NCBI RefSeq assembly: GCF_900106535.1
Contig: NZ_FNOH01000022.1
Location: 1-64,000, forward strand
Origin: Myxococcus xanthus
Lineage (GTDB): Bacteria > Myxococcota > Myxococcia > Myxococcales > Myxococcaceae
Reading direction: 5' to 3'
DNA length: 64,000 nucleotides
Each line of letters opens with the position of its first letter. Position 1 is the first letter of the stretch. This document shows, in pieces, positions 1 to 64,000 of this stretch. The notes beneath the pieces were generated by a model. It ran no database searches. It was not told the origin of the DNA and worked only from the letters and a program-made list of their open reading frames with translations. Both the position numbers and the translations under genes were made by a program.

Positions 1-78
1 GCCACCCGCTATGACAAGACGGCGACGAGCTACCTCGCCGTCCTGCACGTCGCATCCATGCTTCTTTGGCTGCGCTAA
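1..78 (+). CDS. IS5-type transposase, C-terminal end (partial)
   Basis: The frame is open from the left edge and ends in TAA at 76-78. The last 25 residues include RYDKTATSYLAVLHVA followed by a hydrophobic tail ending LWLR, which matches the C-terminal signature I know from IS5-family DDE transposases of the IS427 kind (RYDK, then a hydrophobic helix). The gene body lies outside the window, so I cannot say whether the element is intact. It borders decayed accessory DNA, which fits a mobile element. Confidence 0.75.
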   Translation, partial: ATRYDKTATSYLAVLHVASMLLWLR

Positions 79-81
79 TCA

Positions 82-95
82 GGGACAGCCCCTAG
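82..95. mobile_element. Probable right end of the IS5-type element
   Basis: Four bases after the transposase stop lies GGGACAGCCC (82-91), followed directly by CTAG (92-95). A terminal inverted repeat reading GGGCTGTCCC inward, with a CTAG or TA target duplication, is typical of IS5-family ends. The left end is outside the window, so the pairing cannot be confirmed. Inference from position and sequence only. Confidence 0.45.
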
Positions 96-115
96 AGCGG
101 GTCCGGGTGGGCTGA

Positions 116-244
116 CTAGGCAATCGCCACGTCGAGAATTTCCGGGGCCTCCGTGTTGAACCCGAGCCGTTGAAGGAGCAGGCCGGTCGACACCGGTGGA
201 CATCGAGAGCTGTTGGCAACGCTCGATACCTCACGTGATGGCAT
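116..244 (-). CDS. Possible 42-aa small ORF next to the IS end
   Basis: An ATG at 244 opens a frame ending in TAG at 116-118. Its C-terminal part (TGLLLQRLGFNTEAPEIL) looks protein-like rather than random high-GC translation, but I recognise no family and see no clear ribosome binding site. It begins 21 bases from the IS end, so it may be the 3' remnant of a gene cut by the insertion or a deletion. Low confidence that it is expressed. Confidence 0.2.
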   Translation of the reverse strand: MPSREVSSVANSSRCPPVSTGLLLQRLGFNTEAPEILDVAIA

Positions 245-291
245 CGCCCGCGACCAGGTCCGAGCTGCATCCGCGCATCACGATGCCGAGG

Positions 292-708
292 TCATCGCCG
301 CGTTCGATGAAGAGGGCGTTGGATGATGTCTGGTAGGTCAATGGAAGGGGCATCGTCGCCTTCCTTGGGCTTGCCGCGCCAATCCACCCGAAGGAGCGGC
401 TTGTCCGGCGTCAACGCCCAGTCGATGAGGCGGCGAACGAAGCCGGGGCCCACGGCGGTGGAGTCCCAGGTGGGGACTCGCACTCGAATCCAGCCGCTGC
501 CTGCGTCTGGGAGTCCTGGAAACTCCCGGCCGTGGACGGCCAGGACGCCCTCCTCGGCGGGTTGCTCCAGCGGATACTGGACGTGGAACCGCTTGTCGTC
601 CGCGATGACGTGCAGGACTTTTTCCGGTCCATCCGCTGCGTCCACCCACCAGATGAAGAGGCGGCCTTCCCGGTGGAGCATACGTCGTCCCTTGCTACGC
701 ACGCCCAT
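292..708 (-). CDS. Conserved hypothetical protein, 138 aa
   Basis: The start ATG at 708 is preceded by GAGAGGAGG, a strong ribosome binding site about 8 bases upstream, so this start is well supported. The protein has a basic N-terminus (MGVRSKGRRML), then a Trp- and Val-rich core with WVDAADG and DWRGKP. It resembles small myxobacterial proteins of unknown role; I know no domain for it. The C-terminus (IIQRPLHRTRR) changes in character, so the 3' end may be truncated by the same rearrangement that left the IS and the 42-aa ORF. Upstream lies the relic of an AbiEi gene start and a hairpin repeat. Confidence 0.55.
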   Translation of the reverse strand: MGVRSKGRRMLHREGRLFIWWVDAADGPEKVLHVIADDKRFHVQYPLEQPAEEGVLAVHGREFPGLPDAGSGWIRVRVPTWDSTAVGPGFVRRLIDWALTPDKPLLRVDWRGKPKEGDDAPSIDLPDIIQRPLHRTRR

Positions 709-734
709 CCGCGTTGCCTCCTCTCAAGCCGCAT

Positions 735-755
735 CGGCTGCCCGCGCCGCGCCAT
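735..755 (-). pseudogene. Relic of an AbiEi gene start (7 codons)
   Basis: From ATG at 755 the minus strand reads MARRGQP, matching ARRGQP at the N-terminus of the AbiEi gene at 1788-2357. Ungapped alignment of the 58 bases that include the adjacent hairpin gives about 48 matches, nine of the ten differences being transitions. Identity stops after the proline codon, where the DNA runs into the ribosome binding site of the 138-aa gene. I read it as the stump of a second AbiE cassette. Confidence 0.6.
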
Positions 756-762
756 TCCTACA

Positions 763-793
763 CACGAAACTAAAGTCCAACTCGAGTCTCATG
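763..793. repeat. 31-bp hairpin repeat, diverged copy C
   Basis: This has the same length, central TCCAA and left arm (CACGAAACTAAAG on the plus strand) as the copies at 2359 and 2410. The right arm has drifted (CTCGAGTCTCATG), so the dyad is weaker. It lies 7 bases upstream of the AbiEi start relic on the minus strand, the same layout as copy A at the intact AbiEi gene. Confidence 0.7.
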
Positions 794-972
794 CAAGACA
801 GCCTGCGCAACTGCGCCCGTCCTTCCATCGCTGACGTTGTGCGCGGCCTTGACGGTGGCGCGGGACTCGGAGCGGCCTGCCGCGGCGTGCGGCAGGGTGG
901 CGCCGCCCCGTGTTGGTGGCGGTGGTTCCTGAGCACGACGGTGGCGCGGCTTCAGTCTCGCTCCCGTCGTCG

Positions 973-1347
973 TTACGGCTCGTCGTCGAGGTCTTCGAGT
1001 TGCCCGGCTGCAACGTCGCGGTAGAAGGGCACCACTTCTTCGGCGAGCACCTCTCTCATTTCCTGGCGGGCGCTGTCGAAGTCACCCGCGCGCTTATGCT
1101 GGTACATGCGGTGAAGCGCACGCATCAGGCGCCAGGAGCCATCCTTGATTCGGCGCATGGCTTCCCGCAGAAGTTCCGTTGCGCCCGCTTGGGTCTGTAG
1201 CGCGGTGTCCGCGTCGCTGATGGCAACCTCTCGCGCGGTGCGCCTGAGCAAGCTCCGCACGTCATCCGTCAACTCCAGCGGGATGCCTTGGTTCAACACG
1301 CCATGTGCGAGGGCGCGCACCGGGTCCCAGTCGGGGCTGTCGTCCAT
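973..1347 (-). CDS. DUSAM domain-containing protein
   Basis: The 124-aa protein starts MDDSPDWDPVRALAHGVL. It shows the layout I know for DUSAM (domain of unknown function in Stigmatella and Myxococcus): an LxDDVRSLLRRTAREVAI segment, a middle ALQTQAGATELLREAMRRI, and the C-terminal AVPFYR-like motif here EVVPFYRDVAAGQLEDL. It is all-helical and soluble, with function unknown. The start is fixed by a TAATG junction: the TAA of the upstream Cys-rich frame (1347-1349) shares a base with this ATG, which suggests translational coupling. Confidence 0.85.
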   Translation of the reverse strand: MDDSPDWDPVRALAHGVLNQGIPLELTDDVRSLLRRTAREVAISDADTALQTQAGATELLREAMRRIKDGSWRLMRALHRMYQHKRAGDFDSARQEMREVLAEEVVPFYRDVAAGQLEDLDDEP

Positions 1348-1719
1348 TACTTCCTCCGCGTCTTTCTTCCGGGCTTGCACATCGACACGGGCCACTCTTC
1401 TTGGGCCTCGCAGCGGCGTAGGCACTCGTAGCAAGGGCCCGTCCACCCAGGCTCCGTCTTGCAGTCGCCGTAGAACCGAATGCACTCGCGCCGCCATTCG
1501 GGAAGGTCCCCGTTGTGGGCGTCGTCCCAGATGACGGGTGCCTCTTCTTCCTTGGCGGCCTCGTCCATGGCTGTCTTGACGCCTGCCATGTACATGGCGG
1601 CTTCGCTCGCCGTGAGGCCGCACGCTTCGGGGACGCCAGGGTTGCGCTGGATGCAGCACGACACGGTGTCAGAGCAGGTCGCGAGCGCGTACGCATCGCG
1701 ACGGCTGGCGGTGCCGGTG
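1347..1719 (-). pseudogene. 5'-truncated gene for a Cys-rich myxobacterial protein
   Basis: The frame reads ATGTASRRDAYALATC, then CCIQRNPGVPEACGL, and continues with repeated CxxC-like pairs (YECLRRCEAQEEW) to a TAA at 1347-1349. This looks like the C-terminal domain of a longer secreted or lipoprotein family of Myxococcus. Going upstream there is no ATG with a ribosome binding site. The only in-frame start is GTG at 1664, inside the domain, and the frame opens back to the AbiEi stop codon at 1788. The sequence before about 1720 is instead the 5' end of abiEii in another frame. The 5' part was therefore probably lost in a deletion. Expression from GTG 1664 (105 aa) cannot be excluded. Confidence 0.55.
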
Positions 1720-1776
1720 GCGCTGTTCGAGCGCGTGCTTGAAGCCCGCGGCGTTCGTGTACCTGCGAGGGGGCAT
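1669..1776 (-). pseudogene. Truncated AbiEii-type toxin gene (5' end only)
   Basis: ATG at 1776 lies 11 bases after the AbiEi stop, the normal position for abiEii. The first 19 codons read MPPRRYTNAAGFKHALEQR, which matches the N-terminus of AbiEii/AbiGii nucleotidyltransferase toxins as I recall them from Myxococcus. Afterwards the frame becomes unrelated and stops at 1669, giving 35 residues instead of roughly 250-300. All catalytic motifs of the nucleotidyltransferase fold are missing, so no active toxin can be made. Confidence 0.7.
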
Positions 1777-1787
1777 GCGGAGGCGTC

Positions 1788-2357
1788 CTAGGGACGTTGG
1801 GCCGCACTCTGAATACCCGCCAGGTCTGACGTGAGAATGAGCCCGCGTGACAGGGCCTGCGCGATGGCCTGATTCAGCAGGTCGGGTGAGACCTGCGCCG
1901 CTGCGCAGTCCAGCAGCGTTCTGCGCGGCGAAGTCCCTGGGATGGGACCGAACCAGACGCGCTCCGTTTCGCCAACGTCGGCATGGTGGAGCACGGTGCC
2001 CGCGGGGGCGCGGAACCGGCGTTGTCTCCACGCGGCTGGCAGCGTCAGGTGCATCCGTGAAGGCAGGACGTCCGACAGGTTGTGGAGCGCCAGGGCCGTC
2101 TGGTGGGAGAACACACCTTGCTGCTCGGACCAGAGCCAGACGGCGACCAAGTCCTCATGCTCACCGGCCGGAAAATGCACCAGCCGGTAGATGCCACGGC
2201 GCACACGGTGGAACCTCCCGGCCCCCACATGGTGGGCGAGCACCTGCGGCGAATACCCCGCCTCCAGTGCCTGCTGCGCCGTGAACAGGCCCGATTGCCC
2301 CGCGACGATGTCGAAGAGCCGGTCCCAATCTGGCTGGCCGCGTCGTGCCGTTCCCAC
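1788..2357 (-). CDS. AbiEi-family antitoxin / transcriptional regulator
   Basis: This 189-aa protein has the AbiEi antitoxin layout: an N-terminal winged-helix domain (GLFTAQQALEAGYSPQVLAHH, then VRRGIYRL) followed by a C-terminal antitoxin domain (SHQTALALHNLSDVLPS, LHHADV, RTLLDC). AbiEi proteins repress their own operon and neutralise AbiEii nucleotidyltransferase toxins in type IV toxin-antitoxin or abortive-infection systems. Here the partner is truncated, so this is an orphan antitoxin. The start is GTG at 2357. The codon at 2349-2351, where a related relic has ATG, is ACG. The hairpin repeat ends within two bases of the GTG, so the start is embedded beside a strong dyad. Confidence 0.8.
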   Translation of the reverse strand: MGTARRGQPDWDRLFDIVAGQSGLFTAQQALEAGYSPQVLAHHVGAGRFHRVRRGIYRLVHFPAGEHEDLVAVWLWSEQQGVFSHQTALALHNLSDVLPSRMHLTLPAAWRQRRFRAPAGTVLHHADVGETERVWFGPIPGTSPRRTLLDCAAAQVSPDLLNQAIAQALSRGLILTSDLAGIQSAAQRP

Positions 2358-2358
2358 G

Positions 2359-2389
2359 CACGAAACTAAAGTCCAATTTGAGTTTCGTG
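2359..2389. repeat. 31-bp hairpin repeat, copy A
   Basis: The left arm is CACGAAACTAAAG and the right arm TTTGAGTTTCGTG (plus strand), separated by TCCAA. One arm position is mismatched, and flanking G and C extend the pairing by one. It abuts the GTG start of the AbiEi gene, so it could form a hairpin in the 5' leader or act as an operator. Two further copies lie at 2410-2440 and 763-793. Confidence 0.85.
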
Positions 2390-2409
2390 CAAGTCGCCAC
2401 GCTCGACTG

Positions 2410-2440
2410 CACGAAACTCAAGTCCAACTTGAGTTTCGTG
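2410..2440. repeat. 31-bp hairpin repeat, copy B (perfect dyad)
   Basis: The arms CACGAAACTCAAG and CTTGAGTTTCGTG are perfect reverse complements around TCCAA. It lies between epsU (ends 2452) and copy A, 20 bases from copy A. It could act as a terminator-like hairpin after epsU, although no T-tract follows on either strand, or as a second operator half for the AbiEi gene. Confidence 0.85.
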
Positions 2441-2451
2441 TACGCCGCCCG

Positions 2452-3696
2452 CTACCGGTTCTCGCCCTCACGCGAGGTCCGCACCCACTCGCCGCGCTTC
2501 TCCGCGCCGGGGCCGCGCAGCATGAGCCACACCTTCCACACCACGTAGACAGGCGCCCAGGCCAGGTCCAGCAGGCCGCGAACGCCCACGCCAGACACCC
2601 ACCAGCCGCGCAGGACATACGCCCCCAGGCTGGCCACGCTGAAGCCCGCCACGCCCAGCGCCCATGGCATCGGGTTGTGGGACCACCAGGCGAACGCCCC
2701 GGCCATCACCGCGCAACCCACCGCCGCCAGCACCAACTGGCTCAGCGGCGGCACCAGCACGTCCATGGCGATGTCCAACAGCGTGCCATCCCTCTTCCGC
2801 AGGCCGTCCTTCAGCAGCGGCCACCCGTGCAGCTTGCGCATCTGCGCGCGGCCACCCTCCCAGCGCTGACGCTGCGAGCGGCTCTGCTTCTCCGCGGACA
2901 CCATCTCCCCCAGCACGTCCGCCTCCCAGACGTAGTGCACGCGGAAGCCGTTGCGGGCCAGGCGGATGCCGTACTCCAGGTCCTCCACCACGCTGAAGGC
3001 GTCATGCGGCACCTTGGCCAGCGCGTGGTGCGTGAAGCACATGCCGTTGCCGCGCAGGCCGCACGACACGCCCAGGGCCTCGCGGCCCTGTGAGCGCACC
3101 TTGTGGAACATGCCCAGGGCAATGGTCATCAGCCGCGTGCGCCAGGACGCCGTGGGGTTCATCACCCCGTAGTGCGCCTGCATGGCGTGCGCCCCTTCGG
3201 CTCCGGCCTTCGAACCCTCGACACCCTCGATGCGCTTCGCGAAGGCGGTCAGCAGGTTGGGCGACACCACCGTGTCCGCGTCCACCACCACCACCGCCTC
3301 GGCGAAGCCGTCCTGCTGGCTGAACTCGAAGGCGTGGGCCAGCGCGTAGCCCTTGCCCCGCTTCGTCGTGTCCTGCCGCTCCAGGACGAAGGCGCCCGCC
3401 TCGCGCGCCTTCTGCGCCGTCGCGTCGGAACAGTTGTCCGCCACCACGATGATGCGCCGCAGGTGTGCCGGGTAGTCCACCTCGGACAGGTTCTTCACCG
3501 TCCGGGCGATGCCCAGCTCCTCGTTGTGCGCGGGGATGATGATGTCGAACTTCCGCGGCCCGATGCGCGTCGTCGGCGGCTGGGGCCGATAGGAGAGCAG
3601 CGTCAGGGACAGCAGATAGCCACACGCCACCGCCACGGGAAGCTGCGCCACGCACAGCGCCACGTCCAGCCACGTCCACGATGTCACGACATGCAC
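2452..3696 (-). CDS. epsU: Glycosyltransferase family 2 of the eps cluster (EpsU-like)
   Basis: The 414-aa membrane glycosyltransferase has an N-terminal helix (residues about 10-32), a GT2 catalytic core and C-terminal membrane segments. Core motifs are FDIIIPAHNEE, the metal-binding DAD (VVVDADTVVSPN), the acceptor-side VVEDLEYGIRL, and QRQRWEGGR (the QxxRW motif). QxxRW is typical of processive or polysaccharide GT2 enzymes. GTG at 3696 is the start, 15 bases after the epsV stop. Placement at the end of the epsZ-wzx-epsY-epsX-W-V run matches the M. xanthus eps order recalled as MXAN_7415 to 7422. It likely adds a sugar during exopolysaccharide repeat-unit assembly at the inner membrane. 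Confidence 0.85.
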   Translation of the reverse strand: MHVVTSWTWLDVALCVAQLPVAVACGYLLSLTLLSYRPQPPTTRIGPRKFDIIIPAHNEELGIARTVKNLSEVDYPAHLRRIIVVADNCSDATAQKAREAGAFVLERQDTTKRGKGYALAHAFEFSQQDGFAEAVVVVDADTVVSPNLLTAFAKRIEGVEGSKAGAEGAHAMQAHYGVMNPTASWRTRLMTIALGMFHKVRSQGREALGVSCGLRGNGMCFTHHALAKVPHDAFSVVEDLEYGIRLARNGFRVHYVWEADVLGEMVSAEKQSRSQRQRWEGGRAQMRKLHGWPLLKDGLRKRDGTLLDIAMDVLVPPLSQLVLAAVGCAVMAGAFAWWSHNPMPWALGVAGFSVASLGAYVLRGWWVSGVGVRGLLDLAWAPVYVVWKVWLMLRGPGAEKRGEWVRTSREGENR

Positions 3697-3711
3697 CCCC
3701 GAGCGCGCTGT

Positions 3712-5235
3712 TCAGCGCCGCTCCAGCTCCGCCAGCACGGGTAGCTTCAGAATCCGCTCGACCTGCCACTTCTCCAGAATGCGCCGGCGGATGATGTCCA
3801 GCGCCAGCGCCGCGAAGATGCCCATGCCGATTCCGCCCACCACGCCCGCGGCGACGATGAGCTTCACCTTCGGCTTGGACGGCCGCTCCGGGAAGGTAGG
3901 CGGCGACAGGACACTGAAGCGGTGCTTCATGGACGCGCGGGAAATCTCCAGCTCCGTGCGCGCCTGGTCCAACCGCCGCATCTTCTCCTGGTGCCGCATC
4001 ACCAGCATGCGCACCCGGTCCGCCGCCACCGACACCTCCGGGTCATCCGACGTGGCCGGCCCGCCGAACGTCGCGCCGCCCATGGCCGCCGTCGCCAGCC
4101 CGGACTCCAGCTCACCCGGGTCACCGCCGTTGCGCACGTACTCGTTGATGAGCTCCGTCATCTCCGAGCGCAGCGCAATCAACTGCGGCGAATCCTCCTG
4201 GAGCGAGGAGATGCGCTGCTCCAGGTCGGTGATGATGGGGTGCTGCGGCGAATAGATGACGCGCTGCTCGGACAACTGGTTGCGCAGCTCCGTCAGCCGC
4301 CGCGAGCGGAAATCCTCCACGTCGCCAATGGCCCGGCGCTTCGTCTGAATCATGAAGCGCATCTGCGCCAGCAGGTGGTCGGTGTTGATGCCCAGCGCGG
4401 CGTTGGCCGCGGCCGCGGCACCGCCCCGCCGTCCCTTCTTCTCCTCCTCCTTCTTCTGCCGGGCCTCCACGCGCTTCACCGCCGCGTTGAGCTGGCCAAT
4501 GGCCTGCTGGATGCCCGCGGCCTCCTCCACCACCTGCTTCTCCAGGATGGTGATGGCCTCCTGCACCGCGCCCATCTCCGCCGCCTGGCGCATGTCGAGG
4601 AAGTTCTGCTGCGCGGCCTGCACGATGTTGAGCGCCAGCTGCGGGTCGGTCCACTCCACGCCGATGGAGACGGTGCCCGTGCCACCCTCCACGCCGACAA
4701 TCATTGCCTGCTCCAGCATGGCGGTGAGCGCGTCGCGCTTGTCGTCGTCCGACATGGCCACCGGCGGCTTGCGCAGCACCTTCTCCTTCAGCCGGTTCAG
4801 CGGCGAGCGCTGCAGCTCCCAGTACTCCACCAGCTTCGCCTGCGCGACGATGGACTTGAGGTTGTCGTGCTTCATCACCATCTCCCACGCGGCGCGCGTG
4901 GGCTGGTCCGCGTCCACGGGGATGGAGCGCCCGGGGTTGGCCAGCGAGGAGATGATGAAGTTGCGCTGCGTCAGCATCCGCGTCTCCACGCGGTACTTGC
5001 GCGGCATGATTTTGCTGACGCCCACCGCCATGGCGGACACCGCGCCCATCACCACCAGGGCGAGGAACCAGTGCCGCAGCACCGCGTTCTTCAAAAAGAA
5101 GACCGCGTCGATGGCGAAGCCCCAGTCGATGAGGTCCGCGGGCGCGTTCGTCTCCGGGCGCTCCGGAGTGAACGCGGGCCGCGGCGGCACCAACTGGGGG
5201 CGCGGCCCGGGAGCCCCGGGCGCGGGGACCGTCAC
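3712..5235 (-). CDS. epsV: Wzc-type chain-length protein (EpsV/WzcX)
   Basis: The 507-aa polysaccharide co-polymerase has one transmembrane helix near residues 55-75, a long periplasmic coiled-coil region (many Glu/Lys/Gln, about 200-420) and a second helix near 465-485. A Pro-rich stretch (FPERPSKPK) comes just before the last helix, as in Wzz/Wzc proteins. No C-terminal tyrosine-kinase domain (no Walker motif) is present, so this is a kinase-less co-polymerase. It should link Wzy polymerisation to the EpsY export channel. The GTG start at 5235 overlaps the epsW stop (GTGA), indicating translational coupling. Confidence 0.85.
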   Translation of the reverse strand: MTVPAPGAPGPRPQLVPPRPAFTPERPETNAPADLIDWGFAIDAVFFLKNAVLRHWFLALVVMGAVSAMAVGVSKIMPRKYRVETRMLTQRNFIISSLANPGRSIPVDADQPTRAAWEMVMKHDNLKSIVAQAKLVEYWELQRSPLNRLKEKVLRKPPVAMSDDDKRDALTAMLEQAMIVGVEGGTGTVSIGVEWTDPQLALNIVQAAQQNFLDMRQAAEMGAVQEAITILEKQVVEEAAGIQQAIGQLNAAVKRVEARQKKEEEKKGRRGGAAAAANAALGINTDHLLAQMRFMIQTKRRAIGDVEDFRSRRLTELRNQLSEQRVIYSPQHPIITDLEQRISSLQEDSPQLIALRSEMTELINEYVRNGGDPGELESGLATAAMGGATFGGPATSDDPEVSVAADRVRMLVMRHQEKMRRLDQARTELEISRASMKHRFSVLSPPTFPERPSKPKVKLIVAAGVVGGIGMGIFAALALDIIRRRILEKWQVERILKLPVLAELERR

Positions 5236-5636
5236 GGTGCCCTCCTGGCCCCAGTGCTCTTGAGGAGCGACTGCACCCGCCGGGTGAACTCCTCCTGGGT
5301 GAAGGGCTTGCCCAGGTAGCCGTTGGCGCCGGCCTCCTCGGCGTGCGCCTTGTCCTCCGGCAAGTCCCGGGCGCTCACCACCAGCACGGGCACGTCCGCC
5401 ATCGTCGCCGAGCGGCGGATGTGCTCGCAGAGGTCATAGCCGGAGATGTCCGGCAGCGTCAGGTCCAGACACACGAGGTCGGGACGCGCGGCCGTCTCCA
5501 TGTGCTTGAGCGCGGCGCGGCCACTGGGCAGCTCCACGACCTCCTTGAACCCCATGTCCCGCAGGTAGTCGCCCAGCATCTTCCGGAAGAAGGGGGCGTC
5601 CTCCACCAAGAGGACCGTGTGCAGGTCGGACTCCAT
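5232..5636 (-). CDS. epsW: Single-domain response regulator (EpsW)
   Basis: The 134-aa stand-alone receiver domain has the acidic pair VEDAPF at the N-terminus, the phosphoacceptor in LVCLDLTLP (Asp near residue 58), a conserved Ser (VVSARD) and Lys (LGKPF). There is no output domain. It lies inside the eps operon between the 58-aa membrane gene and epsV and overlaps epsV by four bases. It likely transmits a phosphorylation signal to exopolysaccharide synthesis, by a mechanism not visible here. M. xanthus EpsW is known as a receiver protein of this cluster. Confidence 0.85.
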   Translation of the reverse strand: MESDLHTVLLVEDAPFFRKMLGDYLRDMGFKEVVELPSGRAALKHMETAARPDLVCLDLTLPDISGYDLCEHIRRSATMADVPVLVVSARDLPEDKAHAEEAGANGYLGKPFTQEEFTRRVQSLLKSTGARRAP

Positions 5637-5662
5637 CCGTCGTCAACCTTTCTGAAACTCGC

Positions 5663-5839
5663 TCAGCCGAACCCGAGCCGTGGCACCCAGACGAGGACGC
5701 CATACGTGTATGCCGCGTTGAAGAGGACGAACCAGAGGATGGCCTTCTTCAGCCCCCGCATCGGATGCGGATCCCTCGCCGCCTTGGCTGGCAGGGCGAT
5801 GGTGAGGATGAGGACGGACATCAAGATGAGCTTCGCCAT
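5663..5839 (-). CDS. Small two-helix membrane protein within the eps operon
   Basis: This 58-aa protein starts at ATG 5839, 11 bases after the epsX stop. It has a signal-like first helix (MAKLILMSVLILTIALPAKA) and a second hydrophobic segment (AILWFVLFNAAYTYGVLVW). Gene spacing and strand place it in the eps operon between epsX and epsW. I know no function. It may be a small inner-membrane partner of the export complex. The longer in-frame extension upstream overlaps epsX and is unlikely to be used. Confidence 0.7.
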   Translation of the reverse strand: MAKLILMSVLILTIALPAKAARDPHPMRGLKKAILWFVLFNAAYTYGVLVWVPRLGFG

Positions 5840-5850
5840 GGCGCCGGCCC

Positions 5851-7098
5851 TCAGAGAATACCAGTTTGCCGCACGGAGAGGCCCAGCGTTGCGGCCCACG
5901 TCAGCCGGGCCGCCGGCAGTTCGGGCGAGCGGCTCCACGTCCCGCGGAGGTCGGTATCCACGGACACCCACCGTGTGAGAATCCAGGAACCGGTGAAGCC
6001 TCCGGAAAGGATGCTGTCCCCACGACTTCCGCCCACGGCCGCGGCGCCGCCGCCAATGGCGGACACGCGCACGCGGGGCCCCAGGGCCCAGGTCCCCGTC
6101 AGCGTCAGGTCCGCCCGGGGGTAGACGCGCGCCGTGAGCCGGTCCGTGAAGGGGACGAGCCGCAGGTCCGCCCGGCCGTTGAAGTCCGCGGTGCGCGAGG
6201 GAATCCGGTGGCTCACCCCGACATTCAGGTTGGGGAGCAGCTCCGTCCGGGGCGCGTCCAGCGGGCCGGGCTCGGGCTCACCTTCGCCGGGGGGCACGGG
6301 GATGGTGTGCACCACGCTCACGCCCGCTCCGGCCTCCAGGGAGGTGCGCCTGTCCACCCGGTGCCCCCAGGCCTCTCGCAGCGTGACGATGGTGTTGTTC
6401 GCCCCGGTGGAGAAGCGCGCGTAGTTGAAGGCCACGGAGGTGGTGATGGCGCTCAGGGGTGACAGCGCGTGGCTGAGGGACACATCCGCGCGCGGGCCAT
6501 ACTGCATGGGCACCGCTTCGCGGGCGGGCCCGTCCAGGCCGCCGCTGATGGAGAAGCCGCCGGAGCCGGTAAGGTTCCACCGCCGCCCCAGCCAGCCGGT
6601 GTCCGCCGTCAGCGTCGTCGCGGAGGAGAGGAAGTAGACGGTGTCCGCCTGGGGCAGGGGCTGCAGGGGCCCGCCGTTTCCGGGGGGCCGCAGCGGCCCG
6701 TCGGGGGTACCCGGTGTGTCGCCGGGCAGGGAGCCCAGGTCCGTGGTGAGGAGGTTGACGCTGCCCAGCACCAGCTCCTCGGACAGGCGCAGGGACAGGC
6801 CGCGCTCGGGGCGCCACAGGCCGGCCAGGCGGCCCATGTGCTGGATTTCGGTGCGCGCGCGGGCGGTGACTTCGCGCAGGCTGATGCGCGGGGCGTACTC
6901 CACCTGGAGCGCGGTGTTGCCGTCGCGAATTTCCAGGCCCAGGAGCGGGGTGACGTCGGTGTCGCCCGCGACACGGGGGGCCTCGGGGGCGGGGTCCTCG
7001 TTGGAGCGCAGGCGCGAGTCGACGCGCGCGGCCGTGGCGTAGCTGACGGAGGCGGAGGACACCTCCAGCAACGCGACGGTGAGGACCGTCCCCAGCAC
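5851..7098 (-). CDS. epsX: Outer-membrane beta-barrel of exopolysaccharide export (EpsX/WzpX)
   Basis: The 415-aa protein is rich in alternating hydrophobic/polar strands with Gly, Thr, Arg and aromatic residues, ending near a beta-strand (TWAATLGLSVRQTGIL), as outer-membrane barrels do. The N-terminus (MLGTVLTVALLEVSSASVSYA) acts as a signal peptide. Published work describes a barrel partner (WzpX) for the short OPX protein of the M. xanthus EPS pathway, encoded next to it; position and architecture fit. The start is GTG 7098, three bases past the epsY stop. Confidence 0.75.
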   Translation of the reverse strand: MLGTVLTVALLEVSSASVSYATAARVDSRLRSNEDPAPEAPRVAGDTDVTPLLGLEIRDGNTALQVEYAPRISLREVTARARTEIQHMGRLAGLWRPERGLSLRLSEELVLGSVNLLTTDLGSLPGDTPGTPDGPLRPPGNGGPLQPLPQADTVYFLSSATTLTADTGWLGRRWNLTGSGGFSISGGLDGPAREAVPMQYGPRADVSLSHALSPLSAITTSVAFNYARFSTGANNTIVTLREAWGHRVDRRTSLEAGAGVSVVHTIPVPPGEGEPEPGPLDAPRTELLPNLNVGVSHRIPSRTADFNGRADLRLVPFTDRLTARVYPRADLTLTGTWALGPRVRVSAIGGGAAAVGGSRGDSILSGGFTGSWILTRWVSVDTDLRGTWSRSPELPAARLTWAATLGLSVRQTGIL

Positions 7099-7101
7099 GG
7101 G

Positions 7102-7740
7102 TTATTCCACCACCACCACGTCACCGGGGCGCAGGCGGAAGGTGGGCGCGCGCCCCTCGGCGTGGATGAGGTCGTCGTAGCGGAAGCGGATGCGCTCGGG
7201 CGCGGCGCCCTCTTCCTGGCGCATGACGAAGATGCGGTCCTTGTGGGCGTACTCGGTGAAGCCGCCCGCGCCGGCCAGGGCCTGCAGCAGGCTGGCGCCC
7301 GGGTCGATTTCCAGCGGACCGATGCGGTTGACCTCGCCCACCATGGTCACCTTGATGGGGCGCGCCATCTCCAGCGCCACGGTGACGACGGGGTGGTTGA
7401 TGTAGTCCTTCAGCCGCGTCTGGATTTGCTGCGACAGCAAGGCCGGTGTGTGGCCCGCTGCCTCCACGTCGTCCAGGAAGAGCAGGCTGATGCGGCCGTC
7501 CTCGCGCACGCGGGCCTGCGTGGTGAGCGACTCCTGGTTCCACACGCGGATGTTGAGCAGGTCGCCCGCGGCGATGCGGTACGCCGAGTCCACCGGGGGC
7601 GGCTTCTCCTGGTAGTCATCCACCCAGGTGTACTTGCCCAGGCCCCGGCAAGCGGGCGCCAGCAGCAGCAGCGCGGCGCAGGCGAACGAGCGCCAGGGAC
7701 GGCGCGGGGCGGAAGGCGGCTGGCGGTGCGTGGACGGCAT
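7102..7740 (-). CDS. epsY: Wza-type OPX lipoprotein of exopolysaccharide export (EpsY)
   Basis: The 212-aa polysaccharide export protein starts at ATG 7738-7740, with a basic N-terminus and hydrophobic core ending in the lipobox LLLAPAC, so it is likely lipidated. The Poly_export domain (about 55-135) begins YRIAAGDLLNIRVWNQ, followed by a SLBB domain (IKVTMVGEVNRIGP...LLQALAGAGGFTEYA). It is short: the outer-membrane helix part of E. coli Wza is missing. This fits the view that the neighbouring barrel EpsX provides the outer-membrane pore. The stop is TAA at 7102-7104. Confidence 0.85.
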   Translation of the reverse strand: MPSTHRQPPSAPRRPWRSFACAALLLLAPACRGLGKYTWVDDYQEKPPPVDSAYRIAAGDLLNIRVWNQESLTTQARVREDGRISLLFLDDVEAAGHTPALLSQQIQTRLKDYINHPVVTVALEMARPIKVTMVGEVNRIGPLEIDPGASLLQALAGAGGFTEYAHKDRIFVMRQEEGAAPERIRFRYDDLIHAEGRAPTFRLRPGDVVVVE

Positions 7741-7757
7741 GAGCGGTGGAACTCTCC

Positions 7758-9293
7758 TCACGGGGTGGGCGCGGCTTCGGGCGCGGGGTTTCCACGGCGG
7801 CGGGCGATGCGCACCACCTGGAGCACCTCGCCGGGGCGCACCGCGCCGGTGGCCAGCACCGCGACGATGTACAGCACGGCTTCCACGGTGATGCGCACCC
7901 ACGGGTTCAGGAAGGCCAGCAGCGTCTGGTCCAGCACGGCGATGGCCGCGCAGATGACGGCCGTCTTGGCCATCATGGACACCAGGCGCGCGTCGAAGGC
8001 CGCCTTGCCCATGCGCCCCAGCAGGCTGATGGTGACGCAGATTTCCATGAGCAGCATGGACAGCGCCGTGCCCGCCGCGCCGCCGCCGTTGCCCAGCGCC
8101 GAAAGCATCAGCGGAACCAGCAGCAGGTTGAGGAGGGGGATCAGCACCACGCTGCCAATGACGCTGGTGATGGTCACCCACCACTCGCGGTTCGTCATGG
8201 TCAGCCACAGGCCGGCGTTCATCGTCACGAAGGCCAGCACGAACAGCGGCGACATCAGCCGCAGCGGCATGGCGGATTCGGAGAACGCGCCGCCCATCAG
8301 CCCCACCCACAGCGGGGCGCCCAGGACGATGAGCATCATCATGGGCACGGTGACGGCCAGCGTGCCCTCCAGCGAGCGGCGCGTCAGGTTCGTCAGCTCC
8401 GCCTCGGAGCGCTCGGCCGCGCGGGACGCCAGCGGCATCAGCACCCAGCCGAACACCGGGTTGAGGAAGAAGGTGAGGCCCGCGATGTTCCATGCGGCGC
8501 CGTACCAGCCCACTTCTTCGTGGCTGGAGACCATGCCCAGAATCATCACGTCCAGGCGCCCGTTGGCCGCCAGCGCCGCGCCGGTGATGAAGAAGGGCAG
8601 GCTGGCCTTGAGCACCTTCAGCGTGGCCGGCACGTCCACCTTGAAGGTGAGGCCCATGTGCTCGCGGGCCAGGTACCAGCCCACGCCCAGCTTCACCGCC
8701 TCGGACGCCACCAGCGGCACCGCCAGCCACGGCAGCGGCAGGCCCGCCACTGCGACGGCCAGCAGGCCCCCGCCCCACACCAGCTTGGTGACGATGTTGG
8801 AGACGGACAGCCCCGCCACCTTGCCCTTGGCGTGCAGCAGCGCGGCCACGGAGGCGTTGATGATGATGAGCGACTGGGCCAGGGCGAAGACGTAGACGAG
8901 CTGGCGCACCTCGGGCGGCTCGTCGAAGTGGGCCATCACCAGCGCCATGGCGCCCATCAGCACCGCGGTGAGGCCCAGCCGCAGCAGCAGCGTGCTGCCG
9001 AAGAAGTCGCTGGCGTGCTCGGGCCGGCGCGACACCTCCTTGCGGATGTACATCTCCAGGCCCAGGTGGGTGGCGATGAAGAAGACGGCGGAGAAGCTGT
9101 CGGCGTAGTTGAAGCGCCCGAAGCTCTCCGGTCCCAGGTGGGCCGGCAGCAGGAAGCGCACGCCCATGGCGATGGCGTACGTGGCCAGCAGCGAGCCACC
9201 GAGTTGGAGCCCGTTGCGCACAGCGCCCATCGCCTCATGCGAGCGCTCGCGCTCGCCCGCGTCCTGCGAAATGGAATGGCTGGGACTGTTCAC
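7758..9293 (-). CDS. wzx: Wzx-type polysaccharide flippase
   Basis: This polytopic membrane protein has about 12-14 helices of the MOP superfamily (RfbX/Wzx), starting GLQLGGSLLATYAIAMGVRF with the following FGRFNYADSFSAVFF that is typical of these flippases. It should move undecaprenyl-linked repeat units across the inner membrane for EPS polymerisation. It sits between epsY (17 bases downstream) and epsZ, as in M. xanthus (recalled as MXAN_7416). The start is uncertain. GTG 9293 gives 511 aa, while the open frame extends to 9362 with unlikely sequence. A later ATG at 9230 (490 aa) is also possible. Confidence 0.85.
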   Translation of the reverse strand: MNSPSHSISQDAGERERSHEAMGAVRNGLQLGGSLLATYAIAMGVRFLLPAHLGPESFGRFNYADSFSAVFFIATHLGLEMYIRKEVSRRPEHASDFFGSTLLLRLGLTAVLMGAMALVMAHFDEPPEVRQLVYVFALAQSLIIINASVAALLHAKGKVAGLSVSNIVTKLVWGGGLLAVAVAGLPLPWLAVPLVASEAVKLGVGWYLAREHMGLTFKVDVPATLKVLKASLPFFITGAALAANGRLDVMILGMVSSHEEVGWYGAAWNIAGLTFFLNPVFGWVLMPLASRAAERSEAELTNLTRRSLEGTLAVTVPMMMLIVLGAPLWVGLMGGAFSESAMPLRLMSPLFVLAFVTMNAGLWLTMTNREWWVTITSVIGSVVLIPLLNLLLVPLMLSALGNGGGAAGTALSMLLMEICVTISLLGRMGKAAFDARLVSMMAKTAVICAAIAVLDQTLLAFLNPWVRITVEAVLYIVAVLATGAVRPGEVLQVVRIARRRGNPAPEAAPTP

Positions 9294-9404
9294 GGTGGGA
9301 GCGTGCGGCCCCGGCGCCGGCCAGGACTGCCCGGGTGCATAGAAAACGAGCGGGGGCGGCACGTCAATGCCGCCCCCGCAAAGGTTGGGTTGCCTGGAGG
9401 CTTG

Positions 9405-10880
9405 CTAGCTGGCGCCGCGGCCCGTGAGCACCACCGGCACCGTCTGCAGCAGCAGGCGCAGGTCGCTCGTCAGGCTCCAGTGGTCGATGTACTGCATGTC
9501 CAGGTACATCCACTCCTCGAAGGAGATCTGGTTCCGTCCTGACACCTGCCAGATGCAGGTGAGTCCAGGACGCACGGACAGGCGGCGGCGCTGCCACGTC
9601 TCGTACTTGGCCACCTCGGTGGGCACCGGCGGGCGCGGCCCGACGATGCTCATCTCCCCGCGCAGCACGTTGATGAACTGGGGCAGCTCATCAATGGAGA
9701 ACTTGCGGATGAAGCGGCCGATGCCGGTGATGCGCGGGTCGTGCTTCATCTTGAAGACGGGGCCCGTCTGCTCGTTGAGCGCGGCCAGCTTCTCCTTCAG
9801 CTCCTCGGCGTTCACCACCATGGAGCGGAACTTCAGCATGTAGAAGGGCTTGCCGTTCTGCCCCACGCGAAGCTGCTTGAAGAAGATGGGGCCCTTGGAG
9901 GTGAACTTCACCGCCAGCGCCACCATGCCCAACAGCGGCAGCAGCGCCCACAGCGCCGCCGCGGACACGCAGATGTCGAACAGGCGCTTCATCGCCATCT
10001 GGTGCGGCTTGGGGCTCACCGCCGCGAAGTGCAGGAAGCCGTCCGCCACCGCGCGGCGCTCCACCGGGCGGGCGCGGTCCAGGCGGAAGCTGTGCGCGGG
10101 CAGCGCGAAGGGCACGCCGAAGCGCTCGGCCAGCTTGATGGCCGCCTGCATGGACTCGCCCTGCTTCAGCGTGTTGCCGGCGATGTACACCTCATCCACC
10201 GCGGTGTTGCGGAGGATGTGCTCCAGGTCGTCCACCGAACCCATGACCGGGCCGGGCAGCTCTCCCACGGAGCCGTTGTCGTCGTGGAAGCGCACGTAGC
10301 CCAGAATCTGCCGGCGGCCCCGGTTGGCCAGGTCCTCACCGGTGTAGCGGCCCATGGCGCCCGTGCCCACGATGAGCACCGCGTCCATGGGGCGCTCCTG
10401 CGAGGCCACCGGGCGGAAGACGAACAGGCGCAGGAGCAGCGTCACCGGCCAGAAGATGAACAGCAGCGGGCCCACCACCGGCGACGTCACCACCGTCGGC
10501 ACCGCCACGCTGCCCAGCGTCAGCACCGTCACCACCGCCAGCGTCGTCACCGACACCAGCGCGACGTGGTCCAGCTTGCTGCGCTCGGCGAAGCGCGAGT
10601 CGTACAGGCACAGCGCGGTGCCCGTCACAATCCACACCACCCACGCCGCGAGCACCAGCCCAGACACCTTCCAACCGGACTCCGCCGACAACTGGCCGCT
10701 CAGCCACGCCGAGCCCACCAGCACCGACGACAGCAGCACGAGGTCCACCGTGAGGTTCAGCTTCGCCGCGGACCCCGGGGCCAGCTTGGGCGGCCCCTGC
10801 ACCTCTTCAATGACTTGTCCCTGAGCGTTGGCCGACCCAGGAGCACCGACCACCGCCGCACTTGCCGTTGCGCCGCTCAT
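9405..10880 (-). CDS. epsZ: Initiating polyprenyl-phosphate sugar phosphotransferase (EpsZ)
   Basis: The 491-aa WbaP/PglC-like enzyme has four to five N-terminal membrane helices, a central Rossmann-like region (VLIVGTGAMGRYTGEDL) and a C-terminal bac_transf domain. The latter includes KRLFDICVSAAAL, VGQNGKPFYMLKFRSM, GRFIRKFSIDELPQFINVL, GPRPPVP and VRPGLTCIWQVSGRN. It transfers the first sugar-phosphate to undecaprenyl phosphate. ATG at 10880 is preceded by a GAGGGGGG tract. A GTG nine bases upstream is an alternative. It is first in the eps block, downstream of a 327-base non-coding region. Confidence 0.9.
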   Translation of the reverse strand: MSGATASAAVVGAPGSANAQGQVIEEVQGPPKLAPGSAAKLNLTVDLVLLSSVLVGSAWLSGQLSAESGWKVSGLVLAAWVVWIVTGTALCLYDSRFAERSKLDHVALVSVTTLAVVTVLTLGSVAVPTVVTSPVVGPLLFIFWPVTLLLRLFVFRPVASQERPMDAVLIVGTGAMGRYTGEDLANRGRRQILGYVRFHDDNGSVGELPGPVMGSVDDLEHILRNTAVDEVYIAGNTLKQGESMQAAIKLAERFGVPFALPAHSFRLDRARPVERRAVADGFLHFAAVSPKPHQMAMKRLFDICVSAAALWALLPLLGMVALAVKFTSKGPIFFKQLRVGQNGKPFYMLKFRSMVVNAEELKEKLAALNEQTGPVFKMKHDPRITGIGRFIRKFSIDELPQFINVLRGEMSIVGPRPPVPTEVAKYETWQRRRLSVRPGLTCIWQVSGRNQISFEEWMYLDMQYIDHWSLTSDLRLLLQTVPVVLTGRGAS

Positions 10881-11005
10881 CGTGTCCACCCCCCTCTGCT
10901 CACTTTCGTGCAGTCGAAGCAGAGGTCGCCGTTGAGGCTAAAAATGTTCAAGTCGGAAGGAAACCAGTTTTGCCCGATATCGCGGCGAGGTGCAACCCCT
11001 GCCGC

Positions 11006-11021
11006 GTCACTAAGACGTGAC
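11006..11021. promoter_or_regulatory. GTCAC-N6-GTGAC dyad upstream of epsZ
   Basis: GTCAC, TAAGAC, GTGAC forms a perfect 5+5 dyad with a 6-base spacer, 126 bases upstream of the epsZ ATG. The same architecture recurs three times at 36486-36586. It looks like a dimeric regulator site; the regulator is unknown. Confidence 0.45.
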
Positions 11022-11129
11022 CGCATGTGAAATCTTGTGACCGCCCTACCCAGGTTCGAGTTCACCGAGCGTCACCAACACATCGTGATTCACCGCGGCT
11101 CCCCGCGTTTCCTTCGTCACGGTTTCTTT

Positions 11130-11143
11130 GCATTTACGGTGCC
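11130..11143 (-). promoter_or_regulatory. Possible sigma-54 promoter for epsZ
   Basis: On the minus strand CGGCACCGTAAATGCAA has GGCAC and TGC spaced so that GG and GC are 12 bases apart start to start, as in the -24/-12 consensus TGGCAC-N5-TTGC. One -12 base and the -24 T differ. It would give a leader of about 240 bases to epsZ. Expected by chance at moderate frequency, so tentative. Confidence 0.3.
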
Positions 11144-11207
11144 GCTCTGACGCGAAGGCACGAATGATGCGAGGCGCCGGGTCATCCCTGGAAGGGTGCC
11201 AGGAGTT

Positions 11208-12608
11208 TCAAGAGGTTACACCTGCGACAAGGCGTTCGAGCCCGGTGTAGACGTTGAAGCGCTCGTTCCGGACGAACGCGGCCAGCGTCATGCCAGAACG
11301 CAGGGCCAGGTCCACTGCGAGGGAGCTGGCGGCGGAGACGCCCGCGACGATGGGAATCCGGGCCATGGCGGCTTTCTGGATGATCTCAAAGCTGACGCGT
11401 CCACTGACGGCGAGCACCACGGGCTGACGCGTCAACGGGAGGCGGGGAGCCCGGGGGCCCCGCACGGTGCCGGCCAGCACCAGCGTCCCTACCACCTTGT
11501 CCACGGCGTTGTGGCGGCCCACGTCCTCATGGGCGGCCAGGAGGTGGCCGTTGGCGTCGAGCACGGCGGCGGCGTGGACGCCTCCAGTGCGGGCGAAGTT
11601 GCGCTGCACGTCGCGCAGGCGCTCGGTGGCGCGGGCCACGGCGTCGGGGTGGAGCACCGGGCCGGGCGGCAGGGCCGGGCACACGGCGAGCAGGTCATCC
11701 ACGCTGCGCCGGCCGCACACGCCGCAGGCGGAGGTGGTGAGGGTGCCCCGGCGGGCGGTGCTCACGCGCTCCACGTCGAGGAAGGCGCCGGGGGCGGGGG
11801 TGACTTCGATGACGTTGCCGAAGCCCTCCTCGCCTGGCCGTCCGCAGTGTGCCAGCCCGCCCAGGTCGTCCACGCTCTGGAGGATGCCCTCGGCGAAGAG
11901 GAAGCCGGTGGCCAACTCGCGGTCATGTCCTGGCGTGCGCATGGTGGTGGCCACCGAGTCTCCGCTGACGCGAATCTCCAGAGGCTCCTCCACCGCGATG
12001 TCGTCCTCCTGGGCCGGGAGTAGCGTGGCGCCGTTCCACCGCTGGACGAAGCGGCGCGTGACGCCGCGGGCATCCACGGGGGGCAGGGGCGCGGGGCGGC
12101 TCGGGCGCAGGTGGGCCAGGATGAGGTCCGCCACGGCGCGCACGTCGTCGGGGTGCAGCACGCGCAGGCCGGGTGGGAAGTCCGTGGGGAGTGCGGGCTC
12201 GGAGGAGAGCACCGCGAGGACCTCCGGGCGCGAGGGCGCCAGCGGCGGGCCCAGACCCTCCCGCCATACCTCCAGCTTGGGGAGGGGGCCGTCCTTCCAG
12301 CCTTCGACGAGCACCAGCTCCACGGCGCCCGCGGAGCGCTCGAGCAGCGAGGGAAGCGCGTCCGAGAGGGCGGTGGCCGTCGTGAGCTGGACGCCCGCGG
12401 GCGTGGTGAAGCCGGTGAGCACGGCGCCCGCGTCCTGGTAGCGAGCGGTGTCGCTGCCGGGCCGGTGCAGCGGATGGGCGTCGGAGGAGTGCTTCACCAC
12501 GGCCACGCGCAGGCCTCGCGCGGCGAGCTCGGGAACGAGCCGGGTGAGCAGCGTCGTCTTGCCGGCGCCGGACCAGCCCACCACGCTGAGCGCGGGCACG
12601 CGGCTCAT
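11208..12608 (-). CDS. fdhD: MobB-FdhD fusion protein
   Basis: The 466-aa protein has two parts. Residues 1-165 are MobB-like: P-loop VVGWSGAGKTTLLTRL, VAVVKHSSDAHPL and VLVEGWKDGPLPKLEVWR, which bind GTP and handle molybdopterin guanine dinucleotide. Residues about 185-466 are FdhD: EEPLEIRV, ELATGFLFAEGI, the sulfur-carrying TTSACGVCGRRS, GGVHAAAV and EDVGRHNAVDKVVG, the C-terminal NERFNVYTG region. FdhD passes sulfur from IscS to the Mo-bis-PGD cofactor of formate dehydrogenase. The ATG at 12608 overlaps the moeA stop (ATGA), so the two are coupled. Confidence 0.9.
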   Translation of the reverse strand: MSRVPALSVVGWSGAGKTTLLTRLVPELAARGLRVAVVKHSSDAHPLHRPGSDTARYQDAGAVLTGFTTPAGVQLTTATALSDALPSLLERSAGAVELVLVEGWKDGPLPKLEVWREGLGPPLAPSRPEVLAVLSSEPALPTDFPPGLRVLHPDDVRAVADLILAHLRPSRPAPLPPVDARGVTRRFVQRWNGATLLPAQEDDIAVEEPLEIRVSGDSVATTMRTPGHDRELATGFLFAEGILQSVDDLGGLAHCGRPGEEGFGNVIEVTPAPGAFLDVERVSTARRGTLTTSACGVCGRRSVDDLLAVCPALPPGPVLHPDAVARATERLRDVQRNFARTGGVHAAAVLDANGHLLAAHEDVGRHNAVDKVVGTLVLAGTVRGPRAPRLPLTRQPVVLAVSGRVSFEIIQKAAMARIPIVAGVSAASSLAVDLALRSGMTLAAFVRNERFNVYTGLERLVAGVTS

Positions 12609-13855
12609 GCCAATGCGCCCACGGGGGTGAAGGTGGGCCGGTCGAAGAGCTCGACGTCGACGAGGTCGTCTTCGGCGAAGTCCGCGCGGCCCGGTGGGAG
12701 GAGGGCCCAGCCCTCGCCGTGGACGTTCTGGAGGATCTGCCCGGCGCCCTGGGGACGGAGCACGGCGCGCGGCGCGAGGCCGTCCCGGGCTTCCAGGGTG
12801 GTGGTGATGAGGTAGGTGAGGCCCGCCTGCTTGCGGCGTGCTTCGGAGAGGTGGGCGCGGACGCGGCGGCGCGTCTCCAACACACCTTGGTGTTTTAGAA
12901 GGAGCGGGCGCGCGAACTGGTCGAACGCCACGGTGGCCGCGCCGGGATTGCCGGGCAGCACGACGACGGAGGTGTCACCCAGCCGGGCCACGGCCACGGG
13001 CTTGCCGGGCTTGAGCGCGACGCCGTCCACGAAGAAGCGGGCGCCGAGCGCGGCGAGCACGCGTTTCACCAGGTCCTTGTCACCCACGGAGGCGCCTCCG
13101 GTGGTGATGAGGATATCCACCTGCGGGGCCAGTCGCGAGAGCGCATCGCGCAGGGCGCTCTCGTCATCGCGGGCGCGGGCGAGCTGGCGGACATCCGCGC
13201 CGGCCTCGCGGGCGAGCGCGGCCACGAGGACGAGGTTGCTCTCGTACACCTGGTGGGGCAGGGCCGGAGTGCCAGGAGGGACGAGCTCATCGCCGGTGGC
13301 GAGCACGGCGACGCGCGGCGCGGGGCGCACCCAGACGTCCGTGGCGCCCATGGACGCGAGCACGCCGAGCACCGCGGCGCCCACGCGCTGGCCCGCGTCG
13401 AAGAGGGGTGTGCCGGTGAGGACTTCCTCTCCGGTGCGGCGGATGTCGTTGCCGGGCGGCACGGTGATGAAGACGTCCACGCGGGTGCCGTCCTCGGCGG
13501 CGCGAGTGGCCTCCTGTCGGACGACGGCGTCGGCGCCGGGGGGCAGGGGCGCGCCGGTGAAGACGCGCGCGGCTTCTCCGGGCCGGAGGGGCGTGGAGGG
13601 GAGGGCGCCGGCGAAGATGGTGCTGGTGACGCGCAGGCGCGCGGGCCGATCGCGGGAGGCGCCCTGCGTCTCCTCGGCGTGCACGGCCCAGCCGTCCATG
13701 GCGGAGTTGTCACAGCCGGGCAGCGAGCGGGAAGCCGTGACGGGAGCGGCGAGGAACCGGCCCTGGGCATCGAGGAGCGGCACGCGCTCAGGCGCCGCCG
13801 GGGCGATGGCGTCGAGCGCGGCCTGCCGGGCGGTGTCGAGGGACGTGAGGGGCAT
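12605..13855 (-). CDS. moeA: Molybdopterin molybdenumtransferase MoeA
   Basis: The 416-aa MoeA inserts molybdenum into molybdopterin. Motifs are LPGCDNSAMDGWAV, VFTGAPLPPGADAVV, VAVLATGDEL, ITTGGASVGDKDLV, VDGVALKPGKPVAVA and VLPGNPGAATVAF. Length matches the usual 400-420 aa. ATG at 13855 follows a GGGGC/GACGTGAGGGGC stretch. It is divergently oriented from mobA (120-base gap), and its stop overlaps the MobB-FdhD start. Confidence 0.92.
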   Translation of the reverse strand: MPLTSLDTARQAALDAIAPAAPERVPLLDAQGRFLAAPVTASRSLPGCDNSAMDGWAVHAEETQGASRDRPARLRVTSTIFAGALPSTPLRPGEAARVFTGAPLPPGADAVVRQEATRAAEDGTRVDVFITVPPGNDIRRTGEEVLTGTPLFDAGQRVGAAVLGVLASMGATDVWVRPAPRVAVLATGDELVPPGTPALPHQVYESNLVLVAALAREAGADVRQLARARDDESALRDALSRLAPQVDILITTGGASVGDKDLVKRVLAALGARFFVDGVALKPGKPVAVARLGDTSVVVLPGNPGAATVAFDQFARPLLLKHQGVLETRRRVRAHLSEARRKQAGLTYLITTTLEARDGLAPRAVLRPQGAGQILQNVHGEGWALLPPGRADFAEDDLVDVELFDRPTFTPVGALA

Positions 13856-13975
13856 GGAAGCGCCGCAGCCTATGTCGTGGAGCGCCCGCTGTGTCCACGG
13901 GGGGAGGGGACGCTTCGTCTGGGGGCGTGCGTGGGCGGACAGATAAAGTGGCCGCGGCAGGCGCGCGAACGGGGC

Positions 13976-14602
13976 ATGAGCATGGAGCGGATCCGCACCG
14001 ATTTCCCGGAGGTGACGCTGGCCATCCTCGCGGGAGGGCAGGGCCGGCGCCTGTCTGGCGTGCCCAAGGGGCTGTTGGAAGTGGAGGGGCGCACGGTGCT
14101 GGAGCGGCTCCTGGCGCTGGCCCCGTGCTTCGAGGACGTCTTGCTGGTGGCGAACGTGCCCGGGCCCTATGCGCGCTTCGGGTTGCGCACGGTGGCGGAC
14201 GTGGTGCCGGGCAAGGGAGCGCCTGGCGGTGTCCATGCGGCGCTGGTGGCCGCGCGCACGCCCTGGGTGGTGGCGGTAGCGTGCGACATGCCGTTCATCA
14301 CGACGGAGGTCCTGCGGGTGTTGCTGGGCGCGCGGGACGACGGCGTGGACGCGGTGTGCTTCGAGGCGCGGGGCAGGTTGGAGCCGTTGCTCGCAGCGTA
14401 CCGGTCGGCGTTGGCACCGGCGTGGGAGACGACGCTGGCGACGGATCCGTCGATGCGGGAGCTGTTGTCCGGAGTGCGAACGCGGCTGTTGTCCGAGGCC
14501 GTGCTGCACGCGGTGGATCCGTCACTCCGGTCCCTGGCGAACGTGAACACCCCCGAGGACCTGGCGCGCTACGGTGTGGCGCTGCCGTCGTGGCGGGGGT
14601 GA
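13976..14602 (+). CDS. mobA: Molybdenum cofactor guanylyltransferase MobA
   Basis: The 208-aa nucleotidyltransferase has LAILAGGQGRRLSGVPKGLL (the GGxSxRMGxxK loop of MobA), VADVVPGKGAPGGVHAAL and VVAVACDMPFI (metal-binding Asp). It attaches GMP to molybdopterin. A second ATG at 13982 is also possible. Together with moeA and MobB-FdhD it forms a cofactor-maturation set for a molybdoenzyme of the formate dehydrogenase type, not seen in this window. Confidence 0.88.
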   Translation: MSMERIRTDFPEVTLAILAGGQGRRLSGVPKGLLEVEGRTVLERLLALAPCFEDVLLVANVPGPYARFGLRTVADVVPGKGAPGGVHAALVAARTPWVVAVACDMPFITTEVLRVLLGARDDGVDAVCFEARGRLEPLLAAYRSALAPAWETTLATDPSMRELLSGVRTRLLSEAVLHAVDPSLRSLANVNTPEDLARYGVALPSWRG

Positions 14603-14672
14603 GGGGAGCGTGTCTCCCGAGGAAGGCGCTCAAGAAAGGGATTGGGAACGCCCAGGGGTATACTGACAGGCC

Positions 14673-15344
14673 GTGAGACCCGCCCTGCGCGTATGGCTTC
14701 TGGTGCTTGCCTTGTTCTGGGGCGGTTGCGCCACCGCCTCGAATGCACCTCTCCAAAGCGGAGGGGCTGATGCGGAGAAGGAGTGTCGCTCGCCCGATGA
14801 AGACAGGTGCGTCGCACTCCTGTGCCAGGGGGACGCATGTGGCTTCTACCTCTGTGAGGACATGCCCGGTGCGGTGTCGCTGGCGCGCTTTCCTCCTGCG
14901 CGTCCGCCTGCTGCTGCCGCCGCGCCTGGCAGAGGGCCTCGGAGGCATTGGGGAGGTGGGCACCACCTTCCTCGAGGGGCAGTCATGGTCTTCCCCAACT
15001 GGAATGGCGCGCCCGAGCGGATCATCCCTCCGTCACGCCAGCTCACGCCCGGGCGCTGGGAAAAGCATCACATCTTTCCCCAGGCAGAAGACCTCTCGAT
15101 GTGGTTCGGAATTCGAGGCGTCAAGATCCACGACTACACCATGCCGATTCCGCGTGACGTCCATCGGCGCATTCACGGTGGAGACGGACGCGGTGGCGCG
15201 TGGAACCAAGCCTGGCGCGACTTCAAGGCGGCAAAGCCGGGCGCCAGTCCCACGGACATCTACAGGTTCGCGGGGGAACTCATACATCGCTTCCAACTCA
15301 TGGGCGGTCCGATTCAGCCCTACTATTCGCGCCCGGGAGTGTGA
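14673..15344 (+). CDS. sitA: SitA-family polymorphic toxin lipoprotein (TIGR02269-like)
   Basis: The 223-aa protein starts at GTG 14673. It has a signal peptide with lipobox ALFWGGC, a Cys-bearing linker (DEDRCVALLCQGDACGFYLC), a Pro/Gly-rich middle and a conserved C-terminal domain: WEKHHIFPQ, LSMWFGIRGVKIHDYTMPI, DVHRRIHGG. The KHHIFPQ/HRRIH pattern is like His-rich nuclease folds of HNH type. M. xanthus SitA lipoprotein toxins are delivered to sibling cells by TraA-dependent outer-membrane exchange and kill recipients lacking the matching SitI. The immunity-like gene six bases downstream supports this role. Family assignment is from recall. Confidence 0.8.
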   Translation: MRPALRVWLLVLALFWGGCATASNAPLQSGGADAEKECRSPDEDRCVALLCQGDACGFYLCEDMPGAVSLARFPPARPPAAAAAPGRGPRRHWGGGHHLPRGAVMVFPNWNGAPERIIPPSRQLTPGRWEKHHIFPQAEDLSMWFGIRGVKIHDYTMPIPRDVHRRIHGGDGRGGAWNQAWRDFKAAKPGASPTDIYRFAGELIHRFQLMGGPIQPYYSRPGV

Positions 15345-15350
15345 GGACGG

Positions 15351-16073
15351 ATGAGCCGTTTCTTCTGGATGCACGAGGACAAGGCCGCGGCGGCAAAGTA
15401 CGGAGGGGAGATCAACGCGTGGCACAAGCTGTCGCTCCCCGGCGTGAGCTGCGGCACTTGCGGCGAGACATGGGCCCATACGGGACACGAGTATCCGTGC
15501 GTCGACCTGGCTCAACTGCCGGAGCGCAACGAGTTCGCGCGTCCCAGGCCCGAGCCCTTCCCTGAATTCGCGCGTCTCCGTGAGCTGGTCCGGCCTCTGG
15601 TTCCTCCTGGTGCCGAACTGCCGCCCGGTACGGGCTTCGGTCCCTTGGTCGGACGTGCCACGGGCGTATTCGGTCCCATTGCCTGGGTATGGGGGCAGAA
15701 GCTGCTCGTGCAGCGCGAAGCCCTGTCGCGGTTGCATTCGGAGGGCGTACAAGGACTCCAGGCCTGCCCGACGCAGCTTCGTTTCCGGCAGAAAGACCCG
15801 CCAGAACTGCTGGAGCTACAGATTGAGCCCCACGGCAGGCTGCATCCGGACTGCATCCCGCCCGATGAGCCGCCACCGTGCGTGACCTGTGGCCGCTTTG
15901 GCCTGACGCGGCCGGATGCGCCCATTCTCGACGCGGCCTCCCTCCCCACGGGCCTGGACCTGTTCCGGGTCGGGAACTTCTCCACGATGATTGTCGGCAC
16001 GGAGCGCTTCATGGAGGCAGTGCGCCGGCTGGACCTGGATGGCATCACCTTCCAAGCGCTGCCCGCGCACTGA
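15351..16073 (+). CDS. sitI: SitI6-type double-CXXCG immunity protein
   Basis: The 240-aa cytoplasmic protein has two CxxCG zinc-knuckle-like motifs, SCGTCGETW near residue 40 and CVTCGRFG near residue 178. These are the hallmark of the double-CXXCG family that sits next to SitA-type lipoproteins in Myxococcus. It should bind and block the cognate toxin. ATG 15351 follows the toxin stop by six bases, and the two are presumably co-transcribed. Confidence 0.82.
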   Translation: MSRFFWMHEDKAAAAKYGGEINAWHKLSLPGVSCGTCGETWAHTGHEYPCVDLAQLPERNEFARPRPEPFPEFARLRELVRPLVPPGAELPPGTGFGPLVGRATGVFGPIAWVWGQKLLVQREALSRLHSEGVQGLQACPTQLRFRQKDPPELLELQIEPHGRLHPDCIPPDEPPPCVTCGRFGLTRPDAPILDAASLPTGLDLFRVGNFSTMIVGTERFMEAVRRLDLDGITFQALPAH

Positions 16074-16186
16074 CGGCCGGCTCGCCAAGACTCGAGCCTA
16101 AGCAAGCAACCAGGCAGCACCCCCTGCGTCACCATGACTCATGGACCACGGCGGCCGGGAGTGGGAAACAGGCGGGGGAGAACCTC

Positions 16187-16504
16187 ATGCTGAAGACCCC
16201 TCTTGGACGTTTCCGTGCAGTGGCCCTCGCGGAGGGCCTGTCCGTCATCGCGCTCTTCTTCATCGCCATGCCCTTGAAGTACGCCGCGGGCATGCCGCAG
16301 GCCGTGAAGTTCACCGGCTGGGTTCACGGCCTGCTCTTCGTGCTCTACCTCTTCGCGCTCATGGAGGCGGCCATCACCTACCGCTGGTCCTTCGTGCGCG
16401 TGGTGGGCGGCGTCTTCGCGTCGCTGCTTCCCTTCGGCACCTTCGTCTTCGAAGCGCGCCTGCGTCGCGAAGCGGCCGAGCCGGCCGTCGAGCCCGTGCC
16501 CTGA
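16187..16504 (+). CDS. DUF3817 family membrane protein
   Basis: The 105-aa protein has three hydrophobic segments. It opens LGRFRAVALAEGLSVIALFFIAMPLKY and has KFTGWVHGLLFVLYLFAL, the GWxHGxLF motif I know from DUF3817. ATG at 16187 is preceded by GGGGGAG at a normal distance. Function unknown. It is separated by 115 bases from the following DUF2378 gene, so it is probably a separate unit. Confidence 0.85.
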   Translation: MLKTPLGRFRAVALAEGLSVIALFFIAMPLKYAAGMPQAVKFTGWVHGLLFVLYLFALMEAAITYRWSFVRVVGGVFASLLPFGTFVFEARLRREAAEPAVEPVP

Positions 16505-16619
16505 GCCACGTCGCGCACCGGACGTGACGGGTGGGACGCTCCGCACCGAGGCCGCCCGGAGTTCGCGCGGGCGGCCAAGCTGTGCCAGCATCCCGCGCGT
16601 TCTCCGACGGGAGGTCAGC

Positions 16620-17234
16620 ATGGAGCGCGGCAAGTGGGACACGCCAGAGGATGTGGAGCGCGAGCTGAGCTCGCGGCTCGCGCTCGTGGAAGCGTCCGAG
16701 GGCATTCGCGGCATGCACTTCGCGGCCGTCCTCGACACCGTGCGCTTCCTCGGCGGTGAACAGGCGGTGGCTCCCATCCAGCAGGGCGGTGACTACCCCG
16801 CCGACCTGGACACCACCGAGTTCTACCCCGTCCCGCCCTTCATGCGCGTGTTCTTCTCCGCGGCCCGGCTGCTGGCACCGCAGCTCGGCGGCGTCGAGGA
16901 GGCGATGCGGCAGCTCGGCGTCCAGGGCACGCTGGCCTTCATCAACTCCATGTTCGGCGCAGAGGTCCGGCAGCAGGTGGGCGGCGAGCCCAAGCGCCTC
17001 GTGGAGATGCTCCCCGAGGCCTACCGCATGGCCATCAACTTCGGAGAGCTGCAGGTGGCGTGGACGGGCCCGCGCTCGGGCCGCATCCACATGCGCCGCA
17101 TCTTCACCCCCGTGGCCTACAACGAGGGCATGCTCGAAGGCGCGCTGCTGGCCGTGGGTGCCCAGGACATCCAGGTGCGCGGCGGACAGACGTCCCTGCT
17201 GGACAGCGAGTACACGCTGTCCTGGGACTCGTGA
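16620..17234 (+). CDS. DUF2378 (TIGR02265) family protein
   Basis: The 204-aa soluble protein matches the myxobacterial paralogous family TIGR02265/DUF2378: EGIRGMHFAAVLDTVRFLGG near the start, the FYPVPPFMRVFFSAARLLAP region, AINFGELQVAWTGPRSG and a C-terminal ALLAVGAQDIQVRGGQ. These proteins have many copies in Myxococcus and no established activity. ATG at 16620 follows GGGAGGTCAGC. No operon partner is obvious. Confidence 0.82.
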   Translation: MERGKWDTPEDVERELSSRLALVEASEGIRGMHFAAVLDTVRFLGGEQAVAPIQQGGDYPADLDTTEFYPVPPFMRVFFSAARLLAPQLGGVEEAMRQLGVQGTLAFINSMFGAEVRQQVGGEPKRLVEMLPEAYRMAINFGELQVAWTGPRSGRIHMRRIFTPVAYNEGMLEGALLAVGAQDIQVRGGQTSLLDSEYTLSWDS

Positions 17235-17502
17235 CCTGCTGCGTGTCGTGGATGTGGTAGGCCGCAGTACGTGCCGCGGTTTCTCGCCTCGCGAGAATGG
17301 GCCATTGCCAGTGCTGGTCCGTACACATCTGCTGGACGAATCGTGGTGAGCCCCTCTGTCACGCGGCTGATCCACGCATGACTTCGACGCGACTGTTCAC
17401 AACCATGACGAAATAAATGATGTTCCACCGCGCCCATTGGCTAGAAGTGGGCGCCGAGCGCCCGGACATGTGCACCGGGCCTACGCAACGGAGGGACGTC
17501 TC

Positions 17503-18060
17503 ATGAAGGCAAACAACTGGAAGAACCTGGCCGCAGTGGCGGGCGTCATGGTGTCGGTGAGCGCCGGCGCTCAGGAGTCGTCGGGGAGCTTTGGTTCGGA
17601 GGGGCAGTTCGTCATCAGCACGGATGCCTCCGCGAGCCTGGGTTACTCCACGCAGGGCAGCGGCATCGGCTACATCTTCCTGGAGCCCGGCGCGGACTAC
17701 TTCCTCAAGAAGAACCTGTCCGTCGGCAGCGGCCTCCAGGTCCGCGCGCTCTTCGGCAGCGGTGACACGATTGCCGCCTTCGGCCTGAACGCGCGCGTCG
17801 GTTACAACATCCCGCTCTCCGACCGCGTCTCCGTGTGGCCCAAGGGCCAGGTGTCGCTGTACATCGGCGACGACATCCTGCCCTTCGCCAACTCGGCGCT
17901 CCCCGCCAACGTCACTGTCATCCTGGAAGGCTACGCGCCCTTCCTCTTCCACGTGACGCCGCACTTCTTCGTGGGCGGTGGCCCGCGCCTGGCCTTCGGC
18001 CTGGGCGATGACGTGGAGGTGAACTTCAGCGTCGCCTCCACCATCGGCGGCTACTTCTAG
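17503..18060 (+). CDS. Outer-membrane beta-barrel protein
   Basis: The 185-aa protein has a signal peptide (MKANNWKNLAAVAGVMVSVSAGAQ, cleavage after GAQ or AGA) and then alternating strands with Gly and aromatic residues: YIFLEPGADYFLKKNLSVG, FFVGGGPRLAFGLGDDVEV and a terminal Phe in IGGYF. The terminal aromatic fits BAM recognition. ATG 17503 follows GGAGGGACGTCTC, a good ribosome binding site. It is a general small barrel of the OmpW/opacity-like size. No specific substrate can be named. Confidence 0.75.
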   Translation: MKANNWKNLAAVAGVMVSVSAGAQESSGSFGSEGQFVISTDASASLGYSTQGSGIGYIFLEPGADYFLKKNLSVGSGLQVRALFGSGDTIAAFGLNARVGYNIPLSDRVSVWPKGQVSLYIGDDILPFANSALPANVTVILEGYAPFLFHVTPHFFVGGGPRLAFGLGDDVEVNFSVASTIGGYF

Positions 18061-18197
18061 CCTCCGCCCCGCCGCGTCCTTCGAGGACGTGGACGTGCGT
18101 GTGGTGCATCAGGGGCCTCGGACGAGGTGGGACGCTACTCCCACCGCGTGCCGGGGCCCGCTTCATTTCCAGCCAAGGGCCCGGGCCGCCGCCGCCG

Positions 18198-19991
18198 TCA
18201 GTGGCTCCGCTGTTGAACGGGGCCGCCCTCTCGCGACAGGTTCAGCGCGGTACCCACCAGCGCGAGGTGGCTGAAGGCCTGCGGGAAATTGCCCACCATC
18301 TTGTGGGCCACCGGGTCGTATTCCTCGGACAGCAGGCCCACGTCGTTGCACAGGCCCAGCAGGCGCTCGAACAGCTCGCGCGCCTCGCCCTCGCGGCCCA
18401 TCAGCGCCAGCGCGTCCGCCAGCCAGAAGCTGCACGCCAGGAAGACGCCTTCGCCCGGAGGGAGGCCGTCCCGCGTCTCGTGCGTGTGGTAGCGGCGCAC
18501 CAGCCCGTCCTGGCACAGCTCGCGGCGGACGGCCTCCACGGTGCCGCGCACGCGGACGTCGTCGGGTGGGAGGAAGCCCACCATGGGAATCAACAGCAGG
18601 CTGGCGTCCAGGGACTGGCTGCCAAAGGCCTGGGTGAAGGTGTTGCGGCGCGCGTCGTAGCCCCGCGCGCAGATGTCCGCGTGCATCTGCGCCCGCAGCG
18701 CCTTCCAGTGCTCCACCTGCGCGCCGCGCATGCCGCGCAGGTTCGCGGTCTTCACCATCCGGTCCATGGCCACCCAGGCCATGACCTTGGAGTGGGTGAA
18801 CTGCTGTCGCCCGCCGCGCACCTCCCAGATGCCCTCGTCGGGCTGGTCCCAGTTGCGCTCCACGAAGCGCAGCAGGTGCACGCTCACGTCCCAGGCCTCG
18901 GCGTCCGAACAGACGCCATGACGGAGCGCGTGGTAGAGGCAGTCGGCAATCTCGCCGAAGACGTCCAACTGGAGCTGACCCACGGCGGCGTTGCCGATGC
19001 GCACCGGACGCGAGCCCGCGAAGCCCGGCAGCCACGGCAGCTCCAGCTCGGTGACGCGGCGCTCTCCGGCTACGCCGTAGAGGATTTGGAGCTCGTCGGG
19101 CTCTCCGGCCACCGCGCGCAGCAGCCAGTCCCGCCAGGCTTGGGCTTCCTGGGTGTAGCCGGCGTCCAGCAGGGTCAGCAGCGTCAGCGTGGCATCCCGC
19201 AGCCAGCAGTAGCGGTAGTCCCAGTTGCGCACGCCGCCCATCCGCTCGGGCAGGGACGTGGTGGGCGCGGCGACCACGCCGCCGGTAGGGGAGTAGGTGA
19301 GCGCCTTGAGGGTGATGAGCGAGCGCAGCACCTGCGCGCGCCAGGGGCTCTCATGGATGCAGCGGAGCGCCCAGGCGCGCCACCACCGCTCCGTGTCCGC
19401 GCGCGTGAGGAAGGGGTCCGGCGGCTGCCGGGGCGGAGGCAGGTGCGAAGGATGCCAGGACAGGACGAAGGCCAGGCGCTGGCCTTCCGGCACGGCGAAG
19501 TCCGCGAGCACATGGCTGTGCTCCAAACGCAGCGGCAGCTCCGTGGACAGGTAGAGCGCGTCCGGGCCGGCCTTGGTGCTGACGCCTCCCGGAATCAGGC
19601 GGGCCCAGGGCGTGCGGTCGCCATAGCCGAAGCAGGGGGCGAACTCCAGGTGGAGCGGCACCTGTCCGGTGCGGGCCTCCACGATGCGAATCAAATGCGG
19701 CGTGTCCTCGCGCAGCGGCATGAAATCGCACAGGCGCACGGTGCCGGCGTCGGTGTGGAACTCCGTCTCCAGTACCAGCGTGTCGCGCACGTAGCGGCGG
19801 TGGACGCGCCGCACGGGCACGGTGGGGGCGATGCGCCAGAAGCCATGCCGCGGCTCACCCAGCAGCGCCGCGAAGCACGCGTCCGAGTCGAAGCGCGGCC
19901 AGCACAGCCAGTCGATGGTGCCGTCATTCGCCACCAGCGCGGCGCTGTGCGTGTCTCCAATGAGGGCATGGGCTTCGATGGGCAGCGCCAT
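18198..19991 (-). CDS. Glycoside hydrolase family 15 protein (trehalase/glucoamylase-like)
   Basis: The 597-aa protein has the N-terminal trehalase-like domain opening HALIGDTHSAALVANDGTIDWLCWPRFDSDACF, written here only as its parts IGDTHSAAL and GTIDWLCWPRFDS. The alpha6/alpha6 catalytic barrel contains NWDYRYCWLRDATLTL and QPDEGIWEVRGG (probable catalytic Glu). Such enzymes cleave alpha-glucosidic links in trehalose, glycogen fragments or related sugars. No signal peptide is present, so it acts in the cytoplasm. Full length for the family. It stands alone, with a 355-base upstream gap. Confidence 0.88.
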   Translation of the reverse strand: MALPIEAHALIGDTHSAALVANDGTIDWLCWPRFDSDACFAALLGEPRHGFWRIAPTVPVRRVHRRYVRDTLVLETEFHTDAGTVRLCDFMPLREDTPHLIRIVEARTGQVPLHLEFAPCFGYGDRTPWARLIPGGVSTKAGPDALYLSTELPLRLEHSHVLADFAVPEGQRLAFVLSWHPSHLPPPRQPPDPFLTRADTERWWRAWALRCIHESPWRAQVLRSLITLKALTYSPTGGVVAAPTTSLPERMGGVRNWDYRYCWLRDATLTLLTLLDAGYTQEAQAWRDWLLRAVAGEPDELQILYGVAGERRVTELELPWLPGFAGSRPVRIGNAAVGQLQLDVFGEIADCLYHALRHGVCSDAEAWDVSVHLLRFVERNWDQPDEGIWEVRGGRQQFTHSKVMAWVAMDRMVKTANLRGMRGAQVEHWKALRAQMHADICARGYDARRNTFTQAFGSQSLDASLLLIPMVGFLPPDDVRVRGTVEAVRRELCQDGLVRRYHTHETRDGLPPGEGVFLACSFWLADALALMGREGEARELFERLLGLCNDVGLLSEEYDPVAHKMVGNFPQAFSHLALVGTALNLSREGGPVQQRSH

Positions 19992-20346
19992 GCGGGAAAG
20001 CTAGGGACGCCTCCCGCGGCGTGTCCCTCCAGGAGCACCCGGGGCGGCGGGCCGTCCACGGGCCCCGCGGATGGCGGAGGAGGGGGCAGCCGCCCGCTCG
20101 CGACGCATCGACGCCATGCGACAAGACATGGGGCATGAGCAGGGAATGCCGCGGCGCGCGATTCGCTCCGGGTATGGGGTTGCCCGGACATGACTGTCCA
20201 TGCGGGCCGGCCGTTCTCGATTGGCGTTGGTCCTCCGCGCGGGGGGCCACAGGGGGTGCGCGGTCTGGTGTTTCATCCGCATGTTTCACCCGCATGCGGG
20301 CCTCGCGGCGGCCCCGCACGCCAGGCGGGGAGGCGCGTACTGCTTC
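19992..20346. other. Non-coding stretch upstream of the GH15 gene
   Basis: These 355 bases lie between the GH15 start (minus) and the proline dehydrogenase stop (minus). Only high-GC shadow frames cross it. It presumably carries the GH15 promoter, but I see no convincing promoter or operator. Confidence 0.5.
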
Positions 20347-21285
20347 CTACCCACGTACCAGGTTGCGCAGAAGGAAGGCCAGATTGGCGGGGCGCTCGGC
20401 CAGCCGGCGCATGAAGTACGGGTACCAGTGCCGTCCGTACGGCACGTAGATGCGCACCGGGTGACCCTCCCTCACGAGTCGCTCCTGCAAGTCCCTGCGG
20501 ATGCCGTACAGCATCTGGAACTCGAAGGCGCCGCGCGGCAGTCCGCGCTTCGCCGCGTGGTCCAGTGTCGCTTCAATCATCCGTTCATCGTGCGTGGCGA
20601 TGCCGTGATACACGCCGCTGTCCAGCAGCACCCGCATGGTGCGAACGAAGCTGGCATCCACGTCCTGCTTGTCTGGGAAGGCCACGTCGGGCTTCTCCAG
20701 ATAGGCACCCTTGCAGAGGCGGATGCGGATGCGCTGTGCGCACAGTTCCTTCGCGTCCTGCTCCGTGCGCCGCAAGGCGCTTTGCAACACGGCGCCGACA
20801 TGGGGCTCGCCGAACTCCGCGCGCAGCCGTCGCACGATGTCCAGCGTCACCTGCGTCATCGAGCTGTCCTCCATGTCGATGCGCACGAAGGAGTCGCGGG
20901 CCGCGGCCTCGGCCACCACCGTGCGCGCGTTCTCCAGGGCCAGGGCTTCATCGAACAACAGCCCGCACTGGGTGAGCTTCAGCGACACGTTGGCCCGCAC
21001 GCCCACCGCGTCGATGCGGGCCAGCAGCCGCTGGTACTGGCGCACCTCCTCCCGCGTCTCCTCGGGCGTCTGGACGGCCTCGTTCAGGTGGTCGAACGAC
21101 GCCATGAGCCCGCGCGCGGACAGCGCCTTCACGGCGTCCACGGCCTCCTCCAGCGTCTCTCCGGCGATGAAGCGTGAGGCCAGCCGCCGGAAGGGGCGCA
21201 GGCGCATGGCGGCGTCCTCCAGTCCAGGGCGGCGGGCCAGGAACAGCAGGGCGGAACGGGGCAGGTGGGTGGCGTCGGTGCTCAT
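20347..21285 (-). CDS. Proline dehydrogenase
   Basis: The 312-aa monofunctional PRODH oxidises proline to pyrroline-5-carboxylate with FAD. Motifs are VRANVSLKLTQCGL, RIDMEDSSMTQVTLDI, RIRLCKGAYLEKPDVAF, IATHDERMI, FEFQMLYGIRRDL and YVPYGRHWYPYFMRRLAERP. Length is normal for the short bacterial enzyme. ATG 21285 is followed by a basic-rich N-terminal helix. No P5C dehydrogenase domain is fused. Ornithine aminotransferase at 47088, which also yields P5C/glutamate semialdehyde, is far away, so no operon link. Confidence 0.92.
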   Translation of the reverse strand: MSTDATHLPRSALLFLARRPGLEDAAMRLRPFRRLASRFIAGETLEEAVDAVKALSARGLMASFDHLNEAVQTPEETREEVRQYQRLLARIDAVGVRANVSLKLTQCGLLFDEALALENARTVVAEAAARDSFVRIDMEDSSMTQVTLDIVRRLRAEFGEPHVGAVLQSALRRTEQDAKELCAQRIRIRLCKGAYLEKPDVAFPDKQDVDASFVRTMRVLLDSGVYHGIATHDERMIEATLDHAAKRGLPRGAFEFQMLYGIRRDLQERLVREGHPVRIYVPYGRHWYPYFMRRLAERPANLAFLLRNLVRG

Positions 21286-21300
21286 GGTGTGGGTGGCGGC

Positions 21301-21955
21301 TCAGTCCGGGGGCTGCCGGAGGAAGTCCCCGGCCAGCGTGTTGAAGGCATCGGGGTGGCGCATGTAGGGCAGGTGGCTGGCGCCCCGGATGCGCGCCAGC
21401 CGGGCTCCGGGGATGTGCCGGGCCACGTCGCGGGCGGCGCGGGGCGGCACCAGCAAAGTCCCGGCCGCCCTGGATGACGAGCGTGGGCACCTGGAGTTCA
21501 TGGAGCCGGGGCATCAGGTCCGTGGCCAGGATGTCCCGCAGCCGGCGCAGCAGCTCCACCGGGGACAAGCGCCGGGGCTCGCGCTGGAAGGTCTCCCACG
21601 CGCTCCCCGGATGGCAGACAACCCGTGAGCCCGCCCGAAGCGCCGTCATGGCGTTCGCCCGAGTCCCCTCCACGCCGCCCAGCCATGGCAACACCGTGTG
21701 GATCAACGGGATGCGGAAGAACCCCCGTTCCGTCAGGCGCAATGGATGGCGGCCGGTGCCCTGGTGGATCAGATGAAAGAAGGCAGGTGTCTCGTAACCC
21801 CAGACGCCGTGGTTCCCCGCCAGCAGCATCGGGCCTTTCAATGGCTGGTGCTCACAGCCCAGCAGCCGCGCCCGGTGGTACAGGGCCGACAGCGCCGCGC
21901 CCTGCTCGGCGAGTCGGAATACGGCCCGGCGCAGGCTGGCGAGCGGGGCATCCAT
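21301..21955 (-). pseudogene. Chimeric remnant: acyltransferase N-terminus joined to a frameshifted alpha/beta hydrolase C-terminus
   Basis: From ATG 21955 the first ~130 residues are a PlsC-like acyltransferase (GPMLLAGNHGVWGYETPAFF; GFFRIPLIHTVLPWLGGV; VVCHPGSAWETFQREPRR). The sequence then passes straight into an alpha/beta hydrolase tail (LSPVELLRRLRDILATDL, VPTLVIQGGRD). One base too many after GGRD shifts the frame; the hydrolase continues in another frame as TLLVPPRAARDVARHIPGA and ASHLPYMRHPDAFNTLAG to TGA at 21301. The acyltransferase lacks its C-terminal half and the hydrolase its nucleophile region. I read it as a deletion fusion of two neighbouring genes plus a frameshift at about 21455-21465. 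Confidence 0.7.
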
Positions 21956-22079
21956 GATGGAAAAACATGGGGATGCGTGGCGTCCCCAGCAGGCGGCGCC
22001 CTCCTCCTGGCCGCCGGGCAGCCGGGCGCCCCTGAGACGGCGGCGGCCCTGACAGTGGGGGTTCGTAGGAGTTTGAGTA

Positions 22080-22637
22080 ATGTCAGCTCGCAGGCATACT
22101 CAGGTTGTCTGCTTCCTGGTGCATGCCGAATGTTCCGGCATGGGCAGCCCGTTCGACATCCTCATCGACCAGCATCGGGAACTGGAAGAGCGTCTCGAGC
22201 GTCTGGCATCGGGTGTGGAACCCGATGAGCTGAGGGGATTGACGGCGGAGCTGCTGGCATTGCTGAGGCTTCACTCACGACTGGAGGAGCGCTGCCTCTA
22301 CCCGGTGATGGCAGGGGTGGAGGGCCGCGAGTCTTGTCGTGAGCAGACGGAAGACCATCTCACGATGCGTGAGCTGATGGCTGAGCTGGAAGAGCTGCCC
22401 TCGGGCCATCCCGAGTGGCAGGCGCGTCTGTTGACACTGGAAGATCTGGCGGTGGCTCATTTCCAAGAAGAGGAGAATGCACGACTGCCCCAGCTCATGA
22501 CTGCCCTGGATTCCCTGTCGTTGGGCGACCTGCGTCGTGATTTATCGGCCACTTGGGACGAGCTGCTGTCACGCCCCCAGGTGTCCCAGGTGGCGGGGGA
22601 GGCCCCCCTGCTGGAGTCCCTGTATTGGGACGGCTAG
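22080..22637 (+). CDS. Hemerythrin domain-containing protein
   Basis: This is an all-helical hemerythrin/HHE-type protein with metal-binding residues visible as FDILIDQHRELEE, LLRLHSRLEERCLYP, REQTEDHLTMRELM and LAVAHFQEEENARLP, forming a di-iron site. Possible roles are oxygen, NO or iron handling in the cytoplasm. Two starts are possible: ATG 22080 has a good AGGAG site but adds an atypical 20-residue leader, and ATG 22140 starts MGSPFDIL as a usual hemerythrin but has no clear ribosome binding site and lies within a hairpin. I give the longer form (185 aa). Confidence 0.8.
   Translation: MSARRHTQVVCFLVHAECSGMGSPFDILIDQHRELEERLERLASGVEPDELRGLTAELLALLRLHSRLEERCLYPVMAGVEGRESCREQTEDHLTMRELMAELEELPSGHPEWQARLLTLEDLAVAHFQEEENARLPQLMTALDSLSLGDLRRDLSATWDELLSRPQVSQVAGEAPLLESLYWDG
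22122..22142. repeat. Hairpin over the internal start of the hemerythrin gene
   Basis: CATGCCG, AATGTTC, CGGCATG is a perfect 7+7 dyad whose right arm includes the ATG at 22140. In RNA it would mask the inner start codon, favouring the ATG at 22080, or it could serve as a protein site. Confidence 0.45.
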
Positions 22638-22723
22638 GCCACTGTTGCCGCCGGGAAACAGGTGAGACCTGCGACAACGGGGCGAATGGTCCGTTGCTCA
22701 GTCACAACTTTTATCTCTTCCTT

Positions 22724-22752
22724 TAGACAAAACCATTTTTGGAAGGTAAGGG
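22724..22752 (+). promoter_or_regulatory. vegA-type sigma-A promoter
   Basis: TAGACA (22724-22729), 17 bases, TAAGGG (22747-22752), within an AT-rich patch that is unusual for this genome. From memory, the M. xanthus vegA promoter is described with -35 TAGACA and -10 TAAGGG, which this equals. It would give a leader of about 75 bases to the gene at 22836. Confidence 0.65.
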
Positions 22753-22835
22753 TATGGGCAGCATCACAAGCATCGAGCATCAGCCCCCCCTAGTACTGCA
22801 TTACTCTTGTCGTTCCCCAGGTGAGGATTCAACGA

Positions 22836-23372
22836 ATGTCCGTGGATAAAGCGTTTCGCGACATGATCCGCAATGAAATCGAGGTCCAGCTCAAGCCGCT
22901 GCGTGACGTGGTCGCGCGGCTGGAGGAGGGCACGGCGGACTTGGACGCGCTCCGCAACGTGGCCGAGCGCCTGGCCCCGCTGGCCGAGGTCGTCGGGCCC
23001 CTGTTCGGCGCCCAGATTCCCGCGGCCGCCAAGGCCGGCCGTCGTGGCCCGGGTCGCCCTCCCGCGGCTCGCAGCGCCGTGACGGCGGCTCCCGCGGCCG
23101 TGGGTGGCAAGCGTCGTGGCCGCAAGCCGGCGGCGGCGGGTGCTGACGGCTCGCGCGCGTGCGCCATCATCGGCTGCGGCAAGCCCAGCCGCACCAAGGG
23201 CTACTGCGCGGCCCACTACCAGAAGCTCCGCATGCTGGAGAAGACCAACCGTCGCCCGAGCGACTGGAAGGACTACGCCGATCCGGACAGCGTGGACGAC
23301 ATCAAGCTGCCGCGTGGACGCGCCGCGTCCAAGGCGTTGGCGGCTGCCGCTCAGGCTGGGCACGCAGGCTAG
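22836..23372 (+). CDS. vegA: Basic histone-like vegetative protein (probable VegA)
   Basis: The 178-aa protein has an N-terminal helical coiled region (MSVDKAFRDMIRNEIEVQL to about residue 65). Next is an Ala/Arg/Lys/Pro-rich linker with AT-hook-like cores (GRRGPGRPPAAR and GGKRRGRKPAAAG). The C-terminal part has Cys/His residues (RACAIIGCGKPSRTKGYCAAHYQKLR), possibly a zinc knuckle, before a KLPRGR tail. The basic linker explains the reported histone resemblance of M. xanthus VegA, and the promoter upstream matches the vegA promoter. Likely a DNA-binding, vegetatively expressed protein. ATG 22836 follows GTGAGGATTCAACGA. The vegA assignment rests on recall, not alignment. Confidence 0.65.
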   Translation: MSVDKAFRDMIRNEIEVQLKPLRDVVARLEEGTADLDALRNVAERLAPLAEVVGPLFGAQIPAAAKAGRRGPGRPPAARSAVTAAPAAVGGKRRGRKPAAAGADGSRACAIIGCGKPSRTKGYCAAHYQKLRMLEKTNRRPSDWKDYADPDSVDDIKLPRGRAASKALAAAAQAGHAG

Positions 23373-23383
23373 CCAGCGGCACG

Positions 23384-23401
23384 CTGCCCCGGCCCGGGCA
23401 G
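23384..23401. terminator. Possible terminator hairpin after the vegA-like gene
   Basis: CTGCCC, CGGCCC, GGGCAG starts 11 bases after the stop codon. The stem is 6 bp with GC-rich loop. No clear T-tract follows, so termination by it alone is uncertain. Confidence 0.3.
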
Positions 23402-23513
23402 AGAGTGACCGCGCCCCCGTCGTTCCGCTCTGTTGCTGGGAGAGGAATCGGGGTCCGCCCATGCGGGAGAGACTTGCCCGTGGGGGCTTGCACGAGCATG
23501 AATGCCCGGGCCC

Positions 23514-24377
23514 ATGAACAAACGCGATTTGGAGCCTGGAATCATCACCGACCTGGCCGGAAGGACCACGTACGGTGATTATCTGCAGCTCGACCGGCTC
23601 TTGTCGGCGCAGGTGACGCGCTCGCAACCGCCTCACCACGACGAGCTGTTGTTCATCATCCAGCACCAGACGAGCGAGCTGTGGATGAAGCTGCTCATCC
23701 ACGAGCTGGGCGCCTGCATCCGTTACGTGCAGGCGGACCGGCTGGAGCCGTCGTTCAAGATTTTCGCGCGCGTGGCGCACATCCAACGGATGCTCTTCGA
23801 ACAGTGGAGCGTGTTGGAGACGCTCACGCCGAACGAGTACCTGGAGTTCCGCGACACGCTGGGCAGCTCCTCTGGCTTCCAGAGCTTCCAGTACCGTGCG
23901 GTGGAGTTCCTGCTGGGCAACAAGGACGCGCAGGCGTTGATGCCCTTCCGCCACGTCCCCGCCATCCATGGCGAGCTGGAGCGGCTGTTCGAATCCCCCA
24001 GCCTGTATGACGAGTTCCTGCGCCACCTGTCGCGCATGGGGCATCCGGTGCCGCAGAGCCACGTGCAGCGTGACTGGCGCAAGCCCTACGAGAAGAGCCC
24101 GGAGGTGGTGGAGGTGTTCCGGCGCATCTACCAGGACGCCGAGGCGCACTGGGATGCGTATGAGATGTGCGAGAAGCTGGTGGACACCGAGGAGCGTTTC
24201 CAGCTCTGGCGCTACCGCCACATGATGACGGTGATGCGCATCATCGGCTTCAAGCAAGGCACGGGCGGCTCCTCGGGTGTGGGCTTCCTGCGCAAGGCGT
24301 TGGACCTGCGCTTCTTCCCGGAGCTGTGGGACGTGCGCACGGAGCTGACGCCGCCTCCTCCGCGCCACCGGCCCTGA
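23514..24377 (+). CDS. kynA: Tryptophan 2,3-dioxygenase
   Basis: The 287-aa heme enzyme opens tryptophan to N-formylkynurenine. Motifs are [31 protein letters not shown] (substrate-side His), FREMLFEQW-like [38 protein letters not shown] (heme-binding His) and [12 protein letters not shown]. Length is typical. ATG 23514 (MNKRDLEPG) is preferred over the CTG/ATG frame four codons upstream. No kynureninase or formamidase gene is next to it. Confidence 0.93.
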
Positions 24378-24518
24378 ACGTTCGCTCGACTGAAGACAGT
24401 CCAGCGCCTCGCGGGGCCGTCCATTCCGGTACGGCTCCGCGGAGGGAATGACGACTGTCTGGCATGCCAGGGTGGCCGGCCACGGATTGTCATGGGCGCG
24501 GGTTAGGCTTCACGCACC

Positions 24519-25640
24519 ATGGACGCTGCCGAACCGCTGCTCTTCGATAAGGCGTACGTCCTCTGCTACCGCACCTTCGACATCGCGGAGGAGCTGGACC
24601 TGGAGCGCGCGCGCCGGGTGCTCACGGAGGACTCGCGCCGGCTCAAGCTGTCACGGGAGAACAGTCAGTACATCCAACTGCCCAACCCGCCGCTGGCCTA
24701 TGAGCTGGGACGCCGGCCCCTGGCACTGCGGGACGGGCCCGTCATGGTGGATGTCACCGCGCGCCTGTTCGACCATGGCGCCGTGTCCATCATCCTCCAG
24801 GTGCCTGTCGTTCCGGGCACCTCGTTGAAAGCGCTCACGCGCATGGCGGACGAACTCTATGACAGCCAGGCGTTGGAGGACCTGGCGTTGGAATTGGTGG
24901 AAGGTGTGCGCCGCACCATCGCCCCCGCCGCGCAGGCGCCGCACCTGTGGGAGCAGAACGAGAGCTACACCGTCATCTTCGCCGAGCACATCCGGGGCAA
25001 TCCCACCGCGGATGAGCTGGTGACGCGCGCGGACCTGGCCCGGCTGCTCCTGGGCGAAAGCGGCACGGTGCCGCTGTCTCCGCGTGAGAGCGAATCCGTG
25101 CTCCAGTCGCGCTTCAGCTACACCATCCAGGACCTGGTCGTCATCGACTGGAACAGCGCCTTCGTCTACGAGCCGTCCGGCTCGCGAGACATCCCCGACC
25201 TGTTGGAAATCGCCAACGCGCAGTTGTTGGAGTTCCGCTACTACGACGAGCGGTTGGACGCGCACATCACCCGCATCCACGAGAAGGTGCAGGCCGCGCG
25301 GCATGGGTGGGCCACGTTGTTCCGCAGCCCCTACCGCAGCCTGGCCCGGCAGACGCTCTCCACGCTGGTGGACCTCAACGAGTTCATCGAGCGCGTGGAG
25401 AACAGTCTCAAAATCATCGGCGACTTCTACCTGGCCAAGGTCTACGAGAGCGCCGTGCGCCGCATGCGCATCCCGCCGTGGCAGGCCGCCGTCACCCGCA
25501 AGCAGCAGTTGCTGGCCCAGACGTATGGCCTGCTCAAGGGCGACGTGGACATCGACCGCTCCCACACGTTGGAGGCCGTCATCGTCCTGCTCATCGTGCT
25601 GGAAATCTTCTTCGCCTTCTTCCGCGTCTTCGAGCACTGA
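24519..25640 (+). CDS. RMD1/DUF155-like membrane-anchored protein
   Basis: The 373-aa protein has an N-terminal mixed domain (YVLCYRTFDIAEELDL...), a central VIDWNSAFVYEPSGSRDIPDLLEIANAQLLEFRYYD, here cited as VIDWNSAFVYEP and LLEIANAQLLEFRYYD, and a C-terminal helix VIVLLIVLEIFFAFFRVF that should anchor it in the inner membrane. The order and the final hydrophobic segment resemble the RMD1/YagE (DUF155) family, whose molecular role is poorly known. ATG 24519 fits. It stands between kynA and a large histidine kinase gene on the same strand. Confidence 0.6.
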   Translation: MDAAEPLLFDKAYVLCYRTFDIAEELDLERARRVLTEDSRRLKLSRENSQYIQLPNPPLAYELGRRPLALRDGPVMVDVTARLFDHGAVSIILQVPVVPGTSLKALTRMADELYDSQALEDLALELVEGVRRTIAPAAQAPHLWEQNESYTVIFAEHIRGNPTADELVTRADLARLLLGESGTVPLSPRESESVLQSRFSYTIQDLVVIDWNSAFVYEPSGSRDIPDLLEIANAQLLEFRYYDERLDAHITRIHEKVQAARHGWATLFRSPYRSLARQTLSTLVDLNEFIERVENSLKIIGDFYLAKVYESAVRRMRIPPWQAAVTRKQQLLAQTYGLLKGDVDIDRSHTLEAVIVLLIVLEIFFAFFRVFEH

Positions 25641-25762
25641 GGCACCCGAGGGGAATCCCGTACTTCAGGGCAACGCGCTGTGCGGTTTCCACGCTTCGTC
25701 CGGCATGGGAGAATGAGGCTTCGAGGCAGGGAGCCATGCGTCCGTGCCGGGGGGAGTGGGGC

Positions 25763-28735
25763 ATGAATGTGCCCGGAAAAAACGTGGGAGCCGCGGTGGA
25801 CCGCATGTCGCGGGCCCTGGAGCGGCTGTCCGCAGCACCGCCGGTGGTGGCGGTGCTGGAGGAATTGCTTTGCCAGGCGTCCGCCACGCTGGGGGCTTCG
25901 GGTGCCTTCCTGTGCTGGTGGGGCGGGACGGGCGACTTGAGCACGCTCACCACGCACGGTGTGGATGCGGAGGCGGCCGCCATCTGGGCTCAGCAACTGC
26001 TGGCCCAGGCGCCCGCGCCGGGTGAGCCTCGGCTGCCCCGGGTGGTGGAGGACGTGTCGCGAGACGCGCTGCTGGCCTCCGAGCCGGACGCCCTGCGGCG
26101 CCTGGGGGCCACGGCCTTGCTGTCCCAGCCGCTCTTCTTCGCCTCCGGCATGGGCGCCGCCGGTGTGCTGGGCGTGCTCTTCCGCGAGGCGTGGCAGCCA
26201 CGGGAGGAGGACCTGCGGCGCTTCGGCCTCTCGGTGAAGCTGGCGGCGCTGGCGCTGGAGCGCGAGCGCATGGCGGAGACGCTGCGCCAGTCCGTGCTGT
26301 CCGCGCGAGCGGAGGTGGAGGAGTCGGAGGTGCTGCGGCTGCGCCGCTTCCAGGCGGTGACGGAGGCCTTGGGCGGCGCGCTGTCCTCGGACGAGGTGGC
26401 GCGCGTGGTGCTGGAGCAGGGGCTTCCCGCGGTGGGCGCCGACGTGGGCCTGGTGCACCTGGTGGAGCCGGACGGGACGCTGGCGTTGAAGGCCGCGCTG
26501 GGGGTGTCCAACGCGCAGCGGGAGGCGCTCCGGGTGCCGCCCTGGCGAATCGGTGGTGTGCCGGGGCACGGCGCGGGGGCACCCGTGCGGCTGGAGACGC
26601 CCGCCGCGGCGCGAGACGTGGTGCTCGTGCTCGGGGCGCCGGTGTGGCTGGAGACGTCCGCCGCGGCGCGAGATGTGGTGCCCGTGCTCGGGGCGCCGGT
26701 GTGGCTGGAGACGCCCGCCGCGGTGCGGGACGTGGTGCCCTCGCTGGGGGCACTGCCCGCGCTGGTGCTGCTGCCCTTGCAGGTGGAAGGGCATGCCTTT
26801 GGCACGTTGTGCCTCGGCTTCTCGGAGGCGCGGCGCTTCTCGGTGCTGGAGCGGGCGTCCATCACCGGTCTGGGGCATGCGTGTGGCCAGGCGCTGGAGC
26901 GCGCGCGGCTGTACGCGCGGGAGCGCACCGCGCGGCTTCAGGCGGAGGCGGCCGGACAGCGCCTGCGGCTCCTGGCGGACGCGAGCGCGCTCGTGTCGGC
27001 GTCGCTGGACTGGGAGGAGACGGTGGCGGGCGTGGCGCGGCTGGCGCTGGGGCACTTCGCGGATGGCTGCGCGGTGGATTCGTACGAGGACGGCGTGGTG
27101 CGGCGGCTGGCCGTGCTCTATGAGAATCCACAATCGGCGCCGCGCGGGTTGGAGCTCCTGCGCTTCGCTCCGCAGGAAGGCAGCCCTACGTTGCTGGCGG
27201 AGGTGCTCGCCTCGGGGCGCCCGTGGATGATGGCGCGCCCCACCGCGGAGCCCGGGGACACCCGTACGGCGGCGGCACGGCTGTACGCGGCCGCGCGCGA
27301 GCTGGGCGTGGGCTCGCTCATCCTGACGCCGCTGGTGGCGCGGCAGCGCACGCTGGGGGTGCTCACCTTCATGCGGAGCGAGACGTCCGCGCCCTTCGAC
27401 ATCCCGGACCTGTCCCTGGCCGAGGAGCTGGCGGGGCGCGCGGCGCTGGCCATCGACAACGCGGACCTGTTCCGCAAGGCGCGCGCGGCGGAGGAGGAGA
27501 GCCGGCGCGGGGCGGCGCGGCTCCACGTCCTGGTGCAGGTCAGCCACCTCATCGCGGAGGCGGGGTTGGACCTGTCCATGGTGCTGGAGGTGCTGGTGCG
27601 CAAGGTGTCGGAGGCGCTCGGAGACGCGTGCGTGCTCCAACTGCTCTCCGAGGACACGACGCGCTTGGAGCTGGTGACGGTGCACCATCCCAACGCGGAG
27701 GCCCGCGCGGTGCTGGACGCATCCATGCGGCGCTGTCCGGGGCGGGTGGGAGAAGGGCTGTCGGGCCGGGTGGCGGCGACGGGGCAGCCGCTCTTCGTCC
27801 CGCGCCTTCAGGCCGAGGACCTGCGCGATGAGCGCGTGCCGGAGGGCATGCCCTTCCTCCGGCACTATGGGCCCCACAGCGTCATCGTCGTCCCGCTGGG
27901 CGTGCGCGGCCGGGTGCTGGGCACCCTGGGGGTGATGCGCGAGGCGCAGGGCCGCGAGTATTCGGTGGAGGAGCGCGCGCTACTGGAGAGCCTGGCGGCG
28001 CGCGCGGCGCTGGCCATTGAAGACGCGCGGCGATACGGCGCGGCCACGCAGGCGGTGAAGGCGCGGGACGAGCTGCTGTCGGTGGCGGGGCACGAGCTGA
28101 AGTCGCCGCTGAACGCGCTCCAACTCCAGATTCACCTGCTGGCGCGCATGGCCCGCGAGGCGATGGCCGTGGACGGGCTGGCGGAGCGCGCGGAGCGGGC
28201 GGCGAAGGCGGGCCAGCGGCTGGGGCTGCTCATCGATGACCTGCTGGATGTCTCGCGCCTCAGCTCGGGGCGGCTGGGGCTGAAGCGTGAAGAGGTGGAC
28301 CTGGCGGCGCTGACGCGCGAGCTGGTGGGCCGCATGTCCGAGGAGCTGGCGCTGGCGGGCAACGAGGTGCGGCTGCTGCTGGACAGGCCGGTGTCGGGGC
28401 ACTGGGACCGGCTGCGGCTGGAGCAGGTGCTGGTGAACCTGCTCACCAACGCGGCGAAGTACGGCGCGGGCCGGCCGGTGACGGTGGAGGTGGAGGCGGT
28501 GGGCCCGGTGGCGCGGCTGTCCGTGCGCGACGAGGGCATCGGCGTGTCGCCGGAGGAGCAGGAGCGCATCTTCGAGCAGTTCGAGCGCTCCGCGTCGGTG
28601 CAGCACTTCAAGGGCCTGGGCCTGGGCTTGTGGATTACCAAGCGCATCGTCGAGGCCCACGGCGGCAGCATCCGCCTGACGAGCGAGCCGGGCAAGGGCT
28701 CCACCTTCACCGTGGAGCTGCCCTTGCCGGCTTGA
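25763..28735 (+). CDS. Four-GAF soluble sensor histidine kinase
   Basis: The 990-aa protein has GAF-like domains at about 15-170, 195-385, 405-570 and 590-750. A kinase core follows: H-box LLSVAGHELKSPLNAL (His near 778), N-box VLVNLLTNAAKYG, G1 RDEGIGVSPEEQERIFEQFE, and G2 GLGLGLWITKRIVEAHGG. No transmembrane segments, so it senses a cytoplasmic ligand or redox cue and signals to an unlinked regulator. ATG 25763 follows a GGGGGGAG tract. The second GAF carries three copies of a 19-residue insert (residues 272-328). Confidence 0.88.
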   Translation: MNVPGKNVGAAVDRMSRALERLSAAPPVVAVLEELLCQASATLGASGAFLCWWGGTGDLSTLTTHGVDAEAAAIWAQQLLAQAPAPGEPRLPRVVEDVSRDALLASEPDALRRLGATALLSQPLFFASGMGAAGVLGVLFREAWQPREEDLRRFGLSVKLAALALERERMAETLRQSVLSARAEVEESEVLRLRRFQAVTEALGGALSSDEVARVVLEQGLPAVGADVGLVHLVEPDGTLALKAALGVSNAQREALRVPPWRIGGVPGHGAGAPVRLETPAAARDVVLVLGAPVWLETSAAARDVVPVLGAPVWLETPAAVRDVVPSLGALPALVLLPLQVEGHAFGTLCLGFSEARRFSVLERASITGLGHACGQALERARLYARERTARLQAEAAGQRLRLLADASALVSASLDWEETVAGVARLALGHFADGCAVDSYEDGVVRRLAVLYENPQSAPRGLELLRFAPQEGSPTLLAEVLASGRPWMMARPTAEPGDTRTAAARLYAAARELGVGSLILTPLVARQRTLGVLTFMRSETSAPFDIPDLSLAEELAGRAALAIDNADLFRKARAAEEESRRGAARLHVLVQVSHLIAEAGLDLSMVLEVLVRKVSEALGDACVLQLLSEDTTRLELVTVHHPNAEARAVLDASMRRCPGRVGEGLSGRVAATGQPLFVPRLQAEDLRDERVPEGMPFLRHYGPHSVIVVPLGVRGRVLGTLGVMREAQGREYSVEERALLESLAARAALAIEDARRYGAATQAVKARDELLSVAGHELKSPLNALQLQIHLLARMAREAMAVDGLAERAERAAKAGQRLGLLIDDLLDVSRLSSGRLGLKREEVDLAALTRELVGRMSEELALAGNEVRLLLDRPVSGHWDRLRLEQVLVNLLTNAAKYGAGRPVTVEVEAVGPVARLSVRDEGIGVSPEEQERIFEQFERSASVQHFKGLGLGLWITKRIVEAHGGSIRLTSEPGKGSTFTVELPLPA
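26576..26746 (+). repeat. Triple in-frame 57-bp tandem repeat inside a GAF domain
   Basis: Three units at 26576-26632, 26633-26689 and 26690-26746 encode GAPVWLETPAAARDVVPVL with one to three changes each. The period is exactly 57 bases (19 codons), so the frame is kept. It looks like a recent slippage or unequal-crossover expansion of a loop. Confidence 0.85.
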
Positions 28736-28776
28736 GCGCCTGGACAGCTCGCACTCGCTGCGCTCTGGTTCCGCGG

Positions 28777-29790
28777 ATGATGAAGACGCGCGCACTCCAC
28801 CGACTGGCCTTGCTCGCCGCCGCCGTGCTGGCCGTGGCCGCCCCGGGCTGCCGGCACGCGCCCCCGCTCGACCCGGGCCTGGACGCGGATGGCGACGGCG
28901 TCCTCAATGGGGAGGATGCCTGCCCCACCGTGCGCGGGCTCGCGCGGCTCCAGGGCTGCCCCGCGAAGGACACGGACGGCGACGGCGTGGAGGACGCGTT
29001 GGACAAGTGTCCGCGTCACGCCGGGCCCGCGTCGCGGGAGGGCTGCCCCATCCGCGACTCGGACGAGGACGGCGTGGAGGACGCGAAGGACGCCTGCCCG
29101 CGGGTGTTCGGCCTGCTGGAGCGGCAGGGCTGTCCCGTCGACGACCCGGACCGCGACGGGGTGGAGGGCGCGGCGGACAAGTGCCCGGACGAGCCCGGAC
29201 CCGCCTCGCGCGAGGGGTGCCCCATCCGTGACGCGGACGGGGATGGCGTACCGGATGAAGAGGACGCCTGCCCCGACGAGGAGGGACTGCCCTCGCTGCG
29301 CGGCTGCCCGGAGCGGGACGTGGACGGCGACGGCGTGGCGGACCACCGGGACAATTGCCCGCGAGAGCGGGGCGCGGTGGACAACCAGGGTTGCCCGGCG
29401 GCGCGCAAGCAGCGCGTCGTCATCCGCCCGGACCGGCTGGAGCTGTTGGAGCGCATCACCTTCGCGCCCGGCACCGCCGCTCTCCAGCCGCGGGTCCAGC
29501 CGGCGCTCGACAACGTGGCAGACGTCCTGCTGGTGCACCCGCGGCTGGGTGTCATCGCCATCGAGGGCCACACGGACAACCGCGGGGACCCGGACGTGCA
29601 GCGGGAGGTGACGCTGGCGCGCGCGGAGGCGGTGCGGGACTACCTGGTGGAGCGGGGTGTCCCGCCAGACCGGCTGGAGGCGTGGGGATTCGGCCCGGAC
29701 AAGCCCGTCGAGTCGAATGAGACTGCCCAGGGACGCGAGGCCAACCGCCGTCTGGACCTCCGGGTGGTGGCGCCGCGCGGACGGCCGTAA
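28777..29790 (+). CDS. OmpA-family lipoprotein with thrombospondin type 3-like repeats
   Basis: The 337-aa protein has a signal peptide with lipobox AAPGC, then six calcium-binding-like repeats of the form DxDGDGVxDxxDxCP, each followed by a loop ending in GCP (residues about 30-210). The C-terminal OmpA domain (about 225-330) has [28 protein letters not shown] and [16 protein letters not shown], which bind peptidoglycan. It should tether the outer membrane to the wall, with the repeats as a rigid calcium-dependent spacer. ATG-ATG at 28777/28780. Starts 42 bases after the kinase stop, perhaps co-transcribed. Confidence 0.88.
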
Positions 29791-29837
29791 GTCCCGGACT
29801 CCCCGTGGGTGGGGGGTGTGATGTACACTCACCCACC

Positions 29838-31298
29838 ATGAGTGCTTCCAGCCCCCTGTTCGGTGATTTGCTGCTCAAGCTGGGGATTGTCTCGCCCGGT
29901 CAGGTGCAGGAGGCGCTCGCCCTCCAGGCCCTCACCGGGCAGCGCGTGGGGGAAGCCCTCATCTCCCTGGGCTACGTCACGCGAGAGCAGATTCAGGACG
30001 CGCTGGGAGAGGCGCTCGGGCTGCACCAGGACAAGAGCCCCCTTCAGCCCGCGCTGGGCGAGCTGCTGGTGGGGCTCAAGTACGTGACGCTGGCGCAGCT
30101 CGACGAGGCGCTCGCGCGCCAGCGCCGCGACGGCCGCAAGCTGGGCGAAATCCTGGTGGAGCTGGGCCACTGCACCTACAAGCAAATCTACGAGGCGCTG
30201 GGGCTGCAGAACCGCATCGCCGGGCGGCAGGACCTGCCGCGCCCCTCCTCTGACGGCCGTCGCCGCGTGGTGGTGGTGGACGACAGCCCGCTGGCCTGCG
30301 CCTTCGTGCAGGAGGGCCTGGTGGCGCTGGGCTACGAAGTCCTCTGCTTCCAGGACCCGTTCGAGGCCCTGGAGAGCATGGGCCGTCTCCAGCCCGTCAT
30401 CGTCCTCAGCGATTTGGAGATGCCCGGCCTGGACGGCGTGGAGCTGTGTCGCCGCCTGAAGGAAGGCCCCAGCCACGCGGTGCCCGCCATCATCCTCACC
30501 GCCAACGACGTGGAGGCCGAGCGCGTGCGCGGCCTGCGCGCTGGCGCGGATGACTACGTCAACAAGTCCGCGTCCATGGACGAACTGGCCGCGCGCATCG
30601 AAAGCGTGGTGCGCCGCACCGGCGAAACGGAGCGCATGCGCAAGCTGTTCGCGCGTTACACGTCCGACGCGGTGGTGGAGGAAATCCTCAAGAGCGCGGA
30701 CGCGGTGGTGCTCACCGGCGAGAAGCGCGAGGTGACGTTGCTGTTCGCGGACATCCGCAACTTCACCGGCCTGGCGGAGAGCCTGCCTCCAGAGCAGGTG
30801 GTGGGGGTGCTCAACCAGGTGCTCGGGCGGATGTCGGACGCGGTGCTCACCTGCGGCGGCACGCTGGACAAGTTCCTGGGCGACGGGCTGATGGCCGTCT
30901 TCGGCGCGCCGGTGGCCCGTCCGGATGACGCGCTGCGTGCGCTCCAGTCCGCGAAGATGATGATGGATGCGCTGACGGACCTGCGCATCGAGGCGGAGGC
31001 GGAGTGGGCGGCGGGCGGGCGTGAGGGCCAGCCGCTGGTGCTGGAGCTGGGCATCGGCATCAACTCGGGTGTGGTGGTGGCGGGCAACATTGGCAGCACG
31101 GTGCGCGCCGAGTACACCTGCATCGGGGACGCGGTGAACGTGGCCGCGCGGCTGTGCGCGCTGGCGGGCCCGGGGGAAATCCTGGTGGGGGAGCGCACCC
31201 GCGAGCTGGTGGACGCCAACGAGACGGCCTTCGAGGACTTGCCTCCCGTGCGGCTGAAGGGCAAGCAGCAGCCCGTTCCACTGTTCCGCGCCTTGTAA
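29838..31298 (+). CDS. MshEN-MshEN-receiver-adenylate cyclase protein
   Basis: The 486-aa protein has two N-terminal MshEN/GspE-N type repeats ([40 protein letters not shown]), which in relatives bind cyclic-di-GMP. A receiver domain follows ([10 protein letters not shown], phosphoacceptor in [12 protein letters not shown], Lys in DDYVNKSAS). The C-terminus is a class III nucleotide cyclase with both metal Asp residues ([25 protein letters not shown]) and the purine-site [11 protein letters not shown], so it is probably active. This would couple c-di-GMP and phosphorylation to cAMP. ATG 29838. Confidence 0.85.
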
Positions 31299-31351
31299 GG
31301 GGTGAAGTCCACGCGCGCCTCGCGACCGGAAAGCGGCTATAGGAAGGGGTC

Positions 31352-31774
31352 ATGAACGCCTCGTCTGACGAGCCCCCTCCGTCCCGCCGCTCCCCCGTGT
31401 TGTTCGTGGGGCTCGTCTTCGGACTCGGGTTGGTGGTCGCCGTCCTGGTGGGCGCGCTGAGCGGCTCCAAGGCCGTGCACGCCGACCGCATCCACCAGGA
31501 CCTCGCCCTGCTGGAGGAGGCCCTGGGCCGCTACCGCGCGGACAAGGGCACCCTGCCGGAAGACGCGGACGTGGAGGAGCTGCTGGTGCCCGCGTACCTG
31601 CCCTCCGTGCCGTTGGACCCGTGGGGCCGGCCGTACCGCTACACGAGCAACGGCGAGGAAGTGTTCCTGTCCACCTTCGGCAAGAGCGGAGACCGGGGTG
31701 GCTCGGGCGAGGAGCAGGACCACACCAACCACGACGGGCACGCCGTGCCCAAGGTTGAGCCCGAGCGGACGTGA
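31352..31774 (+). CDS. Type II secretion GspG-like pseudopilin-type protein
   Basis: The 140-aa protein has an N-terminal hydrophobic helix (VLFVGLVFGLGLVVAVLVGAL), then the GspG-like globular part: DLALLEEALGRYRADKGTLP, VPAYLPSVPLDPWGRPYRY and the FSTFGKSGD-like FLSTFGKSGDRGGSG calcium-loop region. The classical prepilin peptidase site (G/FTLxE) is absent, so it is a GspG C-domain on a simple membrane anchor. It stands alone; no other secretion genes are near. Confidence 0.75.
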   Translation: MNASSDEPPPSRRSPVLFVGLVFGLGLVVAVLVGALSGSKAVHADRIHQDLALLEEALGRYRADKGTLPEDADVEELLVPAYLPSVPLDPWGRPYRYTSNGEEVFLSTFGKSGDRGGSGEEQDHTNHDGHAVPKVEPERT

Positions 31775-31942
31775 CGTGCGGGCGGGCAGGCGCTGGGGCG
31801 TGCCCAGGCCCCGCGAGCCCGCGGGGGCGGTGTGCGCCGGGCCCTGGAGCGAGCCAGCGTAGGGCGGGTGCCCGCTTCCTGGCGTCGCCATGGCCACTGT
31901 TTCCTTCACGGGGAAGGGTCTTCCCGAACCTGGAGGGCAGCC

Positions 31943-33304
31943 ATGGCCATCGTGTGCGTCACCAACCTGTCCCCTGAGTCCCTCGCGGCTGCCCACGTGG
32001 CGGCGGCCGTGGCGGGGCGGCTGCAAGAGTCGCTGCTGCTCCTGGGCGTCGCGGAGGGCGACGCATTCCTCGACGACGGCACCGGCGCGCTGGTCCTCAC
32101 CCAGCAGCGGTTGGAGGCGGAGGCCGCGCGGCTCGAAACGCTCGCGAGGGTGGTGCACTACCGGCTGCAGGCGGGCACCTCCGCGGACGAAGTGCTCAGT
32201 GACGAGGAGTGCCGGCACGCGCGCTGGATTGTGGTGGCCGCGTCCGGCTGGCGCACCCCGGCGTGGCGGCGGGCCACGGTGCCCGAACGCCTGTCCCGTT
32301 ACGGCTGCGCGCCGGTGCTGGCCGTGCGCAGCGACACCGCGCTGACCGACTGGGCGCGGGGCCGCAGGCGGCTGTTGGTGCTGGTGGGCGTGGACCCCGG
32401 CTCCTCCACCACGGGCGCCGCAGTGTCCTTCTTGCGCGAGCTGCGCCGGGTGGGGCCGTGTGACGTGCTGGCCACCTACGTGTGCTCGCCCATGGACGAA
32501 CGGGAACGGCTGGGCATCCACAGCCCCGTGCACGTGGAGCTGCTGGAGCCGGCGCTGCAGGGCATGGAGGCGCTGGACCCCATCGTGGAGCGCGTGCTGC
32601 AACGCGAGGTGCGCGAGCAGGTGGGGGACCTGGTGGGCGAGGGCCGCGTGGAGGTGGTGCTGGAGCCCGGCTTCGGCCGTCCGGCGGACCACCTGATGCA
32701 CGTGGCGCACACGCGCGGCGCGGACCTGATGGTGGTGGGCACGCACCAGCGCAGCGGGGTGAAGCGGCTGTGGCATGGCTCGGTGTCCGCGGGGGTGCTG
32801 CGGCACGCGGCGCAGTCCGTGGTGTGTGTGCCCCCCATGGTGCAGGCCCGGCGCGCGGACCGCCCGCCGCGAAGCGTGCTGGTGCCCGTGGACTTCTCCG
32901 AGGCCTGCACCAAGGCCATCTCCCATGCGCGCACGCTGGTGGGGCCCGGGGGCCGGGTACACCTGCTGCACGTCCACCGCCGCAAGCTGGAGGACCGCGG
33001 CTTCGCGGACCACTACGGCGTGCTGCCCGAGCCCGCCAGGGACAGGGACCAGGTGCTCCAGCGGCTGTGGGAGTTGGTGCCGCGCGACGAAACCGCCCAG
33101 ACGGTGCGCTGGAGCGTGGAGGGTGTGACGGGCGAGGACGTGACGCTGGCCATCTGCCAGGCCACGGAGCGCGAAGGGGTGGACCTGGTGTGCGTGGGGA
33201 CGTCCCTGGAGCCCTCGCGCCTGCGGGACGCCCTGGAGGGCGAGGTGGCCCATGAGCTGGTGACGCGTTGCCGCCGGCCCGTCATGGTGGTGCCCTCCGC
33301 CTGA
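31943..33304 (+). CDS. Triple universal stress protein
   Basis: The 453-aa protein has a diverged N-terminal Usp-like part (1-140), a middle domain (RRLLVLVGVDPGSSTTGA ... ADLMVVGTHQRSGVKRLWHGSVS) and a C-terminal one (SVLVPVDFSEACTKAISHA ... VDLVCVGTSLEPS). The middle domain keeps the ATP-binding pattern GTHxRSGxxRxxxGSVS; the last has a shortened loop. A role in stress or dormancy signalling is inferred from the family. ATG 31943 follows TGGAGGGCAGCC. Confidence 0.85.
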   Translation: MAIVCVTNLSPESLAAAHVAAAVAGRLQESLLLLGVAEGDAFLDDGTGALVLTQQRLEAEAARLETLARVVHYRLQAGTSADEVLSDEECRHARWIVVAASGWRTPAWRRATVPERLSRYGCAPVLAVRSDTALTDWARGRRRLLVLVGVDPGSSTTGAAVSFLRELRRVGPCDVLATYVCSPMDERERLGIHSPVHVELLEPALQGMEALDPIVERVLQREVREQVGDLVGEGRVEVVLEPGFGRPADHLMHVAHTRGADLMVVGTHQRSGVKRLWHGSVSAGVLRHAAQSVVCVPPMVQARRADRPPRSVLVPVDFSEACTKAISHARTLVGPGGRVHLLHVHRRKLEDRGFADHYGVLPEPARDRDQVLQRLWELVPRDETAQTVRWSVEGVTGEDVTLAICQATEREGVDLVCVGTSLEPSRLRDALEGEVAHELVTRCRRPVMVVPSA

Positions 33305-33369
33305 GGCGGGTGTTTCAGACGGGGGATACCTGTCATCACATGAAAGGACTGTCAGGTGGTGGCGGCTCC

Positions 33370-33391
33370 GACGTGCCCGGTAGGGCACGTC
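33370..33391. promoter_or_regulatory. Perfect 9+9 inverted repeat between the Usp gene and the next gene
   Basis: GACGTGCCC, GGTA, GGGCACGTC. It starts 66 bases after the Usp stop and ends 50 bases before the GTG at 33441. A TAGAAT word follows at about 33397. It may be an operator or a terminator; no T-run follows. Confidence 0.45.
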
Positions 33392-33440
33392 TGCATTAGA
33401 ATCTAGAAATCACGCATTTCCAGACGCAGGGGGGCCGCCG

Positions 33441-34028
33441 GTGACACCGCAGGGTTATCGTGAAGTGGAGCTCGTCTGTAACCGTTCCTCGCTGCTCCTC
33501 CATGGAGGTACGGAAGAGGAGCGGCGCTGCTGGGCGCAGGAAGCCGCGCGCAACTTCAACGTGGAGCTGGTGGAGGTGCGGCAGGCGGCCGAGCTGCCGC
33601 AAGCGCTCCGGCAGCCCAACGGGGTGGTGTTCATCCCTGACGTGGCGAAGCTGGGGCGGGACGCGCAGTTCGTCCTGCTGCAGTGCCTGCGGACGCAAGA
33701 GGAGCGGCCAAAGCTGGTGCTGGGCGTCTCCGGCTCGGCGGACGCGGCGCTGGCGCGCGGCACGCTGCGCGAGGACCTGCACTACCGTCTGCACAAGGCC
33801 CAGGTGGACTTGCAGAAGGACGGGCTGCGGGACGTGTTGAAGAGCCGCTGGGCGCAGCAGGCCGAACAGCTCGCGCTGAAGGCCGCCGCGGCCCGCGCCG
33901 CCGAGGAAGCGGCCCGCGAAGCGGCCATTGCCCGGCGTCCGGGTACGGTGACGCGCATCGCTCCCAAGCAGAAGAAGGTGAGCGGCGGCGCTCGAGCGAA
34001 GGCCGTGTCCAGGAACGCCGCCCGCTGA
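33441..34028 (+). CDS. Fis-annotated regulator-like protein of unknown function
   Basis: The 195-aa protein has a domain resembling the core of sigma-54 activator ATPases in size and order (LLLHGGTEEERRCWAQEAAR, GVVFIPDVAKLGRDAQFVLLQCL, DLHYRL). It lacks Walker A GxxGxGKE and the GAFTGA loop, so it cannot act as an activator. A Lys/Arg/Ala-rich tail (RRPGTVTRIAPKQKK) follows, likely nucleic-acid binding or disordered. In Myxococcus such proteins are often labelled Fis family. GTG 33441 is preceded by GGGGGGCCGCCG. Confidence 0.5.
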   Translation: MTPQGYREVELVCNRSSLLLHGGTEEERRCWAQEAARNFNVELVEVRQAAELPQALRQPNGVVFIPDVAKLGRDAQFVLLQCLRTQEERPKLVLGVSGSADAALARGTLREDLHYRLHKAQVDLQKDGLRDVLKSRWAQQAEQLALKAAAARAAEEAAREAAIARRPGTVTRIAPKQKKVSGGARAKAVSRNAAR

Positions 34029-34037
34029 AGCCGCGCC

Positions 34038-34448
34038 TCAGTGCCGGTGCTTCTGCCCGCGCTTCGCCCTGGTGGCGGGGCGCGGCGTCTTCGCGGTGCC
34101 GCGCCTGGCGGCGGCGGCCTGTCCGGGCACGGACTTGCGGCCCACCTGATTGTTCGCTCCTGCCGCGGAGGCCGTCTTGGTGGACGGTGATTTGCGGCGC
34201 GCGGGGGCCTTCGTGGGCTTGCCACTCTCGATGACGCCGCGGGCCGCCTTGGCCGTGCGCCGCGTCCCCGTTGCCGCCGCCGTCTTCACGCGGCCGCGGG
34301 CCGGGGTGCCCCGAATCTTGGACTGGAGGTTGGCCACTCCCCGCGCAGTCACCACCGCGGTGCCCAGGAGGACCCGCGCGCCGCGCGTGCCTGCCTGGAC
34401 GGCCACCTCCTTCACCCTGTCCACCAGCCCCCGCTTGGAAATCGCCAT
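34038..34448 (-). CDS. Basic histone H1-like tail protein
   Basis: The 136-aa protein has a short helical N-terminus (MAISKRGLVDRVKEVAVQAG) and then a long Lys/Arg/Ala/Thr/Pro-rich stretch (ARRKSPSTKTASAAG, RRGTAKTPRPATRAKRGQK). Low-complexity basic composition suggests nucleic-acid binding like bacterial H1 homologues. ATG 34448. Convergent with the Fis-annotated gene (9-base gap) and divergent from the gene at 34638. Confidence 0.6.
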   Translation of the reverse strand: MAISKRGLVDRVKEVAVQAGTRGARVLLGTAVVTARGVANLQSKIRGTPARGRVKTAAATGTRRTAKAARGVIESGKPTKAPARRKSPSTKTASAAGANNQVGRKSVPGQAAAARRGTAKTPRPATRAKRGQKHRH

Positions 34449-34637
34449 GGCGCGCCTCGTCTCCGTGACTGTCCTTCGCTGCCGCCAAAGGTAGTCACGG
34501 GCACACGGGCGTGAAGCCGTCCCCCTCCCTCTCCCGCACGCTGGCTCCGGCCATTCCAAGGTGGGCGGGAATGTGTGAAGCGGGGAAACTGGGCTAGAGT
34601 CCGGCGCACTGTCCCAATTCCTTCTCGGAGCAAGAGC

Positions 34638-35105
34638 ATGTCCCAGGAAAACACCGGAAAGCCGAAGCGCGGCCTGAAGCGACCCATCGAGGTCGTTCGC
34701 GCGGAGCTGCTCAAGGATCCGGAGACGAAGAAGATCGCCGAGGCCGTGAGCATGAAGCTCGAGGACTACGTGGAGCTGGTCCTCAAGTACGCCCAGGACA
34801 AGGACAAGGAGGCCGAGGTCGCCGTCATCTCCGACGAGGAGCTGCGCCGCAACGGCTTCAACCCCCTCTCCTCCGAGGAGGCCGCCAACATCCTCATCAA
34901 GGGCATGAAGGGCGAGCTGCCCGGCTCCCCCCCGGACTTCGAGGCCTCCAAGTTCACCCAGGACAAGGCCTCCACCGCCGGCAAGCCGTCCCTCACCTCG
35001 CCTCCCGTGGGCGGCGCCGCCCCCACCGGTCCGCAAGATCCAGCCGCCCGCCAGGAACTGATGGATCAGCTCAAGAAGGGCAGCAGCGGCGGTAACCGTC
35101 CGTAA
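34638..35105 (+). CDS. Conserved hypothetical protein, 155 aa
   Basis: This soluble protein has a helical N-terminal half (KRPIEVVRAELLKDPETKKI; MKLEDYVELVLKYAQDKD) and a disordered Pro/Gly/Ser C-terminus ending LMDQLKKGSSGGNRP. ATG 34638 is preceded by TCGGAGCAAGAGC. I recognise no named domain. It reads as a myxobacterial lineage protein. Nothing in the neighbourhood shows its job. Confidence 0.7.
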   Translation: MSQENTGKPKRGLKRPIEVVRAELLKDPETKKIAEAVSMKLEDYVELVLKYAQDKDKEAEVAVISDEELRRNGFNPLSSEEAANILIKGMKGELPGSPPDFEASKFTQDKASTAGKPSLTSPPVGGAAPTGPQDPAARQELMDQLKKGSSGGNRP

Positions 35106-35255
35106 TCCCTGGGACCACGGGCGGAGTCCGGTGGGGAAAATTCGACGAAAAAGGTGAGAGGAAACAATTCCCCACACGCACCGAGAATCCTCTCGAGTTT
35201 TCCTTCCGGCACAAATCTCCGCCTTCCAGGCATCTAGAATCCAAGGGGTACGATC

Positions 35256-35684
35256 ATGGGCGCACTCAAGTCCGTTACGAACGTCATCAGCAAGGTCGCC
35301 AGCACGGTCAGCAAGATTGCCGGTGGCATTGCGAACATCGGCGGCAAGGCCATGGAGTTCCTCCAGAAGCCCCTGAGCTCGCTGGTGGACCCCATCGCCA
35401 AGTTCATCGGTGACAAGGTCGGCAAGCTGCCCCTGGTCGGCAAGTTCCTGGGCCCCACGGCGGAGAACCTGGTGAAGCAGGGCGCCGCGTCCTTCCTGGG
35501 TGAGGGCACGCTGGGCAGCCTGGGCTTCCTGTCCAAGATCGCCCCCAAGGTGCAGGACATCACCAACATCGCGCAGGCGGTCAAGGGCGCGGCGGACAAG
35601 GTCGGCGCCTTCGCGGAGAACCCGCTGGGTCTGCAGAACTTCCAGAACATCATCGCGCAGAACCACGCCCGCTTCGTGGAGTGA
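35256..35684 (+). CDS. Small Gly/Ala/Lys-rich amphipathic protein, 142 aa
   Basis: The protein is made of short helices with regular Lys, Ile/Val and Gly: VISKVASTVSKIAGGIANIGGK near the start (cited in part as ASTVSKIAGGIANIGG), GKLPLVGKFLGPTAENLVK, and KVQDITNIAQAVKGAADKV. No signal peptide or cysteine. It resembles membrane-active or surface-associated helical proteins in composition, but I cannot assign a family. ATG 35256 follows AAGGGGTACGATC. Its own promoter-like AT-rich leader and a strong hairpin after the stop suggest a single-gene, possibly highly expressed unit. Confidence 0.65.
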   Translation: MGALKSVTNVISKVASTVSKIAGGIANIGGKAMEFLQKPLSSLVDPIAKFIGDKVGKLPLVGKFLGPTAENLVKQGAASFLGEGTLGSLGFLSKIAPKVQDITNIAQAVKGAADKVGAFAENPLGLQNFQNIIAQNHARFVE

Positions 35685-35722
35685 TGATCCGCGCCTCTGG
35701 CGCGAACTGGTAGCAAGCCCCA

Positions 35723-35756
35723 GGGCCGGTCTCCCGCGAAGCTGCGGGGCCGGCCC
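35723..35756. terminator. Strong bidirectional hairpin between convergent genes
   Basis: GGGCCGG and CCGGCCC form the outer stem and CCCGC/GCGGG the inner stem around GAAGCT, followed by TTCGGCTTTG. It lies 39 bases after the small protein stop and 40 before the SCO stop on the other strand, the right place for a shared terminator. Confidence 0.6.
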
Positions 35757-35795
35757 TTCGGCTTTGCGGGCGACGCGGCCCCCGCGCGGCGGCGC

Positions 35796-36458
35796 TCAGT
35801 GCCCTGTCTGGGCCAGGCGCCGGGTGTCGCGGATGAGGCGCTCGGTGGAGTCGCTGTCCGCGCTGTCGTAGTAGCCGCGAATCTGCCCGGCGTCGTCCAC
35901 GAGCACGAAGTGCGTCCCGTGGAAGATGGAGAGCAGGTCGTCCTCGGGCGCGCCGGGCTCTCGGCCCATGCTGACCTTGAAGCCCTGGACGATGGTCTCC
36001 TTCAACTGCTCGTAGTCGCCGGTGAGGAAGCTCCAGCGGGAGAAGTCCGCGCCGTGGCGCTCGCCATACTCGGTGAGCCGCTCCGGGGTGTCGTACTTCG
36101 GATCCACGGAGAACGACACCAACTGGAGCCCGGCGCCATGGGACGCGGTGGCGTCCTGCACGCCCACCATCTTCCGCGTGAAGGCCGGGCAGATGGTGGG
36201 ACAGCGCGTGAAGATGAAGTTGGCCACGAAGGGCTTGCCCCGGAGCTGTGTGCTCCCGAAGGGCTGGCCGTCATGCCGGGTGAAGGTGAAGTCCGGCAGC
36301 GCGCCCAGCTGGGGCAGGGGCTCACCGCTCTGGCCGCGGATCAGCATGGCCCCCATGGTGGCGGTGACGCCAAGCGCGGCCACGGCGACACCCGCCCAGA
36401 AGCCCGGGCGCTGCGTGAGACGGGCCCGAGGGGCCGGAAGGACGGAGTCAGCGGACAT
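35796..36458 (-). CDS. SCO1/SenC family protein
   Basis: The 220-aa thioredoxin-like protein has an N-terminal membrane anchor (FWAGVAVAALGVTATMGAML), the copper-binding FIFTRCPTICPAF (CxxxC), SFSVDPKYDTPERL and the distal His in IFHGTHFVLVD. It delivers copper or reduces thiols for assembly of the Cu-A site of cytochrome oxidase. ATG 36458 gives the anchor at the expected place. The open frame extends upstream but reads as non-coding. Transcribed away from the LysM/GH19 gene. Confidence 0.88.
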   Translation of the reverse strand: MSADSVLPAPRARLTQRPGFWAGVAVAALGVTATMGAMLIRGQSGEPLPQLGALPDFTFTRHDGQPFGSTQLRGKPFVANFIFTRCPTICPAFTRKMVGVQDATASHGAGLQLVSFSVDPKYDTPERLTEYGERHGADFSRWSFLTGDYEQLKETIVQGFKVSMGREPGAPEDDLLSIFHGTHFVLVDDAGQIRGYYDSADSDSTERLIRDTRRLAQTGH

Positions 36459-36485
36459 GGCCCCGGAGGTAACGGAACCCTTGGA

Positions 36486-36586
36486 GTCACACAAGCGTGG
36501 CCGCTGGGGTGCGACATCCTGGCTACTTGGGGGGGATGATGTCACGAGTCTGTGACGACCCATCCCTTGTGTCACAATTTCGTGAT
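36486..36586. promoter_or_regulatory. Three GTCAC-N6-GTGAC-type sites between SCO and LysM/GH19 genes
   Basis: Sites are at 36486-36501 (GTCAC-N6-GTGGC), 36541-36556 (perfect GTCAC-N6-GTGAC) and 36571-36586 (GTCAC-N6-GTGAT). The last two are exactly 30 bases apart, three helical turns, so one protein or two cooperating dimers could bind one DNA face. An AT-rich patch (36576-36630) next to them probably holds the promoter of the LysM/GH19 gene. Confidence 0.5.
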
Positions 36587-36701
36587 TTCAGTGTTTTTGC
36601 ATAAGTTTATACATAAATAACTGATCTTGCGGGGAAACATCCTCTCAGTCGTTACGAAAATGTGGGTACGTCGCCTCTCTGTTTTCAGGAGTCTGCCCCC
36701 C

Positions 36702-37796
36702 GTGACGATCTACTCCGTTCGCCGTGGCGATACCCTCAGCGCGCTGGCCCAGCGCTTCAACACCTCGGTGTCGTCGCTCGCGAAGAGCAACGGCATCTCC
36801 AACCCGGATCTCATCTACGCGGGGCAGCAGCTCCGCATCCCGGACGGCTTCGACGCGCCTCGTGCTTCGGGTGGCGGTTCGTACACCGTGAAGTCGGGCG
36901 ACACGCTCAGCGGCATCGCGGGTCGGCACGGCACGTCGGTGGGCGCGCTGGCCAAGGCCAACAACATCTCCAACCCGGACCGCATCTACGCGGGCCAGCG
37001 GCTCACGATTCCGGGCGCGGGCGGCGCGGCGCCTTCCTCGGGTGGCGGTTCGTACACCGTGAAGCCGGGCGACACGCTCAGCGGCATCGCGGGCCGGTAC
37101 GGCACGTCGGTGGGCGCGCTGGCCCAGGCCAACAACATCTCCAACCCCAACCTCATCTACGCGGGTCAGCGGCTCACGATTCCGGGTGGGGGCGGTGCGT
37201 CGCCCACCCGGCCGGCGCCGAACCAGCCGCCGGTGGGGGGCGTGGGTGGCCCGAAGCCGCCGACCGGTGGATCCGCCGGCGTGACGGTGCAGCAGCTCCG
37301 GGCGGTGATGCCCAACCTGTCCCAGGCGAAGGCGGAGCAGTACCTGCCCCACCTGAACCGGGCCATGGCGGAGGCGAACATCACCACGCCCATGCGCAAG
37401 GCGGCCTTCCTGGCGCAGCTCGCGCACGAGAGCGGCCAGCTCCGCTACATGGAGGAGATTGCCTCCGGCGCCGCCTACGAGGGCCGCAGGGATCTGGGCA
37501 ACACCCAGCCGGGCGACGGCGTCCGCTACAAGGGCCGTGGCCCCATCCAGTTGACGGGCCGCGCCAACTACCGCGCCGCGGGCCAGGCGCTGGGCATCGA
37601 CCTGGAGGGCAACCCCCAGCGCGCCAAGGACCCGGACGTCGCGTTCCGCATCGCCGGCTGGTACTGGTCGTCGCGCAACCTCAACACCTACGCGGACGCG
37701 GGCAACTTCCGCGAGGTCACCCGCCGCATCAACGGTGGCTACAACGGCATGGCGGACCGCGAGATGTACTACCGCCGCGCGCAGAACGTCTTCTGA
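36702..37796 (+). CDS. Triple-LysM glycoside hydrolase family 19 enzyme
   Basis: The 364-aa protein has three LysM repeats (IYSVRRGDTLSALAQRFN; SYTVKSGDTLSGIAGRHG; SYTVKPGDTLSGIAGRYG), each ending YAGQ(Q/R)L, joined by Gly/Pro-rich linkers. The C-terminal GH19 domain (about 215-364) has FLAQLAHESGQLRYMEE (catalytic Glu), AAYEGRRDLGNTQPGDG and YKGRGPIQLTGRANY. It probably cleaves peptidoglycan or chitin, plausible in predation or wall turnover. No signal peptide from GTG 36702, which has AGGAG at 36687-36691. An ATG at 36660 adds 14 residues. Confidence 0.88.
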   Translation: MTIYSVRRGDTLSALAQRFNTSVSSLAKSNGISNPDLIYAGQQLRIPDGFDAPRASGGGSYTVKSGDTLSGIAGRHGTSVGALAKANNISNPDRIYAGQRLTIPGAGGAAPSSGGGSYTVKPGDTLSGIAGRYGTSVGALAQANNISNPNLIYAGQRLTIPGGGGASPTRPAPNQPPVGGVGGPKPPTGGSAGVTVQQLRAVMPNLSQAKAEQYLPHLNRAMAEANITTPMRKAAFLAQLAHESGQLRYMEEIASGAAYEGRRDLGNTQPGDGVRYKGRGPIQLTGRANYRAAGQALGIDLEGNPQRAKDPDVAFRIAGWYWSSRNLNTYADAGNFREVTRRINGGYNGMADREMYYRRAQNVF

Positions 37797-37828
37797 GCCC
37801 GCGCTCCCAACGCGCGGTGCGGTGAAGC

Positions 37829-37859
37829 GGGGACCGTGGCCAGGGAGGCCCCGGTCCCC
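37829..37859 (+). terminator. Hairpin after the LysM/GH19 gene
   Basis: GGGGACCG and CGGTCCCC pair perfectly around a loop with further GGCC pairing. It lies 32 bases past the stop, followed by GTCGCGTTTC. Confidence 0.5.
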
Positions 37860-37997
37860 GTCGCGTTTCGGGCGAGCCCCATCCCGCCGGGGAGATGCCA
37901 CGTCCATCCGGGGCGACCGCCGAACGCGCGTGGCCCCGGGAGACCCCCTGGTGTGCCGGCTGCATTGGACAGGCCGTTCCCACACGGAGCGCGTCCC

Positions 37998-39461
37998 ATG
38001 CCTCGTATCGATTCGTCCGGCAGTTCCTCGTTGTCCACCATCGACACCCCCGCGGAGGCCGGAGCGGCGCCCCCGTCTCCATCGCGCGCCGCGGAGCCCC
38101 GCGCGCAGGCGTCCCCTCAGCGTAACGAGGTGCGCGCCTTCGATGGATCCGCCGCCAAGACGCCGGAGCCCTCGTCTCATGGACCCACGCCTGCTGGGGC
38201 GGGCCCCGCCCGGTCCGCAGGGGAGATGGTCGTGCTGGGAGGCTGGTCGCGCCCGGAGGGCTCGAAGGAGGCGCCCACGGACGTGCTCGAAGGCATCCGC
38301 GCGCGCCTGACGCGGAGCCTGGAGAACTGGACCGTCGGTGCCGACGACGTGCGGGCGGTGCACACCGCGCTGGGAAGTCTCCCGGCGGGCACGTACCGGG
38401 CCGCGCTGGAGCGCTTGCAGCAAGACGGCCTGCTGGGCGCATACGTGAAGGCGCAGGACGCGGGCTCGCGGCTCGCGTTCCTGGAGCAGGCGGAGTCGAA
38501 GGGCGCGCTCCATCGGCGCAGCGGGGAGTCGGGCCCGGTGGGCCCCCTGGGCTACCCGGCGGTGCCGGACGTCTTCGTCAATGACCGGCGGCTGCCGGGG
38601 GCGATGCGTGACGCGGTGAATGCACACGCCATCGACGTGGGCGCGGGCTTCTACCGGGCGCACACCGAATACCTCGGCCGGTATGCCCGCGCGGTGGATG
38701 GGGCCCAGAGCCTCCAGGAACTGGGTGCGCTGGGACCGCCACGCGCCGCGCACCTGTCCGAATCCCTCCTGGGCCTCGAGTGGAAGGACCCGTCGCGGCG
38801 GGACTACGAGGCGGCCTGGAAGGCGGGCATCGGCCAGCCGAAGACGCTCAACCTGACGGTGCAACACGTCAGCGCCCGGCAGCGGGAGCTCTCTGGGGAG
38901 CGCGCCGGGGGCACGGTGCAGCTTCACGGCAAGGTGGGTGTCAGCAGCGAGAGCGCCCAGTGGAGCGCGAAGGCGGCGCTCGACACCCGGGGACACGGGG
39001 AACTGAAGGGAGACGTGGGCGTCTCCGCGCGCGCGGGCCCCGTGGGCGTCGAGCTGTCACACGACAGCTCCGGCGAGACGGAGAGGAAGGTCAAGGTGAA
39101 CCTGGGACTCGTGGAGCTCAGTCTGGCATCGGACGGCGAGCAGCGGGTCGCGGTGGGTGTCGGCTCGCTGTTCCAGGTGCACGCGACACTCAACGCGAAG
39201 AAAGCGGAGCTCGGGGGCGGCGTGTCAGCGAAGCTCAAGGCGGATGGGAGCCAGGCCAGCGCGGAGGCGGGCTTCTCCATGAAGGGCCTGACGGCGGAGC
39301 GGGCCCAGCAATCCTTCGGCCCAGGGCATCGGAACGTCTTCCAGCCGCCCGCCGAGCTGGCATCCCGCACGGCCTGGGATGCGCTGCCGGAGTCCACACG
39401 AGCGGCCTATGCGAAGGAGGGGTGGAATCGGGATGCGTGGACCCGGGCCTTGCCGCGCTGA
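37998..39461 (+). CDS. Large protein of unknown function, 487 aa
   Basis: The N-terminal ~90 residues are Ser/Pro/Ala-rich and disordered, with no signal peptide. The middle (about 90-280) is helical (VRAVHTALGSLPAGTYRAAL; FYRAHTEYLGRYARAVDG), and the C-terminal part (about 290-450) is beta-rich with repeated short Gly/Ser strands (GGTVQLHGKVGVSSESAQW; GELKGDVGVSARAGPVGVEL), like a repeat sheet or barrel. Placement after a wall hydrolase suggests a possible secreted or effector-like protein, but this is only inference. ATG 37998 follows GGAGCGCGTCCC. Confidence 0.6.
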   Translation: MPRIDSSGSSSLSTIDTPAEAGAAPPSPSRAAEPRAQASPQRNEVRAFDGSAAKTPEPSSHGPTPAGAGPARSAGEMVVLGGWSRPEGSKEAPTDVLEGIRARLTRSLENWTVGADDVRAVHTALGSLPAGTYRAALERLQQDGLLGAYVKAQDAGSRLAFLEQAESKGALHRRSGESGPVGPLGYPAVPDVFVNDRRLPGAMRDAVNAHAIDVGAGFYRAHTEYLGRYARAVDGAQSLQELGALGPPRAAHLSESLLGLEWKDPSRRDYEAAWKAGIGQPKTLNLTVQHVSARQRELSGERAGGTVQLHGKVGVSSESAQWSAKAALDTRGHGELKGDVGVSARAGPVGVELSHDSSGETERKVKVNLGLVELSLASDGEQRVAVGVGSLFQVHATLNAKKAELGGGVSAKLKADGSQASAEAGFSMKGLTAERAQQSFGPGHRNVFQPPAELASRTAWDALPESTRAAYAKEGWNRDAWTRALPR

Positions 39462-39464
39462 GGA

Positions 39465-40238
39465 TCAGGAATCCGCCTCGGGGGGCGGCAGGGGGCGAGG
39501 CCACACCAGGTAGCAGGCGATGAAGGGGAGGTACCAGGGCGCGGCCACCCACAGCCACGGCACTTTCGACGCCATCCGCGTCAGCATGAAGACGCCGCCG
39601 AACCAGAACAGGCCCTGGATCCCCAGGCCCAGGCTTCCGAGGTACTGGAGCGGGCGCGTCTTCGTCCAGGTTCCGAGGATGGCCAGTAGCGCGGGCGCGA
39701 TGACGGGCAGTAGGTAGGGCGTCAGCAACGCACCCACATCGTCGAGCGTGCGGACATCCGGGAGGGCCATCAGGATGAGCTGCAACGCCAGGCAGAGGAG
39801 CGTGGCGGTTGTCGCCAGGATGGGCGAGCGGAGGAGGCGGGACGTGGGGGCCGCCGTCGTCGGCAGCCTCTGCTCACGCCGGGCCCGCTCCAGGGCGTCC
39901 GGGGGGACCTCCAGCGCATACGGGTAGCCCAACTCCAGCAGGGCCTCCACCGCCGCGGTGCGCACCGTGATGCCGGCGCTCCCCGTCAGGACACTGGCAT
40001 CCCCCGGCAGCGTCATCAGGGACAGCAGGTAGTCCGTTCGCTCGCGCAGGGCCTCCGGGTCTCCAGCGGGACGCTGGGCAATCGCCGCGATGAGCGCGTC
40101 CACCTCCGAGGGGATGACGCCGGGCGAACTCAGGGCGTCCCGCAGCGCGGCCAGCGAAGGGGGGGCGGGAAGCGGCGCCAGGGATTCCACAAGGGAATCG
40201 CTCGTCGGCTCGGCGGGGCGGGTATGCGTGGAGGTCAT
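39465..40238 (-). CDS. Membrane protein of unknown function, 257 aa
   Basis: The N-terminal half is soluble (VDALIAAIAQRPAGDPEAL; a helical stretch to 130), and the C-terminal half has four or so hydrophobic segments (ATTATLLCLALQLILMAL; LLPVIAPALLAILG; LGLGIQGLFWFGGVFML; VPWLWVAAPWYLPFIACYLVW). No known motif. ATG 40238. It converges with the 487-aa gene (3-base gap) and diverges from the NTF2-like gene. Confidence 0.65.
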   Translation of the reverse strand: MTSTHTRPAEPTSDSLVESLAPLPAPPSLAALRDALSSPGVIPSEVDALIAAIAQRPAGDPEALRERTDYLLSLMTLPGDASVLTGSAGITVRTAAVEALLELGYPYALEVPPDALERARREQRLPTTAAPTSRLLRSPILATTATLLCLALQLILMALPDVRTLDDVGALLTPYLLPVIAPALLAILGTWTKTRPLQYLGSLGLGIQGLFWFGGVFMLTRMASKVPWLWVAAPWYLPFIACYLVWPRPLPPPEADS

Positions 40239-40391
40239 GGCCGCGGAGACGTGAGTCTACCACCGGGCTCTGCGGCGAGTCCCCCGCGCGACCGTCCGGA
40301 GGGCGAGGGGCCGGGCCCTTCGGAGGGACATGTCCTCGAAGCGTGCGCACCCTTCCCCTGGGTGACTCTTTCACGAGGAGCGAGGCAGCGC

Positions 40392-40817
40392 ATGGCGACG
40401 GAGCGAGCGCAGCGGTTCGTGGATGCACTGGCGAAGCTGGAGAAGGAGGGGGACCTGGAGGCCCTCGTCTCCCTCTTCAGTGACGACGCACAGGTGAGCA
40501 ACGTGGCCTCGCCGCAGGTCTTCTCCGGCCAGGAGGGCGCCCGGCGGTTCTGGCGTGAATACAAGGGCACCCTCCAACGCGTGGAGTCCACCTTCCGCAA
40601 CATGATTGAGGCGGGCTCCCGCGTCGCGCTCGAATGGGAGACGCAGGGCACCGCCCACAACGGCGCGGCGGTGGCCTATGAAGGCGTGTCCATCATCGAG
40701 TGGGATGGCGACCGGATCCGCCGCTTCTACGCGTACTTTGATCCGCACGCGCTCGGCCTGGAGCTGACCTCCGGCAACGCGCCGCGCTCGGAAGTCCCCG
40801 CCACCACCCCCGCGTGA
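40392..40817 (+). CDS. NTF2-like/SnoaL-type protein
   Basis: The 141-aa protein has the cone-fold pattern of SnoaL/NTF2-like proteins: RFVDALAKLEKEGDLEALVSLFSDDA, GARRFWREYKGTL, and a C-terminal strand VSIIEWDGDRIRRFYAYFDP. Members include isomerases, hydratases and non-catalytic binders; the substrate cannot be told. ATG 40392 with an upstream CACGAGGAGCGAGG site. Confidence 0.75.
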   Translation: MATERAQRFVDALAKLEKEGDLEALVSLFSDDAQVSNVASPQVFSGQEGARRFWREYKGTLQRVESTFRNMIEAGSRVALEWETQGTAHNGAAVAYEGVSIIEWDGDRIRRFYAYFDPHALGLELTSGNAPRSEVPATTPA

Positions 40818-40827
40818 GGCGTGAGGC

Positions 40828-40844
40828 CGCCCCGCCTCGGGGCG
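40828..40844 (+). terminator. Hairpin after the NTF2-like gene
   Basis: CGCCCCG, CCT, CGGGGCG is a perfect 7-bp stem 10 bases after the stop, followed by TCAGGTTGTTT. It fits an intrinsic terminator. Confidence 0.55.
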
Positions 40845-41212
40845 TCAGGTTGTTTCCTGTGAAGTGAGCCGCCGGGCTCGCCAGCCCGGACGTGCCCTTC
40901 ACCCCTGGCCGGTGCTCGACACTGAGCCGTGACCTTCAGACACCTCCCGATTCCCAAGTGCGGACGCTACCGTCAGCCGCCGCGTCCCCGGACTGCCGAC
41001 GCTGTCCGGACAGGGGGCCGCGGAAAATGATGCCGGTCCGCCGATTTTTGGGCGGTACCGTTCGACGCGGTGCGTTTTCCGGAAAGCCCGGACGCGATAG
41101 CGTTTGCTCCGTCCTCGGAGAAGGTGGGTTGGTGATGGTGTGGCGGAGGACACGAGCTCGGATGACCGGTCCTGACCCGGCAGTTTGCTTTGCGTCTACA
41201 CGGAAAAGCCTG
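40845..41212. promoter_or_regulatory. Upstream region of the redox operon
   Basis: These 368 bases precede the b561-like gene. The open frame continues through them but reads as non-coding (many Cys/Pro/Arg). It probably holds the promoter. I see no clear -10/-35 or sigma-54 element. Confidence 0.45.
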
Positions 41213-42076
41213 ATGACCCGCTTTGCTGCCTTCTTCGTCGTCCTGTCGTTGATTGCCGCCCCCCACACCGCCTGGGCCCAGCAGCGCCAGACCGAGTCCG
41301 CGAAAAAGACCCGGGCGGTGAAGTCCTCCTCGAAGACGAAGGCCACGAAGACGAAGGCCGCGAAGCCGGTCAAGGCCACGTCGAAGCGCAAGCCCGCGAA
41401 GAAGGGCAAGAAGGCCACGCCGGCCGTGGATTCGAGGGGCGTGAACGCCCCGGAGCTTCAGGCCCAGCCCATGATGCAGGTGGAGCCCGCCAAGCCCCTG
41501 TCTGCGACGGACGACGCGCCCACCGTCCAGAAGAAGTCCGGGGAGGCCCCGGCGGAAGGGGGCGACTCGCTGGACTTCGACCTGCTGGAGCCCGCCGAAG
41601 CCGCGGCCGCCGCGCAGGTGGACCCGGACCTGGAGAGGCGCATTGGCCGGCGCCGCACGATGCTCAAGCTGCACCAGGGCCTGGGCTTCGCGATGGCCGC
41701 CGGTCTGGTCGGCACCACGGTGGTGGGCCAGCTCCAGTTCAACGACTCGTTCCGCGGCGGCGGTGATGACCGCAACCTGCTGGGCCTGCACCGGGGGCTC
41801 GCCATCGGCACGTCGGCGCTGTTCGCCACCGTGGGGCTGCTGGGGGTGCTGGCGCCGGAACCCTTCGAGAAGGAGTTCCAGTGGGACACCATCACCGTCC
41901 ACAAGATGTTCATGGCGCTCGCCACCGTCGGCATGGTGGCGCAGATCGTCCTCGGCATCATGGCCACGGACCGTTTTGGCCGGCTGTCCGAGACGGACAT
42001 GGCCACCGCGCACCAGATCTCCGGCTACGTGACGTTGGGCGCGGTGTCGGCCGGCGTCTTCACACTGTTCTTCTGA
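41213..42076 (+). CDS. Four-helix b561-like membrane protein
   Basis: The 287-aa protein has a signal peptide (FAAFFVVLSLIAAPHTAWA), then a periplasmic Lys/Ala/Thr-rich region (KSSSKTKATKTKAAKP) and an acidic linker. The C-terminal ~125 residues have four hydrophobic helices, each starting with a His: KLHQGLGFAMAAG, LGLHRGLAIGTSALF, TVHKMFMALATVG and TAHQISGYVTLGA. Four helix-end His residues are what bis-heme b561-type proteins use, so it may carry heme b and move electrons across the membrane. First gene of a likely operon with YceI and Rieske. The heme assignment is inference. Confidence 0.6.
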   Translation: MTRFAAFFVVLSLIAAPHTAWAQQRQTESAKKTRAVKSSSKTKATKTKAAKPVKATSKRKPAKKGKKATPAVDSRGVNAPELQAQPMMQVEPAKPLSATDDAPTVQKKSGEAPAEGGDSLDFDLLEPAEAAAAAQVDPDLERRIGRRRTMLKLHQGLGFAMAAGLVGTTVVGQLQFNDSFRGGGDDRNLLGLHRGLAIGTSALFATVGLLGVLAPEPFEKEFQWDTITVHKMFMALATVGMVAQIVLGIMATDRFGRLSETDMATAHQISGYVTLGAVSAGVFTLFF

Positions 42077-42113
42077 AGCGCATGCCTTTCGTAGTGGTTC
42101 CCTGGAGGTTGAC

Positions 42114-42692
42114 GTGATTGCTCGACGAATCGCCCTGATCGCCACCCTGGTGCTCGCGCTGCCCGCAGTCGCGCAGTCGCAGGCCCGCACGTATAGCGTC
42201 AAGAAGGACGCCAGTTCGCTCACCTACAAGCTCAAGCACAAGCTGCATGAGGTGGTGGGCAAGGCGCAGCCCAGCGACGGCAAGGCCCGCCTGCTGCCGG
42301 ACGGAACGCTCCAGGTGGCGGTGCGCGCCAACGTGAAGGACTTCGATTCGGGCAACGCCAACCGCGACGCGCACATGCTGGAGACGACGGACGCGGCCAG
42401 GTTTCCCATCATCGACTTCAAGGGCGTGGCCACCGGCGTGAAGCCGCCCACCAGCTTCCCGGCGAAGGTGCCGGTGAAGGTGAAGGGCCAGCTGACGTTC
42501 CACGGCGTGAAGAAGACCGTGGAGATTCCGATGACGGTGCTGTTCAAGTCGGAGAAGCAGGCGGTGGCCGAGGGTAGCTTCGACATCAGCCTGGATGCCT
42601 ACAACGTCAACCGCCCGTCGCTGTTGATGGTGAAGGTGGACGACGTCCTGGTGCTGGAGCCCAAGCTGGTATTCGAGGTGGAGGGTACGTGA
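42114..42692 (+). CDS. YceI family periplasmic protein
   Basis: The 192-aa protein has a signal peptide (ALIATLVLALPAVAQSQA) and a lipocalin-like YceI domain: YKLKHKLHEVVGKAQ, MLETTDAARFPIIDF, VKGQLTFHGVKKTVEIPM, EGSFDISLDAYNVNRPS. YceI proteins bind isoprenoids such as ubiquinone analogues. GTG 42114 follows CTGGAGGTTGAC. The stop overlaps the Rieske start (GTGA), so the two are translated together. The context suggests it handles a lipid-soluble electron carrier. Confidence 0.88.
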   Translation: MIARRIALIATLVLALPAVAQSQARTYSVKKDASSLTYKLKHKLHEVVGKAQPSDGKARLLPDGTLQVAVRANVKDFDSGNANRDAHMLETTDAARFPIIDFKGVATGVKPPTSFPAKVPVKVKGQLTFHGVKKTVEIPMTVLFKSEKQAVAEGSFDISLDAYNVNRPSLLMVKVDDVLVLEPKLVFEVEGT

Positions 42693-43507
42693 GTTCGACG
42701 CGACGAGGATTCCTCAAGGGCATTCTGGGAACAGGCGCGGCGAGCGCGGCGGCGACGACGCTGCCGGGCTGCGCGCCGGACATCAACCCCGCTCCGGTGA
42801 CGGACGTCACGGCCAGCGAGCAGGGGACCGTGGACATCCTGGTGTCGCGCTATCCGGATTTGGAGCCCGTGGGCGGCGCGTTGACGGTCCGCGTTTCGGG
42901 TGAGCAGGTGCCGCTGCTGGTGGTGCACTCCAAGGACGACGGCGCGCCGAACGACTTCTCCGTGCTGTCGTCGTTGTGCACCCACGTGGGGTGCCCGCTG
43001 GGCTTCGACGGCAAGGACGTCATCTGCCCCTGCCACCTGTCGCGCTTCAGCGCCACGGATGGCGCGGTGCTCCAGCGGCCGGCCACCGTGCCGCTGCAGA
43101 CGTTCGCGGCGGAGTACAACCCGAACACGGGCGTGCTGCGCATCAACCTGCGCGCGGGCCAGAGCGACTTCCCGGCCGCGGTGAACGGGCAGGTGGTGTT
43201 CCCGCTCAGCCAGTTTCCCCAGCTGCGTGACGTGGGCGGCTCGGTGACGGGGGTGCCGTCCGGGTACGGCAAGCGCATCTTCGTGTTCCGCTTGCAGGAC
43301 GGCGCGCTGTCGGCGGTGGACTCCGTGTGCACCCACGCTTTCTGCGAGGTGAACTACCGGGAGCAGGAGGCGGACCTGTTCTGCGCCTGCCACGCATCCA
43401 TCTTCACGCGCGACGGCGCGGTGACGCAGGGCCCGGCCACCCGCCCCCTCAAGAAGTTCACGGTGTCTGAGACGGGCGACTCCGTGGTGCTGACCGGCGT
43501 GGCGTGA
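42689..43507 (+). CDS. Tat-exported double-Rieske iron-sulfur protein
   Basis: The 272-aa protein has a twin-arginine signal (SSTRRGFLKGILGTG) and a lipobox-like LPGC. Two Rieske domains follow. The first has CTHVGC plus CPCHLSRF; the second has CTHAFC plus CACHASIF. Each pair supplies two Cys and two His for a 2Fe-2S cluster. Two complete sites in one small chain are unusual; normal Rieske subunits have one. It should shuttle electrons in the periplasm or at the membrane surface. The GTG start at 42689 overlaps the yceI stop by four bases. Confidence 0.85.
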   Translation: MSSTRRGFLKGILGTGAASAAATTLPGCAPDINPAPVTDVTASEQGTVDILVSRYPDLEPVGGALTVRVSGEQVPLLVVHSKDDGAPNDFSVLSSLCTHVGCPLGFDGKDVICPCHLSRFSATDGAVLQRPATVPLQTFAAEYNPNTGVLRINLRAGQSDFPAAVNGQVVFPLSQFPQLRDVGGSVTGVPSGYGKRIFVFRLQDGALSAVDSVCTHAFCEVNYREQEADLFCACHASIFTRDGAVTQGPATRPLKKFTVSETGDSVVLTGVA

Positions 43508-43521
43508 GCCATGCGCCGGGC

Positions 43522-43551
43522 GCGGGTGGGCCTGACACAGGGCCCGCCCGC
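43522..43551. terminator. Hairpin between the Rieske gene and the convergent CBS gene
   Basis: GCGGGTGGGCC and GGCCCGCCCGC pair with one mismatch around a loop near TGACACA. It lies 14 bases after the Rieske stop and ends 23 bases before the CBS stop, so it may serve both strands. Confidence 0.45.
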
Positions 43552-43574
43552 ACCCGAAGGGAGCGCGGCATCGC

Positions 43575-44717
43575 TCAGCCGAGCCGGCTCCAGAAGGAGC
43601 GCTTGGAGGAGATGCGCTCCAGGGCTTGTTGCAGCTCCTCGTCGTGGTCGGCGCGCAAGGCGATGTCGCCCAGGGAGATGATGCCCACGATGCCGTCGTC
43701 ACGCTCCACCACGGGGATGCGGCGCAGTTGACGGCGTCCCATCAGCCCGATGACGTCATGGAGCGTGTCGTCCGGCGTGACGGCCTCCACGTCATCCGTC
43801 ATCACATCGGACGCGCGGAGTTGTTCCGGCGAGCGGCCCCCGGTGAAGGCGCGGACCACCAGGTCCCGGTCGGTGACGATGCCCACCAGCCGGTCCCGCT
43901 CGTCCACGATGGGGACGACGCCGCAGGACTCGTCCTTCATGATTCGCGCGATGTCCCGCAGCGGACTCTCCGGGCGCGCTGTGCGCACGTTGCGCGTCAT
44001 CACCTCGCGGGCCAGCAGGGCCTCGTGACGCCAGCGGCCATTGCGGGCGCGGTCGTCCCGGCGGGAGGTGCTCGTCTCGGAGCGGCCCGCGACGGCGGTG
44101 TAGATTGGGGTGCTCGCTCCGTCACGCCGTGCGCCGGTGGACGAAGGCGCGCCTGTCCCAGCCCAGCGGTGGGTGCTCGCCTCGTCGCGGCCCGGGCCGA
44201 GGGAGGCGCTCCGGTCCATCCGGTAGCGTGGGCGCGCATCTCCATGGCGCTCTTCGCCATGGGCGCCGCGTTCACGGCCGTGGAAGCGTACGTCGCGGTA
44301 GGACTCCCCCTGTGGCGGTTGGGGGCGGGAGGGCTCGCCGCCGTAGCCGGAGCGGTCCCAGGGTCGGTAGTCGGCGCGTTGGCGAGAGAGCTCGACGTCC
44401 TGTTCGCCGGTGTCGTGCCGAGGGCCCCGGCCAGTGGCGTAGTGGCTGTCCCGGTCGTCCCGGCCGTAGGGGCCGCTGTCCTCCGGGGGCGCGCCGTACA
44501 CGTCCTCGCCGGGCTCGTCGTCCACCTGGGTGCGCGGCTGGGCCATGCGCATCGTCGCCGCGCGGTGGTAGCGGCCCTGGCGGATGGAGGCCTCCTCGTC
44601 GCGGGCGGGGTTCCAGCCGGTGAGGTCGGACTCGGCGCGCTCACGCGAGCCTGGAGGCGCCACGTCCGCCTCGCGGTGGGTTTCGTCCCTGCCGTTGTCC
44701 ATGCTTCTGTGGGCCAT
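43575..44717 (-). CDS. CBS-pair protein with long disordered N-terminus
   Basis: The 380-aa protein has residues 1-230 hydrophilic and disordered (Arg, Asp, Gly, Ser, His), and two CBS motifs follow: AREVMTRNVRTARPESPLRD with CGVVPIVDERDRLVGIVTDRDLV (cited as VVPIVDERDRLVGIVTDRDL) and ASDVMTDDVEAVTPDDTLHD with RRIPVVERDDGIVGIISLGD. CBS pairs sense adenosine nucleotides. No enzyme or channel domain is attached, so it probably regulates a partner. ATG 44717. Confidence 0.85.
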   Translation of the reverse strand: MAHRSMDNGRDETHREADVAPPGSRERAESDLTGWNPARDEEASIRQGRYHRAATMRMAQPRTQVDDEPGEDVYGAPPEDSGPYGRDDRDSHYATGRGPRHDTGEQDVELSRQRADYRPWDRSGYGGEPSRPQPPQGESYRDVRFHGRERGAHGEERHGDARPRYRMDRSASLGPGRDEASTHRWAGTGAPSSTGARRDGASTPIYTAVAGRSETSTSRRDDRARNGRWRHEALLAREVMTRNVRTARPESPLRDIARIMKDESCGVVPIVDERDRLVGIVTDRDLVVRAFTGGRSPEQLRASDVMTDDVEAVTPDDTLHDVIGLMGRRQLRRIPVVERDDGIVGIISLGDIALRADHDEELQQALERISSKRSFWSRLG

Positions 44718-44827
44718 GACGCTCCTCGGGCGATGTCGGGTTCAAACTGCAACGCTGGTGGTGAGGCCGCGAGCCTCCAAGGTGCGGGCGTCCAGGCGAG
44801 TGGGTGCCTGTCCCTCCCTGGCGTTCC

Positions 44828-45952
44828 TCACCCCGCGGCCAGCGCGTCACCCAGGCGCACCAGGCCGCTGAATTCCTCCAGCTCCGCGCCCGCGTCCGGC
44901 GCGGCCACCGCGAGCGTCCCCGAGGGAAGGTGCCGGGTGAGGCGGTCGAGCACGTCGCGGTGGGCCTGGGCCCGCGCCTGCTCCACCGAGGCCAGGCGGG
45001 ACAGCGCCGCCACCGCCTGCTCCGCGTGACGGTCGCCTCCCGTGTGCTCCAGCAGTGCCTCCGGCGCCGCGAGCACGTCGTCATGGGCCCAGCTCCGGTT
45101 CAGCACGTAGCCCGCGAAGGGCAGGCCCCGCGCGGCCAGCGTCTCGCGGAACCAGGTGGCCTCGCGCAGGGAGGCGGGTTCGGGGGACGTCACCAGCAGG
45201 AAGGCCGCGTCCGGCGACGCCAACCGCTGGTGCAGCCGCTCCGTGTGCAGCCGCATGCCGGAGAAGAGGCCGCCGAAGGCACCGATGAAGCCGCGCATCT
45301 CCTGGGTGAAGCCCGCGCCGAAGATGCCCGCCAGGACGCGGTCCACCACCGCCTGCGCGCCGTGCCACAGCCGCCCGCCGCGCGCCCGCTTCTCCGGGCC
45401 GAACAGCGACACGATGCGTTCGTCCAGGAAGCGCGCCAGCCGGCCAGGCGCGTCCAGGAAGTCCAGCGCGTGCCGGCTGGGGGGCGTGTCCAGCAGGATG
45501 AGCTCGTAACGGCCGTCCGTGAGGAAGGCGTCCAGGGCCTCGGCGGCGGCGTACTCCTGTACGCCCGCCACCAGCTCCGACAGGAAGCGGTAGAGGCGGT
45601 GGTCGACAATCGCTCGCGCCGCCTCGGGTGTGGGCGCCAACTGGTGCACCATGCGCTCGAAGATGGCGCGTGGGTCCAGCATCCACACGTCGAGGAGGCC
45701 CGTGCCCCAGGGGCCGTCGGCGAAGAGGCGCTCGGAGGGAATCGACGTGGGTTCGGGACCGCTCTCTTGGAGCCCCATGGTCTCCGCGAGCCTGCGCGCC
45801 GGGTCGATGGTGAGCACCAGCACCCGCCGTCCCGCGCGCGCGGCGGCCACGCCCAGGGCCGCCGCCGTCGTCGTCTTGCCCACGCCGCCCGCGCCACACA
45901 GGACGACGATGCGCTTGTCACGCAGCAACCGGCGCAGGTCGCCCGCGCTCAC
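44828..45952 (-). CDS. ArsA/Get3-like ATPase, first of a pair
   Basis: The 374-aa protein has the deviant Walker A VVLCGAGGVGKTTTAAAL, switch-like VLVLTIDPARRLAETMG, LLDVWMLDPRAIF, Walker B LILLDTPPSRHALDFLDAP and VTSPEPASLREATWF. This is the ArsA/Get3 class of dimeric ATPases. GTG 45952 gives the P-loop near residue 20. No arsenic genes are near, so arsenite transport is unlikely. The second gene of the same family lies 52 bases upstream on the same strand. Confidence 0.82.
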   Translation of the reverse strand: MSAGDLRRLLRDKRIVVLCGAGGVGKTTTAAALGVAAARAGRRVLVLTIDPARRLAETMGLQESGPEPTSIPSERLFADGPWGTGLLDVWMLDPRAIFERMVHQLAPTPEAARAIVDHRLYRFLSELVAGVQEYAAAEALDAFLTDGRYELILLDTPPSRHALDFLDAPGRLARFLDERIVSLFGPEKRARGGRLWHGAQAVVDRVLAGIFGAGFTQEMRGFIGAFGGLFSGMRLHTERLHQRLASPDAAFLLVTSPEPASLREATWFRETLAARGLPFAGYVLNRSWAHDDVLAAPEALLEHTGGDRHAEQAVAALSRLASVEQARAQAHRDVLDRLTRHLPSGTLAVAAPDAGAELEEFSGLVRLGDALAAG

Positions 45953-46004
45953 GGCGTGCGCCCCTGTGACACGCGCCGGGGCCCACCGCCATGCGGTCCG
46001 TGGC

Positions 46005-46949
46005 TCACGGCAGGGCCTCCTGCCAGGGCGCGTGCTCCGGATGAGGTGCGAAGCCCTCCGCCAGCGCCTCGACCAGCGCGGGGCCCGTGGCGTGGAGCTC
46101 CGGCAGGGTGAGCAGCGGCGCGCGCAGCGCGCGTGACAGCCGGACGGAGGCGGCCCGGGCCCGCTCCAGCCGCTCCAGCTCACGCCACCCCTGGTGCGGT
46201 CCGTGCGCGGCGAGCATCCGGTGCAGGGCGGCGCGGGACTCGGGCGTGAAGGGGTCCTCCGGCATCCGGTTGAGGACGGCCGCGGACAGCGGCAGCTCCA
46301 GCCGGCGCAGCTCGGCGGCCACGGTGAGCGCCTCGCTGACGGGCAGCGGCTCCGGCAGGCTGGCGAGGACCATCGCGGTGCGCGCCGCATCCTGGAGGAA
46401 GTCGAGCCCCTCCCGCACGTCGCGTCCGATGGGCCCTCCGGGCATCAGGGACAGCACGCGCTGGGGCAAGGCGGCCAGCGCCAGCGCGTGTCCCGTGGCG
46501 GGCAGGTCGACGACGGTCAGCGGATGGACGAAGCGTCCATCCGGCCGCGTGCGCCGGAGCAGGGCCAGCAACTGGTACATCAGCCCCATCTCCCGGAGCG
46601 CGGGCCCTGCTTCCAGGAAGCGGCGCAGGGCGCGGGTGCGCAGCGCGGCGTCGGCCAGCCAGCGCGCGGGCAGGGCACGCTCCAGGAAGTGCCGGTGCCC
46701 TTCCGCTGCGGAGAGGCGCACGAAGTGGAGCCCGGGACGCACCCGCGTCACCTGAGGCCCCGCCTGGCGCGCCCCAACGCGCGCCGCCAGGGGCGAAGGC
46801 CCGTCCTCCTCCGGCGCCAGCTCCGCCAGCAGCACGGTGCGTCCCGCGCGCGCGGCGGCCACGGCCAGCGCCGCCGCCAGCGTCGTCTTCCCCACGCCGC
46901 CCTTGCCCGATACGAGCAGCGCACGCCTGTCCCAGAGGGCTTCGAGCAC
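46005..46949 (-). CDS. ArsA/Get3-like ATPase, second of a pair
   Basis: The 314-aa protein has ALLVSGKGGVGKTTLAAAL, LLAELAPEE in place of the usual TDP motif, VVDLPATGHALALAALP and VLASLPEPLPVSEAL. The GKGGVGKTT loop is intact. It differs from its neighbour in the switch region (AELAPE), so the two may form a heterodimer in which one subunit has altered nucleotide handling. GTG 46949. Tandem ArsA-like pairs of this kind occur in several myxobacteria and actinobacteria; their cargo is unknown to me. Confidence 0.8.
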   Translation of the reverse strand: MLEALWDRRALLVSGKGGVGKTTLAAALAVAAARAGRTVLLAELAPEEDGPSPLAARVGARQAGPQVTRVRPGLHFVRLSAAEGHRHFLERALPARWLADAALRTRALRRFLEAGPALREMGLMYQLLALLRRTRPDGRFVHPLTVVDLPATGHALALAALPQRVLSLMPGGPIGRDVREGLDFLQDAARTAMVLASLPEPLPVSEALTVAAELRRLELPLSAAVLNRMPEDPFTPESRAALHRMLAAHGPHQGWRELERLERARAASVRLSRALRAPLLTLPELHATGPALVEALAEGFAPHPEHAPWQEALP

Positions 46950-47087
46950 CGGCCACCGTCCTGTCGCAGCGCCCCAGGCCGCGCGCTGTTCCCAACACGG
47001 TGTGGAAGGCGAAACGCCAGGGCAACCGAGGCCCCGGTGCGGCCGTCCCAGGCACGCGGCCGCTCGCGCGCCCGGGTGGCGCTGGGA

Positions 47088-48308
47088 CTACAGCGCCTCG
47101 ATGACCTTCTTGATTCGCTCGAAGGCCCAGTCCAGCTCGGCCTGGGTGACGATGAGCGGCGGCGTGAGGCGGATGACGGAGTCGTGCGTCTCCTTGCAGA
47201 GCACGCCTTCCTTCATCAACGCCTCGCAGGCGGGCCGCGCGGAGATGTCCAGCGCCACGCCAATCATCAGCCCCCGTCCGCGCACCTCCACGATGTGGCG
47301 GTTCTTCAGCGTCTTCAGCATGGCCAGGAACGACGTGCCCATCTCGGCGGAGCGCTCCACCAGGCGCTCGTCGCGCAGCACGTCCAGGGCGGTGCGCGCC
47401 ACGGCGCAGCCCAGTGGATTGCCGCCGTAGGTGCTGCCGTGCTCGCCGGGACGGAGCACGCCCATGACCTCGTCATCCGCCATGACGGCGGACACCGGGT
47501 AGAAGCCGCCCGACAGCGCCTTGCCCACCACGATGACGTCCGGCCGCACGTCCTCGTGCTGGAAGGCAAACGTCTTCCCGGTGCGCCCCAGGCCCGTCTG
47601 GATTTCATCCACCATGAACAGCACGCGGTGCTGCTTGCAGAGCTCGGCCACCTGCTTCAGGTAGCCGTCGCGCGGAATCAGCACGCCGGCCTCCGCCTGG
47701 ATGGGCTCCATCAGGATGGCGCAGGTGTTGGGGGTGATGGCGCGCCGCACCGCCTCCACGTCGTCGTAGGGCACCACGGTGAAGCCGGGGGTGAAGGGGC
47801 CGAAGCCCTGCCGGTAGCTCCGCACGGTGGAGAAGCTGATGAGGCTGATGGTGCGCCCGTGGAAGTTGTTCGCGAAGACGATGACCTCCGCCTTGTCCTC
47901 GGGGATGCCCTTGACGGTGTAGCCCCACTTGCGCGCCAGCTTGATGGCCGTCTCGCACGCCTCCGCGCCGGAGTTCATCGGCAGCGCGCGGCTCAATCCA
48001 GACAGCTCGCGCAGCGCCTTGTAGAGGTGGGGAAGCTGGTCATTGCGGAAGGCCCGTGACGTCAGCGTCACCTTCGCGGCCTGCTCGCGCAGCGTCTCCA
48101 GGATGCGCGGGTGACAGTGCCCCTGGTTCACCGCCGAGTACGCGCTCAGGCAGTCCAGGTACTTGCGGCCCTCCACGTCATGAACCCAGCAGCCCTCGCC
48201 CCGTTCGATGACGAGGTCCAGCGGATGGTAGTTGTGCGCTCCATACCGCTCCTCCAGGTCGATGAAGTCGCGCGTGGAGAGGGCGGGGGCGGCGTGCTCG
48301 GTGCTCAT
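47088..48308 (-). CDS. rocD: Ornithine--oxo-acid transaminase
   Basis: The 406-aa class III aminotransferase starts STRDFIDLEERYGAHNYHPLD, followed by the substrate-side NYHPLDLVIERGEG. It has SGAEACETAIKLARKWGY, NNFHGRTISLISFS, MVDEIQTGLGRTGK, VVGKALSGGFYPVSAV (PLP Lys) and GSTYGGNPLGCAVA. It converts ornithine and 2-oxoglutarate to glutamate semialdehyde and glutamate. Length is typical. ATG 48308. Not adjacent to other arginine-degradation genes. Confidence 0.93.
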   Translation of the reverse strand: MSTEHAAPALSTRDFIDLEERYGAHNYHPLDLVIERGEGCWVHDVEGRKYLDCLSAYSAVNQGHCHPRILETLREQAAKVTLTSRAFRNDQLPHLYKALRELSGLSRALPMNSGAEACETAIKLARKWGYTVKGIPEDKAEVIVFANNFHGRTISLISFSTVRSYRQGFGPFTPGFTVVPYDDVEAVRRAITPNTCAILMEPIQAEAGVLIPRDGYLKQVAELCKQHRVLFMVDEIQTGLGRTGKTFAFQHEDVRPDVIVVGKALSGGFYPVSAVMADDEVMGVLRPGEHGSTYGGNPLGCAVARTALDVLRDERLVERSAEMGTSFLAMLKTLKNRHIVEVRGRGLMIGVALDISARPACEALMKEGVLCKETHDSVIRLTPPLIVTQAELDWAFERIKKVIEAL

Positions 48309-48441
48309 GGAACTCCCTGGGGAATCGGGTGGCGCGAAGCAGGACCATCGATTTCGATGAAGTCCTTCGACGTGTCCACCACCGCATTGCCCCAGGCGGT
48401 TGCTTCGTTGAGCACTGCACCCGAGCCCATGGCTCGCCGCG

Positions 48442-49125
48442 TCAGTGGACGGACCAGCGCTCCGCGATTTCCTCGCAGGCGAGCACCACGTCGCTCAGCC
48501 GCCGGATGTGCGCCCGCGGCGCGGTGAAGACCGTCCCCGCGAAGACGTCCACCACCTGGATGAGGCGGTGGTCACACGGGCCCAGCGGGCACAGGTGCTG
48601 CTCGGTGAAGCGCTGGAGCAGCGTGCCGATGTACTGCCCTGAGCGCTCATCCAGCGGCTGGTGCTTGGAGAAGTACAGCTTCATCAGGCCCACGCGCGCG
48701 TTGCCATGTCTGTCCATGCGCTGGAGCACGACCTCCGGCCGCACGCTGATGGTGACGCCCGCCACCTCCAGCACGGGAGGCTCCGCGCCCACCGCGCTGA
48801 TGAGCGTCTCCTCCAAATCCAGCCAGGGCACCAGGTCCGCGAAGCGCTCGAGCGCCTCCGAGCACAGTTGCAGCCGCTGCGCCTCGAACTCCGACTGGGG
48901 CACGCTGCACGCGAAGCGGCGCTGGTGCTCACGGAGGATGGACAGGTCCATGCCCCGGCAGAGGAAGTCCGTAATCGCATGCGACGCCTCCGGGTAGCGC
49001 AGATACTGCTGCTCCGGCGGGTGCTTCTGGTCGTGGATGATGCGCTTGCGACGCGCGGGCGTGGCGACGAGGTACTCGCCCAACTTGTTCACGGACACAC
49101 GCGGCAGTTCACGGATTTCCGCCAT
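48442..49125 (-). CDS. Hypothetical protein, 227 aa, possible nuclease-like fold
   Basis: The N-terminal basic region (VNKLGEYLVATPARRKRIIHDQKH, cited as LVATPARRKRIIHDQKH) is followed by a helical domain and a beta-rich part with ISVRPEVVLQRMDRHGN then VGLMKLYFSK. The spaced acidic residues and the KLYFSK strand recall PD-(D/E)xK-type folds, where an Asp/Glu pair and a Lys form the active site, but I cannot confirm it. ATG 49125. Unlinked to neighbours by strand-spacing. Confidence 0.55.
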   Translation of the reverse strand: MAEIRELPRVSVNKLGEYLVATPARRKRIIHDQKHPPEQQYLRYPEASHAITDFLCRGMDLSILREHQRRFACSVPQSEFEAQRLQLCSEALERFADLVPWLDLEETLISAVGAEPPVLEVAGVTISVRPEVVLQRMDRHGNARVGLMKLYFSKHQPLDERSGQYIGTLLQRFTEQHLCPLGPCDHRLIQVVDVFAGTVFTAPRAHIRRLSDVVLACEEIAERWSVH

Positions 49126-49203
49126 GGAATCGCTCCCCCTGGGTGCTGGCGAATGAGCACACAGTACAGAGGGGGGCTGACATGCATTGGACGGAGTGAG
49201 GGC

Positions 49204-49512
49204 TCACTCTCTCTGGGGTTCGCCGTAGGGGTAGGCGCTCCAGTAGGTGTCGGGCAATGGGTTGGTGCCGGCGTCGCTGCGCGGACCATCCCCGTCCCCA
49301 ATCTCATCCAGGATGGCGCCGGGCGTGCGCTCCGTCGGGTCGATGGTGCGCATGCGATGCGTGACTTCCGGCGACTCGGCGGCGTCCGCCAGGTCGCGCT
49401 TCTCTTCGCTCTCTTCTGTCTCCGGAGCGTGTTGCCGCGGTTCCTCCGTACGGCCGTAGTAATCCTCGGGTGGCTGGATGCCCGGCTGTTGCTGCTTGTC
49501 GCGCTGAGCCAT
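49204..49512 (-). CDS. Small acidic disordered protein, 102 aa
   Basis: The sequence from ATG 49512 is Gln-, Glu-, Asp- and Pro-rich (MAQRDKQQQPGIQPPEDYYG; TEESEEKRDLADAAESPEV) and ends in DTYWSAYPYGEPQRE. No hydrophobic core is visible, so it is probably intrinsically disordered. Function unknown. Divergent from the zinc-ribbon gene at 49646 with a 133-base gap. Confidence 0.5.
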   Translation of the reverse strand: MAQRDKQQQPGIQPPEDYYGRTEEPRQHAPETEESEEKRDLADAAESPEVTHRMRTIDPTERTPGAILDEIGDGDGPRSDAGTNPLPDTYWSAYPYGEPQRE

Positions 49513-49645
49513 GATGGATGCCCTCCGCCACCCTACGTTCGTAACGGCACGGGCCAGCGGCAACGCGTCAACGGGCATGCACGCCAGGAGGGCAGGCCGG
49601 CGGACGGGATGGACGTCCCGGGTCGGGTGCGCCAAGACTGGCGGG

Positions 49646-50596
49646 ATGGCCGAGCAATCCCAACAGACACCGTCCGCCGTGGCCGGGCCGTTGCTCCATC
49701 TGGGGTGTCAGTCCTGCGGCGCGCGTCTGGTGCTGGAGCCCGCGCTGCGGACCACGCGCTGTCCCTACTGCGCCGCGCCCGCCGTGGTGGAGCGTCCTCC
49801 GGTGCCCGGTGTGCCCGAGCCTGTCTTCGCGCTGGGCTTCGCGCTCACGCACATGGCGGCGAAGGCGCATGTGGCGCGGTGGTTGCGTTCGCGCAGCCGC
49901 TTCACGCGCTCCGGCATCCGCTCCGCCGCGCCGGGCGAGGTGCGAGGCGTGTACGTGCCCGCGTACCTCTACAGCGTGCTGGCGCAGGCGCGCTACCGCG
50001 CATCCATTGGGGAGAACTACCAGGAGACGGAGACGTACACGACGACGGAGAACGGGAAGCAGGTGACGCGCACGCGCACCGTGACGCGCACGGAGTGGCG
50101 TTCGCTGGAAGGCGAGCTGACCAGCTACGTGGCGGACGTGCTCGTCACCGCGTCCAAGGGGCTGGACAACGCGGAGCTGGAGGCGCTGGAGCCCTTCGAC
50201 CTGCGCGGCCTGGCTCGCTACACCCCGGCGCTCATCTCCGGCTGGGTGGCGGAGGAGCCCTCGCTCACGCTGGCGCAGTGTCAGGAGCTGGCCCGGAAGG
50301 AAGCGGTGGAGCGCGTGGGCGGGCTGTTGTCGCGCTTCATGCCGGGGGACTCGCACCGGGGCCTGGAGCATCAGTCCCGGCTGGACTGGGAGGCGCTCGA
50401 TGTGTGCCTGTTGCCCGTCTGGGTGCTGGCGGTGAAGTACGCGGAGGATGCGCCGCCGCTGCGGGTGCTCGTCAACGGGCAGACGGGGGCCGTCCATGGC
50501 GAGGCGCCCATCTCTTCGTGGAAGGTGCTGTCCGCCGTGGTGGCGCTGCTGGCGGTGCTGGCCTTGGGCTGGCTGCTCACGGGAGGTGGGCGATGA
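49646..50596 (+). CDS. Zinc-ribbon membrane protein, first of two paralogues
   Basis: The 316-aa protein has an N-terminal zinc ribbon (LGCQSCGARLVLEP, then TTRCPYCAAP), then a soluble domain (VRGVYVPAYLYSVLAQARYR, TTTENGKQVTRTRTVTRTEW, LVTASKGLDNAELEAL) and a C-terminal helix (VLSAVVALLAVLALGWLL). The order ribbon, beta-rich body, membrane anchor is seen in proteins of unknown function in several phyla. ATG 49646. Its stop overlaps the next gene (ATGA), and the two share VLVNGQTGAVHGEAPIS/VLVHGQDVQVVLGEAPIS near the C-terminus. Confidence 0.7.
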   Translation: MAEQSQQTPSAVAGPLLHLGCQSCGARLVLEPALRTTRCPYCAAPAVVERPPVPGVPEPVFALGFALTHMAAKAHVARWLRSRSRFTRSGIRSAAPGEVRGVYVPAYLYSVLAQARYRASIGENYQETETYTTTENGKQVTRTRTVTRTEWRSLEGELTSYVADVLVTASKGLDNAELEALEPFDLRGLARYTPALISGWVAEEPSLTLAQCQELARKEAVERVGGLLSRFMPGDSHRGLEHQSRLDWEALDVCLLPVWVLAVKYAEDAPPLRVLVNGQTGAVHGEAPISSWKVLSAVVALLAVLALGWLLTGGGR

Positions 50597-51564
50597 GCGC
50601 CGAATCGGTGAGGGTGGCGCCCTGCCAGCGCTGTGACTCCGCGCTGGAGGCGGAGGACCTGCGTTGCCCCATCTGCGGGCTGACGGCGCCGCCTCCGCCG
50701 CATGCCGCGGTGGAGCGCGCGCGGGCCCGCGTGGTGCGGTGTGATAGCTGCGGCGCGGCGGTGGAGTACTCCGTGGAGGCGAAGGCGCCCCGGTGTGGCT
50801 ACTGCGGCTCCGTCACCCATGTGGAGACGACGGCGGACCCGGTGGAGCAGGCGCAGCACTGGCTCCCCTTCACCGTGGACACCGAGGCTGCGCGCGGCGC
50901 GCTGATGGGCTTCCTGGGGCGGGGCGGCTTCTTCCGGCCGTCCGGGCTGGCACAGGAGGCCTCGCTGGAGTCGCTGCGTCCGGTGTGGTGGCCGGCGTGG
51001 ATGTTCGACGCGGGCGTGGACGTGAGCTGGACGGCGGACTCGAACGCGGGCTCGCGGCGGTCGGACTGGGCGCCGCACGCGGGCCGGACGCGCTTCGATT
51101 TCGAGGGCATCCCGGTGCCGGCCTCGCGCGGGTTGAAGGTGCGGGAGTGCGAGGCGTTGGCGCCCCACTACCAGCGAGGCTCCAGGCTGGACACACCCCA
51201 TGGACCGGAGGGCGCGCACGTCGAGCGCTTCGAGGCCACGCGCTCGGGCGCCCGGCGGAGCGTGCTGGAAGCGGTGGAGCGCCTGGCCATCGAGCGCCTC
51301 CAGCAGGGCGTCATTCCGGGCAGCCGCTTCCGGAACATCCACGTCGCCGTGGCGCTGTTCAGCCTGCGCACCCAGCGGCTGGCCCTGCCCGTGTACGTGC
51401 TGGCTTACCGATACCGCGACAAGCCGTACCGGGTGCTGGTGCACGGGCAGGATGTGCAGGTGGTGTTGGGCGAGGCGCCCATCTCCCCGTTGCGCGTGGC
51501 GGCGGTCATCCTGGCGACGCTGCTGGTGCTGGTGGCCGTGTTGTACGGCGTGGGCGTGTTGTGA
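50593..51564 (+). CDS. Zinc-ribbon membrane protein, second paralogue
   Basis: The 323-aa protein has two zinc ribbons (PCQRCDSALEAEDLRCPICG; RCDSCGAAVEYSVEAKAPRCGYCG, cited as RCDSCG and RCGYCG), a body with RPVWWPAWMFDAGVDVSW and GSRFRNIHVAVALFSLR, and a C-terminal helix (VAAVILATLLVLVAVLYGVGVL). It shares order and C-terminal sequence with the upstream gene, so the pair arose by duplication and probably forms a complex. The start overlaps the preceding stop by four bases. Confidence 0.7.
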   Translation: MSAESVRVAPCQRCDSALEAEDLRCPICGLTAPPPPHAAVERARARVVRCDSCGAAVEYSVEAKAPRCGYCGSVTHVETTADPVEQAQHWLPFTVDTEAARGALMGFLGRGGFFRPSGLAQEASLESLRPVWWPAWMFDAGVDVSWTADSNAGSRRSDWAPHAGRTRFDFEGIPVPASRGLKVRECEALAPHYQRGSRLDTPHGPEGAHVERFEATRSGARRSVLEAVERLAIERLQQGVIPGSRFRNIHVAVALFSLRTQRLALPVYVLAYRYRDKPYRVLVHGQDVQVVLGEAPISPLRVAAVILATLLVLVAVLYGVGVL

Positions 51565-51586
51565 GCCCGCCGTGACGCCACGCGCG

Positions 51587-52963
51587 TCACGGTGTGTCGG
51601 GCTCCTCGGGCGTCGTGGACTCAGGGGCCGTGTCAGAGGGCTCCGGTGGGGAAGGCGGCTGGGATGAGGAGGCCTCGGGGCGTGCCTCGTCCGGTGCCTC
51701 CGTGGCGGCGTGCTGCACGTCCGCTGCGGGTTCCACCGTCTGGGTGATGCGCGCCTCCAGCGTCAGCTCGGCCACCTGTGACAATCGGACTGCGGACCCC
51801 GCGGCTTCGCCCAGGGGCGTCTCGGACGAGGGCTCTCCGGCCAGGGCCGCTTCCTCCACGGTCAGCCCTTCCGGATGCAGCCCGCCCTCGAGCAGCTCCG
51901 CCTGGTTGCGCCGGACCGTCGCCTCCACGGCGGCCTGCTCCACCTCCTGCGCGATGGCCTGACGGCCCCGGTGGCCTCCCTGCGAATCCAGCCACGCGCG
52001 CAGCGCCTCCGCCATCTCCGCGCCCGTCTGGAACCGCTCCGAGGGGTTCTGCCGCAGCGCCCGCAGCAGGATGCACCGCAGGGGCTCGGCGACACCCGCC
52101 GCCAACCGCTCCACCTGCTCCGGGCCCACCTGGGCCATCCGCGCCGCCACCTCCTTCACGGGCATCCACGTCGGCCCTTGCGCGTGAAGCTCCAGCGGCT
52201 CCGACTCCAGCACGGGCGCCAGGTCATCCACCATCAACGGGTGCCGGCCCGTCAGCAGCTCCAGCAGCACCAGCCCCAGCGAGAACAGGTCCGACCGGGC
52301 ATCCACCTTCCGTCGCCGCAGTGCCTCGGGCGAGGCGTAGGCGATGTCACCTTTCACCAGCTCCTGGCTCGTCACCTCGCGCCCGGAGAGCGACGAGGCC
52401 GCCACCGTGAAGTGGGTCAGCTTCACCTCGCCATGGACGCCCACGCGGATGTTCCGAGGGCTCACGTCCCGGTGGACGATGTTCAGCGGCCGGCTCCACT
52501 CATCCGTGAGGCCGTGCGCGTGGCTCAGTGCATCCGCCACCTCCGCCGTCACGTGCGCCGCGAACTCCGCGGACAGGGGTCGCCGCCGCATGGCCGCCAG
52601 GTTCAGCACCGTGTCCAGCGAACGCCCTTCCACGTACTCCATCACCACGTGAGGCGCGCCGCGGTAGAGCTTCAGCAGCATCACCTTGGCGATGGCGGGA
52701 TGGTTGAGCCGGAACGTGAGGTCCACCTCCTCCACCAGCCGTCGCCGCTCCACGAACGTGGCGGGGTTGCGCAGCCGCTTCACCACTACCGGACCGCTCA
52801 GGCCATTGCGGTAGCGGCGCTGCGCCAGCATCAGCAGTTCCCCCGTGGAGCGCATCTCCAGCTTGCGGACGAACTCGAACACCGTGCCGGCCACGGTGAA
52901 CAGCACGCGTGGCCTGTGTGGACCTCCAGGAAGCTCCTCTGTCGTCGTGTCAGGCGTCATCAT
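51587..52963 (-). CDS. Hanks-type kinase with degenerate catalytic loop features (possible pseudokinase)
   Basis: The 458-aa protein has a kinase fold at about 30-290. The VAIK-like Lys (VVVKRL), HRDVSPRN and SPE are present. The glycine-rich loop is degenerate (KLEMRSTGELLML). The DFG triad reads THF (VKLTHFTVAA), so the metal-binding Asp is a His. It may bind ATP poorly or act as a scaffold. The C-terminal ~150 residues are acidic, Pro/Glu/Ser-rich and disordered. No transmembrane segment. ATG 52963. Confidence 0.8.
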   Translation of the reverse strand: MMTPDTTTEELPGGPHRPRVLFTVAGTVFEFVRKLEMRSTGELLMLAQRRYRNGLSGPVVVKRLRNPATFVERRRLVEEVDLTFRLNHPAIAKVMLLKLYRGAPHVVMEYVEGRSLDTVLNLAAMRRRPLSAEFAAHVTAEVADALSHAHGLTDEWSRPLNIVHRDVSPRNIRVGVHGEVKLTHFTVAASSLSGREVTSQELVKGDIAYASPEALRRRKVDARSDLFSLGLVLLELLTGRHPLMVDDLAPVLESEPLELHAQGPTWMPVKEVAARMAQVGPEQVERLAAGVAEPLRCILLRALRQNPSERFQTGAEMAEALRAWLDSQGGHRGRQAIAQEVEQAAVEATVRRNQAELLEGGLHPEGLTVEEAALAGEPSSETPLGEAAGSAVRLSQVAELTLEARITQTVEPAADVQHAATEAPDEARPEASSSQPPSPPEPSDTAPESTTPEEPDTP

Positions 52964-53053
52964 GGGCTCATGGACCTCTGAGGTTGAATGAAAGTGAGTG
53001 GATTTCCCGGAGGGCCAGGCGCCCAGGCCCCTCCCAATGAATGGCGGGCCGGC

Positions 53054-54226
53054 TCAGCGCCACGAGCGCAGCGTGGCCCAGAGCCGTTTCAGCGCGTCCC
53101 GCCACCGCCGCCACCCGGTGCTCGCGCGGACCTCTGTCAAAGCCCAGGGTGAGGCGGGCTCTGTGGGCGGCGCGAAGGACGCTGGCGGGCGCGCTCGCTC
53201 CGGGACACGCATCCAGTGGCGCAGCTCGCGCGCTTCCTCGTCCCCGTCGAAGAACTCCAGCGCCTCCTCGGTGACGGCCTCCTCGGGAGCGAGAGGAGGA
53301 AACAGGTGCTCATCCCAGGCCGAGTCCGCGCCCGCCAGCGCCGCGTCCAGCGCGTCGAACAGGGCCGCTCCCGAAGGAGGCCGCCCCGCCGCGGAGGGCG
53401 ACAGCAAGCGCGCCACGATGGCGTCCAACGCCTTCGGGACGCGCGGGTTGCGGACAGAGGGCAGGGGAAAGCCACCGGACTCGATGCTGGCCAGCAGCCC
53501 GGCGGGCGGCAGCTGCGTCGGATAGGGAAAGCTCCCGGTGAGCACCTCGTAGAGCACCAGCCCCAGCGAGTAGAGATCATCCGTGGGCGCGAACGCGTAA
53601 CGCGAGCCCGCGGGCCGAGGCTGCGCCCAGAAGCGCAGGGCCTCCGGGCTGCGATAGCTGGGGGTGCCCGGCGGCAGGGTGTCCTCGGTCAGCACGGGCG
53701 AGCACGCATGGTCCCCCGAGCCGAAGTCCACCAGCACCGGCTGCCCGTCCGACGCGCGAATGATGATGTTGTTGCCCTTGATGTCGCGGTGGAGCACGCC
53801 CGCGCGGTGGATGGCATCCAGCGTGAGCGCCAACTGCTGGAACACCTGCACCGCGCGCCGGGGCGTGGGCTGCGCGGCCAGGGCCCACTCGGACAGGGTG
53901 GGGCCCTCCACGTAACCCATGATGAGGACCAGGTAGCCATCGCGCGCATCCGGCCACCGCCGGTAGCCCAGCAGCTCCACGACGTTGGGGTGCTCCAGGC
54001 GCATGAGGACGTGGACCTCCTTCCAGGTTCGCGCGTCCGCCGCGGGCGAGTCCTCCTCCGAGGGGCCCTGGAGCGCGAACTTCAGCGCCACCTGCCGGCG
54101 CGTCTCGGATTCGGCCAGGAAGATGGCCCCAAAGCCCCCGGTGGCCAGCCTCCGGACGATGCGGAAGGCCCCCACCTCCTCCGACTCCTGGAGCATCAGC
54201 GGGTGCAAGCCCTCTTCCGGCATCAC
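53054..54226 (-). CDS. Serine/threonine protein kinase
   Basis: The 390-aa Hanks kinase has all key features: RLATGGFGAIFLAES, VALKFAL, KEVHVLMRLEHPNVV, LHRDIKGNNIII, VDFGSGDHA and PSYRSPEAL, then a variable tail with no membrane helix. It is probably active. GTG 54226 or ATG 54223 can start; AGGAG lies 7-10 bases upstream. The leader overlaps the palindrome at 54239-54259 and is divergent from the XRE gene, so both may share an operator. Confidence 0.88.
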   Translation of the reverse strand: MMPEEGLHPLMLQESEEVGAFRIVRRLATGGFGAIFLAESETRRQVALKFALQGPSEEDSPAADARTWKEVHVLMRLEHPNVVELLGYRRWPDARDGYLVLIMGYVEGPTLSEWALAAQPTPRRAVQVFQQLALTLDAIHRAGVLHRDIKGNNIIIRASDGQPVLVDFGSGDHACSPVLTEDTLPPGTPSYRSPEALRFWAQPRPAGSRYAFAPTDDLYSLGLVLYEVLTGSFPYPTQLPPAGLLASIESGGFPLPSVRNPRVPKALDAIVARLLSPSAAGRPPSGAALFDALDAALAGADSAWDEHLFPPLAPEEAVTEEALEFFDGDEEARELRHWMRVPERARPPASFAPPTEPASPWALTEVRASTGWRRWRDALKRLWATLRSWR

Positions 54227-54238
54227 GGATGGACTCCT

Positions 54239-54365
54239 ATTGGACCTTGGAGGTCCAATTCAGACGTGGTTCCAGCGGCTGTCATTGTGAGCGGCGTCAT
54301 GATTCAACCTTGGAGGTCCATAGCATGACGTTTGCCCTTTGAGGTAGTGTCCTGACTTGGGAGGT
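54239..54365. promoter_or_regulatory. Palindrome array between the kinase and XRE genes
   Basis: Site 1, 54239-54259, is a perfect 21-base dyad (ATTGGACCT, TGG, AGGTCCAAT). Site 2, 54307-54320, keeps the core ACCTTGGAGGTCC. Sites 3 (54336-54345, CCTTTGAGGT) and 4 (54354-54365, ACTTGGGAGGT) are weaker. Centres are about 63, 29 and 19 bases apart. They fill the divergent promoter, fitting operators for the neighbouring XRE protein. Confidence 0.6.
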
Positions 54366-54443
54366 AGGTTTCGGTGGAGGGGATGCACCAGGGTGGCGGA
54401 TGGAAACTTGCAGGACCCTGCGGGCGTGCAACCCTCGGCCGTC

Positions 54444-54896
54444 ATGCGTGAGCCCGTCGACCACAAGCTGGCAGCCGTGCTGGGAGGTGCTGCGCGTGAC
54501 GCCCGCCTGCGTCTGGGCCTCACCCAGGGCGACGTCGCCGAACGCATGGGCATGGCCATGGAGGTCTACAGTCGCCTGGAGCGCGGGAAGATGCTGCCCC
54601 GGACCCAGACGCTGCGCCGTCTGTGCGACGTGCTCCAGGTCTCCGCGGACACGCTGCTGGGCGTGGGCCGTCCCGACGGCGCGCCCGTCATGCCCCGCAA
54701 GACGGTGAAGGAAGACCCGGTGGAGCTGCGCCGCATGACGCGCAAGCTGCGGGAGCTCGAACCCGGTCAGCTCCGCGCGGTGTCCCGGGTGGTGAACGCC
54801 GTCGTCACCGTGCTGCCTCAGCCGGCGGCTCCGGCGCCCGCCGCCCCGGCGAAGCCCGCCGCGCGTGCGGCGCGCAAGCGCCGGGCGACGGGCTAG
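54444..54896 (+). CDS. XRE-family transcriptional regulator
   Basis: The 150-aa protein has an N-terminal helix-turn-helix of Xre/Cro type: LGGAARDARLRLGLTQGDVAERMGMAMEVYSRLERGKMLP, cited as RLGLTQGDVAERMGM and YSRLERGKMLPR. A C-terminal helix follows (RKLRELEPGQLRAVSRVV) and then an Ala/Pro-rich basic tail. It probably binds the palindrome array directly upstream and controls itself and the kinase gene. ATG 54444 is chosen; a GTG at 54393 with GGAGGGG upstream would add 17 residues. Confidence 0.82.
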   Translation: MREPVDHKLAAVLGGAARDARLRLGLTQGDVAERMGMAMEVYSRLERGKMLPRTQTLRRLCDVLQVSADTLLGVGRPDGAPVMPRKTVKEDPVELRRMTRKLRELEPGQLRAVSRVVNAVVTVLPQPAAPAPAAPAKPAARAARKRRATG

Positions 54897-54946
54897 CGCT
54901 GCTCAGCGCCCGCCTCGCGGCACTCCCTCCACGGCCTGGGAGCGCT

Positions 54947-56578
54947 TCATGACGCCTTTTCCCGCGCCGCGTTCACGTTGGACATCTGGCAGGGCAGGCG
55001 CGCCGTGAAGGTGGCGCCCTGGCCCAGCGTGCTTCGCACGTCGATGGTTCCACCCATGGCCTGGACGTTCTGCCGCGTGACGTACAACCCCAAGCCCAGT
55101 CCGCCGTAGTGCCGCTCGGAGACGGCGCGCTCGAACTTCTCGAAGATGCGGCCCACCGCCTCGGGGGGAATACCAATGCCTTCGTCACGGACGCTGAACC
55201 AGGCGTGCTCCGCCGTCCTGCCGACCTGTAGGTGGACGGGGTGACCCACGCCGTACTTGAGGGCATTGGAGAGGAGGTTCGATACCGCCTGCTCCAGCCG
55301 CCCCCGGTCCCACTGGCCCACCACCACCTCGTCCAGCTTCGCCTGGATGGGCGTCCCGGTGCGCTGGGACTCACCCTCGAAGCGCGCGGCCACCTCTTGG
55401 ACCAGCGCTCCCAGGTCCACCGGCTCCAGCTCCAGGTGCAGATGACCGCTGCTGATGAGCGTCACGTCCAGCAGCTCGCCCACCAGCGTCGACAGCCGCT
55501 TCACCTGCCGCTGCATGACCTCCAGGTCCGCGGGCAGCCGCTCCAGCAGCTCCGGTCCGCGCCGCTCCTGGGTGGCCCGCGCCAGCGTCTGCAGCTTCAA
55601 GCTGAGCGGCGTCAGCGGCGTCTTGAGCTCGTGGCTGGCCACGGTGAGGAACTCGTCGCGCAGCCGGATGGCCTCATCCATGGCGGCCAGCAGCCGCTCG
55701 CGCTCCTGTTCGGCCTGCTTCCGCTCGGAGATGTCGATGACGGAGCCGATGTAGCCCAGGAACTCGCCGTTCAGCCCGAAGCGGGGGCTGGCCGAGTCGA
55801 TGGCCCACCGGTACTCACCATCCTTGCGCCGCAGCCGGTAATCGAGCCGGAAGGGGCTGCGCCGCGCGTTGGCGCCGAGGAACACCGCCCCTGAATGCTC
55901 GGAGTCGTCGGGATGCACGGCCTTGAGCCAGCCGAAGCCCAGGCCTTCTGCCTCCGTCTGTCCCGTGAACTCGTACCAGGTCCGGCTGAGATAGATGCAG
56001 CGGCCGGTGACGTCCGTCACCCACAGCATCACCGGCGCGTGGTCCGCCATGTTCCGGAAGCGGGCCTCACTCTCCTGGCGTGCCAGTTGGGACGCCTTCT
56101 GCGCGGTGACCTCCCGCAGGGTGACGAAGACCCGGTCGCTCCGCTCCCTCGACGGCCGGGTCAGGGTGAGCATCACCTCGATGTGGCGGCCCCCCAGGGT
56201 CTGGAGCTCGGTCTCCAGCTCCAACCGTGTGCCGCCTTCCCAGAGCAGGAGGAGCTCGGCGGTGAAGGCCTTCAACGGCTCCGGGACGAAGACGCGGGAC
56301 CGGGACAGGGACAAGGTGCGAAGCACCTCATCCCGGGTGCGCGCTTCGAGCAGGCGTACCGTGGCCTCGTTCACATCCACGACCTTCACCCGCTCCGCGG
56401 CCTCCATCACGAACCCGGGATGCGCCGCGAGCCAGGCACGCAGGTCCTGGACGCCGGAGGCACGCAGGCTGTCGAGCGCGGCCGAAACGGCGGTGAAGTC
56501 CTCTTCCCAGAGGGAGACATCCGCTCCGTTGAACAGCTCCTGGTAGCGCGCGTCTCCGGCTGTCTCAGCCCCACCCAA
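54947..56578 (-). CDS. PAS-domain sensor histidine kinase
   Basis: The 543-aa protein has an N-terminal PAS-like domain (to about 165), a second PAS (ARFRNMADHAPVMLWVTDVTGRCIYLS, cited as NMADHAPVMLWVTDV; PAC end VIDISERKQ) and a kinase core: LTVASHELKTPLTPLSLKL, NLLSNALKYGVGHP, VRDEGIGIPPEAVGRIFEKFE and GLGLGLYVTRQNVQAMGG. Cytoplasmic, without membrane segments. TTG 56578 has AGGAG seven bases upstream, so a TTG start is likely. No partner regulator is next to it. Confidence 0.87.
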   Translation of the reverse strand: MGGAETAGDARYQELFNGADVSLWEEDFTAVSAALDSLRASGVQDLRAWLAAHPGFVMEAAERVKVVDVNEATVRLLEARTRDEVLRTLSLSRSRVFVPEPLKAFTAELLLLWEGGTRLELETELQTLGGRHIEVMLTLTRPSRERSDRVFVTLREVTAQKASQLARQESEARFRNMADHAPVMLWVTDVTGRCIYLSRTWYEFTGQTEAEGLGFGWLKAVHPDDSEHSGAVFLGANARRSPFRLDYRLRRKDGEYRWAIDSASPRFGLNGEFLGYIGSVIDISERKQAEQERERLLAAMDEAIRLRDEFLTVASHELKTPLTPLSLKLQTLARATQERRGPELLERLPADLEVMQRQVKRLSTLVGELLDVTLISSGHLHLELEPVDLGALVQEVAARFEGESQRTGTPIQAKLDEVVVGQWDRGRLEQAVSNLLSNALKYGVGHPVHLQVGRTAEHAWFSVRDEGIGIPPEAVGRIFEKFERAVSERHYGGLGLGLYVTRQNVQAMGGTIDVRSTLGQGATFTARLPCQMSNVNAAREKAS

Positions 56579-56964
56579 ATGTGTCTCCTCCGTACCCCGG
56601 CTCGGGTGGATTGAGTCGACAGCGCGGATGCGTCCACCGCGTCACAAGGATTCTGGAGCCGCCAGGAGTCAACGAACAGGCGTCTTCCTGGCGGCTCACG
56701 GTCGAACGCCTTCCTGGGGGGCCGTTACGTCCGCCCGTCCGCCCGTCCGCCCGCTCGCCTTCCGCGCCGGACCCGCCAAGGTGCGCAGGGGCGCTCCCGT
56801 TCGTCGTCTTGGCTGTTCCGTGGGCGCCGCTGCGTGTGGGCGCCTTGAACAACCGTTCAGGCCAGGGCGTGGCAATCCAACGCACCCGGCAACCTTCGAT
56901 TGGAGACGCGGCACCTTCTGGTGAGGATGCGGGGCCGGGGTCGATGACACAGATGGAGATGCGG

Positions 56965-57414
56965 ATGCGCAAGCTGGCGTTGCTGTTGTTCGTGGGGTTG
57001 TGGCTGGGCTGCCGTGCGGATGGGACTGACTCCACGGAAGGCACACTGCCCCTGCATCCCCAGGAGACGTACACGTATCCCGGGTGCGCCAACGAGGACT
57101 ACAACTGCCCGCGCTTGAAGACGGTGCACTGCGCGCTGGAGAGCCTGCGCACGGAGCGCGATAGCTGCCAGCAGGACAGTGACTGCGTGGCCGTCTCCGT
57201 CAACGGCCGGTGCACGGGCTATGGGGAGTGCCCCCCGGCGATGGTGAACACCGCCAGCCGCGCGGAGTTCGCGACGCGGGCCGCCGAGGAGGTGCTGCGC
57301 TACTGCACCGAGTCTCCCATCTGCGCCAGCACCGGCCAGTGTGCCTACCCATCCTTCGTGCCCCGCTGCAAGCAGGGGCATTGCGTGGCGGAGCCAGGCG
57401 ACGCCGGTTCCTAG
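56965..57414 (+). CDS. Cys-rich lipoprotein
   Basis: The 149-aa protein has a signal peptide with lipobox (MRKLALLLFVGLWLGC). The mature part has many Cys in pairs (CANEDYNCPRLKTVHCAL; RDSCQQDSDCVAV; CTGYGECPP; YCTESPICAS; CAYPSFVPRCKQGHC), likely forming disulfides on the cell surface or in the periplasm. ATG 56965 has GGAG eight bases upstream; ATG 56944 adds seven residues. Function unknown. Such lipoproteins are common in Myxococcus. Confidence 0.7.
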   Translation: MRKLALLLFVGLWLGCRADGTDSTEGTLPLHPQETYTYPGCANEDYNCPRLKTVHCALESLRTERDSCQQDSDCVAVSVNGRCTGYGECPPAMVNTASRAEFATRAAEEVLRYCTESPICASTGQCAYPSFVPRCKQGHCVAEPGDAGS

Positions 57415-57443
57415 GCGCTTCGACCCCGGCTCTCATGGAGCTT

Positions 57444-57453
57444 GGGGGGGGGG
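57444..57453. repeat. Ten-base G tract
   Basis: A run of 10 G in non-coding DNA between two lipoprotein genes, 131 bases upstream of the ATG at 57584. Homopolymers of this length are slippage-prone; no coding frame crosses it. Confidence 0.8.
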
Positions 57454-57583
57454 CGGGGCAGGCTGCATTCCTGCTCACCGGGTAATGACAGACGCATGCG
57501 TGCCGTCCGTGCGGGCTCCATGCGAGGTGGGTCGAGGGGGAGTCACTTGTCACGCGGACATGGGCTCACCTAGAAGGCCACGC

Positions 57584-59221
57584 ATGCTTCGCAAGCCTTT
57601 GCTCTCCTTGCTGCTCAGCGCGTCTGTCCTTTCCGCCGCGTGCTCCGACGACGAACAGAAGCCGGCTGTGCTCATCATCGACCGGGAGACGGTCGACTTC
57701 GGTGAGCTGGAGGTGGGCCAGGTCTCCCCCGAGCATCTCGTCACCGTTCGCAATGCGTCTCCGTCGGCGGTGGAGTCCGTGTCCGTCAAGGTGGAGGGCA
57801 GCGGGTTCACCATCGCCGCCAACACCTGCGAGCGCTTCCTCGATGCGGGCATGGAGTGCGAGGTGCGGGTGCGGTTCTCGCCCCGGCTGGCGGGGCCGAG
57901 CGAGGCCCGCCTCAAGGTGGAGGGCGCTCCCGACGTGGACAGCGCGATCCTCAAGGGCATGGGCGTCGGCTATGTGGAGGTGCGGAGCCTGCCCGGTGAC
58001 GGAGCGCACGTGGTGGCCGAGGAGGAAGGCTGGTTCTGCGGCGAGCCGTGCAAGGTGCCTGTCCGCAAGGCGCAGGTGACCCTCCGGACCGCGCCGGCGG
58101 GGATTCCGACCTGGGGCGGAGACTGTGTCGTGGTGGCGGGCGGCGGCTGCTCGCTCGTCATCGACGGGACGAAGGTCGTCTCCCTGGAGGCGCTCGATTC
58201 CCTCCTGCGGTGGGAGGCGCGGCGGGGCGCTCATCCGCGGAGCGTGGCGGTTTCGGCCGGTGGTGACATCGCCGTCCTGGAGGCCGGGCAGTTGCAGCGG
58301 CTCAGCAGCACCGGGGAGGTGCTTTGGTCGGTCTCCCTGAGCGACGGGGTGGCGATGGCCCTGGATGGCGCGAGCAATGCCTACGTGGTGGACTCCTCCG
58401 GGCGGGTGACCCGGTACGACCCGAGCGGGCAGGTGCTGTGGACCGCGTTGGTGGCTGTCGAGAATCCCAGCTGGCCCGAGCTCGCGGTGAGCGCCAGCGG
58501 GCACGTCTACGTGCTGTTGAGCCTGGGCAACCATGAAATTGCGCGTCAACTCAAGCTCATCGCCGTCTCGCCGCAGGCTGCCGAGCGCTGGAGCCTGCTC
58601 TTCAATGAGGGCCAGTTCAACTACACCTGGGGCTTGGCGGTGAATGCCCAGGGTGAGGTCTATCTGGCCGGCAGTGTGCACAACCGGGACGCGACGTCCG
58701 GGCAGTCGGTGTTCGTGAAGTCCTACTTGCGGAAGTACAGCGCCGAGGGCGCCATCCGGTGGGAGACTCAGGACATCGGGAGCCTCTTCGCCGTCAACCC
58801 CGAGGGCGCGACGAGCACCCTCTCCCCCGGGGACGGAACCACCGAGGGCTTCACCCAGCGGTGGATTGGTGCGAACGGGATGACGCAGTGGAACGCGGCG
58901 GTCTCGAACGTGCCGGGCGTGGTCACCCTGCAGACCTTCTCGCCCTCCGGCACGCTGCTCATCGGCGGGCACGAACTCCTCGCAGGCGGAACGGAGATTG
59001 GTCGAGGCTGGTTCGCGGCGATGAACCTCACGACCCGCGCGCTCGGCCCGGTGACCTATGTCGAGGGGAGCACAGGGGGCGGAGGCCCGGTCCGTATCAG
59101 CGGCCTCGCGCTCACCCCGGGAGGTCATGTCGTGGTGACCGGTGGCTTCAGCGCCACTTGGGACCAGGACGGGGGCTTCATCCGGGTGTACGACGGGCGC
59201 GTGCTCACGGGCGTGCCGTAG
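57584..59221 (+). CDS. Lipoprotein with Ig-like domain and beta-propeller-like repeats
   Basis: The 545-aa protein has a lipobox (LLLSASVLSAAC) and then a choice-of-anchor/MSP-like beta domain (VDFGELEVGQVSPEHLVTVRN; EVRVRFSPRLAGPSEARLKV, in parts). Later come strand repeats like LAVSASGHVYVLLSLG, LAVNAQGEVYLAGSV, LALTPGGHVVVTGGF, typical of beta-propeller sensor-like lipoproteins. It likely sits on the outer membrane and binds something. ATG 57584; an in-frame ATG at 57560 is less likely. Single gene. Confidence 0.75.
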   Translation: MLRKPLLSLLLSASVLSAACSDDEQKPAVLIIDRETVDFGELEVGQVSPEHLVTVRNASPSAVESVSVKVEGSGFTIAANTCERFLDAGMECEVRVRFSPRLAGPSEARLKVEGAPDVDSAILKGMGVGYVEVRSLPGDGAHVVAEEEGWFCGEPCKVPVRKAQVTLRTAPAGIPTWGGDCVVVAGGGCSLVIDGTKVVSLEALDSLLRWEARRGAHPRSVAVSAGGDIAVLEAGQLQRLSSTGEVLWSVSLSDGVAMALDGASNAYVVDSSGRVTRYDPSGQVLWTALVAVENPSWPELAVSASGHVYVLLSLGNHEIARQLKLIAVSPQAAERWSLLFNEGQFNYTWGLAVNAQGEVYLAGSVHNRDATSGQSVFVKSYLRKYSAEGAIRWETQDIGSLFAVNPEGATSTLSPGDGTTEGFTQRWIGANGMTQWNAAVSNVPGVVTLQTFSPSGTLLIGGHELLAGGTEIGRGWFAAMNLTTRALGPVTYVEGSTGGGGPVRISGLALTPGGHVVVTGGFSATWDQDGGFIRVYDGRVLTGVP

Positions 59222-59363
59222 CGCCCTCTCCGCGCGGGGACCACGTCTCCACCGCTGCATCGCCAGGTGGCCGGTAACGGACTGTTCCACGGGACGGGCC
59301 AATCCCTGACGCCGGTGCGCCCGCTTCCGGGAACAGCCACCCTGGTAGAGTCCCGCCCCAGCC

Positions 59364-59741
59364 ATGACGACCCTTCGCAAGGTGATGCTCGTTGACGATG
59401 AAGATGACATCCGCACCATCGGCAATCTCAGCCTCAGCCGTGTGGGGGGATGGCAGACGGTGCTCGCCGCGTCTGGCGCGGAGGCCCTGGAGAAGGCCCG
59501 CACGGAGAAGCCCGACCTCATCTTGCTGGACGTGATGATGCCGGGCATGGACGGGCCCACCACCTTCGGCCGGCTGCGCGCCGAGGAGTCCACGGCGCAC
59601 ACGCCCATCATCTTCATGACGGCGAAAATCCAGAAACAGGAGGTCGCCCGCTATCTGGAGCTGGGCGCGCTGGGCGTCATCGGGAAGCCCTTCGACCCGA
59701 TGACGTTGCCCCAGGAGATTCGCGAGTTGGTGCCAGGGTGA
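59364..59741 (+). CDS. Single-domain response regulator
   Basis: The 125-aa CheY-like receiver has MLVDDEDDIR, phosphoacceptor LILLDVMMPGMDG (Asp near 54), IIFMTAK (Thr) and VIGKPFDP (Lys), all key residues present. No output domain. It is the first gene of a three-gene set with overlapping starts (GTGA with the hybrid kinase). ATG 59364. Confidence 0.9.
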   Translation: MTTLRKVMLVDDEDDIRTIGNLSLSRVGGWQTVLAASGAEALEKARTEKPDLILLDVMMPGMDGPTTFGRLRAEESTAHTPIIFMTAKIQKQEVARYLELGALGVIGKPFDPMTLPQEIRELVPG

Positions 59742-62266
59742 GTCAGGGGCTTCGCCTCTCCCGTCGCTCGGGCGTGTTGGCGGCGGGCGCGCTGCTGCTC
59801 TTGTGCGGCCTGTTCGCCATGGGCCGTCCATGGGCCACCTCCGACAATGACCGCTACCGCAGTGCGCTGCGGCACCTGCGCGTGGCCAGCGGCGACCTGG
59901 AGATGGACGTGCTGCGCGAACGCATGGGCCTGCGCACGCTTCACGGCTCGGACCCGGAGGACTTCGCCGCGCTGAGGGCCCGCGCGGACGCGCTGCGACA
60001 GTTCCCCTCCTTCCTGTCCGCCATGGACCGGCGCACGATGAACGCGGCGCTGGACCTGTTCGTCAGCGCGCTGGAGGAGAGCGCCGCGCTGCTGGAGCGA
60101 GCCCGCGCCGCGGACGCGCGGGGTGAGAAGGAAGCGGCGGACGCGGCCGTCCAGGCCCTGTTGGAGGGCACCGTCAGCACGCGGGCGGAGCGCCTCATCA
60201 ACACCTACCTGGAGCTCTACGAGCGCACGCAGGCGCGCAACGAGCGCTCGCGCATCATCTTCTTCATCGTCTCCCTGGCGCTGGTGGCCTACGTGCTGGT
60301 GGTGATGGTGCGGCTGTCTAGGGCCACCGCCGACCTGGCCACGCTCAACACGGATTTGGAGCGGCGGGTGGAGGAGCGCACCAAGGCCTTGTCCGCCGCC
60401 AACGACGGGCTGCGCGCCAGCGAGGCACGCAAGGCCGCGATTCTGGAGGCCTCTCCGGACGGCATCCTGCTGCTGGACGGCGGCGGGGACTTGCTGGAGC
60501 TGAACCCCTCGGCGCAGAAGACCTTCCAGGTGGTCGCCGCGGACGTGGTGGGCCGCGACTTCCTCTCCGTGGCGCTCCCGGCGGAGCTGCCGGACGGTGC
60601 CCGTCAGAAGGTGCTGGCCGCGGGGCGGAACACCGCGTCGGGGCAGGCCACGCGGTTGGAGTCGCCGTGTCTGCGCAGGGATGGCAGCACCTTCCCCGCG
60701 GAGCTGACCATCGTCCGCGTGCCGGGAGAAGGTCCGCCTCGCTACACCGTCTTCGTGCGCGACATCACCGAGCGCAAGGCGGTGGAGCGGATGAAGAACG
60801 AGTTCATCTCCACCGTCAGCCATGAGCTGCGCACGCCGCTCACCTCCATTCGCGGCTCCCTGGGCCTGCTGGAGGGTGGCATCGTGGGCGATATTCCGCC
60901 CCAGGCGCTGGACATGGTGCGCATCGCCCGCACCAACACCGAACGCCTCATCCGCCTCATCAACGACATCCTCGACCTGGAGAAGATGGAGGCGGGCAAG
61001 CTGGAGCTGAAGGTCTCCACGCCGGAATGCGCGGACCTGGTGGAGTCCGCCTTCGCGAGCGTCCGGGGCATGGCGGACGGCGCGGGTGTCTCGCTCCACG
61101 CCGAGGTGACGGGCACGCCGCAGGTGAAGGCGGACCGGGACCGGCTGGTGCAGGTACTCACCAACCTGGTGTCCAACGCGGTGAAGTTCTCCCCGCAGGG
61201 CGCGGGAGTGACGGTGCGCGTGGGGGAAGAGGAGGACGGGCGGGTGCGTTTCAGTGTGGTGGACCAGGGCCCCGGCATCTCCCAGGAGCAGCGTGCGCGC
61301 CTCTTCGGCCGCTTCCAGCAACTGGACAGCTCGGACACGCGCTCCAAGGGAGGCACGGGGCTGGGGCTGGCCATCTCGCAGGCCATCGTGGAGCAGCACG
61401 GCAGCCGTATCACCGTGGAAAGCGAGGAGGGCCGGGGCTCCACCTTCACCTTCACGCTGGAGTCGGCCCGGCCCGCGTCCGTCACGCCGCCGCCCGTCAT
61501 CCCCGAGGACGTGTCCCGCCATGAGGTGCTGGTGACCACCGCGGACGCGGAGCTGGCGTCGCTGCTGGGCGGGCTCCTCGCGCACGAAGGCTACCGCGTG
61601 GTGCGCGCCACCAGCCTCATCGAGGCGGCGAAGCATCTGGACACGGCCCTGCCGGACGCGCTGGTGGTGGACATGCGGCTTCCGGAAGGGCACGCGCTGG
61701 ACTGGGTGCGGCGCCTGCGCGAACAGCCGCGCACGCACGAGTTGCCCGTGCTGGCGCTGTCCGGCCGCTCGGAGGACGCGGAGGGCGTTCCGCACTGGGT
61801 GGATTGGATGCCTCGGCCATTGGAAGAGTCACGGCTGCTCAAGTCGCTGCGCTACGCCACACGGCAGCCGGGCCAGGCGCGCGTGCTGGTGGTGGATGAC
61901 GACGCCAGCACCCGGCGCACGCTGTGCGCGCAGATGGAGCGGCTGGGCGTGCAAGTCTTCGAGGCGGCGGACGGCGAGAGCGCGGTGGAACTCGCGCGCG
62001 AGACGACGCCGGACCTCATCGTCCTGGACGTCGGCCTGCCGCGCCTGGACGGCTTCGAGGTCGTCGACATCCTCCGTCAAGGCAAGGGCCGCGCCACGCC
62101 GCTCATCGTCTTCACGGGCCGGGATTTGACGCGCATGGATGAGCGGCAGCTCACCCTGGGCATCACCCGGCACTTCACCAAGTCGCGCGCGTCGGAAGAG
62201 GAGCTGGTCTCCTCCGTGCGTGACCTCCTCAACGGCCTGCTGGCGAGAAAGGCACACCCCTCATGA
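59738..62266 (+). CDS. Hybrid sensor histidine kinase with two receiver domains
   Basis: The 842-aa protein has membrane helices at about 12-28 and 170-192 around a periplasmic helical sensor, then a coiled coil, PAS (KAAILEASPDGILLLDGGGD) and HisKA (FISTVSHELRTPLTSIRG). HATPase boxes NLVSNAVKFSPQG, VVDQGPGISQEQRARLFGRF and GTGLGLAISQAIVEQHG follow. A degenerate receiver lacks the Lys (WMPRPLEES), and a C-terminal one has RVLVVDDDAST, LIVLDVGLPRLDG and FTKSRAS. GTG 59738 overlaps the receiver gene stop by four bases. Confidence 0.88.
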   Translation: MSQGLRLSRRSGVLAAGALLLLCGLFAMGRPWATSDNDRYRSALRHLRVASGDLEMDVLRERMGLRTLHGSDPEDFAALRARADALRQFPSFLSAMDRRTMNAALDLFVSALEESAALLERARAADARGEKEAADAAVQALLEGTVSTRAERLINTYLELYERTQARNERSRIIFFIVSLALVAYVLVVMVRLSRATADLATLNTDLERRVEERTKALSAANDGLRASEARKAAILEASPDGILLLDGGGDLLELNPSAQKTFQVVAADVVGRDFLSVALPAELPDGARQKVLAAGRNTASGQATRLESPCLRRDGSTFPAELTIVRVPGEGPPRYTVFVRDITERKAVERMKNEFISTVSHELRTPLTSIRGSLGLLEGGIVGDIPPQALDMVRIARTNTERLIRLINDILDLEKMEAGKLELKVSTPECADLVESAFASVRGMADGAGVSLHAEVTGTPQVKADRDRLVQVLTNLVSNAVKFSPQGAGVTVRVGEEEDGRVRFSVVDQGPGISQEQRARLFGRFQQLDSSDTRSKGGTGLGLAISQAIVEQHGSRITVESEEGRGSTFTFTLESARPASVTPPPVIPEDVSRHEVLVTTADAELASLLGGLLAHEGYRVVRATSLIEAAKHLDTALPDALVVDMRLPEGHALDWVRRLREQPRTHELPVLALSGRSEDAEGVPHWVDWMPRPLEESRLLKSLRYATRQPGQARVLVVDDDASTRRTLCAQMERLGVQVFEAADGESAVELARETTPDLIVLDVGLPRLDGFEVVDILRQGKGRATPLIVFTGRDLTRMDERQLTLGITRHFTKSRASEEELVSSVRDLLNGLLARKAHPS

Positions 62267-64000
62267 GCAGCAGGACACTCCTGTTCCTGGAGGACGACAA
62301 GGATTTGCAGTCCCTGGTGGGCACCTTCCTGCGTGAGAAGGGCTACCGCGTGGAGCCCGCGCGCAGCGCGGCGGAGGCGCAGGCCGTGCTCGCGCGCGTG
62401 CCGGTGGACGCCGCCATCGTGGACGGCCTGCTACCGGGGATGACGGGCGCGGACTTCATTCGCGAGCTGCGCAAGACACAGCCCAAGCTGCCCATCCTCT
62501 TCGCCTCGGCCTTCTGGAAGGACTTGAAGAGCCATGAGTTGCTCACGCGGCAACTGGGCGTGGTGCGCATCATCCACAAGCCCTACAAGCCGGAGGAGCT
62601 GCTCGTCTGGGTGAACCAGCTCTTCCCCGCGCCCGCCCTGCCGCCACCGCCACCGCCCGAGGCGTTGGAGGAGGCGGAGGAAGTGAACGTGGAAGTGGAC
62701 GACCTGGCCGCCAGCCTCGCGGCGCTCAACGCGGAGTACGGCGCCCGGCTGAAGGAGAAGGTGGCGGCGCTGGAGGCGCTGCTCGTTCGCGGGCGCGGGG
62801 GTGACGCGGCGGCGCTGGAGGAGGCCTACACGGTTGTCCACAAGTTGCACGGAACCGCGGGCAGCTACGGCTTTGCGGAGGTGAGCATCCGGGCGGGCCA
62901 ACTGGAGGCGGTGCTCTTGCCGGCCCGGGCTGGGGCGCCCGTGGATGTGGCGGCGCTGGACGCGTCCTTCCGCACGCTGGCCGCCGCGGCCTCCGTTCCG
63001 GTGAAGCCCGCCGCCGCGCCGCCGCAGTCCTCCGAGGGCGTGCTGCTGGTGGTGGACGAGGACGCGAAGCTGCTGGCCGAAGCGGAGCGCATGGGGCGCC
63101 AGGTGGGCGTGGGCGTGGTGACGGCGCGCACGGCGGACGCGGCGTGTGAGGTGGCGCGGCGGCAGTGGGTGGATGGCGTGCTGGTCCACCTGGACCTGGG
63201 CGGCCCACTGGGCGGCCTGGCCGTGGCGCATGCGCTGCGCGCGGAGGAGAGCCTGCCCGTGCTGCCGCTGGCCGTCACGGGTGCCCGGGACGTGCTGGAG
63301 GAACGGGTGGCGGCGGCGCACGCGGGGGCGTCCCTCTTCCTGCCACGGCCCTTCACCGCGCGGGACTTCTCCGCCGCGGCCGAGCGCATGGTGGCGGCGC
63401 GCCGCCCGGAGCGCGCGCGGGTGATGGTGGTGGATGACGACCCGGATGCCATCGCCGCGCTGACGCAGGCCCTCGCCAGCGACCAGATTGAGGTGGTGGG
63501 GCTGAGCGACGCGCACGGGCTGATGGAGGCGCTGGCGCAGCACCGGCCGGACCTGTTGCTGCTGGACGTGCAGATGCCGGGGCCCAGTGGCTTCGACCTG
63601 TGCCGGATCCTGCGCTCCACGCCGGAGTGGCAGGAGCTGCCGGTGCTGCTGATTACCGCGCACCTGGGGCTGGAGTTCCGGCTGGCGGCCTTCCAGGCGG
63701 GGGCGGATGACTACCTCTCCAAGCCGGTGCTGCGCGAGGAGTTGCGAGCGCGCGTGCAGGCCCGGTTGGAGCGCACGCGTCTGTCTCGCGAGCGGGCGGA
63801 GCGGGATGGGCTGACGGGCCTGCTGCTGCGCCGGCCCTTCCTGGACGGGCTCCGCGCCCGGCTGGCCGAGTCGCGGCGCCAGGGAAAGCCGCTGGCCTTG
63901 TGCTTCCTGGACGTGGACCACTTCAAGCAGGTGAATGACCGCTACGGTCACCTGGCCGGAGACCGCGTGTTGATGTGGTTGGGCCGGCTGTTGGGCGCGC
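62263..64000 (+). CDS. Multi-receiver, Hpt and GGDEF protein (partial at right edge)
   Basis: ATG 62263 overlaps the hybrid kinase stop (ATGA). The visible 579 residues contain receiver 1 (FLEDDKDL, VDGLLPGMTG, HKPYKPE) and an Hpt-like domain (TVVHKLHGTAGSYGF, His about 195). Receiver 2 is degenerate (VVDEDAKLL; Lys replaced in LPRPF), and receiver 3 is intact (MVVDDDPDA, LLLDVQMPGPSG, LSKPVLRE). The GGDEF start follows (RDGLTGLLLRRPFLDGL, CFLDVDHFKQVNDRYGHLAGD). The frame is open to 64000. It looks like the receiving end of a phosphorelay that makes c-di-GMP; the GGDEF signature itself is off-window. Confidence 0.85.
   Translation, partial: MSSRTLLFLEDDKDLQSLVGTFLREKGYRVEPARSAAEAQAVLARVPVDAAIVDGLLPGMTGADFIRELRKTQPKLPILFASAFWKDLKSHELLTRQLGVVRIIHKPYKPEELLVWVNQLFPAPALPPPPPPEALEEAEEVNVEVDDLAASLAALNAEYGARLKEKVAALEALLVRGRGGDAAALEEAYTVVHKLHGTAGSYGFAEVSIRAGQLEAVLLPARAGAPVDVAALDASFRTLAAAASVPVKPAAAPPQSSEGVLLVVDEDAKLLAEAERMGRQVGVGVVTARTADAACEVARRQWVDGVLVHLDLGGPLGGLAVAHALRAEESLPVLPLAVTGARDVLEERVAAAHAGASLFLPRPFTARDFSAAAERMVAARRPERARVMVVDDDPDAIAALTQALASDQIEVVGLSDAHGLMEALAQHRPDLLLLDVQMPGPSGFDLCRILRSTPEWQELPVLLITAHLGLEFRLAAFQAGADDYLSKPVLREELRARVQARLERTRLSRERAERDGLTGLLLRRPFLDGLRARLAESRRQGKPLALCFLDVDHFKQVNDRYGHLAGDRVLMWLGRLLGA

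Follow-up and report, generated by a model that had tools for sequence, protein, structure and literature searches.

Palindromes in register with the predicted abiEi promoter as probable autoregulatory operators of an AbiE cassette in Myxococcus xanthus

Autoregulation by the antitoxin AbiEi has so far been worked out in two species, and the operator layouts of the two differ. AbiEi proteins represented by the entries 6y8q and 1zel have been shown experimentally to bind inverted repeats in promoters (PMC3985639, PMC7319586). In S. agalactiae, AbiEi (6y8q) binds two inverted repeats, IR1 and IR2, over its own promoter and represses the bicistronic abiEi-abiEii operon; the repeats form one pair of 23-bp elements, 3 bp apart, that spans the promoter, and transcription starts 26 bp before the ATG, with a ribosome-binding site present (PMC3985639). 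In the case of M. tuberculosis Rv2827c (1zel), two inverted-repeat pairs lie upstream of the antitoxin gene and overlap its promoter, and the four repeats, each of 23 bp and with gaps of 13 bp, are bound with negative cooperativity (PMC7319586).

The 64,000-nucleotide stretch of Myxococcus xanthus DNA analyzed here, hereafter the window, encodes an AbiEi for which 6y8q is the best fold match. As in S. agalactiae, the protein has two domains with an N-terminal winged helix. The DNA upstream of its gene differs from that of S. agalactiae, however, in having 31-bp dyads, a putative promoter that lies wholly within the proximal dyad, a start codon predicted to lie at about +1, and a tandem arrangement with a spacing of 51-53 bp. 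Rv2827c shares with the window an AbiEi-type fold and repeats that overlap the antitoxin promoter, but it is a larger protein with shorter, gapped repeats, and negative cooperativity is a property shown for Rv2827c. The Simkania negevensis plasmid pSn carries an AbiEi that is 44% identical to the window protein, with an AbiEii-family gene downstream, and a near-perfect palindrome (-33 to -1; L133, 1144-1177) that has TTGACA at its outer end and the ATG directly after it. It differs in its arm sequence (CATAAAACCTAAC), in its single dyad and in belonging to another phylum. A literature search that covered few subscription journals found no published description of the myxobacterial layout. Judged from sequence, the myxobacterial dyads appear to be an AbiEi autoregulatory operator, a kind already known, in a layout that would be new.

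Three dyads and a decayed cassette

The window contains three copies of a 31-bp dyad, at 763-793, 2359-2389 and 2410-2440, just where the sequence-only reading had placed them. Allowing up to three mismatches, we found no further copy in any of the 91 contigs of the genome (9.26 Mb); at the same threshold the motif gave six strand-matches in the 64-kb window, dinucleotide shuffles gave 0 and the chance expectation was 0. The copies flank the only close AbiEi gene of the genome (abiEi, 1788-2357, minus strand) and a nine-codon abiEi stub. Read along the minus strand, epsU (2452-3696) is followed by the distal dyad (2410-2440), the proximal dyad (2359-2389) and the abiEi start codon, a GTG at 2357. 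The proximal dyad occupies -32 to -2 relative to this start codon, leaving 1 nt between the two; it overlaps the putative abiEi promoter and its arms pair at 11 of 13 positions. The distal dyad, 51 bp further upstream, lacks a -35 element and is the perfect 13+13 palindrome that had been claimed (13/13 pairing, 5-bp centre).

The third copy (763-793, minus strand) is three mismatches off the dyad pattern, its half-site on the -35 side being altered and that on the -10 side intact. It adjoins the stub (735-761, minus strand) in the same register as that of the proximal dyad to abiEi, and we therefore read the two upstream dyads as serving one gene and the third as a relic operator/promoter. Two claims of the sequence-only reading need to be narrowed here. 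The TCCAA centre is present in all three copies (plus strand), but it is not a conserved part of the element, as relatives differ at the centre. Likewise, of the two copies said to lie upstream of AbiEi starts, 2359-2389 does precede a complete gene, whereas 763-793 precedes only the nine-codon stub, in which the start GTG is now GTA. The near flanks of 763-793 are about as conserved as the dyad itself, so we make no claim of selection on the relic.

The predicted product of abiEi is an antitoxin/repressor of 189 aa. It matches PF13338 above the cut-off and the PADLOC AbiEi models (E 1.4e-71), and its predicted structure (pLDDT 95) has the winged helix and C-terminal antitoxin domain of the AbiEi fold, with 6y8q (E 6.5e-9) and 1zel as the best Foldseek matches. 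The gene for the nucleotidyltransferase toxin, abiEii, follows abiEi in 42 of the 51 homologous loci, including that of G078, and PF08843 was confirmed for the downstream AbiEii in two loci. It is not found directly downstream of abiEi in this genome, where a search of the whole sequence gave no trace of AbiEii beyond a remnant of about 37 codons at 1672-1776 (minus strand). Only the beginning of the toxin gene is left in this remnant, which aligns with residues 1-37 of the G078 AbiEii (297 aa). The toxin gene has thus been lost here, and AbiEi is an orphan. Its dN/dS is 0.16 against G078 and 0.14 against G075, but the selection behind these values may predate the loss of the toxin, and we do not claim purifying selection on the orphan.

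A predicted promoter within the palindrome

A TTGCAC hexamer (2387-2392, minus strand), a 17-bp spacer and a TWNNNT box, TTAGTT (2364-2369, minus strand), stand in register with the proximal palindrome as the putative -35 and -10 elements of the abiEi promoter. A strict sigma-70 scan called no promoter between 600 and 2600, because TTAGTT is too weak for the scan; the transcription start is therefore one that we infer, and a register test over the 51 homologues was used in place of the scan. The pattern TTG-N20-T[AT]NNNT occurs in register at 37 of the 51 loci vs 3 of 17085 background positions. TTG lies ahead of 43 of 47 proximal dyads and of 0 of 12 distal ones. The second position of the -10 box is A or T in proximal copies, which breaks the symmetry of the palindrome; the distal dyad of the window has G at that position and its symmetry is perfect. 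The inverted repeats thus overlap the hexamers of the predicted antitoxin promoter, and we read the proximal palindrome as promoter and operator at once. Between the -10 box and the start codon there are 6 nt in the window; among the homologues the distance is 6 nt in 27 loci, 7 nt in 7 and 9 nt in 3. Given this distance, +1 should fall at 2357, at or close to the start codon, and with the promoter wholly inside the proximal palindrome the abiEi mRNA is probably leaderless.

The placement of the palindrome is conserved phylum-wide. A palindrome of at least 8/13 adjoins the start codon in 48 of 51 AbiEi homologues, counts that are not independent events, the homologues being related, and that are favoured by our choosing, where several in-frame starts were available, one that suited the dyad. 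It lies exactly at -32 to -2 in 38 of the 51 and is shifted outward by 1 nt in six and by 3 nt in four; in one of these four (L025) the automated scan took the distal dyad, the proximal one being at -32. Of random positions, 1.5% reach 8/13. The 30% identical AbiEi of L089 has a 13/13 palindrome (TCAATACCGTAAC) at -32. The arms vary by lineage (AAACT, AACAT, AAGAT, AAACGG, AATGTT), and the spacing of tandem dyads is fixed at 51-53 bp in the genus.

Among 39 distant AbiEi-domain controls (26-34% identity), only two reach 8/13. Since these distant proteins are without the layout, we assign it to the abiEi-abiEii cassette subfamily and reject its extension to all AbiEi-domain proteins. Outside the phylum, one of the eight plasmid loci examined has the layout, that of Simkania negevensis; it is absent from those of Thermus and Neochlamydia and from four actinobacterial loci, and in the Deinococcus plasmid locus a palindrome lies about 32 nt further upstream. 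Ahead of a mycobacterial plasmid abiEi (L137, upstream of 1177) there is no palindrome, but a TATACT is located some 7-8 nt upstream of the start codon, which hints that this gene is leaderless as well.

Linkage to abiEi and alternative explanations

When the motif was counted genome-wide and the nearest genes were listed, as the sequence-only reading had proposed, all three copies fell at abiEi or an abiEi remnant. Across the family, 18 of 96 genomes contain the motif, at 39 sites in total. Twenty-five of these sites are at an intact abiEi, two at an abiEi with a stop (G076), four at an abiEi with an internal deletion (G066, G077) and six at an abiEi 5' stub (G000, G066, G077, G078, G060). 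The remaining two belong to G062, which lacks the abiEi-abiEii pair (about 1.5 kb, L055 4001-5491) between collinear flanks and keeps the dyad pair. None of the 39 sites in the 96 genomes is unlinked to an abiE cassette or to what a lost one left behind. Scored by genome, motif and close AbiEi occur together in 14, the motif alone in four, AbiEi alone in 12 and neither in 66 (Fisher P 7e-7); in most of the 12 genomes with AbiEi alone, the place of the exact motif is taken by a diverged version. The palindrome accompanies the cassette across loci, genera and families, which supports the earlier suggestion of an operator that travels with it.

That suggestion had been set against a mobile hairpin, REP-like or otherwise, scattered through the genomes of myxobacteria. 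The copies are hairpin-capable and clustered, with a remnant at a second place, as such an element might be. However, a REP-like element would be present in many dispersed copies per genome, and here there are three in 9.26 Mb, all linked to abiE. Furthermore, no unlinked copy occurs in 96 genomes, and both the 51-53 bp spacing and the start-codon register are fixed. With all 39 sites at abiEi, its remnants or an abiE-pair scar, the REP reading fails, and we regard its probability as close to nil. The dyads might instead mark a recombination or insertion site of the cassette, given that they persist without the genes in G062 and G060 and that direct repeats flank the region in the window. Against this, the cassette has dyads at just one of its ends, an abiEi stub accompanies the third copy, and the losses do not share end points (abiEi codons 10-171, the whole pair, stub-stub recombination), which is what ordinary deletion would produce; a recombination site is highly improbable.

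A 5'-leader hairpin that controls translation or termination of abiEi would account for a perfect inverted repeat whose two arms change symmetrically between lineages. Against such an RNA element, the dyad is only 1-4 nt from the start codon and contains the predicted promoter hexamers. Its outer arm bases are conserved as sequence, there is no Rfam match, and no T-run terminator was found at the dyads. We consider it improbable, and the hairpin of the sequence-only reading is better described as a DNA palindrome superimposed on a promoter with its hexamers in register. That the dyads serve another host regulator of abiE cassettes is a reading that gains from AbiEi being only the presumed binder, but the arms vary between cassettes along with the winged-helix domain of AbiEi itself, the rest of the genome has no copies, and the chlamydial plasmid has the same layout with other arms; this too is very improbable.

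Two further arrangements were seen among the family genomes. The loss in G062 (L058 4760-4850) is nearly exact, running from the start codon to just past the toxin stop, and its two dyads are well conserved. In G056 (L032), three tandem dyads lie upstream of abiEi with a spacing of 51 bp.

Arm co-variation and a proposed mechanism

The arms change symmetrically on both sides between lineages, and they do so in step with the winged helix. Operator-arm and winged-helix distances remain correlated when C-terminal distances are removed (partial Mantel r 0.52 for all 49, and 0.44 for the 35 left after de-duplication, with no permutation as high), and the reverse test of the arms against the C-terminal domain gave partial r values of 0.05 and -0.11. 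Part of this co-variation reflects shared ancestry, since flanking DNA gives a partial correlation of 0.20, indicating some background, and two C-terminal columns, L106 and I182, score above 4, which is the noise level of the column method. Arm positions 7-9 are associated most strongly with Q38, S36 and P37, followed by Q28, and H42 and A41 also score high; V39 and L40, which lie in this helix too (residues 37-45 of the model, pLDDT 95), show no association. This is how the exposed side of a recognition helix in the predicted structure would be expected to behave.

We consider it very probable that the dyads belong to a type IV (AbiE) toxin-antitoxin cassette and are the operators through which its AbiEi represses its own gene. 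The exclusive linkage, the near-invariant geometry, the promoter register, the symmetric arms and the co-variation of the arms with the recognition helix are the observations on which this reading is based. The outer half of the proximal palindrome would cover the -35 element and the inner half the -10 element of a sigma-70-type promoter, with transcription starting at or beside the abiEi start codon to give a leaderless mRNA. AbiEi would bind through its N-terminal winged-helix domain, one protomer per half-site, the half-sites being about 22 bp, or two helical turns, apart, and the bound protein would block RNA polymerase. The distal dyad, about five turns upstream and on the same face, could serve as an additional binding site by which repression is reinforced or adjusted. 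Orphan AbiEi would repress only itself, and perhaps also the relic promoter at 763-793.

A broader proposal, which we put forward tentatively and with some doubt, is that the AbiE cassettes of this phylum, and of at least one chlamydial plasmid, have a geometry-locked leaderless operator-promoter, that the arm code and a few recognition-helix residues co-diversify to give a natural set of repressor/operator pairs insulated from one another, and that leftover operators serve as captured promoters, as 763-793 might for a 138-aa gene. If true, a 31-bp palindrome would serve as operator, -35, -10 and start-codon boundary together. In about 50 cassettes the layout keeps its distance from the start codon nearly to the base while the recognized sequence varies, which makes an AbiEi DNA-recognition code, and a possible insulation of co-resident cassettes, directly testable. 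Lost AbiE systems could also be traced by using the palindrome as a DNA tag.

The neighbouring genes show further traces of rearrangement. At 1347-1776 the 5' end of abiEii continues into a broken lipoprotein-like gene without a signal sequence, intact versions of which occur in G066, G075 and G076; the gene may resemble those of the SitA lipoprotein toxins of myxobacteria. A DUF2379/TIGR02267 (DUSAM domain) protein is encoded at 973-1356, between abiEi and the relic dyad. Downstream of the relic lies an ORF of 138 aa (292-708, minus strand) with its own AGGAGG; a search for a family match to this ORF gave none, and it may have captured the relic promoter as its own. The relic operator and abiEi stub stand ahead of the 138-aa gene in six genomes (window 292-793; L057, about 4600-5083). 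In G060, a full dyad pair stands ahead of this gene and abiEi is absent, as if the cassette had been removed by recombination between stub repeats.
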